The notes: generated from the sequence alone by a model not told the origin. DNA of 35,835 bases from a virus (IMGVR_UViG_3300009164_003004:1-35835); one strand, 5' to 3'; numbered from the stretch's first letter, positions 1 through 35,835 are shown. Made by a program: numbers and translations.

Positions 1-408
1 GTGTTTAACAAACAAGCAGGTGCGTTTACCATGTTGGTAAGAGACACTACCCCAGTGGGCACTATTACATTTAATGAACAGGGCGAAGAAGTCACACTGA
101 TTTCAAAAGAAACCATTCAAGAATCTGTGCGTTTCTACAATGTGTGGACTCGGTATCACTTGAACCTGTTTGCTGACGGTATATTGACCAGTAATAGATT
201 CAACAACATCTATCCTATTCGGGATATGAAGTTTGTCAAAGATGCCAGAGCACTAAGACCTTTGGAAGAATTTGCCAACATTGATCCCAAATACATTGCG
301 GGATTGCGTCTACAAGAACAACCCGCACAGTACTCTGCTGAATACATTAGAGATTATGTAGAAAACAAGTTAGAAAGGTTGGATGTTAATTTGGTAAGCA
401 CACAATGA
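1..408 (+). CDS. Uncharacterised protein, possibly 5'-truncated
   Basis: The frame is open from the first base, where a GTG could be a start or an internal codon, so the gene may begin upstream of the window. The 135 visible residues are soluble, with no membrane segment and no motif I can name. The middle is rich in aromatic and basic residues (around FYNVWTRYHLNLF). It ends in TGA overlapping the ATG of the desaturase gene, so the two are probably translationally coupled. I do not recognise the family. A virion or baseplate protein is possible given the neighbourhood, but this is a guess. Confidence 0.6.
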   Translation: MFNKQAGAFTMLVRDTTPVGTITFNEQGEEVTLISKETIQESVRFYNVWTRYHLNLFADGILTSNRFNNIYPIRDMKFVKDARALRPLEEFANIDPKYIAGLRLQEQPAQYSAEYIRDYVENKLERLDVNLVSTQ

Positions 409-1109
409 CAGAAATCTTATTCACACTCATAGCCACACACCTTACCATCATATGCGTTACCTTGTATCTACATCGTAGTCAAAGTCATAGAGGCGTAGAA
501 TTCCATCCAGTACTAGCACACGCTATGCGTTTCTGGCTATGGCTCACAACAGGTATGACCACCAAGCAATGGGTAGCAGTTCATCGCAAGCATCACCAGA
601 ACACAGACGTAGAAGGCGATCCACATAGTCCACATGTATACGGCATATGGAATCTAGTATTTGGCGGAGTCAAGTATTATAACCGTGCAGGCAGTGATGC
701 GGCCATGGTTATGAAATACGGAATGGGTACTCCCAAAGACTGGATCGAACGTAAACTTTATACACCCCACCATCGCCTGGGCATTCTTGTAATGTTGGTC
801 ATAGATCTCGTATTATTTGGGCCATGGGGATTTGTAGTGTGGGGTGCACAAATGTTATGGATACCATTCTGGGCTGCGGGTTTTATCAACGGAATGGGCC
901 ACTGGTGGGGATATCGCAATAGCGAGACCGAGGATCATAGTCGCAATATTAGTCCATGGGGTATAGTTGTGGGTGGGGAAGAACTACATAATAATCACCA
1001 TGCAGACATTGCTAATCCTAAGTTTAGCCGTAAGTGGTTTGAATTTGACATAGGTTGGATGTATATCAAGATCTTAGAGAAGTTAAAACTAGCTACAATT
1101 AAAAGTTAA
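405..1109 (+). CDS. Fatty-acid (acyl-CoA type) desaturase, short form
   Basis: Membrane-bound di-iron desaturase expected to introduce a cis double bond into acyl chains. The three histidine boxes of the family are all present and in order: HRSQSH at residues 23-28, HRKHH at 60-64 and HNNHH at 195-199, plus the GHWWGYRN segment at 165-172. Hydrophobic stretches lie at about 1-22, 38-52 and 125-163. At 234 residues it is shorter than typical bacterial delta-9 desaturases (about 300), the loss being mainly terminal, so the catalytic core looks intact. The start overlaps the upstream stop (ATGA). Family knowledge supports the activity; a role in remodelling host membrane lipids during infection is inference. 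Confidence 0.88.
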   Translation: MTEILFTLIATHLTIICVTLYLHRSQSHRGVEFHPVLAHAMRFWLWLTTGMTTKQWVAVHRKHHQNTDVEGDPHSPHVYGIWNLVFGGVKYYNRAGSDAAMVMKYGMGTPKDWIERKLYTPHHRLGILVMLVIDLVLFGPWGFVVWGAQMLWIPFWAAGFINGMGHWWGYRNSETEDHSRNISPWGIVVGGEELHNNHHADIANPKFSRKWFEFDIGWMYIKILEKLKLATIKS

Positions 1110-1207
1110 TTAACATATAACTTGCTCACGTAGCTTAACACAAGTATTACATACTAGGCCAGGTGAAATATTTTTCTAACAGGAGCATTGGTTAATAAGT
1201 ATTAATT

Positions 1208-3604
1208 ATGAAATTAATTTTTACAGACATAGTAGAAAACGGCCGCTGGGGAACTACTATATGTGGACCGGGATCCACTTTAGAGTATACTGCACATATC
1301 AGAGCTGCACTGCCACTTCTAATAGAAAAACATAACATCAAATCAATGTTTGATGCTCCATGCGGAGATTTTTCGTGGATGTCTACAATATTCCTTAAGG
1401 CAGCAGATTTTACTTATATTGGTGGCGATATAGTTGATTCCCTTATAACTAATAACAAGGAAAAATATCCTTTGGTTAATTTTATCAATTTTGATTTAAC
1501 TGAAGATAAAATGCCAACAGTTGATTTGTTTTTTTGCAGAGATTGCTTATTCCATTTAAGTTTTAAAAACATTGACCGTGTATTACAAAACTTTATTGAT
1601 AGTGGTAGCAAATACATATTGGTATCAAATCATTATGAAAAAAATTCAACAAATGACATTACTGAAGGAAAGTCAAGATACATAAATTTTTTGCATGCTC
1701 CTTATAATTTTCCAGAACCAATTGATTCAATACAAGATTGGAATCTTCCCGATCCTAAAAGATATATGCTGATGTGGAATAGAGAGACAATAATAAACTA
1801 TTTTGAAATAAAGAACAATATGACTAAAATACCAAAAATTATACATATAATTTGGGTAGGTGACGAAGAAAAGCGACCCGACTCATACATACAAACCTGG
1901 TCTACCTTGAACCCAGACTGGGAAGTAAGACTATGGGGTAATCATGATTACAATAATTATCCTTGGAAAAATAAAAAAGCAATGGAATCATTGTGGGACG
2001 ATGATAAATTCGAAGTAAGTCGTAAAAGTGCTATTGCTGATATAATGCGTTATGAAATATTATATAACCATGGAGGCTTTTGTGTAGATGCAGATGCAGA
2101 ATGTGTTACTAAATTGGAAGATTGGTTATTTGATGCAGAGGCATGTGCAGGGTGGGAAAACGAAGAAGCAAGACCGGGTCTTATTGCTGTTGGTTATATG
2201 GCATCCATTCCTGGCAATGAGTTCTTCAAAAGCATAGTTGACGAAATATACAACGATCCTGACATAACAGACGGCCCGCCCTGGATTAAAACCGGACCCA
2301 CTAGACTGACTAATGCATACAACTCACTTAATTATACTGGTTTAAAAATCTGGCCTTCATACTATTTTATACCAAATCATTACGGAGCACCACCGTACAA
2401 TGGCACAGATACAGTATTTGCAATTCAACATTGGTCAACTACACGAGATATATTGGCAAATGAAGAGTTAAAGCGAAATCCACCAATTCCCAAAGCAAAA
2501 ACTTGTATATATACAATTGCATTAAATGAAATAAAACATGTAGATAGATTTATGGCGCATTGTGCAGGTGCCGATCTTGTGTTAGTTTGTGATACCGGAT
2601 CAACCGACGGAACAGCTGATAGACTCAGAGAGTTGGGTGCTACTGTATATAACATAATGCAAACACCATGGAGGTTTGATGTAGCCAGAAACATAGCATT
2701 AAGTCTTGTTCCGTTAGATATTGATTTATGTATTAGTATAGACTTAGACGAATGCTTACAACCAGGTTGGAGTGAATTAATCGAATTACATTGGCAAGAA
2801 CAACGTGGTCAAATCTCCAGGATCAAGTATGACTATATATGGAATTGGCAACCAGACGGTGTAACACCCGAAGGTAGATTTCATATTAGTAAAATACATA
2901 GCAGAAAAGGATTCCAATGGAAATTCCCATGCCATGAGGTTTTATATAATGCCAGTGGTGAACCAGAGTTTCCTATAGTTAACATTCCCGAAATACAATT
3001 ACATCATAGATCGGACCCTGACAAGAGCAGAGGATCGTATTTGCAATTACTCGAGTTAGGGGTTAAGGAGGATCCACATAGTGATCGTATGCGTCATTAC
3101 TATGGGCGTGAGTTAATGTATAAAGGTCGTTATTCAGAAGCAATTAAAGAATTAGAACATCACGTAAAAATGCCCGAAGCATGGTGGGACGAAGAACGTG
3201 CTGCAAGTTTAAGATATATTTCAAGTTGTTATCGAAATTTAGGCGACAGTGCCAAAAGCATTGAATACGGGATGAAGGCTGTGTTAGAGTGGAATGCCAG
3301 TAGAGAAACTTGGATGGAGTTAGCCGATGCTGCATATGCAGGATCGGATTGGCATACTTGTTATTGGGCAGCAACTAAAGCATTGGCTCTTACTACCATA
3401 ACAACCAGTTATCGGACCGAAGCACGTAATTGGGGTTATAGGCCCTACGATCATGCAGCATTGTCGGCATACCATTTGGGATTGTTTACTGACGCAGTTA
3501 AACATGGCAAAGAAGCAGTGCGCCTATGCCCGGGGGATTCTCGATTACTATCAAACTTACAATTTTATGTAGATGGTTTGAACAAACAATTAGAATTGGC
3601 TTAA
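1208..3604 (+). CDS. Methyltransferase-like / GT32 / GT2 / TPR fusion protein
   Basis: A 798-residue multidomain sugar-modifying protein. Residues 1-200 resemble a class I SAM-dependent methyltransferase (motif DAPCGDF at 49-55, acidic strand end GGDIVD at 72-77). Residues 207-425 resemble the GT32 DXD glycosyltransferases (KIIHIIWVG at 210-218, catalytic DAD at 294-296). Residues 431-610 are a GT2-type domain (DTGSTDGT at 462-469, DLDE at 512-515). Residues 620-798 form helical TPR-like repeats. No strong ribosome binding site is visible; the internal Met205 opens the GT32 domain and could be a second start. It probably glycosylates a cell-surface polysaccharide or a virion protein; acceptor and donor cannot be read. 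The intergenic gap upstream (1110-1207) holds nothing clear. Confidence 0.85.
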   Translation: MKLIFTDIVENGRWGTTICGPGSTLEYTAHIRAALPLLIEKHNIKSMFDAPCGDFSWMSTIFLKAADFTYIGGDIVDSLITNNKEKYPLVNFINFDLTEDKMPTVDLFFCRDCLFHLSFKNIDRVLQNFIDSGSKYILVSNHYEKNSTNDITEGKSRYINFLHAPYNFPEPIDSIQDWNLPDPKRYMLMWNRETIINYFEIKNNMTKIPKIIHIIWVGDEEKRPDSYIQTWSTLNPDWEVRLWGNHDYNNYPWKNKKAMESLWDDDKFEVSRKSAIADIMRYEILYNHGGFCVDADAECVTKLEDWLFDAEACAGWENEEARPGLIAVGYMASIPGNEFFKSIVDEIYNDPDITDGPPWIKTGPTRLTNAYNSLNYTGLKIWPSYYFIPNHYGAPPYNGTDTVFAIQHWSTTRDILANEELKRNPPIPKAKTCIYTIALNEIKHVDRFMAHCAGADLVLVCDTGSTDGTADRLRELGATVYNIMQTPWRFDVARNIALSLVPLDIDLCISIDLDECLQPGWSELIELHWQEQRGQISRIKYDYIWNWQPDGVTPEGRFHISKIHSRKGFQWKFPCHEVLYNASGEPEFPIVNIPEIQLHHRSDPDKSRGSYLQLLELGVKEDPHSDRMRHYYGRELMYKGRYSEAIKELEHHVKMPEAWWDEERAASLRYISSCYRNLGDSAKSIEYGMKAVLEWNASRETWMELADAAYAGSDWHTCYWAATKALALTTITTSYRTEARNWGYRPYDHAALSAYHLGLFTDAVKHGKEAVRLCPGDSRLLSNLQFYVDGLNKQLELA

Positions 3605-3610
3605 TATCAT

Positions 3611-3639
3611 TTGTTTTAGTTTCTTAGATAGTGTATACT
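3611..3639 (+). promoter_or_regulatory. Sigma70-like promoter for primase
   Basis: A -35 box TTGTTT (3611-3616) and a -10 box TATACT (3634-3639) are separated by exactly 17 bases. The primase ATG begins 7 bases after the -10 box, so the expected transcription start falls at or next to the start codon and the message may be leaderless. No Shine-Dalgarno sequence is visible. Confidence 0.6.
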
Positions 3640-3646
3640 ACTAGAT

Positions 3647-4639
3647 ATGCTGAACACTATCCAAGAAACAGTTAACAATCTGTGGACTTCTAATAGAAAA
3701 ACTAGATCATCTGCATCAGGTTGGGTTTCGGGTAATGCGGTCTGCTGTCCACATAATGGAGAGAGTGTAGATACAAGAGGACGTGGTGGAGTTATTAGCA
3801 ATGGTGACGGCCATGTTAGCTATGCTTGTTTCAATTGTAATTTTAAAACCGGATATCAGCCCGGGCGCCATTTAACTTACAAGTTTAGGAAATTGCTAGG
3901 ATGGCTGGGTGCAGACGAAAATACTATTAGGAAACTAGTAATTGATGCTGTACGTATAAAAGATCTAGTAGCACCCGAAACTATAAAAGAAACGGATAAA
4001 GAACAGCCAACATTTAAAGCCAGAGTACTACCAGAAGATGCAGTTAATCTATTAGAATCACAAGATTTAGCTGCCTTAGAGTACTTACTTGAACGTCAAA
4101 TTGACCCTGCAGAGTATACTTTTTATACCAGTAGTACATTGGCGCATAATTTAAACAGAAGATTAATAATTCCATGCACCTGGCAGAATAATACAATTGG
4201 CTATACGTCAAGAACGTGGGATCCGGCAGTTAAGCCAAAATATTACTCACAGTATGAACCCGGATATGTGTTTAACGTAGACCGGCAACGACCTAGTAGT
4301 CGATTTGTAGTAGTATGTGAAGGTCCGTTTGATGCAATGAGTATCGATGGTGTTGCTGTATTAGGAAATGAATGCAGCGAATCACAAGCTGATATTATTG
4401 ATAGTTTAGGGAAAGAAGTTGTGGTAGTCCCAGATGGTGATCCAGCAGGAGCAAAATTAATCGACCAAGCTATTGAATACGGATGGACCGTTAGTTTCCC
4501 AGTTTGGTTAGAAACTTGTAAAGACATCAATGAAGCAGTAGTACGTTATGGAAAATTGTTTGCATTGAAATCCATCTTAGATGGCCGTGAAACAGGTAGG
4601 CTAAAAATTCAGCTTAGAAAACGTAAGCTATATAACTAA
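3647..4639 (+). CDS. 61: DNA primase (T4 gp61-like)
   Basis: Makes RNA primers for lagging-strand synthesis and works with the replicative helicase encoded next door. The N-terminus has a zinc-ribbon arrangement (Cys33-Cys34-x-His36 and Cys61-x-x-Cys64). The C-terminal half has a TOPRIM domain: EGPFDA at 225-230 with the catalytic Glu, DGDPAG at 263-268 with the metal-binding Asp pair, and KDINE at 292-296. Its 330 residues are close to T4 gp61 (about 340). It sits behind its own sigma70-like promoter with no leader, and only 3 bases separate its stop from the helicase start, indicating a primosome operon. Confidence 0.92.
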   Translation: MLNTIQETVNNLWTSNRKTRSSASGWVSGNAVCCPHNGESVDTRGRGGVISNGDGHVSYACFNCNFKTGYQPGRHLTYKFRKLLGWLGADENTIRKLVIDAVRIKDLVAPETIKETDKEQPTFKARVLPEDAVNLLESQDLAALEYLLERQIDPAEYTFYTSSTLAHNLNRRLIIPCTWQNNTIGYTSRTWDPAVKPKYYSQYEPGYVFNVDRQRPSSRFVVVCEGPFDAMSIDGVAVLGNECSESQADIIDSLGKEVVVVPDGDPAGAKLIDQAIEYGWTVSFPVWLETCKDINEAVVRYGKLFALKSILDGRETGRLKIQLRKRKLYN

Positions 4640-4642
4640 CAT

Positions 4643-6049
4643 ATGAACAAAGAATATTCAGCAGATTTACAAAAGTTATTTTTAGAAATAATGGTAGCCG
4701 ATGGGCATAGCTATGTGCGTGTTCAAAACATTTTTAATCCAGAAAACTTTGATCGTAGTTTACGTGAGTGTGCTAAGTTTATTGCTGGCTATTCTGAGAC
4801 GTATATATCATTGCCGGGATTAGATCAAATACGTGCAGTAACTAAAGTTGACTTAAAACCAGTACCAGAACTCAATGACGGATTACTTGAGTGGTTTATG
4901 AATGAGTTTGAAAGTTTTACTAGACGTCAAGAACTAGAACGTGCAATCTTAAAGGCAGCAGACTTATTAGAAAAAGGCGACTACGATCCAGTAGAGAAAT
5001 TAATTAAAGATGCAGTACAAATTAGTCTTACTAAAGATATGGGTACAGATTACTTCGCAGATCCTGTGGCACGTATCAACAAGTATTTTAATTCGGGTGG
5101 ACAAGTTAGTACAGGTTGGCCGCAAATGGATAGGCTACTGTATGGTGGATTTAGTCGCGGTGAACTAAACATCTTTGCAGGTGGATCGGGTTCGGGTAAA
5201 TCATTGGTAATGATGAACATGGCATTAAATTGGCTTGATGCAGGACTAAATGGTGTGTATATTTCTTTAGAGTTGAGTGAAGAACTAACTAGTTTAAGAA
5301 CTGATGCAATGGTCACTAGTACAGGTACTAAAGACATACGTAAGGATGTTGATTCAACTGCACTTAAAGTTAAAATATTTGGTAAAAAAACAGGTAGCTA
5401 TCAGGTAAAAAGTTTACCAGCACAGAGTAACATTAACGATATTAGAGCATACTTAAAAGAATATCAAATACAAAAAGGTCGGCAAGTTGATTTTATTATG
5501 ATTGACTACTTGGACTTGCTAATGCCAGTTAGTGCTAAAGTTAGTCCTAGCGATTTGTTTGTTAAAGATAAGTATGTCAGTGAGGAATTACGTAATTTAG
5601 CTAAAGAGTTAAAGATACTAATGGTAACTGCAAGTCAATTGAATCGTAGTGCAGTAGAAGAAGTAGAATACGATCATAGTCATATCTCGGGTGGTATTAG
5701 TAAAATTAATACAGCAGATAATGTGTTTGGTATCTTTACCAGCAGATCAATGAAAGAACAGGGTAAATACCAATTGCAATGTATGAAATCTCGTAGTAGT
5801 ACTGGTGTAGGACAAAAAGTTATTTTGGATTACAATATTGACACTATGAGAATTACAGATTCTGGTGTAACGGAAACTACAGAATCTAGTTACAAAAGCA
5901 AAGCAGATGATGTTATGAGTCAAATTAAATCCCGTGGGCCGGCAGAACATAGTCATACACAAGAGCCCGTTGTGGTTAAAAACGTGCAATCGGACAGTGC
6001 GAATCTTAGGAATATGCTAAAAGGACTAAAGAGTAATCGCGAAGTTTAA
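4643..6049 (+). CDS. 41: Replicative DNA helicase, DnaB family (T4 gp41-like)
   Basis: Hexameric 5'-3' helicase of the replisome. The RecA-like core carries a Walker A motif GGSGSGKS at residues 180-187, a Walker B motif ending in FIMIDYLD at 284-291, and the ASQLNR segment at 330-335 typical of DnaB helicases. An arginine-rich stretch near 380-390 (MKSRSSTG) fits the end of the family core. Its 468 residues match T4 gp41 (475). The C-terminal tail after about 415 is polar and probably flexible, as in gp41, where the tail contacts partners. It is co-transcribed with the primase. Confidence 0.94.
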   Translation: MNKEYSADLQKLFLEIMVADGHSYVRVQNIFNPENFDRSLRECAKFIAGYSETYISLPGLDQIRAVTKVDLKPVPELNDGLLEWFMNEFESFTRRQELERAILKAADLLEKGDYDPVEKLIKDAVQISLTKDMGTDYFADPVARINKYFNSGGQVSTGWPQMDRLLYGGFSRGELNIFAGGSGSGKSLVMMNMALNWLDAGLNGVYISLELSEELTSLRTDAMVTSTGTKDIRKDVDSTALKVKIFGKKTGSYQVKSLPAQSNINDIRAYLKEYQIQKGRQVDFIMIDYLDLLMPVSAKVSPSDLFVKDKYVSEELRNLAKELKILMVTASQLNRSAVEEVEYDHSHISGGISKINTADNVFGIFTSRSMKEQGKYQLQCMKSRSSTGVGQKVILDYNIDTMRITDSGVTETTESSYKSKADDVMSQIKSRGPAEHSHTQEPVVVKNVQSDSANLRNMLKGLKSNREV

Positions 6050-6063
6050 TAATCGACTTCAGG

Positions 6064-6071
6064 TATAAATA
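6064..6071 (+). promoter_or_regulatory. Late promoter, exact TATAAATA
   Basis: An exact match to the T4 late promoter element (TATAAATA) recognised by the phage sigma factor gp55 with the sliding clamp. It lies in the gap after the helicase and 23 bases before the TTG start of the next gene. It marks the switch from replication genes to a late block running to about 13057. Confidence 0.7.
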
Positions 6072-6093
6072 TATCATATTACGGAGATATTCC

Positions 6094-6342
6094 TTGCAAA
6101 AACGTACTAGAAGTCTGTTAGCTGAGTTAGATAGTATACCTACTAATAGGGACAAGCAACATTTTGTAGAAAGTCGTGCCACAAATCTGATTCAGAGTGC
6201 AATAAATTTAATGAGTTTTATTAAAGAAAACTACGATGTTGAAACAGCCGCCGAACTTGAAAAGCGTTTGTTTAATAGTATTAAAAGCGGTGATTCATCA
6301 AAGTTTGTTCGTGGAATAAGAAAGATTAAAAATGAAAACTAA
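6094..6342 (+). CDS. Small uncharacterised late protein with TTG start
   Basis: An 82-residue, highly charged, helical protein with no recognised motif. The start is TTG, supported by the Shine-Dalgarno-like ACGGAG at 6081-6086, seven bases upstream; no ATG offers a full-length alternative. The gene follows an exact TATAAATA late promoter and overlaps the next gene by 11 bases, so it heads a late operon. A role in head assembly or DNA packaging would fit the context but is not shown by the sequence. Confidence 0.75.
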   Translation: MQKRTRSLLAELDSIPTNRDKQHFVESRATNLIQSAINLMSFIKENYDVETAAELEKRLFNSIKSGDSSKFVRGIRKIKNEN

Positions 6343-8560
6343 TGAAATTATTGTCGACGAAGGGTTGTGGGATGGCATCAAAGCCGCAGGAAGCGCATTA
6401 AAAGGAGCATATAAAGGTGCTATGCAAGGCGGCAAAGACAGTTGGGACCAAGCACCAAGTTCGGGGCAAATGTCGGCAGCACAAAAAGAAATGAAAGCTC
6501 GACTAAAAATGAGCACAGACGACTCATTTGCAGATTGGGGCAAATGGCTGGTAGTTAACCCACAGGCAGATGCTACTGCTATTAATGCAGCAATACAGGC
6601 TTGGTCGGATGCACAATTTAAAGAAGCACTAGTAGACGGCGATGTAACCGAAGTTCCGCTGCCGACTATACAGTCACCAAACGATACACGTTCAATGTAT
6701 GATTATATTGCAAAAAGAACTGAAGAATTTTACAGAAAAGCAAACTTTCCCGGAATGGCACAAACTACAGGCATGTGGGCAGGGGCCGTTGGAAATTTAG
6801 GAGCAGGTACAGCAGCTAACCCAGCCGCTAGTACAGCGCCCGATCCGATAAAAAATATGGCAAAAACTGCCAGTAATACAGTCGATCCTGCCGCGGCCGC
6901 TGCTGGCGAAATTGATCCAAGCATACTTGCAGATATAAAAGCAGAATTGCGTAAGTCTTTTCCTGCAGCCGATGTACGAGCAATGACAGCAAACTTGCCA
7001 CCCGGTGTGTCTGTTGACGACGGAGTAGATTTAGCAATTGCTGCTCATAGTAAACTACGCCCGCCAACCAATAATTATTCAAGACCGGTAGGAACTCCTA
7101 CAAGTATAAAATTTGTCAAAGGACCACAAGGCTGGACCGACGAGAAAACAAAAACTTTAAAAATAACAGATCCAAAAGCAATATCTGCATTAGAAAAATT
7201 ATTAGTACAGCCATCACCACCCCCGGCACCTGTGTCACCCCCGGCTGCTCCGTCTGTAGTAAATAAAGACGGATCAATTACTGTCGCCGGGGCAAAGGGA
7301 AAAGATGCTGGTAAAGTAATGCCTACCGATCCTCGGTATCCAGCGTTAAAAGCAGCATTAGAAAAACAAGCAGGGACAACAACTAAAGCCGATGATTTGG
7401 CTGCTGCTGCCGCCGCATTCTCAGCGGCTGTAAATGCTCGTGCCGCACCAGAAAAACAACCCGGTGTTGCCGGACTACCATCTGCCAAATCCAATATAGA
7501 TCATTTATTGTCGGCAGACGAATTGGCGCAACTTGCTAGTCCAGATTACGGAAAACCCAAGGGAACAACTCGAATTGAACCAACAATGGAACCTGGCGGG
7601 CAAACACAAGGACCAAAGATGGCACAAGATGTAGGATGGTTTGAACCACAGACATTCCCACCAGATGCAAATAGTACAACTACTGTTCCTGAAATAAACG
7701 GCTTAAAATTAATGAAATCAAATTCAACACCAAGAGGTCCACAGCCTCCCAAGGCATTAGAAGAAGAAATGATAAACGAAGGCGGTAATGCAATCGATGC
7801 AGCCGAACCTGTCAATCGCGAAGATGTTCCTAATGTAGTTGAAACAGCTAAACGACTATTGCCTAAAGAATTGTTAAAGAATTTACAAGTAGATATAGGT
7901 TCTGCAGGATTTAAAAAGAAACCATCTGGCGATATTGATTTGATGATCGAAGCAATAGATCTAGTTACTTTGTTTAAAACACATAAAAATACTCCCGAAG
8001 AAACAATCAAAGCCGCGAAAGTTGCATTGCAAACATATCTTGAAGCTAAAGGAATAGATGCCAATGTCAAAGGAAGAAATGTACATGCAGGCATTCCTTA
8101 CTTACAAAAGAGTACGCACCATTCTAAAGTTGCACAAGTTGATTATATGGTAATTGAAGAAGCAAAGATAGTTGCGCATTGGCACCAACACGGTCCACGC
8201 GGTATGTATGATGATGATAATTTTAAAGGTAATGAAATCTTTATATTAATCAGCAGCATAGCAAAACCATTGGGATTAAAGTTTGATCCATTTGCAGCAA
8301 AATTAGTTAATAGAGAAACAGGCGAAATTGTAGCAAGAACTAGAGATCAAGCAGCTAAGATTTTGTTTTACCCACCACCGAGAGAAAAAGGTGATGCATT
8401 TAATAGCGTAAGGTCGATGATTAAAGCATTAGAAAATGACCCTGATAAAGAAGTTAAACTAGCACAAGCAAGAGCCGACGAGAATAAAGGCTTAATTAAA
8501 CTGTACGAAGCAGTTAAGACAGGAAGCCCGGCTTGGTTTAGGAAACTAGCCGACCTATGA
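6332..8560 (+). CDS. Pol-beta-like nucleotidyltransferase with long low-complexity N-terminus; candidate capsid-internal protein
   Basis: A 742-residue protein in two parts. Residues 1 to about 480 are rich in Ala, Pro, Lys and Gly and look flexible. Residues 484-742 contain a nucleotidyltransferase signature: GS at 523-524, GDIDLMI from 533 (Asp534 and Asp536) and a third acidic residue Asp604 in VDYMV, which together form the metal-binding triad of the Pol-beta superfamily. Two sites resemble T4 prohead protease gp21 cleavage motifs: VDE|G at 8-11 and INE|G at 481-484, the latter exactly at the domain boundary. Inference: the N-terminal part targets the protein to the prohead and is removed in processing. 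The substrate is unknown. The stop overlaps the ligase-like gene (ATGA), so they are coupled. Confidence 0.78.
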   Translation: MKTNEIIVDEGLWDGIKAAGSALKGAYKGAMQGGKDSWDQAPSSGQMSAAQKEMKARLKMSTDDSFADWGKWLVVNPQADATAINAAIQAWSDAQFKEALVDGDVTEVPLPTIQSPNDTRSMYDYIAKRTEEFYRKANFPGMAQTTGMWAGAVGNLGAGTAANPAASTAPDPIKNMAKTASNTVDPAAAAAGEIDPSILADIKAELRKSFPAADVRAMTANLPPGVSVDDGVDLAIAAHSKLRPPTNNYSRPVGTPTSIKFVKGPQGWTDEKTKTLKITDPKAISALEKLLVQPSPPPAPVSPPAAPSVVNKDGSITVAGAKGKDAGKVMPTDPRYPALKAALEKQAGTTTKADDLAAAAAAFSAAVNARAAPEKQPGVAGLPSAKSNIDHLLSADELAQLASPDYGKPKGTTRIEPTMEPGGQTQGPKMAQDVGWFEPQTFPPDANSTTTVPEINGLKLMKSNSTPRGPQPPKALEEEMINEGGNAIDAAEPVNREDVPNVVETAKRLLPKELLKNLQVDIGSAGFKKKPSGDIDLMIEAIDLVTLFKTHKNTPEETIKAAKVALQTYLEAKGIDANVKGRNVHAGIPYLQKSTHHSKVAQVDYMVIEEAKIVAHWHQHGPRGMYDDDNFKGNEIFILISSIAKPLGLKFDPFAAKLVNRETGEIVARTRDQAAKILFYPPPREKGDAFNSVRSMIKALENDPDKEVKLAQARADENKGLIKLYEAVKTGSPAWFRKLADL

Positions 8561-9654
8561 AAAAGTCGTTTGTAGATTATTTAATTGAAGCTACCGAAGG
8601 GCCGAGAATACCACATCCAGAGGATAGTATTTTTTCTGGGGTTGCGGAAGCTAAAAAATATCTAACTGCACTTAAACAAGTTGTAGCAGCACCAAACGGC
8701 ATCTCCATTAAATGGGATGGTGGTATTGCATTGTTCTTTGGGCGCCGGGAAGATGGTACATTTTTTTGCTCAGACAAATACATGTATCCCAAGGGAGTAT
8801 TAGCTACAAGCCCTGCACAATGGCTTGAATATGATCAGGCACGTGGATCTAATAGGGGAGATTTGTATGAAAAAATTAAAACAATCTGGCGCGGCCTTGA
8901 GTTTGCTGTAGTAGAAAAAGCAGTATTCAAGGGCGATTTAATGCAGTCAGGGCCTGTTAATATGGTAGATGGCAAATTTCAATTTGCTCCTACTACTGTA
9001 GACTACAAGATTGCACCTGATTCAAAATATGGGCAGTTAATTAATAAAAACACACGTGGTATAATTGTAGTACATCAAAAGAACAATGCACCATGGGATG
9101 GAAAAACTGGCTTGCGCAACGGCGGCGAAGTTGTAGTTATTGAGCCAAAAATTGGTATATCGTTTGCATTAAATTATCCTTCGCAATTGTTTTCTAAAGC
9201 AGATTCATTGCTAAATGGACGCAAAGGTGCCAATGCTGAGTCGTTTTTAAATAGTATTGATGGTGTTGCAAGATCTGCAATTCAAACCTATTTTAATAAA
9301 AAAATTACACAGCAAACCAATGAAGACTTAGATATTTGGTTATCTAAAGGAAATATCAGTACCAAACAGGTAAAGCTATTAGTAACTGGTACAGGTGAAT
9401 TAGATAAAAATGGAAAACCAATTCCTGGTTATTTAATAACGCATAAGCAACAATACCTAGATCTAGTAGATATTTGGAATGCTATCTATGTACTCAAAGA
9501 CAATCTGGTTCAACAATTAGAGAGTCAAGTGGGCGGCATAGAACAGACTATTAAAGGACAACCCGGCGGAGAAGGGTTTGTATTTCCTAGCAGTATAGGC
9601 TTAATTAAGCTGGTAAGCAGGGGGACATTTGGTGCAGCCCACTTTAACAAGTGA
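8557..9654 (+). CDS. ATP-dependent ligase-fold protein; candidate capsid-internal enzyme
   Basis: A 365-residue protein carrying the ordered motifs of the covalent nucleotidyltransferase (DNA/RNA ligase, capping enzyme) superfamily: motif I KWDG at 52-55 with the nucleophile candidate Lys52 and a downstream FGR, a motif III-like KGDLM at 125-129, motif IV EGFVF at 339-343 and motif V IKLV at 350-353. No OB-fold domain follows, so it resembles a minimal adenylation domain with an insertion at about 210-330. The N-terminus MKKSFVDYLIEA resembles the T4 internal-protein capsid targeting sequence and has an LIE|A gp21-type cleavage site at 9-12. I recall similar uncharacterised phage proteins, but activity is not established. 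It is translationally coupled to the upstream nucleotidyltransferase. Confidence 0.72.
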   Translation: MKKSFVDYLIEATEGPRIPHPEDSIFSGVAEAKKYLTALKQVVAAPNGISIKWDGGIALFFGRREDGTFFCSDKYMYPKGVLATSPAQWLEYDQARGSNRGDLYEKIKTIWRGLEFAVVEKAVFKGDLMQSGPVNMVDGKFQFAPTTVDYKIAPDSKYGQLINKNTRGIIVVHQKNNAPWDGKTGLRNGGEVVVIEPKIGISFALNYPSQLFSKADSLLNGRKGANAESFLNSIDGVARSAIQTYFNKKITQQTNEDLDIWLSKGNISTKQVKLLVTGTGELDKNGKPIPGYLITHKQQYLDLVDIWNAIYVLKDNLVQQLESQVGGIEQTIKGQPGGEGFVFPSSIGLIKLVSRGTFGAAHFNK

Positions 9655-9669
9655 AAATTTTAAATATTT

Positions 9670-9677
9670 GATAAATA
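9670..9677 (+). promoter_or_regulatory. Late promoter-like GATAAATA with GAAA hairpin in leader
   Basis: GATAAATA differs by one base from the T4-type late element and lies about 40 bases upstream of the 98-residue gene. Just downstream, ACGC-GAAA-GCGT (9684-9695) can form a short hairpin with a GNRA tetraloop that may stabilise the message, followed by the strong ribosome binding site AAAAGGA. Confidence 0.5.
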
Positions 9678-9716
9678 TTTGTAACGCGAAAGCGTAAATT
9701 TTAAAAGGAAAATATC

Positions 9717-10013
9717 ATGGCAATTTTTACAAGAGTAAATGGCAAATCGGAAGTTTACAGCGCAGCTGGACGTCAAATCTCGTTAACTTCTTTCAGTAAG
9801 ACAAATATGACTCAAACTGAATTAGATGCAGTTGTACAGTACATTCAACAAACTGCCTCAGTTTTAGCTATTGGCGGCGACACAACAGGTGGCTTTGTTA
9901 GTGGTACCACTGATGTAGTACATATCATCACCGAAGGTCCAGCACCAGCAGCTGGTGCAGACTTTGGCGCAGTAACTGGTGTTACAGCAGCAGTAGTTTC
10001 ATACTTCGCTTAA
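9717..10013 (+). CDS. Small, probably abundant virion protein
   Basis: A 98-residue protein of Ala/Gly/Thr/Val-rich composition suggesting a compact beta-structured domain. I do not recognise the family. Its expression signals are the best in the late block: a late promoter-like box, a leader hairpin, a near-perfect AAAAGGA ribosome binding site 8 bases before the ATG, and a strong intrinsic terminator right after the stop. A single small gene in its own promoter-terminator unit is typical of a high-copy structural protein, such as a capsid decoration protein or fibre. The function is inferred from context only. Confidence 0.8.
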   Translation: MAIFTRVNGKSEVYSAAGRQISLTSFSKTNMTQTELDAVVQYIQQTASVLAIGGDTTGGFVSGTTDVVHIITEGPAPAAGADFGAVTGVTAAVVSYFA

Positions 10014-10033
10014 TCAATATTGATTAATAAAAG

Positions 10034-10057
10034 AAGCACCTTTATGGTGCTTTTTTT
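10034..10057 (+). terminator. Intrinsic terminator
   Basis: A 7-bp stem AAGCACC / GGTGCTT with a TTTAT loop is followed by a run of T to 10057. It closes the transcription unit of the 98-residue protein. Confidence 0.85.
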
Positions 10058-10075
10058 ATGGCTAGATTTTATCAA

Positions 10076-10083
10076 AATAAATA
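10076..10083 (+). promoter_or_regulatory. Possible late promoter AATAAATA
   Basis: AATAAATA resembles the late element and sits after a terminator, where a new promoter is expected. It ends only 5 bases before the ATG at 10089, so a transcript starting from it would have essentially no leader. Confidence 0.35.
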
Positions 10084-10088
10084 TATTG

Positions 10089-10523
10089 ATGAGCGACATA
10101 GGAACAAGATTTATAGGTTATACACTAGTAGACATAACAGACACCGGAGTTTATAGATCAGACTTTGACCAATTGCGTAGAAATCAACAAAGGAATTGGG
10201 AAACTGTATTACAAATACTAGGATTACGTACACAGCCGCAGGATATGGTATCTGCACAAACTTCAACTCAAGTTAATTTATCACTTTACAAGTTTGGAAA
10301 AAAGTTTACCGGATTACAAAATTGTTGGCAATTTATGTTTTATGTAGAGCAGCAAGATATATTTGGAGACATTAATAATCCTACTAACTTATTTGCACAT
10401 GATTTTGATAGTATTCCAATAATAATCAACTTAACCGAGTCAGTGAAATTAGATTTGCCATTATTTCAAACTAATGGAGAGTTTAAAAATATCTATTTCG
10501 AAGTTTATTCCAATTTGGATTAA
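10089..10523 (+). CDS. Uncharacterised late protein, probably structural
   Basis: A 144-residue protein beginning MSDIGTRF. An in-frame extension back to 10020 would run through the terminator hairpin, so I place the start at the ATG at 10089, which lies just after a late promoter-like box; no Shine-Dalgarno sequence precedes it. The chain is mixed alpha/beta with many aromatics (LQNCWQFMFYVEQQD near the middle) and has no membrane segment. I do not recognise the family. Position among late genes suggests a virion or assembly protein. Confidence 0.65.
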   Translation: MSDIGTRFIGYTLVDITDTGVYRSDFDQLRRNQQRNWETVLQILGLRTQPQDMVSAQTSTQVNLSLYKFGKKFTGLQNCWQFMFYVEQQDIFGDINNPTNLFAHDFDSIPIIINLTESVKLDLPLFQTNGEFKNIYFEVYSNLD

Positions 10524-10565
10524 ATAGCTTATTAGTCTCTTATTTAGGAGCATGAAAAGGAATTT

Positions 10566-10871
10566 ATGGCAACTACGACAGAGCGACTAGGAATAGTTGA
10601 AACTAAGGTTGAGAATCTCAATGAGAAACTCGACGACTTAAAAGTAGACGTAAAAGATATGCACAACTGTCTAGATAAAACTAGAGATACCATTGAAGCA
10701 AAATTAGAAGTAATGTATCAAACCAGCTGTACTCAACATGCTGAAATGGCAAAGAAGATATCGTCCATGGAACGTCTTAAAGACAAATGGATGTACACAT
10801 TTGGTGGTGGCATGATAGTATTAAGTTGGGCCACTGCACATGCAGATAGTATCTTAGCAATATTAAAATGA
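10566..10871 (+). CDS. Coiled-coil protein with C-terminal membrane anchor (XhlA-like layout)
   Basis: A 101-residue protein. Residues 8-70 form a strongly heptad-like, charged coiled coil (VETKVENLNEKLDDLKVDV), with three cysteines or nearby polar breaks, and residues 75-100 form one hydrophobic segment (WMYTFGGGMIVLSW). This layout matches the haemolysin XhlA family of small phage proteins that assist holins, although sequence identity cannot be tested here. A good AAAAGGA ribosome binding site lies 8 bases before the ATG. The stop overlaps the next start (ATGA). It could equally be a membrane-tethered assembly factor. Confidence 0.7.
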   Translation: MATTTERLGIVETKVENLNEKLDDLKVDVKDMHNCLDKTRDTIEAKLEVMYQTSCTQHAEMAKKISSMERLKDKWMYTFGGGMIVLSWATAHADSILAILK

Positions 10872-11080
10872 AAATCATTGAATTAACCAACAAAATTCGC
10901 ATGCCGATTACCAATGAGGAGTCGGACGTGATGTTAAAATTTGATGACGGAGTTGGAATACTAAAATCTTCATTGGATCTGAGAGAGCAGCATCTTGCAG
11001 CACAGTTGGTTAATAAAGGTGCATTAATTAGAAAAAATAACAATGGCGAAATCAAATTCTATAGAAATATCAACAGTTGA
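10868..11080 (+). CDS. Small uncharacterised protein
   Basis: A 70-residue soluble protein whose start overlaps the upstream stop (ATGA) and whose last 38 bases overlap the next gene in another frame. It has a beta-rich start (MKIIELTNKIRMPITNEE) and a helical middle. No motif is recognised. Tight coupling on both sides supports it as a real gene of the late operon. Confidence 0.6.
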   Translation: MKIIELTNKIRMPITNEESDVMLKFDDGVGILKSSLDLREQHLAAQLVNKGALIRKNNNGEIKFYRNINS

Positions 11081-11564
11081 ACAGATGGTTGCTCAAGCAG
11101 TGTCTTATTTTAAGAACTGGAGCGAGGACGAGTTGTCTGATTTAATTGCAAAACAAACAAAAAGCAATCAAATGCCTTTTATAGCAGCCATTGGAAAAAA
11201 CGGGTATGTAGTAGGAAACTATGCTATAAAGTTAATTGATAGCGATTGGTGGGAAGTGCATTACAGATTCAGTGATACAGTCCGTATTTTTAGCAGCAAG
11301 TTAGCTGCAATATGCTATGCAATTTTTAATCAAACCGGTAAAGATACAAAAGCAGATGTTATCTTAAAAAATGATACAGAAGTTAGTAAACTAACAATTA
11401 AATCTGAAAATTTCTATTTTAGATTTAAACAAGCACAAAAGAAGAAAGATCAACAAAAAATTGATTTATTTTTAGTTAGATATCAAGAATCTGCAAGCAA
11501 ACTTACAATAGCCAAATCTAACTTAGAAAAAAGTTTAAACTCGGCTAAATATATTAAATTCTAG
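11043..11564 (+). CDS. Uncharacterised late-operon protein
   Basis: A 173-residue protein, acidic in the first 60 residues and strongly basic and helical in the last 60 (many Lys, FRFKQAQKKKDQQK). The start lies inside the upstream gene. There is no convincing Shine-Dalgarno, so translation probably depends on coupling. No known motif is visible; the basic coiled C-terminus could bind nucleic acid or another assembly protein, which is a guess. Confidence 0.68.
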   Translation: MAKSNSIEISTVEQMVAQAVSYFKNWSEDELSDLIAKQTKSNQMPFIAAIGKNGYVVGNYAIKLIDSDWWEVHYRFSDTVRIFSSKLAAICYAIFNQTGKDTKADVILKNDTEVSKLTIKSENFYFRFKQAQKKKDQQKIDLFLVRYQESASKLTIAKSNLEKSLNSAKYIKF

Positions 11565-11576
11565 GAATTACTTAAT

Positions 11577-12266
11577 ATGAACCTCACTGACATTAACCCA
11601 ATTGTAACATCTAAAAAAATGAACTCTATTATGAGTACACGTTTTGGTTATACTATTGATTATAGCCGTTTAAACTACGGCAAAGCATTGCATTTGAGCA
11701 ATACTATTAATGAAAACATTAATACTATTAGACGTAGCTATGGAGCACATACTGCTGAAAAGAACTCTAAGTATATGGAATTGCTAATGGTTCGTGAAGG
11801 ACTAAAAAAATGGATTGCTGAAAATCGTCAACTTATGGAAGGCGAAATGGGCAAGAGCGAAGCCATCCTGGCAGCTAAAGATATGGTTGACAGTATCCAA
11901 GACATGCTAGAAAAATTAAGCAAAATGCAAGTAGAACAGATGCCTGCGTTAATTGATACTATTCGTGACCAAATTGGTAATGAACAAGCTGATGCATTTA
12001 AAACTAGTGTCGGCCAACTGTTAACTGGAATGCTAGATTCCATGACACAAGCTCGCGAGCAAGCAGATAATGCAGCACGTCAACTTGCAGGCGAACAACT
12101 AGCCCCGACCGGAATGGCAATGGGCGGTGCTGACATGGGAGTTGCTGATATGGGTGCAATGCCAGCTGGTGAAATGCCCGGCGACGAATCCAGCGACATG
12201 GATTCTTTCTCAGCGACTGATGCAGCAGCAGGCGGAACCGAACCAGTTGGTAGAGAAAAACGTTAA
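11577..12266 (+). CDS. Late assembly or scaffold-like protein with Met/Ala/Gly-rich acidic tail
   Basis: A 229-residue protein. Residues 1-155 are helical. Residues 165-220 form a low-complexity acidic Met/Ala/Gly/Asp tail (GMAMGGADMGVADMGAM), ending in a conserved-looking GREKR. Two motifs fit the gp21 prohead protease pattern: IAE|N at 80-83 and LME|G at 86-89. TAGGA at 11562-11566 serves as ribosome binding site. Composition, operon position and cleavage-like sites suggest a prohead core or other virion assembly protein; the family is not identified. Its stop overlaps the ATG of the next gene by one base. Confidence 0.68.
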   Translation: MNLTDINPIVTSKKMNSIMSTRFGYTIDYSRLNYGKALHLSNTINENINTIRRSYGAHTAEKNSKYMELLMVREGLKKWIAENRQLMEGEMGKSEAILAAKDMVDSIQDMLEKLSKMQVEQMPALIDTIRDQIGNEQADAFKTSVGQLLTGMLDSMTQAREQADNAARQLAGEQLAPTGMAMGGADMGVADMGAMPAGEMPGDESSDMDSFSATDAAAGGTEPVGREKR

Positions 12267-12688
12267 TGAGATTTTACGAATTTATCACAGAGAATAAATC
12301 TGACGGAGCATCAATTAATAATTTAATTGCGGCTCTTGAAACTGTGAGAGATCGTTATGCTGACACTGATGAAGAACCAAAGATACGATTAGATTCTTTA
12401 ATTGGAATGATAAAAAATCTTCCTGGGTCGGAAATGTTCAACGTAGATTCATTGATGAAGGCCTACGATGACCCAAACAATACCAGTATCAAAAATCTAA
12501 TCAGCAGAGTTAGAGATGATGATAGTGGAAACAAAATGGTGTACTTGAAATCTGAAATTGGTAACATCGACGATACAATGTCAATTGGCGATGACGGTGA
12601 CGACGGAACATCAGCACATGACATGGACGGTAGTAACCCGCAAGATACTGTAAGCTCTATGTCAAAACGTGCATTGAATAGAAGATAA
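12266..12688 (+). CDS. Acidic internal-protein candidate with capsid-targeting-like N-terminus
   Basis: A 140-residue acidic protein starting MRFYEFITEN, which resembles the T4 internal-protein targeting leader (pattern M-K/R-x-x-x-F-I-x-E) with an ITE|N gp21-type cleavage site at residues 7-10. The middle is helical and the C-terminal 40 residues are Asp/Gly/Ser-rich (DDGDDGTSAHDMDG), ending in basic NRR. Capsid packaging is inferred from the N-terminus and the late position. Function after packaging is unknown. Confidence 0.65.
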   Translation: MRFYEFITENKSDGASINNLIAALETVRDRYADTDEEPKIRLDSLIGMIKNLPGSEMFNVDSLMKAYDDPNNTSIKNLISRVRDDDSGNKMVYLKSEIGNIDDTMSIGDDGDDGTSAHDMDGSNPQDTVSSMSKRALNRR

Positions 12689-12715
12689 CAAACAAAATTT
12701 ATCAGTTGTCATAAT

Positions 12716-13057
12716 ATGATTACGTTAACTGAACAAGCATCAAACAAAGTCAAACAACATTTATCTAAGCGTGGTAAAGGTATAGGCCTTACTGTCGGTA
12801 TACGAACTACAGGTTGTTCAGGACTAGCTTATGTTTTAGAATATATAGACTACGCACCAATTACTCGTGACTGGTTTAAGTATGACAGCCACGGCGTGAC
12901 AGTTTGGGTAAACGGAAAAGATTCTGTTTATTTAAACGATCTTAAAATAGACTGGAAACGCGATGGTCTCAATGAAGGGTTTGACTTTATTAATCCAATT
13001 GAACGTGATCGATGTGGATGTGGGGAAAGTTTCAGAATATATTCAAATCAACGATAA
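12716..13057 (+). CDS. A-type iron-sulfur carrier (IscA/HesB family)
   Basis: Fe-S cluster carrier that receives clusters from an IscU-type scaffold and delivers them to apoproteins. The three cysteine ligands are present: Cys34 in TTGCSGLAY, and Cys100 and Cys102 in the RCGCGESF signature. Its 113 residues match IscA/SufA. HesB-like genes are known from marine T4-like phages. This phage also carries IscU at 18235, so both scaffold and carrier functions are encoded. No clear Shine-Dalgarno precedes the ATG. Confidence 0.93.
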   Translation: MITLTEQASNKVKQHLSKRGKGIGLTVGIRTTGCSGLAYVLEYIDYAPITRDWFKYDSHGVTVWVNGKDSVYLNDLKIDWKRDGLNEGFDFINPIERDRCGCGESFRIYSNQR

Positions 13058-13068
13058 CAAACCCCCGG

Positions 13069-13097
13069 TTGTATTATTTTGTTAGCTGTGCTACTAT
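13069..13097 (+). promoter_or_regulatory. Sigma70-like promoter for PD-(D/E)XK nuclease
   Basis: TTGTAT (13069-13074), 17 bases, then TACTAT (13092-13097). The nuclease ATG starts 7 bases after the -10 box, the same geometry as the primase promoter, implying a leaderless transcript. Confidence 0.5.
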
Positions 13098-13104
13098 AGC
13101 CTAT

Positions 13105-13815
13105 ATGCTAATTAATAAATTTAACTATGTTCCATTGGATAGAGGGTTAGTTGACGGTAAACGACATTATGTTACACCCAGCGGGGATCGCGTAGCTAGT
13201 GTCACTACTATACTAGACAAAACAAAACCGGCAGAATCTCGTATCGCACTTGCCAATTGGCGGCGAGCAATGGGAGAAAAAAAAGCTCAAGAGATTACAA
13301 CCGAAGCAGCCAATCGTGGCACTAGGATGCACAAATATCTTGAAGATCACATCAAGGGCGAAACTCTTAAAGAAACAGTATCAAACCCTTATGCAAATCA
13401 AAGTCTTGTAATGGCTAAAAAAGTCATCTTGGCCGGGTTTGATAAAATTACAGAAGTATGGGGTAGCGAAGTTCCTTTATATTTTCCTAAACTTTATGCA
13501 GGAACGACTGATTGTGTGGGTGTACATAACGGCGACGAAAGCATATTGGATTTTAAACAAACTAATAAACCTAAAAAAGAAGAATACATTAGTGACTACT
13601 ATTTGCAATTAGCAGCATATGCACTTGCTCACAATGAAATTCATGGTACTAACATACGCAAGGGTGTTATTATGATGTGCGTTAAACCAGATGAAATAGG
13701 ACCAGGACAGTGGGGCGAACCGCAATATCAACAATTTATCTTAGAATCTAAGGATTTTGATATGTGGGCCAATCGTTGGTGGGATCGTGTTGCGGAGTAC
13801 TACCAAAACAACTAA
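13105..13815 (+). CDS. PD-(D/E)XK-family nuclease (RecB-like exonuclease)
   Basis: A 236-residue nuclease. Motifs of the RecB/Cas4-like PD-(D/E)XK superfamily are visible: RGTRMHKYLE at 71-80 with a conserved His, Asp136 (TTDCVG), then Asp149-Phe-Lys151 as the DxK part of the active site, and QLAAYA at 168-173. The start is taken at the ATG at 13105 because upstream codons belong to the Fe-S gene overlap and promoter, and the protein family normally begins with a segment like YVPLDRG. Likely role is DNA end processing in recombination, replication or host DNA degradation. Confidence 0.87.
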   Translation: MLINKFNYVPLDRGLVDGKRHYVTPSGDRVASVTTILDKTKPAESRIALANWRRAMGEKKAQEITTEAANRGTRMHKYLEDHIKGETLKETVSNPYANQSLVMAKKVILAGFDKITEVWGSEVPLYFPKLYAGTTDCVGVHNGDESILDFKQTNKPKKEEYISDYYLQLAAYALAHNEIHGTNIRKGVIMMCVKPDEIGPGQWGEPQYQQFILESKDFDMWANRWWDRVAEYYQNN

Positions 13816-13819
13816 ATAC
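13812..13819 (+). promoter_or_regulatory. Possible late promoter CTAAATAC
   Basis: CTAAATAC overlaps the stop of the nuclease gene and precedes the tail-fibre gene by about 20 bases. The same NTAAATAC core occurs before other structural genes in the window (20565, 23216), which supports a degenerate late element. Confidence 0.4.
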
Positions 13820-13839
13820 AGCAATAGAGGTGAAATCCA

Positions 13840-15426
13840 ATGGCTGTAATACAAATTTCTCAAATCCAAGTTAGGCGTGGTTATCTTCAAGATGTTGGCC
13901 AATTAAATTCTGGTGAATTTGGCTGGGCACTAGATAAACTCAGACTATTTATCGGCAATGGATTATTGCAAGAAGGTGCTCCCTATGAAGGCAACACTGA
14001 GATATTAACTGCTAATTCTGATCTATTAGGATTGATATCAAATTACATATTTCGTGGGCAACTGGGCGGATATTCTATAATAAGTGGTGTTGACCCGGCT
14101 CACCCAACCGAACGCCTTATACAAGATAAATTAGATGATTTTGTTAATGTAAGAGATTTTGGCGCAGCAGGAGATGGTGTAGCAGACGATACACCATCAA
14201 TACAACGTGCAATTGATGAAATTTACGCGAGAAGATCTATATTAACTCCATCTATTGCTAGACGTACAATTAGGTTCCACCCGGGGGTGTACTCAATTAC
14301 GCAACCGTTGATTATTCCTCAGTATTGTGTTTTTGAAAATATAGGAAAACAAAGTGTTTTTATTATACAGCGTGGATTAAACGCTACTAGTATATTCAGA
14401 GTAACAACTTCTACCGGTATATCATATGCAGATCCGGGTAATACTTTAGATGAATTAAGCGAACTAGGTTATGTTGAAATGAATGGAATTACATTTCAGT
14501 CCGACATAGGTAATATACCATTGGGTATAATAGATTCTGCAAAAGTAGTAAAGTTTCATCGTTGTCAGTTTATAGGACTTGATGATTCTCCTGGTGCCGT
14601 GGGCCCTGGACGTTGCCTTACTATATCATCATATGTTGCCGAAACTAAATCTGTTTATTTTAATGAATGCGATTTCACCAGAAATAATATTGCAATTGAA
14701 ATTTTAAATGACGTAGGAACAACTGATATCTCATTTGACAAATGCTCGTTTGGAAATATATATCAAGGCATAAAAATTACAAGCAATGTAGATACTTTAA
14801 TGAGTGTAAAAATTACAAATTCAACATTTGAAAATATATCTCAACAGGCAATATTCAGTGACTATTCAGTGAATGGTGTGATCAGTTCAATGAACACTTT
14901 TTTAAATGTAGGAAACATGTACCTTAAAGAAGGAATACCTATTACTCCAGTAATTGAATTTAACGGAAAATATAATTATAGCATTGCAGATATATTTTCA
15001 AGAACTGAAGCAGATAACAAATATGCAGCAACCGTTGTTCACAACGGTGAATATAGCGTAAGTACGAATGCAGTCGAGGAAATGCGGTTTGGACATACAT
15101 ATCAAACAGTTGGTAAAACTGTATTAATGAACAATTCAAGTGTTAATTTAATTCCGTTAAGTGAGAAATTTAAGTCCGGAAAAGTTGACTACACAATCGA
15201 ACGCGATGATGCACAACGAAGCGGTACTATACGATTTTCAATGAATAACACTACTAAAAAATCCGAATATCATGATTCATATACAGAAACAGATGCAGTT
15301 GGAGTAGATGTAACCGTAGAATTTAATTCTCAAACGTCACTAGATAAACCATATATAATATGTGTAGCAGATGCTAGGGGTTCATCTCTAGCAATGACAT
15401 ACGATGTAAAATCTTTATTTAATTAA
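13840..15426 (+). CDS. Tail fibre or tailspike with pectate-lyase-type beta-helix
   Basis: A 528-residue virion protein for host-surface recognition or polysaccharide degradation. Residues 1-60 are a virion-attachment module seen in many phage fibres (QIQVRRGY, GEFGWALD, RLFIGNG, GNTEILT). Residues 102-125 carry the pectate-lyase superfamily entry motif (VRDFGAAGDGVADDTPSIQ), and residues 125-400 have the short beta-strand repeats expected of a right-handed parallel beta-helix. The last 130 residues form a separate, probably receptor-binding or trimerisation, domain. The ribosome binding site AGAGGTG is good. Whether it has enzyme activity cannot be decided. Confidence 0.88.
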   Translation: MAVIQISQIQVRRGYLQDVGQLNSGEFGWALDKLRLFIGNGLLQEGAPYEGNTEILTANSDLLGLISNYIFRGQLGGYSIISGVDPAHPTERLIQDKLDDFVNVRDFGAAGDGVADDTPSIQRAIDEIYARRSILTPSIARRTIRFHPGVYSITQPLIIPQYCVFENIGKQSVFIIQRGLNATSIFRVTTSTGISYADPGNTLDELSELGYVEMNGITFQSDIGNIPLGIIDSAKVVKFHRCQFIGLDDSPGAVGPGRCLTISSYVAETKSVYFNECDFTRNNIAIEILNDVGTTDISFDKCSFGNIYQGIKITSNVDTLMSVKITNSTFENISQQAIFSDYSVNGVISSMNTFLNVGNMYLKEGIPITPVIEFNGKYNYSIADIFSRTEADNKYAATVVHNGEYSVSTNAVEEMRFGHTYQTVGKTVLMNNSSVNLIPLSEKFKSGKVDYTIERDDAQRSGTIRFSMNNTTKKSEYHDSYTETDAVGVDVTVEFNSQTSLDKPYIICVADARGSSLAMTYDVKSLFN

Positions 15427-15436
15427 AATTCAAACA

Positions 15437-15892
15437 ATGTGGAATCTCAAGCCTACCGAACGGCTTCATGAGTGGAAAGAGTTTCGGAAAAAAATCAGCA
15501 CGTTAGCCCTTGATGCTGCTGTAATCGAAACTAGTCATTTGTGGAGTTATGCTCCTTACGTAACCCATTATCTTGATCCTGACTTAATAAACGAATGGCC
15601 AGACCCGTGGACATTAGTGGATGAAAATTATTATTGTGACCTTGCAAAAACGCTAGGAATGCTGTATACTCTGTATCTATGCGAACATTATAATAGCGGA
15701 ATCACCGATCTCGAAATAAAAATTTATAAAAACAACGGTAATCAAGATATCATCAATACAGTTTGGGTCAATGGGGGGAAATATATACTTAATTTCAAAT
15801 TTGATACTGTAGTAAATAACAATCTACTAGATGAAAATTTAATCTTAACGCATTGCTACAATGCCCGTGATTTACAGCTCAATTTATACTAA
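15437..15892 (+). CDS. Conserved phage protein of unknown function
   Basis: A 151-residue soluble protein starting MWNLKPTERLHEWKEFR. The segments YLDPDLINEWPDPWTL and GMLYTLYLCEHY look like a family I recall from T4-like phages of aquatic bacteria, without assigned function. There is no membrane segment; cysteine and tryptophan content is fairly high. It sits between the tail-fibre gene and nrdA, 10 bases after the fibre stop. Confidence 0.75.
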   Translation: MWNLKPTERLHEWKEFRKKISTLALDAAVIETSHLWSYAPYVTHYLDPDLINEWPDPWTLVDENYYCDLAKTLGMLYTLYLCEHYNSGITDLEIKIYKNNGNQDIINTVWVNGGKYILNFKFDTVVNNNLLDENLILTHCYNARDLQLNLY

Positions 15893-15913
15893 CATACTAC
15901 AGGATTCAAATCA

Positions 15914-18238
15914 ATGACACAAATACAAGTAATAAAGCGCAACGGACAAAGAGTTCCACTGGATATTTCCAAAATACAAAGACAAGTTGCATTTGGATGC
16001 AACGGGATAGATGGTGTAAGTCCATCAATGATAGAAATACGTGCCCAGCTGGAATTTCATGACGGAATGTCCACAGCTACAATAGACGAGCTGTTATTGC
16101 AATCGATGGTAAGTTTAATCGACGAGTCGGAAAATGCCGAAATTAATAATGTAAATTATCAATATGTAGCAGGTAGACAACGACTTAGTATGTTGCGAAA
16201 AGATGTTTACGGCATATACGAACCGCCTCGGCTGCATGAAATTGTAAAAACTAATATAGCAGCTGGTATGTATACTAAAGAATTGCTAGATTGGTATACA
16301 GAAGATGAATGGAATATCATTGATTTGTTTTTAGATCACCAAAAGGACGAAAACTATACTTTTGCGGCTATTGCTCAGCTATCAGAAAAGTATTTGGTAC
16401 AAAATCGTGCCACTGGTAAAATCTATGAAACACCACAAGTCAGATATGCAGTAGCAGCGGCTACAGCATTCCACAACGAACCTGCAGAAACAAGACTTAA
16501 ACTAGTTAAAGAATATTACGAATGCGCTAGCGATGGCCATTTCACACTAGCTACTCCTGTGTTGGCCGGTTTAGGTACAACCACTAAACAATTTAGCAGT
16601 TGCGTACTAATTACCTCAGACGACACACTGGATAGCATATTTGCTGCTGGTGAAATGATGGCCAAGTATGCGTCAAAAAGAGCCGGTATCGGCCTTGAAA
16701 TTGGCAGAATTAGACCCCTTGGAGCACCAATTCGCAACGGTGAAATAAAACACACGGGTATGATACCCTTCTTAAAGAAGTGGTTTGCAGATTTGCGCAG
16801 TTGCAGTCAAGGCGGGATTCGTAATGCCAGCTGCACAGTGACATTTCCAATTTGGCACTATCAATTTGAAGATCTTATAGTATTAAAAAATAACCAAGGC
16901 ACCGACGAAGTGCGAGTAAGACAAATGGATTACAGCGTAGTAGTTAATGCTATGTTTTGGCGCCGCTATAAAAATGGCGAAACAATGACTTTGTTTAATC
17001 CTGCAGAGGTACCAGACCTCTACGAGGCCTACTATAGAGACAGCGAAGAATTTGAAACCCTGTACTTACGATATGAACAAGATAAGACAAAGAAAAAGAA
17101 AGTTGTACCGGCAGCTGAAATATTCAAAAATGGTATCCTTAAAGAGAGGACTGATACTGGGCGCATCTATCTTGTCAATATCGACAATGTCATTAAGCAA
17201 GGTCCGTTTGACACACGGCTTGATCCAATATATCAATCAAATCTATGCCAAGAGATACTTTTACCCACCCGCCCTTTCCAGAGAATTGAAGATCCAGAGG
17301 GACGAATTGCTCTGTGTACTCTTGGCTCAATAAACTGGGGTGCATTCCGTAACCCACAAGAGATGCGTAAATGTTGTCGTGTGCTAGTTCGGAGTCTGAG
17401 TAACTTGTTAAACTACCAAGACTTCTTGAGCATACAAAGTAAATTAGCTAATGAGGAATTTGAGCCTCTCGGCGTTGGCATTACAAACTTAGCCTACTGG
17501 CATGCTCGTAAGAGTCTCAAGTATGGTACCCCAGAGGCACTAGCTGAAGTTAAACGTTGGATGGAACATCAGGCCTACTATCTCACTGAAGCCAGTGTTG
17601 AACTAGCACAAGAACGTGGTGCTTGCAAACGCAGCGAATTTACCTATTACGGTAAAGGAATCTTTCCATGGGAAAGGCGCAACCCAGGAGTTGATGAGTT
17701 AACTAGCTTTGAGCCTAGTATGAATTGGGAACCTTTGAGAGCACGTTTAAAACAATACGGCATACGTAATGCCACATTAATGGCAGTTGCACCAGTAGAA
17801 AGTTCTAGTATTGTGTTAAATAGTACCAATGGTATTGAAATGCCAATGGAATTAATTAGTGTTAAAGAAAGCAAAGCAGGATCGTTTGTGCAAGTTGTAC
17901 CTGAATATAAGCGTTTAAAGAATCGCTATCAAATTATGTGGGATCAACATGATTGTGTAGATTATTTAAAAACATCAGCGGTACTGGCAGCATACATTGA
18001 TCAAAGTTTAAGTACAAATACATTTTACAATCCTGAGTATTTCAAAGATGGTAAAGTACCCGGCACCCTCATTGCTAAGAATTTAATGTTAGCATACAAA
18101 TGGGGTTTAAAGACTATCTATTATAGTCTAATCAATAAGGTAGGTGCAAAACATATGCTATCTGCCTCAACTAAAAAACTGTTGACTGAACCCGTTCTTC
18201 TCGAAGATGAAGAAAATTGCGAAGCGTGTGTATTATGA
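15914..18238 (+). CDS. nrdA: Ribonucleoside-diphosphate reductase class Ia, large subunit
   Basis: Reduces ribonucleotides to deoxyribonucleotides for phage DNA synthesis. The N-terminal 90 residues look like an ATP-cone allosteric domain. The active-site set is complete: Cys230 (FSSCVL), Asn443-Leu-Cys445-Gln-Glu447 with the thiyl radical cysteine, and Cys468 (LCTLGSINWG), matching E. coli spacing (Cys225, Cys439, Cys462). The C-terminal swinging pair is Cys769-x-x-Cys772. Its 774 residues are full length. An ACAGGA ribosome binding site precedes the ATG. The stop overlaps the iscU start (ATGA), so the two are translationally coupled. Confidence 0.97.
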   Translation: MTQIQVIKRNGQRVPLDISKIQRQVAFGCNGIDGVSPSMIEIRAQLEFHDGMSTATIDELLLQSMVSLIDESENAEINNVNYQYVAGRQRLSMLRKDVYGIYEPPRLHEIVKTNIAAGMYTKELLDWYTEDEWNIIDLFLDHQKDENYTFAAIAQLSEKYLVQNRATGKIYETPQVRYAVAAATAFHNEPAETRLKLVKEYYECASDGHFTLATPVLAGLGTTTKQFSSCVLITSDDTLDSIFAAGEMMAKYASKRAGIGLEIGRIRPLGAPIRNGEIKHTGMIPFLKKWFADLRSCSQGGIRNASCTVTFPIWHYQFEDLIVLKNNQGTDEVRVRQMDYSVVVNAMFWRRYKNGETMTLFNPAEVPDLYEAYYRDSEEFETLYLRYEQDKTKKKKVVPAAEIFKNGILKERTDTGRIYLVNIDNVIKQGPFDTRLDPIYQSNLCQEILLPTRPFQRIEDPEGRIALCTLGSINWGAFRNPQEMRKCCRVLVRSLSNLLNYQDFLSIQSKLANEEFEPLGVGITNLAYWHARKSLKYGTPEALAEVKRWMEHQAYYLTEASVELAQERGACKRSEFTYYGKGIFPWERRNPGVDELTSFEPSMNWEPLRARLKQYGIRNATLMAVAPVESSSIVLNSTNGIEMPMELISVKESKAGSFVQVVPEYKRLKNRYQIMWDQHDCVDYLKTSAVLAAYIDQSLSTNTFYNPEYFKDGKVPGTLIAKNLMLAYKWGLKTIYYSLINKVGAKHMLSASTKKLLTEPVLLEDEENCEACVL

Positions 18239-18627
18239 GTTATTCTGATAAAGTGATAGATCATTATGAAAATCCCCGAAATGTCGGATTGTTTGGAACA
18301 GATGATGATAACATTGGTACTGGCATGGTTGGTGCTCCTGCCTGCGGTGATGTTATGCGTTTACAGATAAAAGTAAATAAAAACGGTATTATTGAAGATG
18401 CAAGATTTAAAACATATGGTTGCGGCAGCGCGATTGCGTCAAGTTCGCTTGTTACTGAATGGGTCAAAGGGCGGACGCTTGTCGAAGCGGAACAGATTAA
18501 GAATAGCGAAATTGCTAGCGAGCTTGCCCTCCCCCCAGTTAAAATTCATTGTTCAATACTTGCGGAAGATGCGATTAAAGCAGCAGTAAAAAATTATAGA
18601 GAAAAACATGTCCAAAGCACAATATAA
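18235..18627 (+). CDS. iscU: Iron-sulfur cluster scaffold protein IscU
   Basis: Scaffold on which [2Fe-2S] clusters are built. The 130-residue protein is very close to proteobacterial IscU over its whole length. Cluster ligands Cys37 (GAPACGD, with Asp39), Cys63 (YGCGSAIASSS) and Cys106 (KIHCSILAEDA, preceded by His105) are all present, and so is LPPVK at 99-103, the motif bound by the chaperone HscA. The start is the ATG at 18235 that overlaps the nrdA stop; an upstream in-frame start is unlikely because E. coli IscU begins at the equivalent position (MAYSEKVIDHYENP). No IscS is seen, so sulfur must come from the host. It lies between nrdA and nrdB. Confidence 0.96.
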   Translation: MSYSDKVIDHYENPRNVGLFGTDDDNIGTGMVGAPACGDVMRLQIKVNKNGIIEDARFKTYGCGSAIASSSLVTEWVKGRTLVEAEQIKNSEIASELALPPVKIHCSILAEDAIKAAVKNYREKHVQSTI

Positions 18628-19708
18628 CATTAGTAAACCAACAAATTATTTAAAACGCACCATGTTCCTGGATCCAGCCGGACCAGTAACTGTACAACGT
18701 TTCGAAGAAGTAAAATATAATAAACTTCAAAAGTACGAAGAACTAGCACGAGGTTTTTTCTGGGTGCCAGAAGAGATTAGTCTGACCAAAGATAAAATAG
18801 ATCACAAAGATGCAAGTGATGCAGTCAAACATATCTTTACTAGTAACCTACTGCGACAAACAGCATTAGATAGTATTCAAGGTCGGGCACCATTCCAAAT
18901 CTTTGGACCTGTATGTAGTTTACCAGAACTAGAAGCGTTAGTGTTAACGTGGAGTTTCTTTGAAACAAGTATTCACAGTAAGTCATATAGCCACATTATT
19001 AGAAATATCTATAGCGTACCCAAGGATGAATTTAATAAGATTCACGACACACAAGAAATCATTGAGATGGCAGCTAACATTGGTTGCTATTATGAGGACT
19101 TGCACATTCTAAATTGTCGTGCAGAATTAGGCGAAGAAATTGATCTACATACCTATAAGAAATCTATATGGATGGCATTGCATGCCAGCTATGCGTTAGA
19201 AGCATTGCGTTTCATGGTTAGCTTTGCCACTAGCTTGGCTATGGTAGAGAATAGAATTTATATTGGTAATGGTAACATTATTAGTCTTATACTTCAAGAC
19301 GAATTATTACACACCGAGTGGACTGCCTGGTTAATTAATACAGTGGTCAAGGACGACCACGACTTTGTTGCTATTGCAGAAGAATGTGCAGAGGATGTTT
19401 ATAAACTTTACTTAGAAGTAATCGTAGAAGAAAAAGCATGGGCTGACTATTTGTTTAAGAAGGGTGTAGTTATTGGACTTAATGCTGCAATTCTTAAAGA
19501 CTTTGTTGACTATACTGCATTTACTAAATTAAAAGATATTGGTATTAAATATCTTGCCGATCATCCTAGAACAAATCCTATACCATGGTTTAACAAGCAC
19601 ATAAATATTAATAAGAAACAAACGGCACTACAAGAATCAGAGAGCACTAATTATGTTATTGGTGTAATGAGCGATGCTGTAGATTACGACGAATTGCCAA
19701 ACATTTAA
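18608..19708 (+). CDS. nrdB: Ribonucleoside-diphosphate reductase class Ia, small (di-iron) subunit
   Basis: Carries the di-iron tyrosyl-radical cofactor that activates NrdA. Ligand positions are recognisable: LDSIQGR (Asp), FFETSIHSKSY (Glu, His and the radical Tyr), ALEALRF (Glu) and QDELLH (Glu, His). Compared with E. coli (SETIHSRSY) there is one extra residue between the Glu and the His, while the Asp-to-Glu distance is unchanged at 31. The protein is full length (366 residues) and ends in an acidic-hydrophobic tail (YDELPNI) suited to docking on NrdA. It overlaps iscU by 20 bases. Confidence 0.95.
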   Translation: MSKAQYNISKPTNYLKRTMFLDPAGPVTVQRFEEVKYNKLQKYEELARGFFWVPEEISLTKDKIDHKDASDAVKHIFTSNLLRQTALDSIQGRAPFQIFGPVCSLPELEALVLTWSFFETSIHSKSYSHIIRNIYSVPKDEFNKIHDTQEIIEMAANIGCYYEDLHILNCRAELGEEIDLHTYKKSIWMALHASYALEALRFMVSFATSLAMVENRIYIGNGNIISLILQDELLHTEWTAWLINTVVKDDHDFVAIAEECAEDVYKLYLEVIVEEKAWADYLFKKGVVIGLNAAILKDFVDYTAFTKLKDIGIKYLADHPRTNPIPWFNKHININKKQTALQESESTNYVIGVMSDAVDYDELPNI

Positions 19709-19716
19709 TCAAGAAC

Positions 19717-19977
19717 ATGCTAACAGTATACAGTAAAGACCATTGCCCTTTTTGTACCAGAGCCAAAACTCTACTAGAAAGTAAGGGCGTAGAATTTGAA
19801 GAAGTCCGAGTTGACCTTGATCCAGAAGCAAAACAATTTATAGTAGATGCAGGACACAGATCTGTACCCCAAATTTATTTAAATGGTAAAATTTTTGTCG
19901 AAGGTGGTTACACCGGGCTTGCTGCATTAGACAATTCAGTATTTCAACAACTAAAGGAAAATATCAATGTTAATTGA
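19717..19977 (+). CDS. Glutaredoxin
   Basis: An 86-residue thiol-disulfide oxidoreductase with the active site CPFC at residues 10-13, the cis-Pro motif SVPQIY at about 49-54, and GGYTG near 64-68 for glutathione binding. It probably re-reduces the NrdA C-terminal cysteine pair, as phage T4 NrdC does. It lies 8 bases after nrdB and overlaps the next gene by 11 bases, so it belongs to the nucleotide reduction operon. Confidence 0.94.
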   Translation: MLTVYSKDHCPFCTRAKTLLESKGVEFEEVRVDLDPEAKQFIVDAGHRSVPQIYLNGKIFVEGGYTGLAALDNSVFQQLKENINVN

Positions 19978-20263
19978 AAAAAATAAAAACAAATATGAAG
20001 TCGACGATGTATTATCATTTAAAATGGTCAACGGCGACGAAATCTTAGGACGATTGGTTTCTTCGGACGACCAATTTTATGAATTAAACAAACCGTGTGT
20101 GGTAGTTACCAGTCAAGAAGGTATAGCATTAATATCTGCTATGTTTGGTATGGACCACGATTTAGAAAATTTGTTTATTAAAGAACAACATGTTATTGCT
20201 ATGTGTCGTACCCATGACAGAATGAGAGAACATTACGAATCTATTATTGAAGGCGAGGAATAA
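19967..20263 (+). CDS. Small beta-barrel protein, possibly Sm-like
   Basis: A 98-residue protein. Residues 10-50 have the alternation of an Sm/Hfq-type fold (VLSFKMVNGDEILGRLV, with a hydrophobic strand, a Gly-Asp turn and a second strand). The remainder is acidic and helical. Similar small proteins occur in T4-like phages, but an RNA-binding role is not shown. The start overlaps glutaredoxin in a different frame with AAAGGA upstream. Confidence 0.7.
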   Translation: MLIEKNKNKYEVDDVLSFKMVNGDEILGRLVSSDDQFYELNKPCVVVTSQEGIALISAMFGMDHDLENLFIKEQHVIAMCRTHDRMREHYESIIEGEE

Positions 20264-20266
20264 CAT

Positions 20267-20539
20267 ATGCCGCCTGTAGTACGATTAGGTGATGCAGACA
20301 ATATGGGTGGAAAAATCATTGCTGGCGTGCCAAATGTACTTGTCAATAATAGACCTATTTGTGTTGATGGAAAACCAATAACTTCACATTATCCTTGGGT
20401 ATTTCCGCATTCCAGTCCGGTAACAACCGGCGGCTTAAAATCGGTTATAGCAGGCGGGATTCCTATTAATTTACTCGGAAATCCCGACTCGTGTGGCCAT
20501 ACCAGAGTAGAAGGCAGCGATAACGTAGTAGGTGGATAA
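20267..20539 (+). CDS. PAAR-domain spike tip protein (T4 gp5.4-like)
   Basis: A 90-residue PAAR protein that caps the central tail spike and helps pierce the outer membrane. It begins PPVVRLGDA and has the family's glycine-rich hairpins and metal-binding histidines and cysteines (SHYPWVFPHSSP, PDSCGHTRV). Length matches T4 gp5.4 (97). It lies 3 bases after the previous gene and starts a tail-protein pair with the large gene downstream. Confidence 0.9.
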   Translation: MPPVVRLGDADNMGGKIIAGVPNVLVNNRPICVDGKPITSHYPWVFPHSSPVTTGGLKSVIAGGIPINLLGNPDSCGHTRVEGSDNVVGG

Positions 20540-20576
20540 CATTGTTGCTTCCTGTGTTTAGCAGGTAAATACTACT

Positions 20577-22199
20577 ATGGCAATCAATCTGACACCAATA
20601 TTAGCTATTAGTAACGCAGGGTTATTAAATGGAAAAGGCTTGGCCATGTCCGGCAATGTACTTCCTGCAATTAATAAATTCAACTCATCGCCATTTACTA
20701 GATTATGTAGTAGCACTTTAGGGCTTGCTGGATCAAATGTGCTGGTGCGCACAACATTAAAATCTATTACATCGTTCTTGACAGGAATGGTTCCTGACTC
20801 ATTGATAGCCTCTGTACCTGCTAATTTATCTTCTAGTTTTTATTTTAATAATTTAGTTACTGATATTGGGATACAAGCTAACTTGGCATTGACCAATGGT
20901 ATATCAGGATTGGTCGAAGCGTTGCCTGCTTTGCATTCGTCTTGTACTACATCGTTTGAACTAATGGGATCTTTTAATCAGCTGAAAAGTATTAACTATG
21001 CCGATCTTGGTTTTACTATAAACAATTACAAAGATATAACAACCGGGGGAGTAAATAGTCAATTTGATAATCTTCCCGGAGGGATTTCTAGCCCTGGATA
21101 TAAAGCATTAGCTAACCAATTGGGAAATTTTGGCACAATGTTTGATGCTACTAAGTTAAGCAGTTTAGATGATCCAAGGATATTATGTCAGAGTCTATTA
21201 GACAATGGTTACATAATGATAAATGAACTATTAACAGCAGATTTGATTGATGTGTCAGATTTGGAAAATGCAGATAGTGCAGCAGTTTTGAGAACACTAA
21301 CTACTATACGTGGGTTAGAGTTAGAGTCTGTTTTGTCTCTAACAAAATTTGTTTCGTATAAGCCATTGGAATCATTGGCAGATGTATTGGATATTACTAA
21401 GATTTTAAGTCCAGCAGCAGCAAATGCCGCCGGCGGATCGTTAACTAATCTTTCAAGGAAGTTAACTAATATTGGTGGTACTTTTAATAATTTTGAAGAG
21501 ATAAAAACTTTATATTCTTCTATAGCCGATGCTACTATACCAACATTGGGATCACAATCAACTATCGGTCCCGATCATTTATTTGCTAATGCAATACCAT
21601 TATTAGGTGATGGCACAGGAACATTTAATAATCCAACAATGTTCGACTTGCTAGGAGCATTAATAGGACAAGGATACGTTGATGATATAAATGCAATGGC
21701 CGACGCACAAACAGAAATTATGGCTAGTACATTGGGACAGGCATTATATGCAGCAATGGAATTGCTAAAAAGTAATCCCGGCAGTATATCTGCAATGGGA
21801 CAAGTTACCACGGCAGCAAATAATTTAACTGCATCAGTGACAATGCAACCATTCTTAGTTACTAGTCAAGCAAATTTTGTTAGATCTTTTAATCGTTTAT
21901 TAAAAGAAAGAAAAAATTTAAAAACTTTAAATTTGGATTTAGCTTCGTATCCTGGTAACGTCCAGGGCACAGTTGCGTTTGTTAACTCACTACATTCAAT
22001 CAGTGACGATCCAATGAAACTATATTACCCGGATCTAATAAAAAAATTAGTGACCAATGACACATACGGAGAATCAATCTTAGCCGCTCTTGCAGAAGGA
22101 CAAAATATTTCTTTGTTAAATAACAAAGGTATCCCTTCATATACCAAACTTGATCCACTTGCACACGCAACTCAAGTAACCAACCAGCTCAACTGTTAG
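20577..22199 (+). CDS. Large virion structural protein, probably tail or baseplate
   Basis: A 540-residue Leu/Ser/Asn/Ala-rich protein with many predicted helices and no enzyme motif. It follows the PAAR tip gene, and a CAGG ribosome binding site precedes the ATG; GTAAATAC at 20565-20572 may be a late promoter. Composition (hydrophobic but without long membrane segments) and context suggest a baseplate or tail-lumen component near the central spike. I cannot assign a T4 equivalent. It ends in a single cysteine. Confidence 0.78.
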   Translation: MAINLTPILAISNAGLLNGKGLAMSGNVLPAINKFNSSPFTRLCSSTLGLAGSNVLVRTTLKSITSFLTGMVPDSLIASVPANLSSSFYFNNLVTDIGIQANLALTNGISGLVEALPALHSSCTTSFELMGSFNQLKSINYADLGFTINNYKDITTGGVNSQFDNLPGGISSPGYKALANQLGNFGTMFDATKLSSLDDPRILCQSLLDNGYIMINELLTADLIDVSDLENADSAAVLRTLTTIRGLELESVLSLTKFVSYKPLESLADVLDITKILSPAAANAAGGSLTNLSRKLTNIGGTFNNFEEIKTLYSSIADATIPTLGSQSTIGPDHLFANAIPLLGDGTGTFNNPTMFDLLGALIGQGYVDDINAMADAQTEIMASTLGQALYAAMELLKSNPGSISAMGQVTTAANNLTASVTMQPFLVTSQANFVRSFNRLLKERKNLKTLNLDLASYPGNVQGTVAFVNSLHSISDDPMKLYYPDLIKKLVTNDTYGESILAALAEGQNISLLNNKGIPSYTKLDPLAHATQVTNQLNC

Positions 22200-22208
22200 C
22201 CACAATAC

Positions 22209-22237
22209 TTGACTTCAGTGGTGTCAAATGTTACAAT
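22209..22237 (+). promoter_or_regulatory. Sigma70-like promoter of the endolysin gene
   Basis: TTGACT (22209-22214), 17 bases, TACAAT (22232-22237). The -10 box lies inside a large inverted repeat (22229-22259), so the promoter is probably regulated. Confidence 0.65.
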
Positions 22238-22259
22238 AATGTGTACATTAGTTGTAACA
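22229..22259. promoter_or_regulatory. Inverted repeat over the endolysin promoter (operator or leader hairpin)
   Basis: The 14-base arm TGTTACAATAATGT (22229-22242) is matched by ACATTA-G-TTGTAACA (22245-22259), with a 2-base loop and one bulged G. It spans the -10 box and the expected transcription start. As DNA it is a good dimer-binding operator; as RNA only the downstream arm would be transcribed in full, so the operator reading is preferred. Confidence 0.6.
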
Positions 22260-22276
22260 CCGTAAAAGGAGAAATT

Positions 22277-22843
22277 ATGAATAATGAAAATGTCGAAGTA
22301 GCAGACTTCTCAAAATTTCTGTCTATAATGATATCTGTGATATTAATGTGTATAGGATTAACTTATACAGCCTCTTTATTAAAGTGGACTATAGATAATA
22401 AGTTTGATCAACTAACACCGATTGTTAATACAGATATCACAGCACAGATGAGAGAAAAACAATTAGCATGTTTGGCTAAAAACATCTATCATGAAGCAGG
22501 ATCGGAACCATTCGAGGGTAAAGTTGCAGTGGCGCAAGTTACATTGAATCGAGTGGCAAGTGGGTTATTCCCCAATGATGTATGCCAAGTGATTTATCAA
22601 AAGAATATATTCTATGAGAAAGTAGTATGTCAATTTAGTTGGTATTGTGATAGAGAATCATCATTTAAACCAATGAATAAAAAAGCATACGAAGAATCCA
22701 TGACAGTGGCTAAAAAGGTTCTATTAGAAAATTTTAGACTACCCGGTTTAACTACTGCTATGTATTATCATGCGGATTATATAAATCCCGGTTGGAAGAA
22801 AGAACGTATTACACAAGTCGGTCATCACATTTTTTATCGTTAA
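22277..22843 (+). CDS. SleB-type cell wall hydrolase with N-terminal membrane anchor (SAR endolysin candidate)
   Basis: A 188-residue peptidoglycan hydrolase of the Hydrolase_2/SleB family. The catalytic-domain signature is NIYHEAGSEPFEG followed by VAVAQVTLNRV, with the presumed catalytic Glu in YHEA, then CQFSWYCD and the C-terminal TAMYYHADY / GHHIFY segments. Residues 12-36 form one hydrophobic helix with weakly polar residues, fitting a signal-anchor-release or anchored endolysin. I choose the ATG at 22277 because AAAGGAG lies at the right spacing; the frame extends to 22241 without such support. It has its own promoter and is followed by a small membrane protein. Confidence 0.88.
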   Translation: MNNENVEVADFSKFLSIMISVILMCIGLTYTASLLKWTIDNKFDQLTPIVNTDITAQMREKQLACLAKNIYHEAGSEPFEGKVAVAQVTLNRVASGLFPNDVCQVIYQKNIFYEKVVCQFSWYCDRESSFKPMNKKAYEESMTVAKKVLLENFRLPGLTTAMYYHADYINPGWKKERITQVGHHIFYR

Positions 22844-22851
22844 GGAAATTC

Positions 22852-23181
22852 ATGTCTATCAATTCAATTATTAAATTTGTCAGTCAACTTCCATATATTA
22901 TGTGGAATTTTTTAAATGATAATCTGGCTAAAATTAGTTCTCATACATTAGGATGGCTTACAATTATATTATTACATTTAGCCAGCATTCCCACTTTGCT
23001 TGCAGTATTGTTAAGTAAAAGCGATCAATTACCACCAGTGGACTTAATGTTATTCGTTTGGAGCGGATTAATTACATTATTCTTCAAGAGTTTAATTGAA
23101 CGTAATTTTCTTTATATTGCTACCATATGTTTAGGATTTGTAGCACAAACAGTAATTATGAGTTTAATTCTATTTAAATGA
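22852..23181 (+). CDS. Three-helix membrane protein, holin candidate
   Basis: A 109-residue protein with three hydrophobic segments at about 31-50, 59-78 and 84-107, and a charged turn (FKSLIERN) between the last two. Size, topology and position directly after the endolysin suggest a class I holin, but no family match is claimed. The start at 22852 is supported by AAGGAA; the open frame extends upstream into the endolysin gene without a site. Confidence 0.7.
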   Translation: MSINSIIKFVSQLPYIMWNFLNDNLAKISSHTLGWLTIILLHLASIPTLLAVLLSKSDQLPPVDLMLFVWSGLITLFFKSLIERNFLYIATICLGFVAQTVIMSLILFK

Positions 23182-23245
23182 TTAACTAGTGCGATAATTG
23201 TCTAGTAATTTAGTATTAAATACCAACAAGCAGAAGGAGCATATT

Positions 23246-23482
23246 ATGTCAAAAATGTCTGAAAAAGATATTAGTCAATTGGAAGAGTCCGAAGCAGAGT
23301 TTGGTGATTTAGATATCGGCGAAGAGGATTATGGATTTTTAATTGACAGTGAGGGCAATTTAAAAACAGTATTTGGCCCTACTGATTTATTTGAAGTTGC
23401 CCCTAAAACTGTGCTGAAAATATTAAAGATATTTGGATTAGATGAGTCGAGCATTACTAGTAATAACGTGACGTTACACTAG
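23246..23482 (+). CDS. Small acidic protein
   Basis: A 78-residue protein rich in Glu and Asp in its first 40 residues (DISQLEESEAEFGDLDIGEE), then a short mixed segment ending in a helical stretch (VAPKTVLKILKIFGL). AGAAGGAG lies 7 bases before the ATG at 23246, which sets the start. TTAAATAC at 23216 may be a late element. Function unknown; an acidic chaperone or inhibitor is possible. Confidence 0.72.
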   Translation: MSKMSEKDISQLEESEAEFGDLDIGEEDYGFLIDSEGNLKTVFGPTDLFEVAPKTVLKILKIFGLDESSITSNNVTLH

Positions 23483-23571
23483 ATTACACATATTACCCTG
23501 TTGTTTTTATGCAACAGCTGAAATAGCCCAAAAACCCCACAAAATGTTGTAAAAAAACAACAAAAAAACGG

Positions 23572-23600
23572 TTGACAAACGGGCAGATTTCGGCTATAAT
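23572..23600 (+). promoter_or_regulatory. Perfect consensus sigma70 promoter
   Basis: TTGACA (23572-23577), 17 bases, TATAAT (23595-23600): both hexamers and the spacer are consensus. The GIY-YIG gene starts 6 bases after the -10 box, so its message would be leaderless. Just upstream, TGTTGT / ACAACA (23545-23562) form a small dyad. Confidence 0.9.
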
Positions 23601-23606
23601 ACATAC

Positions 23607-23933
23607 ATGAACAGCACAAAAGTAACCCGTAAACGTCGTCAAGATACCAAGCACGTTGTCTATGTAATCACTAATACAGTGACACAAAAACAATATGTTG
23701 GTATCACAGTTTGCGGTCAACAAGTTCGTAAAGCCCTTAAAGTTCGTATTCAAAAGCACGTTCGTCGTGCGCTGACTGAGAACAAAGATTGGGAATTGTG
23801 CCGTTCAATTCGTGAGCATGGTACACTTGCTCACGAATATGGTATCTTGGAATTTGTGCGTGGACGCAAACCTGCTCATGCTCGTGAGCGTGAATTGATC
23901 CGTGAGTTTGCACCTGCACTTAACAGCCACTAA
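23607..23933 (+). CDS. GIY-YIG domain protein
   Basis: A 108-residue single-domain protein of the GIY-YIG nuclease superfamily. The two signature strands read VVYVITN and KQYVGIT at residues 17-33, a conserved Arg lies in the following helix (VRIQKHVRRA), and a candidate catalytic Glu is in RERELIREF near the C-terminus. There is no DNA-binding extension as in T4 Seg homing enzymes. It is very basic, and its codons (CGT, CGC) differ from the AT-rich neighbours, consistent with strong expression. The perfect promoter points to an immediate-early role such as attack on host DNA. There is no alternative start with a ribosome binding site. Confidence 0.82.
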   Translation: MNSTKVTRKRRQDTKHVVYVITNTVTQKQYVGITVCGQQVRKALKVRIQKHVRRALTENKDWELCRSIREHGTLAHEYGILEFVRGRKPAHARERELIREFAPALNSH

Positions 23934-23939
23934 AAACGG

Positions 23940-23968
23940 TTGACAAGTTGCCCAAAATCCAGTATAAT
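23940..23968 (+). promoter_or_regulatory. Second perfect consensus sigma70 promoter
   Basis: TTGACA (23940-23945), 17 bases, TATAAT (23963-23968). It shares AAAACGG upstream and TATAATACATAC plus AACAGCA downstream with the promoter at 23572, so the two look like copies of one promoter-leader cassette. Here the leader continues to a proper ribosome binding site. Confidence 0.9.
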
Positions 23969-23998
23969 ACATACTTAAACAGCAAAAAGGAAGTTATC

Positions 23999-24277
23999 AT
24001 GAGCTACTACATTATCGCCCGTAACACTGGTCTTATTGTTAGTGATGGTCCTAATCGCACTCGTAGTTACAAAACTTTTGGTGCTGCTCGTGCCACCCGC
24101 ACTCGTCTGTGTAACAAGTCGGGTTGGTCAATTGATGAGTTAAGCATTACTGATGTTAAACACTACCAGCCGCGCACTGTGACTCGCAAGAACTTGATGA
24201 GCGGCATTGAATATCAAGAAGATGTCAACACCCCCTTGTGCTGCTCGCCAGCTAGCGAAACTTATTGGAGCATGTGA
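23999..24277 (+). CDS. Small basic early protein, unknown
   Basis: A 92-residue basic protein (MSYYIIARNTG) rich in Thr, Arg and Ser with two adjacent Cys near the C-terminus. It is preceded by AAAAAGGA at good spacing and a perfect promoter, and it uses host-like codons (CGT, CGC, GGT). The start at 23999 is preferred over the longer frame because the upstream part is the promoter leader. It has the profile of a strongly expressed early host-takeover protein; the function is unknown. Confidence 0.82.
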   Translation: MSYYIIARNTGLIVSDGPNRTRSYKTFGAARATRTRLCNKSGWSIDELSITDVKHYQPRTVTRKNLMSGIEYQEDVNTPLCCSPASETYWSM

Positions 24278-24381
24278 TGATTGAATTTTTAGAAGACGTA
24301 CTACTCTATGTTCTGCTACCAACAGTAGGGGTCTTTGTCTTTTCTATAATTGTCTTTATTATTGTAAATATTATTTTTTAA
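24277..24381 (+). CDS. Single-span mini membrane protein
   Basis: A 34-residue protein whose ATG overlaps the upstream TGA. A short amphipathic start (MIEFLEDVLLYVLLP) is followed by a hydrophobic helix to the C-terminus (FVFSIIVFIIVNIIF). It probably inserts in the inner membrane. Such small early membrane peptides in phages can modify host membrane proteins or block superinfection, but nothing here identifies the target. Confidence 0.6.
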   Translation: MIEFLEDVLLYVLLPTVGVFVFSIIVFIIVNIIF

Positions 24382-24390
24382 GGATTTAAT

Positions 24391-24600
24391 ATGAACGAAC
24401 GAATTAAACAACTGGCTGAACAGGCTAATGTGTTGCATACAGAGTTTTTTGATAATGAGTGGGAAGTAAAAAAGTTCGCCGAGTTGATTGTGGCTGACTA
24501 TGCTCAACAACAGGTGCAGGCTAATATGAGTAACCCAGCATATGCCCAGGCTATGGATGAGTATTATGAGAAAAAATGGTCTCACCGTTTTGATGACTAA
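24391..24600 (+). CDS. Small early protein, paralogue of gene at 30929
   Basis: A 69-residue acidic helical protein (MNERIKQLAEQA, KKFAELIVADY). It shares its layout with the 69-residue protein at 30929 (MNDLIKQLE, EKFAKLIIQEA), so the phage has two copies of this family. Similar short proteins with a KFAELI segment are frequent in large phages and are of unknown function. AAGGA lies upstream of the ATG. Confidence 0.72.
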   Translation: MNERIKQLAEQANVLHTEFFDNEWEVKKFAELIVADYAQQQVQANMSNPAYAQAMDEYYEKKWSHRFDD

Positions 24601-24615
24601 CACAGGAGTTGAATA

Positions 24616-24846
24616 ATGAAAAACATTACACCACGTACTTTTAAATTTGATGTTATAGTTTGTGAAACTGCCGATGGCCGTATTAGTAAAAAGACTGTCG
24701 GAGGACCCTGGATGCAGTTGGCCAAAAAAATGGTTAAAAATGGCACAGCCAAGTTAACCTGCCACGGCGGCTCTTTCATTGGCTATGGTAGCTCTTATGA
24801 TTATGGTTATTATCGTGACAGCTACACCGTAACGGAGATTGTATAA
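24616..24846 (+). CDS. Small uncharacterised early protein
   Basis: A 76-residue protein with a beta-rich N-terminal half (FKFDVIVCETADGRISKKTV) and a Gly/Tyr/Ser-rich C-terminal half (GYGSSYDYGYYRDSY). A good AGGAG site precedes the ATG. Two cysteines are present. No family is recognised. It is in series with the genes on either side. Confidence 0.72.
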   Translation: MKNITPRTFKFDVIVCETADGRISKKTVGGPWMQLAKKMVKNGTAKLTCHGGSFIGYGSSYDYGYYRDSYTVTEIV

Positions 24847-24847
24847 A

Positions 24848-25234
24848 ATGACACGCTACTACGACACAATCGCTGAGTTTGAACGCGAAGGCTACACCAT
24901 CATTGTGGACAAATCATATGAAGACATACACCCCAGCGATCTCTTTGACGACTCATGCCACAATATTAAAGAGATCTGCGACAAGATTGATCGCGGGGAC
25001 TACGACTGGTTCATGCTCCGGGTTCGTGTACTGGTCGAAGGACTCGAGTTGGCTGAAGAGTTCCTCGGCGGATGTTTATACACAGACGCCAAAGAGGTCC
25101 TTAGTGACGGGACTGCCGAAGACATCATTGATCAGGCTATGACCCGTGCTCAAGGGCGGGTCTATGCATTGAGCCGCAAGTTCACAGAGTTGAGCTACGC
25201 ACATGACGCGGTGTCTGCCAATGAGCAATATTAA
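24848..25234 (+). CDS. Uncharacterised acidic early protein with unusual base composition
   Basis: A 128-residue acidic protein (MTRYYDTIAEFEREG) with no known motif. The ATG at 24848 follows directly on the upstream stop and is preferred over an in-frame TTG 9 bases earlier. The coding sequence is visibly richer in G and C than its neighbours (third positions often C or G), suggesting more recent acquisition or codon adaptation for high expression. Its end overlaps the next gene. Confidence 0.75.
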   Translation: MTRYYDTIAEFEREGYTIIVDKSYEDIHPSDLFDDSCHNIKEICDKIDRGDYDWFMLRVRVLVEGLELAEEFLGGCLYTDAKEVLSDGTAEDIIDQAMTRAQGRVYALSRKFTELSYAHDAVSANEQY

Positions 25235-25811
25235 TAATACCATGCGTCTACCAATTTGGATAACGTCGTTGCCCAGAATGGACAATTGGGATTATCATTA
25301 TAACAATCTGTTAGCGCAACATAATCAATATGATTATAAACCAGGTAATAGTCTTAAAATTGATGATCCTAGTAGGGCCTGGGATAACTTATACAATAAG
25401 TTTTTAGAACGGACTCAAGAAATCTTGGGCCCTTTGAATGTTCATTGGGATCATCCAAAACAAAATAAATTTTGTTGGCTTTATACTGCAAATAAAAATC
25501 ATTACAAAGGCGGAATACATCATCATCTGAGAAGTTCTACTATTAATGGTGTGTATTATTTTTCTGTTCCTGACAGCAAAGATTATAATGATTCGGCAAT
25601 ATCTTTTTACGATGGAAATCAGAATGAAATATGGTCGTATAGGCCAAGAGAATTGGATTTGATAATCATGCCCAATTACTTACATCATCAGCCATTGCCG
25701 TCCAATAGTGACAGGTATAGGTTTTCAATTAATATGGAAATTGTCTGCGATTGGCCAGAAAAATTTGGACCCAATTTAGCCATTGACAATTTCAACTGGA
25801 CTATGTTATAA
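25221..25811 (+). CDS. 2OG-Fe(II) oxygenase-like protein
   Basis: A 196-residue protein resembling the phage 2OG-Fe(II) dioxygenase-like family. The strand GGIHHHLRSSTINGVYYF would supply the first metal ligands, and LHHQPLPSNSDRYRFSIN the distal His and the 2-oxoglutarate-binding Arg. The first motif is not the strict HxD, so activity is uncertain. The start at 25221 overlaps the previous gene; 25242 is an alternative, and neither has a strong ribosome binding site. It could hydroxylate a protein or nucleotide. A promoter for the next gene lies in its 3' end. Confidence 0.68.
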   Translation: MSNINNTMRLPIWITSLPRMDNWDYHYNNLLAQHNQYDYKPGNSLKIDDPSRAWDNLYNKFLERTQEILGPLNVHWDHPKQNKFCWLYTANKNHYKGGIHHHLRSSTINGVYYFSVPDSKDYNDSAISFYDGNQNEIWSYRPRELDLIIMPNYLHHQPLPSNSDRYRFSINMEIVCDWPEKFGPNLAIDNFNWTML

Positions 25812-25812
25812 T
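25783..25812 (+). promoter_or_regulatory. Sigma70 promoter inside the oxygenase gene
   Basis: Consensus TTGACA (25783-25788) and TATAAT (25807-25812) with an 18-base spacer. It lies in the last 30 bases of the oxygenase gene and would drive the small gene at 25834 and the DNA ligase. Confidence 0.75.
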
Positions 25813-25833
25813 GTCTATGTTAAAGGATCAAAT

Positions 25834-26007
25834 ATGATTTGGACTATTGTGTTAATTGGTGCAGGGCTGTATTCTACTAGCATCACGTATGTAGGACAGT
25901 TTGACCAACCAGAAATTTGTGCTAAGGCAGCACAAGAATTCAAAGCTCAAAATATTAAAGCCGCTTGCGTACAAATACCAAAACCTGCAGAAGTGCAAAA
26001 GAAATAA
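25834..26007 (+). CDS. Small protein with N-terminal signal or anchor and Cys pair
   Basis: A 57-residue protein. Residues 1-17 are hydrophobic (MIWTIVLIGAGLYST), followed by a short soluble part with two cysteines (EICAKAAQEF, AACVQIP). AAAGGA before the ATG at 25834 sets the start. The gene at 31135 has the same layout, so they may be distant relatives exported to the periplasm. Function unknown. Confidence 0.68.
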   Translation: MIWTIVLIGAGLYSTSITYVGQFDQPEICAKAAQEFKAQNIKAACVQIPKPAEVQKK

Positions 26008-26016
26008 GGAACTATT

Positions 26017-27330
26017 ATGGACAAGCCTTGGCACGTAATTAATGATCTTGAGGTTCATGCTAGTCGTATAAATAAAGAGCAGATAATTCAAGCTCAAGCA
26101 GAGTGGGGCAACAGTGAGTTCTTTCATGGTTGCCGTCTAGCATTAGATCCAATGATTACTTTTGGGTTAAAACAAATACCGGAAAAAACAAATGAAGATG
26201 GCCCTGGGCTGGATTGGGATAATTTTAGTCTCATTATTACTGGTTTCGTTAATCGCAGCTTTACCGGCAATCTCGCAAGGGATACCGTTCTACGCATGAT
26301 GGCCTCGGCCACAAAGGCCCAATGGAATGGTTGGTATCGACGTATCTTAATCAAAGACCTGCGAGCTGGTTTTGGTGAAAATACCGTTAACAAAGTTGTG
26401 GGCAAGAAGTTTGCAGAATATGCAATTCCTGTTTTCAGTTGTCAGCTTGCTCACGATAGTGCCAATCACGAAACCAAAGTTGTTGGCAAAAAGATTATCG
26501 AAGTCAAACTCGACGGAGTACGGGTTCTTACTATTGTGTATCCCGACGGGCGTGTCGATCAGTTTAGTCGTAACGGCAAAGAGCTGGTAAATTTTCCGCA
26601 CGTGAAAGAGCAAATTGCAAAAATTGCACATTCCTTTGTTGAGCCCATGGTGCTAGACGGTGAAATCATGTCGGGTACTTTCCAAGACTTGATGAAACAA
26701 ATCCATCGCAAAAGCAGTGCCAAGGCAAATGATGCTGTGTTGAATCTGTTTGATGCTTTGCCCTTGTCGCAATTTGAATCAGGCAAAAGTATCACAACAC
26801 AAGAACAGCGTAGTGAATGGCTCAAGGGCTGGTTCACTGCACACGAAACTCAGTTGCCCAATGTAACTGTGGTAGCACAAGAATTAGTTGACTTGGATAC
26901 TGCGTTAGGTCGGGCACGTTACCTAGAGATCAACAAACAGGCTATTGCTGGCGGATACGAAGGCATTATGCTGAAAGATCCTGAGGCCGGCTACGAATGT
27001 AAACGTAGTGTAGCATGGTTGAAACTAAAACCTTTTATTGAGGTATCACTGGAGATAACTAATGTTGAAGAAGGCACTGGTAAGAATGTGGGACGACTTG
27101 GAGCTCTTGTTTGCTCCGGTAACGACGAAGATCGAGATGTACGAGTCAATGTTGGCAGTGGCTTTAGCGATGATCTGCGCACTCAGCTATGGGACGTTCG
27201 TGATAGTGTGCTTGGTCAAGTTGTTGAAGTAAGAGCAGATGCTATTACACAAAATCAAGACGGAACTTACAGCTTACGATTTCCACGTTTCCTGCGATTC
27301 CGTGGCTTTGTCCCAGGAGAAAAAATTTAA
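26017..27330 (+). CDS. 30: ATP-dependent DNA ligase (T4 gp30-like)
   Basis: Seals nicks in phage DNA. Motif I is EVKLDGVR with the AMP-accepting Lys164; motif III is VLDGEI at 212-217; motif IV is YEGIML at 314-319; motif V is WLKLKPF at 334-340. Residues 340-437 form the C-terminal OB domain. The N-terminal 150 residues are the helical DNA-binding region of the family. At 437 residues it is slightly shorter than T4 gp30 (487). It is expressed from the early promoter at 25783. This is distinct from the ligase-fold protein at 8557. Confidence 0.95.
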   Translation: MDKPWHVINDLEVHASRINKEQIIQAQAEWGNSEFFHGCRLALDPMITFGLKQIPEKTNEDGPGLDWDNFSLIITGFVNRSFTGNLARDTVLRMMASATKAQWNGWYRRILIKDLRAGFGENTVNKVVGKKFAEYAIPVFSCQLAHDSANHETKVVGKKIIEVKLDGVRVLTIVYPDGRVDQFSRNGKELVNFPHVKEQIAKIAHSFVEPMVLDGEIMSGTFQDLMKQIHRKSSAKANDAVLNLFDALPLSQFESGKSITTQEQRSEWLKGWFTAHETQLPNVTVVAQELVDLDTALGRARYLEINKQAIAGGYEGIMLKDPEAGYECKRSVAWLKLKPFIEVSLEITNVEEGTGKNVGRLGALVCSGNDEDRDVRVNVGSGFSDDLRTQLWDVRDSVLGQVVEVRADAITQNQDGTYSLRFPRFLRFRGFVPGEKI

Positions 27331-27347
27331 TTACAAAGGAATACAAA

Positions 27348-27632
27348 ATGACAATAGAAATACCAGAACATAAATCCGCAGAAGAACGAAACAAATGGTT
27401 GCGTAATATTCTTGCTACACGTACATACGAAGTCACCTTTACTAAAGTTGATGGAGACAAAAGAGTAATGCCTTGTACCTTAAATACAGATCGATTGCCC
27501 TCCTCTTATGTGCGAGAAGCAAAGGCTAAACGAGAAGCCAACCATGAAGCTCTCAGCGTGTTTTGCACAGACAAAAATGAATGGCGCAGCTTTCGTGTAA
27601 TGAATGTAATTGAAATTAAGGAAATACAATGA
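27348..27632 (+). CDS. SH3-like barrel early protein
   Basis: A 94-residue protein. The segments YEVTFTKVDGDKRVMPCTLN and WRSFRVMNVIEI match a small phage family I recall being described as SH3-like beta-barrel proteins, of unknown function. It is preceded by AAAGGAA and overlaps the next gene (ATGA). Such barrels in early regions may bind nucleic acid or host proteins. Confidence 0.75.
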   Translation: MTIEIPEHKSAEERNKWLRNILATRTYEVTFTKVDGDKRVMPCTLNTDRLPSSYVREAKAKREANHEALSVFCTDKNEWRSFRVMNVIEIKEIQ

Positions 27633-27775
27633 CTGACAAAATTATCTCGTACACCATTAAATGGAAACAACCCTATTCACTAAAACAAATTACAGTTGAT
27701 CCCGAAGCCCTATTAGAGAAAAGCGGATATGTCGAAGCACTAGAAGTTATAGACCGTATTAGGAAAATGAAATGA
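27629..27775 (+). CDS. 48-residue uncharacterised protein
   Basis: A short frame linking two clear genes by ATGA overlaps at both ends, which is the main support for it. The product starts MTDKIISYTIKWKQPY and ends with a basic helix (VIDRIRKMK). No motif is recognised. Confidence 0.65.
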   Translation: MTDKIISYTIKWKQPYSLKQITVDPEALLEKSGYVEALEVIDRIRKMK

Positions 27776-27972
27776 CTACAACAAACAAATCTTGGACAGT
27801 TACAGTGGAAGAAGCAGATGATGGCAGCGGCGATCTTGTTATGCCTCTCCCGCAAGAAATGCTCGATCTTCAAGGGTGGAAAGAAGGCGACACATTGACT
27901 TGGATTGACAACAAAGATGGCACTTGGGCAATTGCAAAAAAAGATCCAATTGATGTCAACGAAGTTGCCTAG
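27772..27972 (+). CDS. AbrB/MazE-like DNA-binding protein
   Basis: A 66-residue protein with the swapped-hairpin AbrB/SpoVT pattern: LPQEMLDLQGWKEGDTLTW, then DNKDGTWAIAKK. Such proteins act as transition-state regulators or antitoxins. No toxin gene is adjacent, so a stand-alone regulator or an anti-host-toxin factor is more likely. It is translationally coupled to the 48-residue gene upstream. Confidence 0.75.
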   Translation: MTTTNKSWTVTVEEADDGSGDLVMPLPQEMLDLQGWKEGDTLTWIDNKDGTWAIAKKDPIDVNEVA

Positions 27973-27987
27973 CCAGGCGTTATATAT

Positions 27988-28010
27988 ATGTACAGCAAAA
28001 ATCTGTACAT
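27988..28010. repeat. Inverted repeat before the secreted-protein gene
   Basis: ATGTACAG (27988-27995) and CTGTACAT (28003-28010) form an 8-bp perfect dyad with a 7-base spacer, just upstream of the ribosome binding site. It can be an operator or an RNA hairpin; there is no T-run, so it is not a standard terminator. Confidence 0.55.
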
Positions 28011-28030
28011 TAACTAAAAGGAAACTTATC

Positions 28031-28267
28031 ATGAAATCAATCGTAACTTTAATCGTTGGCCTAATTGCTGTATCTGCTTTTGCCGCAGAGCCTGCAAAAA
28101 CTGCTGCGCCTGCACCTGCTGCTAGTGCCGCTGCACCCGCTGCACCAGCAAAATGTGATCCTGCTAAAGACAAGACTTGCAAGGTAGAAGCCAAGGCAAC
28201 GCCTGTCAAAAGTGAAGCACCTGCTGCCAAGGTCGAAACAAAAACTGCTGAGCCTGCAAAGAAGTAA
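28031..28267 (+). CDS. Secreted Ala/Pro/Lys-rich small protein
   Basis: A 78-residue protein with a classical signal peptide (MKSIVTLIVGLIAVSAFA, cleavage expected before AEPAK). The mature part is almost entirely Ala, Pro, Lys, Glu and Thr with one Cys pair (KCDPAKDKTCK). It resembles small periplasmic proteins of proteobacteria, suggesting host origin. A strong AAAAGGAAA ribosome binding site sets the start. In the periplasm it could alter surface interactions, for example in superinfection exclusion, but this is speculation. Confidence 0.78.
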   Translation: MKSIVTLIVGLIAVSAFAAEPAKTAAPAPAASAAAPAAPAKCDPAKDKTCKVEAKATPVKSEAPAAKVETKTAEPAKK

Positions 28268-28463
28268 TCCGGACGAAGTAGACGACGGTGACAATGATGG
28301 ATATAATGACACTGATATTCATGTTGGATACCGCAGGCCGGAACTTAAAGTTACGGTCTGCGATGGTAGCTTGGACCAAAGCGACCTTTCAGATTACGTC
28401 ACTGTCCGTCTAGCAGTTGCTCGCGCACGGGCAATGGAAAGATACCGTAAAATAAACGGATAA
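28212..28463 (+). CDS. Uncharacterised protein, start uncertain
   Basis: A frame that overlaps the end of the secreted-protein gene. The part after 28268 reads as a convincing acidic then helical protein (DGDNDGYNDTD, ELKVTVCDGSLDQSD, VRLAVARARAMERY). The only start-type codon in frame is GTG at 28212 without a good ribosome binding site. It ends 2 bases before the hairpin arm of the terminator at 28460-28490, as a genuine last gene would. The true N-terminus may involve coupling or another start. Confidence 0.55.
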   Translation: MKHLLPRSKQKLLSLQRSNPDEVDDGDNDGYNDTDIHVGYRRPELKVTVCDGSLDQSDLSDYVTVRLAVARARAMERYRKING

Positions 28464-28490
28464 CAAAAGGACCGACGGTCCTTTTGTTAT
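28460..28490 (+). terminator. Strong hairpin terminator
   Basis: Two 14-base arms (28460-28473 and 28477-28490) pair perfectly around a GAC loop; the core is AAAAGGACC / GGTCCTTTT, with the T-run inside the 3' arm. It probably works on both strands. Confidence 0.85.
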
Positions 28491-28492
28491 GG

Positions 28493-28521
28493 TTGCAATT
28501 TAAGCAAATATCCTATATAAT
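28493..28521 (+). promoter_or_regulatory. Sigma70 promoter
   Basis: TTGCAA (28493-28498), 17 bases, TATAAT (28516-28521), immediately after a terminator. It drives the genes at 28564 and 28979. The leader contains an 8-codon frame (28530-28556). Confidence 0.75.
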
Positions 28522-28563
28522 ATGTAAAAATGCAGTCTACTAGAAAATCTTCTTAAATAAAAT

Positions 28564-28995
28564 ATGCACGATGAAGTCGAGTACAATATGGAAGCAGACA
28601 TAAAGTCATGTCTGTGGATGGTAGAAAAAGTACGTGGTGATAATGTGTATGCGCAGAATCTCTATGCTGCATTGTGTAACAATGATTTCCAGCGTTTAGA
28701 AATGTGGCCTATACTAAATAATCAAACTTGGCATTGCAGCTGGAGATATGCCGGTGGTGTTATTTCTGACATACAGTGCAAGGGTGACTATCTGGATTGG
28801 TACTGTAGTGGTATACAAGAGGTTGATTCAGACATAACACCGGCAGAGTTAAACAATCTCACACTTGAACAACAACGTATAAGGAAAGAGTTTGAGGCTT
28901 ATGTGCCAGAAGGTAAAGTAACTGATGAAATTCTTAATGATTTACATCAACTAGGTTGGACAGTAATAGAGAAAAAAAATGATTTTAATTCATGA
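28564..28995 (+). CDS. Uncharacterised early protein
   Basis: A 143-residue acidic protein, rich in Trp and Cys in its first half (CLWMVEKVRGD, WHCSWRYAGG, YLDWYCSG) and with a helical C-terminal half. No family is recognised. It starts 42 bases after a consensus -10 box; no strong ribosome binding site is seen, and Met9 is an alternative start. It overlaps the next small gene by 17 bases. Confidence 0.72.
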   Translation: MHDEVEYNMEADIKSCLWMVEKVRGDNVYAQNLYAALCNNDFQRLEMWPILNNQTWHCSWRYAGGVISDIQCKGDYLDWYCSGIQEVDSDITPAELNNLTLEQQRIRKEFEAYVPEGKVTDEILNDLHQLGWTVIEKKNDFNS

Positions 28996-29131
28996 TGAAA
29001 TAGAAGAATGTTGGGTATGGGTGGAAGCTAATAATCACAATGTTGAGTTAAGTCCACAGTTTGATTTTGAAAACGATGCCATGTTGTGGCGTACCCGTAT
29101 GATTCATATTTTGAAAAAACCGGCAATGTAA
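28979..29131 (+). CDS. 50-residue uncharacterised protein
   Basis: A short frame overlapping the previous gene by 17 bases, with GAGAAAAAAA before the ATG. The product (MILIHDEIEECWVWVEANN) is acidic, then basic at the end (RTRMIHILKK). Amino-acid usage looks protein-like. It ends 16 bases before the next promoter. Confidence 0.55.
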   Translation: MILIHDEIEECWVWVEANNHNVELSPQFDFENDAMLWRTRMIHILKKPAM

Positions 29132-29147
29132 ACGGCAAGATTGATTG

Positions 29148-29176
29148 TTGCATTGTGTAACAAAGTGTTATATAAT
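29148..29176 (+). promoter_or_regulatory. Sigma70 promoter with TTGTT/AACAA dyad
   Basis: TTGCAT (29148-29153), 17 bases, TATAAT (29171-29176). TTGTT and AACAA flank the -35 region, and the leader has a small hairpin GCTAA / TTAGC before a good ribosome binding site. Confidence 0.75.
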
Positions 29177-29223
29177 ACCTGTATGCTAATTAAGTTAGCT
29201 ACTTTTTAAAGGAAAAAAATAAA

Positions 29224-29469
29224 ATGGCTTTTACTACACTATCAACAACACAGAATCAATTCTTGGAGAGTCACCTCCGCGGAACCGGACGTTCGCTCAG
29301 CGCCAAGCAAGCAAACAGTCTTTATGGTATTCGTAACATTCGCGCACGTATGACCGAGTTGCGTCAAGCAGGACTTAAAGTTAGCTGCAAGCCCAACACC
29401 GAGGGTCGTGGTGCTTATAGCGTAAGCGCTCGTGATGTTAGTGGCAGTCGCGCCACAGTTTTTGCTTAA
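29224..29469 (+). CDS. Small helix-turn-helix protein in its own promoter-terminator unit
   Basis: An 81-residue basic protein. Residues 22-52 (GRSLSAKQANSLYGI, ARMTELRQAGLKV) have the spacing of a winged helix-turn-helix, where LSAKQA is the first helix and the segment up to RMTEL the recognition helix, followed by a wing (GRGAYSVS). Family members of this size occur in T4-like phages. It has a strong promoter, AAAGGA site and a strong terminator, and GC-rich codons, so it is probably abundant. It could be a phage transcription regulator or DNA-coating protein. Confidence 0.8.
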   Translation: MAFTTLSTTQNQFLESHLRGTGRSLSAKQANSLYGIRNIRARMTELRQAGLKVSCKPNTEGRGAYSVSARDVSGSRATVFA

Positions 29470-29487
29470 TTGTAAAAAAATGTGACC

Positions 29488-29513
29488 AAAAAGGCTGCTC
29501 TTGCAGCCTTTTT
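29488..29513 (+). terminator. Intrinsic terminator
   Basis: An 11-bp perfect stem AAAAAGGCTGC / GCAGCCTTTTT with a TCTT loop, directly after the helix-turn-helix gene. It is symmetric and can work in both directions. Confidence 0.92.
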
Positions 29514-29528
29514 CGTTTACAATACAGT

Positions 29529-29879
29529 ATGACTACTAATGCTTTTATTTTTTCGTGGGATAACATGGGTATTGAATCCATTATTCCTATCTCTCAATAT
29601 GAACATTTTGATCAAGAGAATCTATTGAGAATGATTGCCAGTGAGGATACTGTAAGAAATCCATTAACTAGTATTGTTCAAAATTTGTTACTTAGAGCCA
29701 GATTTAACACACAACGTCATTATGAAATCTATGCTATCGATTGTACTAAAGAAATGGATGAAGCGTTTTGGAGAGAACAGTGGGAGGAACACCCACAATT
29801 TACAGCAGAATTGATCAGAGAGCGTGGGCATAAATTATATAGTGATCGAATAGAAGCACACAAGGTTAAGATAACATGA
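29529..29879 (+). CDS. Uncharacterised early protein
   Basis: A 116-residue soluble protein (MTTNAFIFSWDNMGIES) with an acidic helical C-terminal half. TACAAT lies 5 bases before the ATG, but no -35 box is evident and no ribosome binding site is seen. The start of the segment (FIFSWDNMGIESIIP) is a pattern I have seen in hypothetical proteins of large phages. The stop overlaps the metallophosphoesterase start. Confidence 0.7.
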   Translation: MTTNAFIFSWDNMGIESIIPISQYEHFDQENLLRMIASEDTVRNPLTSIVQNLLLRARFNTQRHYEIYAIDCTKEMDEAFWREQWEEHPQFTAELIRERGHKLYSDRIEAHKVKIT

Positions 29880-30691
29880 AAATTAGTTTAGTATCAGATT
29901 TACATTTAGAATTCGGCTACCAAGAATTACCCGGTGGCGAAGTACTCATATTGGCTGGCGATATTGCCGAAGTCAAGAGTATTAAAAAACATCACCACAG
30001 CACAAAACTTATACAAGATACCCCAGACACCTTTTATCGTTGCTCGGAGTTCTTCAAGTGGGAATGTGAAAAATACGACCAAGTGTTTATGGTGCTTGGC
30101 AATCATGAATTTTACCATTCGAGATTTGATAAAACCTATGATGAACTAAAAAGCATCCTGCCCAAGAATGTCACCTTGCTAGAAAACGAAATAGTAGAAT
30201 ACAAGGGCGTTATGTTCATGGGTGCCACATTGTGGACCGACATGAACAGAGGTGATCCTATTACTCTTTATACAGTAAAAGATTTCATGAACGACTATCG
30301 TACAATCCAAAACTTTTATCCTGCAAAAAATCTGTATCATAAGCTGACTCCCGAAGACACCGTAAAAGCACATCGCTATACTAAAGAATACTTTAAGTTA
30401 ATGTTATCTGAACACCGGGACAAACCGTTTGTAGTTATCACACATATGGCTCCTAGTTTTGCTAGCGTCAACGAAAAATACATTCGTGAAACCACCATGA
30501 ACGGGGCTTATGCTAGTGACCTAAGTGAGTTTATCCTTGATAATGAAAACATCCGTGTGTGGGTACATGGTCACATGCATGATCCGTCGGATTATATGAT
30601 TGGCAATACCCGTGTAATAGCCAATCCGCGTGGTTATGTCGGGCACGAAAATATACGTGGATTTAATCCTGACTTTTACTTTGAGATGTAA
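29876..30691 (+). CDS. Calcineurin-like metallophosphoesterase
   Basis: A 271-residue di-metal phosphoesterase. The family motifs are in order: DLHLE near residue 9, GDI near 28, GNHEFYH near 78-84, THMAP near 190 and HGHMHDP near 225-231. These supply the two metal sites and catalytic His. The substrate is unknown: phage members of this superfamily include nucleotidases, cyclic-nucleotide or RNA-end phosphatases. It is coupled to the upstream gene by ATGA overlap. Confidence 0.92.
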   Translation: MKISLVSDLHLEFGYQELPGGEVLILAGDIAEVKSIKKHHHSTKLIQDTPDTFYRCSEFFKWECEKYDQVFMVLGNHEFYHSRFDKTYDELKSILPKNVTLLENEIVEYKGVMFMGATLWTDMNRGDPITLYTVKDFMNDYRTIQNFYPAKNLYHKLTPEDTVKAHRYTKEYFKLMLSEHRDKPFVVITHMAPSFASVNEKYIRETTMNGAYASDLSEFILDNENIRVWVHGHMHDPSDYMIGNTRVIANPRGYVGHENIRGFNPDFYFEM

Positions 30692-30692
30692 T

Positions 30693-30932
30693 ATGGTAAC
30701 ACAAACTGATCAGTTTCTGCAAAGAGATGCAGACTTACCTAAACCCAAATATAACTATGGGGATAGAGTATTTGCACGTTTAGGCAAGATCCCGCTAGTT
30801 GGTATGGTAATACGCGAAGTGCAAGATACTGTACTAGTACACTCAGACTTGCCACTTAAAGTAGAAGAACAAGTGAGATATATAGTTTCTGTGCCTATTC
30901 AAACTGTATCAATTATGGTAGAAATAAAATGA
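30693..30932 (+). CDS. Small beta-barrel early protein
   Basis: A 79-residue protein. YGDRVFARLGKIPLVGMVI and the following strands suggest a small SH3-like barrel. The ATG at 30693 directly follows the phosphoesterase stop and is preferred over a longer frame that overlaps that gene. Similar short GDRV proteins are found in large phages; function unknown. It overlaps the next gene (ATGA). Confidence 0.7.
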   Translation: MVTQTDQFLQRDADLPKPKYNYGDRVFARLGKIPLVGMVIREVQDTVLVHSDLPLKVEEQVRYIVSVPIQTVSIMVEIK

Positions 30933-31138
30933 ACGACCTCATCAAACAACTTGAACCACAATGTTGGGAACACAATGAATTTGGCCTTAACTTTAATTAC
31001 GAAAAGTTTGCCAAATTGATTATTCAAGAAGCAGGAGAAGCATTTTGGTCAGAAGCCTGTAATGTTAGTGATTTAGCCTACGAAGAATACTATCGCAATA
31101 GAAAGAAAATTAAACAACATTTTGGAGTTGAACTATGA
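30929..31138 (+). CDS. Small early protein, paralogue of gene at 24391
   Basis: A 69-residue acidic helical protein (MNDLIKQLE, EKFAKLIIQEAGEAFW) related to the protein at 24391. Both start and stop overlap neighbours by ATGA, so it is embedded in a tight operon. Function unknown. Confidence 0.72.
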   Translation: MNDLIKQLEPQCWEHNEFGLNFNYEKFAKLIIQEAGEAFWSEACNVSDLAYEEYYRNRKKIKQHFGVEL

Positions 31139-31359
31139 TAGAAATTTTCATACCTGTATTGTTTATGTGTCTAAATGATAATTGTAACTTTATGCAATCG
31201 CAGTCTGTTTATAAATCAGAAACACAATGCAGAGTGTCAATCGATAATCAAAAAGCACATATGATAGAAGTTGCCAATCAAGCCGGACAACCTAAGATGA
31301 CTATCTTAGAAGGCACTTGTATTAATACTAAAATTAATAGCACAGGAAAACAAATATGA
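31135..31359 (+). CDS. Small Cys-containing protein with hydrophobic N-terminus
   Basis: A 74-residue protein with a hydrophobic start (MIEIFIPVLFMCL) and three to four further cysteines (NDNCNF, TQCRV, GTCINT). The layout resembles the gene at 25834. It may be exported with disulfides in the periplasm, though the N-terminus is short for a signal peptide. Overlaps both neighbours. Confidence 0.65.
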   Translation: MIEIFIPVLFMCLNDNCNFMQSQSVYKSETQCRVSIDNQKAHMIEVANQAGQPKMTILEGTCINTKINSTGKQI

Positions 31360-31526
31360 CCTTAGAAGACTATGTGGATTTTCTTGAATTACAAGTCAAT
31401 CCTGCTTTTGTTGAAAAAGTAAAAACGTGGCCTGCGGATACTAAATTGTATGTATATTTGCATAACATACAATTAGCACATATGTCAGAGTTTAAACGAC
31501 TACTCGAAGAACATAACGCTAAATGA
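31356..31526 (+). CDS. 56-residue uncharacterised protein
   Basis: A short frame joined to its neighbours by ATGA overlaps at both ends. The product is acidic and helical (MTLEDYVDFLELQV, YLHNIQLAHMSEFKRLLEEH). No family is recognised, but the gene order and overlaps support coding. Confidence 0.65.
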   Translation: MTLEDYVDFLELQVNPAFVEKVKTWPADTKLYVYLHNIQLAHMSEFKRLLEEHNAK

Positions 31527-31826
31527 TAAAGAAACGTATGATGGCTGACAATAGATGGGTAACCGCCATGGCAACACAATGGATAGATGAAATCAACGTG
31601 AAACGCATTGAGACTGGCTATGCCGACAATCAACCCAAATGGCCCTATTGGGTTCGCCCATACAACTACGCTAGACCAGACTGGCATGAGATGAGTCTGT
31701 GGATGCTAGACACATTTGGGTGATTCAAATTGGCTCAATGAAAATGCTCTTTGGGTGGGCAGTGATTACAAGTATTGGTTCCGTCGAGAACAGGATCGCA
31801 CTTTGTTTTTGTTGAGGTGGTCATGA
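31523..31826 (+). CDS. LRW-family protein 1, needs a +1 frameshift at 31718-31723
   Basis: The first frame (31523-31723, 66 residues) ends in GGG-TGA. The +1 frame continues without a stop as DSNWLNENALWVG and so on for 34 residues, ending YWFRREQDRTLFLLRWS, which is the C-terminal signature shared by the following genes. The fused product would be 100 residues, close to the sibling of 97. The +1 frame ends in ATGA overlapping the next start, as elsewhere in this array. A tRNA-Gly on GGG could slip forward to GGT, so programmed frameshifting is possible; a simple mutation or sequencing error is the alternative. The second part might also start alone at TTG 31716. Confidence 0.6.
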
Positions 31827-32071
31827 ATTTTGAAGAGTTTGAAAAAGAACTTGTCGATGTATTCGAGCGAGATTTTAGAATACACGATCAAGGTCTAGTA
31901 GATGGTTGCACATGGTTTACAGTGTCATGCTCACACAAAGCATCACTGTGGTTGAGAAGACAAAGTCGAGAATTGTGGCACGAACATATCCAAAATAAAT
32001 GGGATGTGATTCATAACACGTTTGATGTACACGAAACTCTCTATACTTTGTTGGTATTGAAATGGTCGTAA
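31823..32071 (+). CDS. LRW-family protein 2
   Basis: An 82-residue protein (MNFEEFEKELVDVFERD) ending TLLVLKWS. It contains a Trp/Cys-containing core (CTWFTVSCSHK). The ATG at 31823 overlaps the preceding stop, and the AGGTGG that encodes the Arg-Trp of the upstream protein is well placed as its ribosome binding site. Function unknown. Confidence 0.72.
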   Translation: MNFEEFEKELVDVFERDFRIHDQGLVDGCTWFTVSCSHKASLWLRRQSRELWHEHIQNKWDVIHNTFDVHETLYTLLVLKWS

Positions 32072-32265
32072 AAGATACTTTGATTGTTGATTATGGAACC
32101 AAACGAGTCGAGATGCCCTATAAAATTGCTCAAGGCGATAACTGGCTTGAAGCAGATCATTGGTGTACTAGGACTTTCAAATTTGGCGAACACCTTAGAT
32201 CCAACGGTTATTTTTACTTTGCAAAAGAAAAACATCTAATGTGGTTCTTGCTGAGGTGGGATTAA
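32062..32265 (+). CDS. LRW-family protein 3
   Basis: A 67-residue protein (MVVKDTLIVDYGTK) with EADHWCTRTF and the C-terminal signature YFYFAKEKHLMWFLLRWD. It overlaps the previous gene by 10 bases. It is the shortest clear member of the tandem family. Confidence 0.7.
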   Translation: MVVKDTLIVDYGTKRVEMPYKIAQGDNWLEADHWCTRTFKFGEHLRSNGYFYFAKEKHLMWFLLRWD

Positions 32266-32282
32266 TATTGTCCACTGACATA

Positions 32283-32495
32283 ATGGCAGTATTTAAACAC
32301 AGATTGTTTGCAACTGTGCCTAATGAATTAGGGCTTGGATCACATTTAATAGTGTTAACCGACATCGAGTTCTGGAACAAGAATTACGACGAGTTAATCG
32401 ATTGGTGCAAGTTATATAGTGTCAAGCCAGCAGGTATGACTATACAGTTTAACAGTGAAGAACAAGTTGCATTGTTTATCCTACGATGGATGTAA
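32283..32495 (+). CDS. LRW-family protein 4
   Basis: A 70-residue protein from the ATG at 32283, or 75 residues from an in-frame TTG at 32268 that is better placed relative to the upstream AGGTGG. It contains ELIDWCKLY and ends VALFILRWM. The TTG start would keep the tight coupling seen in the other members. Confidence 0.65.
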   Translation: MAVFKHRLFATVPNELGLGSHLIVLTDIEFWNKNYDELIDWCKLYSVKPAGMTIQFNSEEQVALFILRWM

Positions 32496-32779
32496 AAAAT
32501 CAAATAAAAGCATTAAAATCTGCAATTGATGCAATTATTAACATGTACCATCACAATCAAACACCAAAAATAATTTGGCATGCATTACCAGGCAAAAAAC
32601 TAAAAGCCACTTGGGAACCAGAATACCAAGGGCACACATACGGTCTTAAAGAATCAGACATGGATCCAATACATGAATGGTGTCAACTAAATTTACCCGG
32701 ATCAAAACGTTTGAGTTTTGATACTTTTATATTTGCTAACGATCAGCAAATTACCATGTTCTTACTGAGATGGGCCTAG
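32486..32779 (+). CDS. LRW-family protein 5
   Basis: A 97-residue protein (MDVKNQIKALKSAIDAI) with HEWCQLN and the C-terminal FIFANDQQITMFLLRWA. It overlaps the previous gene by 10 bases. It is the last protein gene before the RNA region. Confidence 0.72.
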   Translation: MDVKNQIKALKSAIDAIINMYHHNQTPKIIWHALPGKKLKATWEPEYQGHTYGLKESDMDPIHEWCQLNLPGSKRLSFDTFIFANDQQITMFLLRWA

Positions 32780-32783
32780 CAAA

Positions 32784-32805
32784 TTTGTTGTATTTTTACA
32801 ACAAA
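32784..32805. repeat. AT-rich hairpin after the last LRW gene
   Basis: TTTGTTGTA and TACAACAAA form a 9-bp perfect stem with a TTTT loop. No T-run follows on the + strand. It lies 13 bases before the -35 box of the next promoter, like the TGTTGT / ACAACA dyad before the promoter at 23572, so a regulator-binding site is possible. Confidence 0.55.
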
Positions 32806-32818
32806 ATATAAATAAAAG

Positions 32819-32847
32819 TTGACGCCCTGGGTAATTTAGCATACAAT
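32819..32847 (+). promoter_or_regulatory. Sigma70-like promoter
   Basis: TTGACG (32819-32824), 17 bases, TACAAT (32842-32847). No gene starts directly behind it; the next 60 bases contain an A/T hairpin (ACTTTTTTT at 32873-32881 with AAAAAAAGT at 32892-32900). Confidence 0.65.
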
Positions 32848-32910
32848 ACAAGCATTGTTAGTTAGTTAGATTACTTTTTTTAATCTTTTTCAAAAAAAGT
32901 TAAAAAGAGG

Positions 32911-32939
32911 TTGACAACAGGACTAAATAAACATATAAT
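32911..32939 (+). promoter_or_regulatory. Perfect consensus sigma70 promoter before the RNA region
   Basis: TTGACA (32911-32916), 17 bases, TATAAT (32934-32939). It is the third exact consensus promoter in the window and heads the short structured transcript that ends near 33200. Confidence 0.9.
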
Positions 32940-32996
32940 AGACACATACGCAGCAATAATGTCGCGTATGTAATTTAAGGAAAATTGGAAAACAAA

Positions 32997-33140
32997 ATGC
33001 AATCAGCAGTTAGATCATATAAACATACGATAGCCAAGCTCGGGCAGATGCCTTCATGCTGGTTAGCGTTTAATAGTCTGTCTAATGATCGCACACCAGA
33101 GGGCTATATTAGCCAGGGGTCCCAGGAGACCGTAGTGTAG
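32997..33140 (+). CDS. Possible 47-residue protein in structured transcript
   Basis: ATG at 32997 opens a 47-codon frame (MQSAVRSYKHTIAKLGQMP) behind a TTAAGG / TTGGAA region that gives a weak ribosome binding site. The frame ends just after the attenuator-like segment. The product has no recognised motif. It may be a real small protein or a leader peptide, or the RNA may be non-coding. Confidence 0.4.
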   Translation: MQSAVRSYKHTIAKLGQMPSCWLAFNSLSNDRTPEGYISQGSQETVV

Positions 33141-33166
33141 TAAAAATACACTCTAACTCCAAAGGA

Positions 33167-33199
33167 CCCCAGGACTAAACACCCTGGGGTTTTTGTTTT
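33167..33199 (+). terminator. Strong intrinsic terminator
   Basis: CCCCAGG (33167-33173) and CCTGGGG (33183-33189) form a GC-rich stem, followed by TTTTTGTTTT. It separates the structured transcript from the tRNA region. Confidence 0.9.
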
Positions 33200-33200
33200 G

Positions 33201-33413
33201 TGATTGACGAATAGTGTGAAGTATTCCAGTAACGCGGACTGGTCCCTGCACTTTAAACATGGGGAGAACGGGCGGCCTAGAGGATGGATTCTCTTTTGTG
33301 AGATGAAAGATTCTAGCGTATTAAAGCATTCTCTAGCCGAAAGGTGACAAGTGGGTACGTACCCATGTAGAGTGCTTTAATACACGCATTGGCAACAGTG
33401 CGTAGAAAATTTT
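33201..33413 (+). other. Structured leader of the tRNA array, no gene
   Basis: No coding frame is supported. The region has CCAGT / ACTGG around a 7-base loop, then a three-way junction: an 11-bp helix (33318-33328 with 33373-33383) extended by CTCTA / TAGAG, enclosing a GCC-GAAA-GGT hairpin and a TGGGT-ACGT-ACCCA hairpin (33352-33365). A further hairpin ACGCA / TGCGT (33384-33403) precedes tRNA-Tyr. No promoter is evident, so the array may be transcribed by read-through or processed from a longer RNA. Confidence 0.55.
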
Positions 33414-33499
33414 GGAGGCGTGGCAGAGAGGTTGATTGCACCAGACTGTAAATCTGGCCCGTAAAAAGCGCGGTGGTTCGAATCCATCCGCCTCCACCA
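33414..33499 (+). tRNA. tRNA-Tyr(GUA)
   Basis: Class II tRNA with acceptor GGAGGCG / CGCCTCC, anticodon loop CTGTAAA (GTA), a long variable arm, T-loop TTCGAAT and encoded CCA. Confidence 0.95.
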
Positions 33500-33505
33500 T
33501 ATTTC

Positions 33506-33581
33506 GGGGGATTGGTATACTTGGCTAACACACCTGGTTTGCAACCAGGAGCAAACGGTTCGAATCCGTTATCCTCCACCA
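33506..33581 (+). tRNA. tRNA-Ala(UGC)
   Basis: Anticodon stem CCTGG / CCAGG with loop TTTGCAA (TGC). The acceptor GGGGGAT / ATCCTCC contains the G3-U70 wobble that identifies tRNA-Ala. CCA is encoded and is also the start of a long spacer stem (33579-33648). Confidence 0.95.
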
Positions 33582-33648
33582 TATAAAAACATACTTTCTG
33601 CGTAATGTAAATCGTTGGCAGCGTAGTGGTTGGTGTGTTTCTATATGG
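33579..33648 (+). repeat. Long spacer stem, copy 1
   Basis: CCATATA (33579-33585) pairs with TATATGG (33642-33648), then an A-C mismatch, then AAACATAC (33587-33594) with GTGTGTTT (33633-33640). The 5' arm begins with the CCA of tRNA-Ala. A second copy with compensatory changes is at 34725-34832. Confidence 0.7.
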
Positions 33649-33657
33649 TAAGTTTTA

Positions 33658-33732
33658 GGTCTCAAAGTGTTCACGGACGCACACGACACTGTCACTGTCG
33701 AAGAAGGGGATCGTTACCCCTTGAGACCGCCA
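33658..33732 (+). tRNA. tRNA-Asp(GUC)
   Basis: Acceptor GGTCTCA / TGAGACC, D-arm GTGT / GCAC, anticodon stem CGACA / TGTCG with loop CTGTCAC (GTC), encoded GCCA end. The T-arm AGGGG / CCCCT has an unusual loop ATCGTTA. Confidence 0.88.
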
Positions 33733-33773
33733 AGTTATGGAGAAGCGGGTGCTACGGCATCTGTTATCCACCA
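33733..33773 (+). other. Short CCA-ending hairpin element
   Basis: A 41-base spacer between tRNA-Asp and the next tRNA-like element. It contains GGGTGC-TACG-GCATCT, a hairpin closed by a cUACGg tetraloop of the very stable UNCG class, and ends TCCACCA. It looks like the 3' half of a tRNA with the T-arm replaced. No function is assigned. Confidence 0.45.
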
Positions 33774-33779
33774 AGTTAT

Positions 33780-33850
33780 GCGCTGGATTGACATTGCGAG
33801 TTGGATTTGAAGCCAAACGCAGACAGGTTTGATTCCTGTCAGGTGCACCA
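33780..33850 (+). other. tRNA-like element 1 (D-arm missing, long central arm)
   Basis: The 3' part is tRNA-like: T-arm ACAGG / CCTGT with loop TTTGATT, acceptor strand CAGGTGC, then A and CCA. The 5' strand GCGCTGG pairs with one mismatch. There is no D-arm, and the central arm is TGCG / CGCA plus TTGG / CCAA around an 8-base loop ATTTGAAG. It is 71 bases. It may be a degenerate tRNA, a D-armless tRNA or a tRNA mimic; no amino acid is assigned. Confidence 0.5.
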
Positions 33851-33856
33851 AGTTTT

Positions 33857-33920
33857 AGGATAGCAACAGCAAACAATCCAATTTCACTTTTAATGAAAAA
33901 AAGATGCTATCCTGTTTTAT
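33857..33920 (+). repeat. AGGATA hairpin repeat, copy A
   Basis: AGGATAGCA (33857-33865) pairs with TGCTATCCT (33905-33913), followed by GTTTTAT. The conserved box AACAGCAAAC follows the 5' arm. The interior has its own small hairpin TTTCA / TGAAA. Related copies are at 34587 and 35430. Confidence 0.85.
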
Positions 33921-33923
33921 TAT

Positions 33924-33998
33924 ACTCCGGTCGTCTAGTGGCTAGGACGCCAGCCTTTCAAGTTGGAGAAGCGGGATCGAAACCCGTTCGGAGTACCA
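33924..33998 (+). tRNA. tRNA-Glu(UUC)
   Basis: Acceptor ACTCCGG / TCGGAGT, anticodon stem CCAGC / GTTGG with loop CTTTCAA (TTC), T-stem GCGGG / CCCGT, encoded CCA. The T-loop ATCGAAA is atypical. Confidence 0.92.
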
Positions 33999-34005
33999 AG
34001 TTTAT

Positions 34006-34081
34006 GTACATGAGCCCGAAGATTGAGGGTACCGTTAATTGAGACGGCGAAAGGCAATTGAAATGATACCCATGTACGCCA
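34006..34081 (+). other. tRNA-like element 2 (8-base anticodon-position loop)
   Basis: 76 bases, with a perfect acceptor GTACATG / CATGTAC, discriminator G and CCA. A D-arm-like CCC / GGG hairpin follows, then CCGT / ACGG around an 8-base loop TAATTGAG. The T-arm position lacks the TTCGANT loop. An alternative long hairpin (GGGTA / TACCC and TTAATTG / CAATT) competes with this fold. It may be a decayed tRNA or a structured spacer. Confidence 0.45.
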
Positions 34082-34087
34082 AGTTTA

Positions 34088-34163
34088 TCCCTGCGTAGTG
34101 TACTAGTAGCACGACGCCGTATACACGTAAGCAGTAAGCGCAATTCTTACTCGCAGGGGCCCA
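34088..34163 (+). other. tRNA-like element 3
   Basis: 76 bases ending CCA, with an 8-bp acceptor TCCCTGCG / CGCAGGGG. A weak D-arm-like GTG / CAC and a 6-bp arm AGTAAG / CTTACT with loop CGCAATT in the T position are visible. The anticodon arm is poor (ACG / CGT around 9 bases). It does not satisfy the canonical tRNA model. Confidence 0.42.
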
Positions 34164-34505
34164 GTTTTGTAAGTGTTAGCAAGAGAAGTCACGCTAGTAA
34201 GGTTTCTTCGAAGGACTGAGCTAGTAAAACGTGAGGGTTCGATTCCCTGAAAATCTCAACAGGCGAGAACACTGGAGGACTCCCAAGTAACGTACCGAGA
34301 CCTTGCCGGCCTTGTATAATAAGGTGAATGGTTCCGATAATATGGGCGGAACTACTTACAAATTCAATAAGTAAGAATCAAGTGGAAAGCAAGAGCCACA
34401 AAGTAAACACTGCCGGGTCAGGAAATGTGTCCGGGACGTATAGGCCGCGCAACCTATACAAACAACAGTGGGGTAAGAGCCCTCATAACATCTCCAGAAA
34501 TTTAT
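34164..34505 (+). other. 342-base structured non-coding stretch inside the tRNA array
   Basis: No credible gene is seen. The stretch has a perfect T-arm-like AGGGTTCGATTCCCT (34234-34248) without a matching tRNA body. Hairpins are GCCTT / AAGGT (34309-34325), GTTCC / GGAAC (34331-34352), CTTAC / GTAAG (34355-34375), GTGG / CCAC (34382-34399) and GTATAGG / CCTATAC (34438-34459). AACACT occurs twice and could pair with AGTGTT at its 5' end. It may be one large structured RNA or remnants of several tRNAs. Confidence 0.5.
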
Positions 34506-34581
34506 TCCGCAGTAGCTCAGTTGGTAGAGTAGAAGACTGTTAATCTTTTGGTCCCTGGTTCGAGCCCAGGCTGTGGAGCCA
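34506..34581 (+). tRNA. tRNA-Asn(GUU)
   Basis: Acceptor TCCGCAG / CTGTGGA, D-loop with AGTTGGTAGAGT, anticodon loop CTGTTAA (GTT), T-arm CCTGG / CCAGG with TTCGAGC, encoded GCCA. Confidence 0.95.
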
Positions 34582-34586
34582 TTTTT

Positions 34587-34648
34587 AGGATACGAACAGC
34601 AAACAATTAAATTCAACGTCTAATTGAAAAATAAGTATCCTGTTTTAT
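34587..34648 (+). repeat. AGGATA hairpin repeat, copy B
   Basis: AGGATAC (34587-34593) pairs with GTATCCT (34635-34641), followed by GTTTTAT. Relative to copies A and C the seventh pair has changed from G-C to C-G on both sides, a true compensatory change. AACAGCAAAC is conserved; the inner hairpin is CAATTA / TAATTG. Confidence 0.85.
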
Positions 34649-34651
34649 TAT

Positions 34652-34727
34652 TGGGGTGTCGCCTAGTGGCCTAAGGCAACGGTCTTTGAAATCGTCATCA
34701 TGAGTTCGAATCTCATCTCCCCTGCCA
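34652..34727 (+). tRNA. tRNA-Gln(UUG)
   Basis: Anticodon stem ACGGT / ATCGT with loop CTTTGAA (TTG), T-arm ATGAG / CTCAT with TTCGAAT, encoded GCCA. The acceptor TGGGGTG / CTCCCCT has U-U mismatches at 1-72 and 6-67. Confidence 0.88.
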
Positions 34728-34832
34728 TATAAGAACACATTCACGGTTGGGATACCAGCAACTGGACGCAGGGGCTATCCTAAAGAGCAGGCATGCTTAC
34801 CGAAAGCTGGAAACGAGTGTGTTCCTATATGG
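34725..34832 (+). repeat. Long spacer stem, copy 2
   Basis: CCATATA (34725-34731) pairs with TATATGG (34826-34832), A-C mismatch, then GAACACATTC (34733-34742) with GAGTGTGTTC (34815-34824). It starts in the CCA of tRNA-Gln and ends in the first bases of tRNA-His, so this fold and mature tRNA ends exclude each other. The interior has further pairing (GGGATA / TATCCT, CCAG / CTGG). Confidence 0.72.
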
Positions 34833-34907
34833 TGACCATAGTGTAAAGGTTTAGCACCTCGCTCTGTGAAAGCGATAGAATGGGATCGTTCCCCATTGGT
34901 TACCCCA
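34831..34907 (+). tRNA. tRNA-His(GUG)
   Basis: Anticodon stem TCGCT / AGCGA with loop CTGTGAA (GTG). The extra 5' G (position -1) opposite C73, the hallmark of tRNA-His, is encoded, and CCA is encoded. Confidence 0.94.
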
Positions 34908-34913
34908 AAATTT

Positions 34914-34988
34914 AGCCGCGTAACTCAGAGGCAGAGTAATCCCTTGATAAGGGATAAGTCGACATTTCGAAATTGTCCGTGGCTACCA
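34914..34988 (+). tRNA. tRNA-Ile(GAU)
   Basis: Acceptor AGCCGCG / CGTGGCT, anticodon stem ATCCC / GGGAT with loop TTGATAA (GAT), encoded CCA. The T-loop TTCGAAA is slightly atypical. Confidence 0.92.
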
Positions 34989-34995
34989 AATCAAT

Positions 34996-35070
34996 GCGCC
35001 CGTAGTATAATGGAGAATACTCTAGGCTACGAACTTAGTAATGGTGGTTCGATTCCATCCGGGCGCACCA
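34996..35070 (+). tRNA. tRNA-Arg(ACG)
   Basis: Acceptor GCGCCCG / CGGGCGC, anticodon stem CTAGG / CTTAG with loop CTACGAA (ACG), T-loop TTCGATT, encoded CCA. A34 would need host TadA editing to inosine. Confidence 0.94.
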
Positions 35071-35075
35071 ATCAC

Positions 35076-35165
35076 GGAAGTATGGCTGAGCATGGCTTAA
35101 GGCAGCAGTCTTGAAAACTGAAGGCTCGAAAGGGTCCGTGGGTTCGAATCCTACTACTTCCGCCA
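35076..35165 (+). tRNA. tRNA-Ser(UGA)
   Basis: Class II tRNA with acceptor GGAAGTA / TACTTCC, anticodon loop CTTGAAA (TGA), a long variable arm, T-loop TTCGAAT and encoded GCCA. Confidence 0.94.
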
Positions 35166-35171
35166 ATTTAT

Positions 35172-35261
35172 GGAACGGTCCTATAATGGTATTAGAGCAG
35201 ATTGCTAATCTGTCGCTCGGCGTAATCCGGGTTCTCGGTTCGAGTCCGAGTCGTTCCGCCA
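35172..35261 (+). tRNA. tRNA-Ser(GCU)
   Basis: Class II tRNA with acceptor GGAACGG / TCGTTCC, anticodon loop TTGCTAA (GCT), a long variable arm, T-loop TTCGAGT and encoded GCCA. Confidence 0.94.
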
Positions 35262-35266
35262 ATTAT

Positions 35267-35340
35267 GTATCCCTGGTGTAATGGCAGCACCGCGGTCTCC
35301 AAAACCGTCAGTCAAGGTTCGAGTCCTTGGGGGTACGCCA
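35267..35340 (+). tRNA. tRNA-Trp(CCA)
   Basis: Acceptor GTATCCC / GGGGTAC, anticodon stem GCGGT / ACCGT with loop CTCCAAA (CCA), T-loop TTCGAGT, encoded GCCA. Confidence 0.94.
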
Positions 35341-35347
35341 ATATAAT

Positions 35348-35425
35348 GTGGGGATGGCAGAGCGGCCCAATGCAACAGTCTGCAAAACTGTAAATCCGCG
35401 AGTTCAAATCTCGCTCCCCACTCCA
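35348..35425 (+). tRNA. tRNA-Cys(GCA)
   Basis: Anticodon stem ACAGT / ACTGT with loop CTGCAAA (GCA), T-arm GCGAG / CTCGC with TTCAAAT, discriminator T as expected for tRNA-Cys, encoded CCA. Confidence 0.94.
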
Positions 35426-35429
35426 ATTT

Positions 35430-35495
35430 AGGATAGCAACAGCAAACTAAAAATCTTTTCTTGAACAAAAGCCAAAAAATGCTATCCTGTTTTAT
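35430..35495 (+). repeat. AGGATA hairpin repeat, copy C
   Basis: AGGATAGCA (35430-35438) pairs with TGCTATCCT (35480-35488), followed by GTTTTAT. AACAGCAAAC is conserved and the inner hairpin is CTTTT / AAAAG. It lies between tRNA-Cys and tRNA-Phe. Confidence 0.85.
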
Positions 35496-35498
35496 CAT

Positions 35499-35574
35499 GC
35501 AACCTTAGCTCAGTTGGTAGAGCGCAAGCCTGAAGAGTTTGGCGTCCCAGGTTCGATCCCTGGAGGTTGCACCA
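35499..35574 (+). tRNA. tRNA-Phe(GAA)
   Basis: Acceptor GCAACCT / AGGTTGC, D-loop AGTTGGTAGAGC, anticodon loop CTGAAGA (GAA), T-loop TTCGATC, encoded CCA. Confidence 0.95.
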
Positions 35575-35589
35575 ATTTGGGAGATTATT

Positions 35590-35652
35590 ATGGTAGTATT
35601 ACTAGTGTTAATAATTTTTGGTGCATTGTATTTTATTATGAGAAAACTTTAA
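35590..35652 (+). CDS. Possible 20-residue membrane micropeptide between tRNAs
   Basis: ATG at 35590 with GGGAGA upstream opens a 20-codon frame giving MVVLLVLIIFGALYF and ending IMRKL: one membrane helix with a basic end. The size and topology resemble bacterial membrane micropeptides. A second frame of 7 codons follows AAAGGAAAA at 35665. Coding is plausible but unproven. Confidence 0.45.
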   Translation: MVVLLVLIIFGALYFIMRKL

Positions 35653-35687
35653 AGGAAAAATGATATGAAACGTTCAGCGAAACGATA

Positions 35688-35724
35688 GTGTCATCCTAGA
35701 CCCCCGTATGGTCCTGGATGGCAC
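35688..35724. repeat. Spacer hairpin before tRNA-Lys
   Basis: A 15-bp stem with two mismatches: GTGTCATCC and GACC of the 5' arm pair with GGTC and GGATGGCAC of the 3' arm. It sits between the micropeptide frame and tRNA-Lys. Confidence 0.6.
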
Positions 35725-35750
35725 GTAAAAGAAAATATTTACGAATCCAT

Positions 35751-35825
35751 CCACAGCAAACTTTGCTGGCGAAGTCCGGCCTCTTAAGCCGAGAGAGCCC
35801 AGTTCGATTCTGGGGCTGTGGACCA
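35751..35825 (+). tRNA. tRNA-Lys(CUU)
   Basis: Acceptor CCACAGC / GCTGTGG, D-arm ACTT / AAGT, anticodon loop CTCTTAA (CTT), T-arm CCCAG / CTGGG with TTCGATT, encoded CCA. The CCA is followed by TATGG, again giving a CCATAT start as in the spacer stems. Confidence 0.88.
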
Positions 35826-35835
35826 TATGGGGGTA

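Follow-up and report, generated by a model that had tools for sequence, protein, structure and literature searches.

A gene pair for a polymerase-X-like nucleotidyltransferase and a DUF6267 ligase-like protein, probably packaged in the head of a T4-related freshwater phage

What might a T4-related phage do with a second, ligase-like protein that is encoded apart from its ordinary DNA ligase and is coupled to a nucleotidyltransferase (NTase)? The question is raised by two adjacent genes on a 35.8-kb fragment of a freshwater phage, the whole of which is referred to here as the window (Table 1). Two adjacent genes overlapping by ATGA had been claimed from the DNA alone for 6332-9654, and both open reading frames (6332-8560 and 8557-9654) were recovered there. 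From 5' to 3', the order is helicase, a 44-bp gap with TATAAATA, a small ORF, gene 1 and gene 2, the small ORF being the first gene past the putative late promoter and overlapping gene 1 with its end. We give about an even chance to the reading that both products are a co-acting pair that is made late, packaged, cleaved by gp21, probably delivered together with the DNA, and active on nucleic-acid ends or gaps. Neither the delivery system nor either of the enzyme superfamilies is new in kind; the literature and libraries searched contain no description of their combination, of the two uncharacterised families or of protease-type sites built into such proteins.

The phage collection (50,697 records) contained no DNA resembling the window and gave zero tblastn matches to gene 1, and therefore holds no isolate model for the pair; its searches found no cultured relative of the NTase either. 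Likewise, a scan of a genome collection of 84,980 species returned no NTase relative, so that no cellular source was found.

With regard to timing, the octamer TATAAATA has an established role as late promoter in T4. Throughout 1.58 Mb of related loci it occurs 137 times on the plus strand versus 19 times on the minus strand, and its intergenic copies are distributed in the same manner (98 versus 12); because of this strand bias and intergenic location, the site at 6064 is a credible late promoter. The octamer is not enriched in the window (3 copies versus 5.1 expected), and its over-representation was dropped as evidence, only position and strand bias being counted. Upstream of the NTase, the octamer was found in 16 of 89 loci, mainly those of close relatives.

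Table 1. Features of the window discussed in the text (↓, predicted cleavage point)
Feature	Position (nt)	Strand	Remarks
Primase-like gene	3647		Pfam/PHROG matches
Replicative helicase	4643		Pfam/PHROG matches
T4-type late promoter octamer TATAAATA (putative)	6064..6071	+	In the 44-bp gap ahead of the 6094 gene; intergenic and upstream of the operon
Small ORF, 82 aa	6094..6342	+	PHROG 11854 'virion structural protein', E 5.5e-17
Gene 1, 742 aa	6332..8560	+	Leader, then Ala/Pro-rich region; polymerase-X-like nucleotidyltransferase at the C-terminus
Gene 1 leader MKTNEIIVDE↓G, residues 1-10	6332..6361	+	Capsid-targeting-like, V-x-E; similar leaders on other proteins
Ala/Pro/Thr-rich region, residues 41-470	6452..7741	+	Between leader and enzyme domain
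INE codons 481-483	7772..7780	+	Predicted prohead-protease site INE↓GGN, directly ahead of enzyme domain
Polymerase-X-like palm + putative thumb domain, residues 484-742	7781..8557	+	Invariant Asp triad, model, fold search
Pfam DNA_pol_B_palm match	7865-8158		E 7.8e-4 in one-genome search; under curated cut-off
Asp534; Asp536; Asp604	7931-7933; 7937-7939; 8141-8143	+	Catalytic-type Asp triad of gene 1
Gene 2, 365 aa	8557..9654	+	Pfam DUF6267 (PF19782), predicted ligase-type covalent nucleotidyltransferase fold
Gene 2 leader MKKSFVDYLIE↓A, residues 1-11	8557..8589	+	Capsid-targeting-like; low-confidence (disordered) in model
Motif I, K52-W-D-G	8710..8721	+	Predicted nucleophilic lysine; context IKWDGG
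Helical region, residues ~209-322	9181..9522	+	Between motifs IIIa and IV; from model
Motif IV E339-GFVF and motif V I-K351-LV	9571..9615	+	Chain stops ~12 residues later
Ribonucleotide reductase genes	15914 and 18608		Pfam/PHROG matches
DNA ligase	26017		PF01068, PHROG 114; ordinary ATP-dependent type

Two predicted enzymes and their coupling

The Pol-beta-type triad that had been predicted for gene 1 (Asp534, Asp536 and Asp604) lies exactly at these positions and is invariant in an alignment of 53 relatives. The assignment of gene 1 as a nucleotidyltransferase held with respect to fold type, but the enzyme comprises only residues ~484-742, residues ~41-470 being Ala/Pro-rich. In many relatives, the NTase forms a separate ORF of ~250-285 aa without the Ala/Pro-rich region; in the window and its close relatives it is joined to such a region, which bears its own leader. 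Structure prediction and Foldseek comparison, as suggested along with the original prediction, gave a family-X-like fold for the NTase: in searches with its AlphaFold model (270 residues, pLDDT 87), all 50 PDB matches listed were polymerase mu, lambda, beta or TdT (best E 3.6e-5, probability 1.00). The global TM to family X structures is low (~0.4) over ~210 aligned columns, which extend past the palm; such a value would be expected if palm and thumb were retained in a different relative orientation. At the sequence level, the Pfam DNA_pol_B_palm profile reached 14.7 bits on the NTase segment, below its curated cut-off of 25, and the Pfam thumb profile matched nowhere in the window. PDB profile searches by sequence gave chance-level matches only. 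Because the fold match is to family X, yet the TM is low and the Pfam palm match weak, we refer to the enzyme as family-X-like and not as a family X member.

As in the family X DNA polymerases (Pol beta, lambda, mu and TdT), the palm of gene 1 contains GS..SGDIDL and the third Asp. It differs from them by its score under the Pfam cut-off, by the missing thumb match in sequence, by its junction to a leader and an Ala/Pro-rich stretch, and by the 8-kDa and fingers domains, which are not seen in the model, where one helix precedes the palm. Reduced family X forms, exemplified by African swine fever virus Pol X, likewise do without 8-kDa and fingers domains. Judged from the model, the best explanation for the gene 1 enzyme is therefore a reduced family-X-like polymerase or terminal transferase consisting of a palm and a putative thumb.

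Gene 2 is a member of PF19782 DUF6267 / PHROG 455, as it matches the PF19782 HMM over residues 19-364 with 93.9 bits (curated cut-off 27) and displays the same invariant motifs. The predicted Lys52 KWDG, EGFVF (from E339) and IKLV (K351) all proved to be exactly placed, and among 101 DUF6267 relatives K52, D54, G55, H173, E339 and G340 are invariant, with D127, K351 and L352 nearly so; like that of the gene 1 triad, this conservation goes well beyond chance. In order and spacing, these residues correspond to motifs I, III, IIIa, IV and V of covalent nucleotidyltransferases. In a PDB search with the DUF6267 model (pLDDT 94), human DNA ligase I came out on top with a weak match (E 0.15). In the viral library its own family came first, including fusions with cytidylyltransferase-like domains, and the named matches that followed these DUF6267-like and cytidylyltransferase-like proteins included RNA ligases (E 1.1e-3, probability 0.94, and E 0.017). 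Apart from its own family, the predicted fold is thus closest to RNA and DNA ligases.

With the RNA/DNA ligase superfamily gene 2 shares the order of motifs I, III, IV and V and the invariant lysine, and its fold matches, weak in the PDB, point to the same superfamily. In contrast to that superfamily, the model has no OB domain, as the chain ends ~12 residues past motif V, which contains one lysine rather than two, and a large helical insert of ~110 residues separates motifs IIIa and IV. Furthermore, the DUF6267 profile showed no detectable similarity to T4 RNA ligase 2 (Rnl2) or to the DNA ligase of the window, in line with the earlier claim that gene 2 is distinct from the latter, which belongs to PF01068/PHROG 114. 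As profile comparisons found nothing, it is the motifs, the model and the fold search that make gene 2 ligase-like; its best explanation appears to be a minimal enzyme of this type with a predicted adenylation lysine and no OB domain.

DUF6267 relatives were present in 469 phage records, mostly of cyanophages, and a literature search for DUF6267 found no mention of it. In cyanophages, DUF6267 usually adjoins a CTP_transf-like enzyme, whereas its partner in the window is the polymerase-X-like NTase; in addition, gene 2 differs from PF19782 / PHROG 455 by its capsid-type leader. The PHROG 455 profile covers both DUF6267 and the CTP_transf-like enzyme, and the two are fused in viral models such as A0A6J5L7B8.

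The linkage between NTase and DUF6267 is tight: DUF6267 lies at most 3.2 kb downstream in 95 of 98 evaluable NTase loci, mostly directly adjacent, and the NTase lies upstream in 84 of 86 DUF6267 genes of the HPED type, counts that refer to loci retrieved by homology to either protein and that include near-identical phages repeatedly. Five loci (L027, L042, L028, L139 and L040) even encode both as a single ORF; L028 and L139 have the same sequence, which leaves about three distinct fusions. We regard it as highly probable that coupled enzymes of two types, one polymerase-like and one ligase-like, are encoded here.

Which nucleic acid such enzymes might act on is less certain. Rather than phage DNA, the injected pair might repair tRNAs, of host or phage, that host anticodon nucleases have cut, with the NTase restoring 3' nucleotides and DUF6267 sealing the RNA. 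The lack of an OB domain and the RNA ligases among the best annotated non-family viral fold matches speak in favor of this, as does the general knowledge that Pol mu and TdT-like folds are able to use ribonucleotides. On the other hand, neither a kinase nor a phosphatase for end healing was found in consistent linkage with the pair, and it is human DNA ligase I that ranks first among the PDB fold matches of DUF6267, so that we consider tRNA repair rather unlikely.

Leaders and prohead-protease-type sites

In T4, the prohead protease gp21 cuts its substrates behind L/I-x-E, and a leader of 10 residues at the start of IPIII is enough to direct packaging (PMC9026906). A comparable site, (L/I/V)-x-E↓GG, precedes the NTase domain in 76 of 80 distinct relatives, compared to an L/I-x-E-GG near the N-terminus in 2 of 752 proteins from the same loci. 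Its entropy is low at positions -3 (L/I/V, 1.08 bits) and -1 (E, 0.33 bits), with position -2 free (2.81 bits), and three of the four exceptions begin directly with M↓GG. The site persists both close to the start of a protein and hundreds of residues into a longer one. The window shows the latter arrangement (residues 481-484); here the first site of gene 1 reads V-D-E and the internal one I-N-E. For DUF6267, a leader with [LIVMF]xE was present in 48 of 51 proteins versus 199 of 752 in the background (Fisher p ~7e-23), which statistically confirmed the targeting-like N-termini of the original prediction. The DUF6267 leader resembles the capsid-targeting peptide of T4 IPII/IPIII, MKTYQEFIAE↓A, and some examples (such as L162, MKTYREFLTE↓A) come close to it. 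The leaders have very low confidence in both models and are probably disordered.

The fused proteins retain such sites as well: in L027, L028 and L042 an L-x-E↓A is kept at the junction, far from any terminus, and in L040 the junction reads L-T-E↓N; in most fusions the L-x-E↓A sits just before the DUF6267 core. A gp21-type protease is encoded in 7 of 9 related records, with none within the 35.8-kb fragment, and in one lineage (L021, L024 and L025) the NTase gene is located shortly downstream of protease, scaffold and capsid genes. Judged from these sequence signatures, packaging and cleavage of the pair are quite likely, and both proteins would accordingly be expected in virions.

Alternatively, both could be ordinary intracellular late enzymes that are never packaged, with leaders that reflect a scaffold tether, a structural N-terminus or the like. 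This would be in agreement with the search for virion proteomics, which turned up none for any phage carrying the pair, and with the warning of cyanophage authors that virion lists from CsCl preparations may hold carry-over (PMC10665884). However, an L/I/V-x-E with free middle position, kept internally and at fusion junctions and with M↓GG as its main substitute, is hard to explain without proteolysis, which makes this alternative improbable.

The reading of packaged and cleaved enzymes can be compared to published mass spectrometry of cyanophage virions. A cytidylyltransferase-type enzyme, direct neighbour of DUF6267, is contained in the S-SZBM1 virion (PMC9146016), another in that of S-SCSM1 (PMC9602691), and one is also on the list of S-CREM2, whose authors point out that carry-over is possible for enzymes of this sort (PMC10665884). 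The first two carry the leaders MRFRQFIIE↓A and MKSFLQFLKE↓A, respectively. The DUF6267 protein of S-SZBM1 has no leader and is absent from the virion list (PMC9146016), a single case which fits the leader as the deciding factor. S-SCSM1 was rejected as direct virion evidence for DUF6267, as neither ORF 89 nor ORF 90 of its virion is a DUF6267 protein.

A possible nucleic-acid repair kit delivered with the phage DNA

Since both proteins bear leaders like the head-packing tags of T4, a small set of enzymes for nucleic-acid repair may be injected along with the phage DNA. In our model, T4-type phages would make both enzymes late in infection, their short N-terminal leaders would load them into the prohead, and a gp21-type prohead protease would free them at (L/I/V)-x-E sites; the freed enzymes would probably be ejected into the host together with the phage DNA. 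At the start of infection, the first enzyme might then add or fill in nucleotides and the second seal, acting in sequence. The first of these steps are read from sequence patterns; gp21 cleavage, presence in the virion, injection and catalysis are inferred. The substrate could be phage DNA, which we slightly prefer, or RNA; a role of the pair in nucleic-acid repair, with DNA slightly ahead of RNA, is put forward tentatively. More speculative still is an end-repair kit of adjacent or fused enzymes in the head that, once released by the protease, would mend breaks of the incoming genome (or RNA) before phage gene expression, with a cyanophage counterpart composed of the same ligase-like enzyme and the NAD-type adenylyltransferase-like enzyme found in virions. 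A simple fill-and-seal role does not account for the cyanophage pairing of DUF6267 with this CTP_transf-like enzyme.

Our model is reminiscent of T4 IPI-IPIII and Alt, with which the pair shares late expression, a short N-terminal leader and an L/I-x-E cleavage-type site (PMC9026906), whereas the enzymes are of other folds and their packaging is deduced from sequence signatures. The comparison to Alt drawn originally thus stands for the logic of delivery only, because no ADP-ribosyltransferase family was among the Pfam or PHROG matches of either protein. Host-takeover effectors that, functionally like Alt, AMP- or UMP-ylate host proteins or RNA upon injection would be compatible with packaging-type leaders and with the Pol-beta NTases of polyvalent phage proteins, which are among predicted protein-modifying domains and were proposed to modify proteins (PMC5512222), but this seems very unlikely, as the matches of the NTase model are family X polymerases, which handle templates, and as it is paired with a ligase-like protein, and ligases with that fold act on nucleic-acid ends. 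The predicted folds rather suggest processing of nucleic-acid ends or gaps than protein modification.

If the repair model is true, injected repair enzymes would join T4 Alt and the internal proteins with anti-restriction function as a new class of phage cargo. Furthermore, it provides testable functions for two uncharacterised families, of which DUF6267 is present in hundreds of cyanophage genomes, and the leader with its L/I-x-E site could serve as a sequence signature to spot candidates for head-packed enzymes in T4-type phages.

As a side observation from the related loci, where a ~1-kb gene separates NTase and DUF6267, it mostly encodes a further Pol-beta-type NTase that is distinct from the first (GSSA...YGDIDLQ...VQIDF) and has no match in Pfam or PHROGs.

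A second nucleotidyltransferase family

Between the first nucleotidyltransferase (NTase) and the ligase-like DUF6267 protein, a second Pol-beta-type NTase family is encoded in L017, L009 and about 30 other related viral loci. Its members, with a length of about 340-350 aa and the signature GSSA..YGDIDLQ..VQIDF, had no match in Pfam, PHROGs or phage records, and many of them begin with MK....(I/L)xE|GGWD (bar, putative cleavage site). Capsid-targeting-like leaders were also observed among the background ORFs of related phages, on P-loop kinase-like and other proteins (examples begin MKSFKQYFFEAINGPKIIMIGGPGSGKS and MKKLNQILREGVYDPGIFKAFFLAGGPGSGKT), which suggests that a wider set of enzymes may be packaged.

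Genes adjoining the pair

At four loci, proteins whose genes adjoin DUF6267 or the first NTase carry D...S-(L/V/T)-K patterns; by pattern these look like PD-(D/E)xK nucleases, although no profile confirmed this.

Features in related loci
Feature	Locus	Position
Second Pol-beta-type NTase	L017	5261-6277
Second Pol-beta-type NTase	L009	1336-2352
D...S-(L/V/T)-K protein	L001	6637-8001
D...S-(L/V/T)-K protein	L179	4923-5981
D...S-(L/V/T)-K protein	L180	4881-5966
D...S-(L/V/T)-K protein	L020	3355-4950
NTase fusion	L022	2867-5191
Radical SAM protein	L007	1363-2526

The L022 NTase is fused in frame to its downstream protein, which is a separate ORF in L020, L021 and L024. In the lineage of L007, and also in L018, a Radical SAM gene lies a short distance upstream of the NTase. 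Within the window, a single ORF (1208-3604) contains methyltransferase-like and beta-1,4-glycosyltransferase-like regions (PHROG 3382 and 13126).
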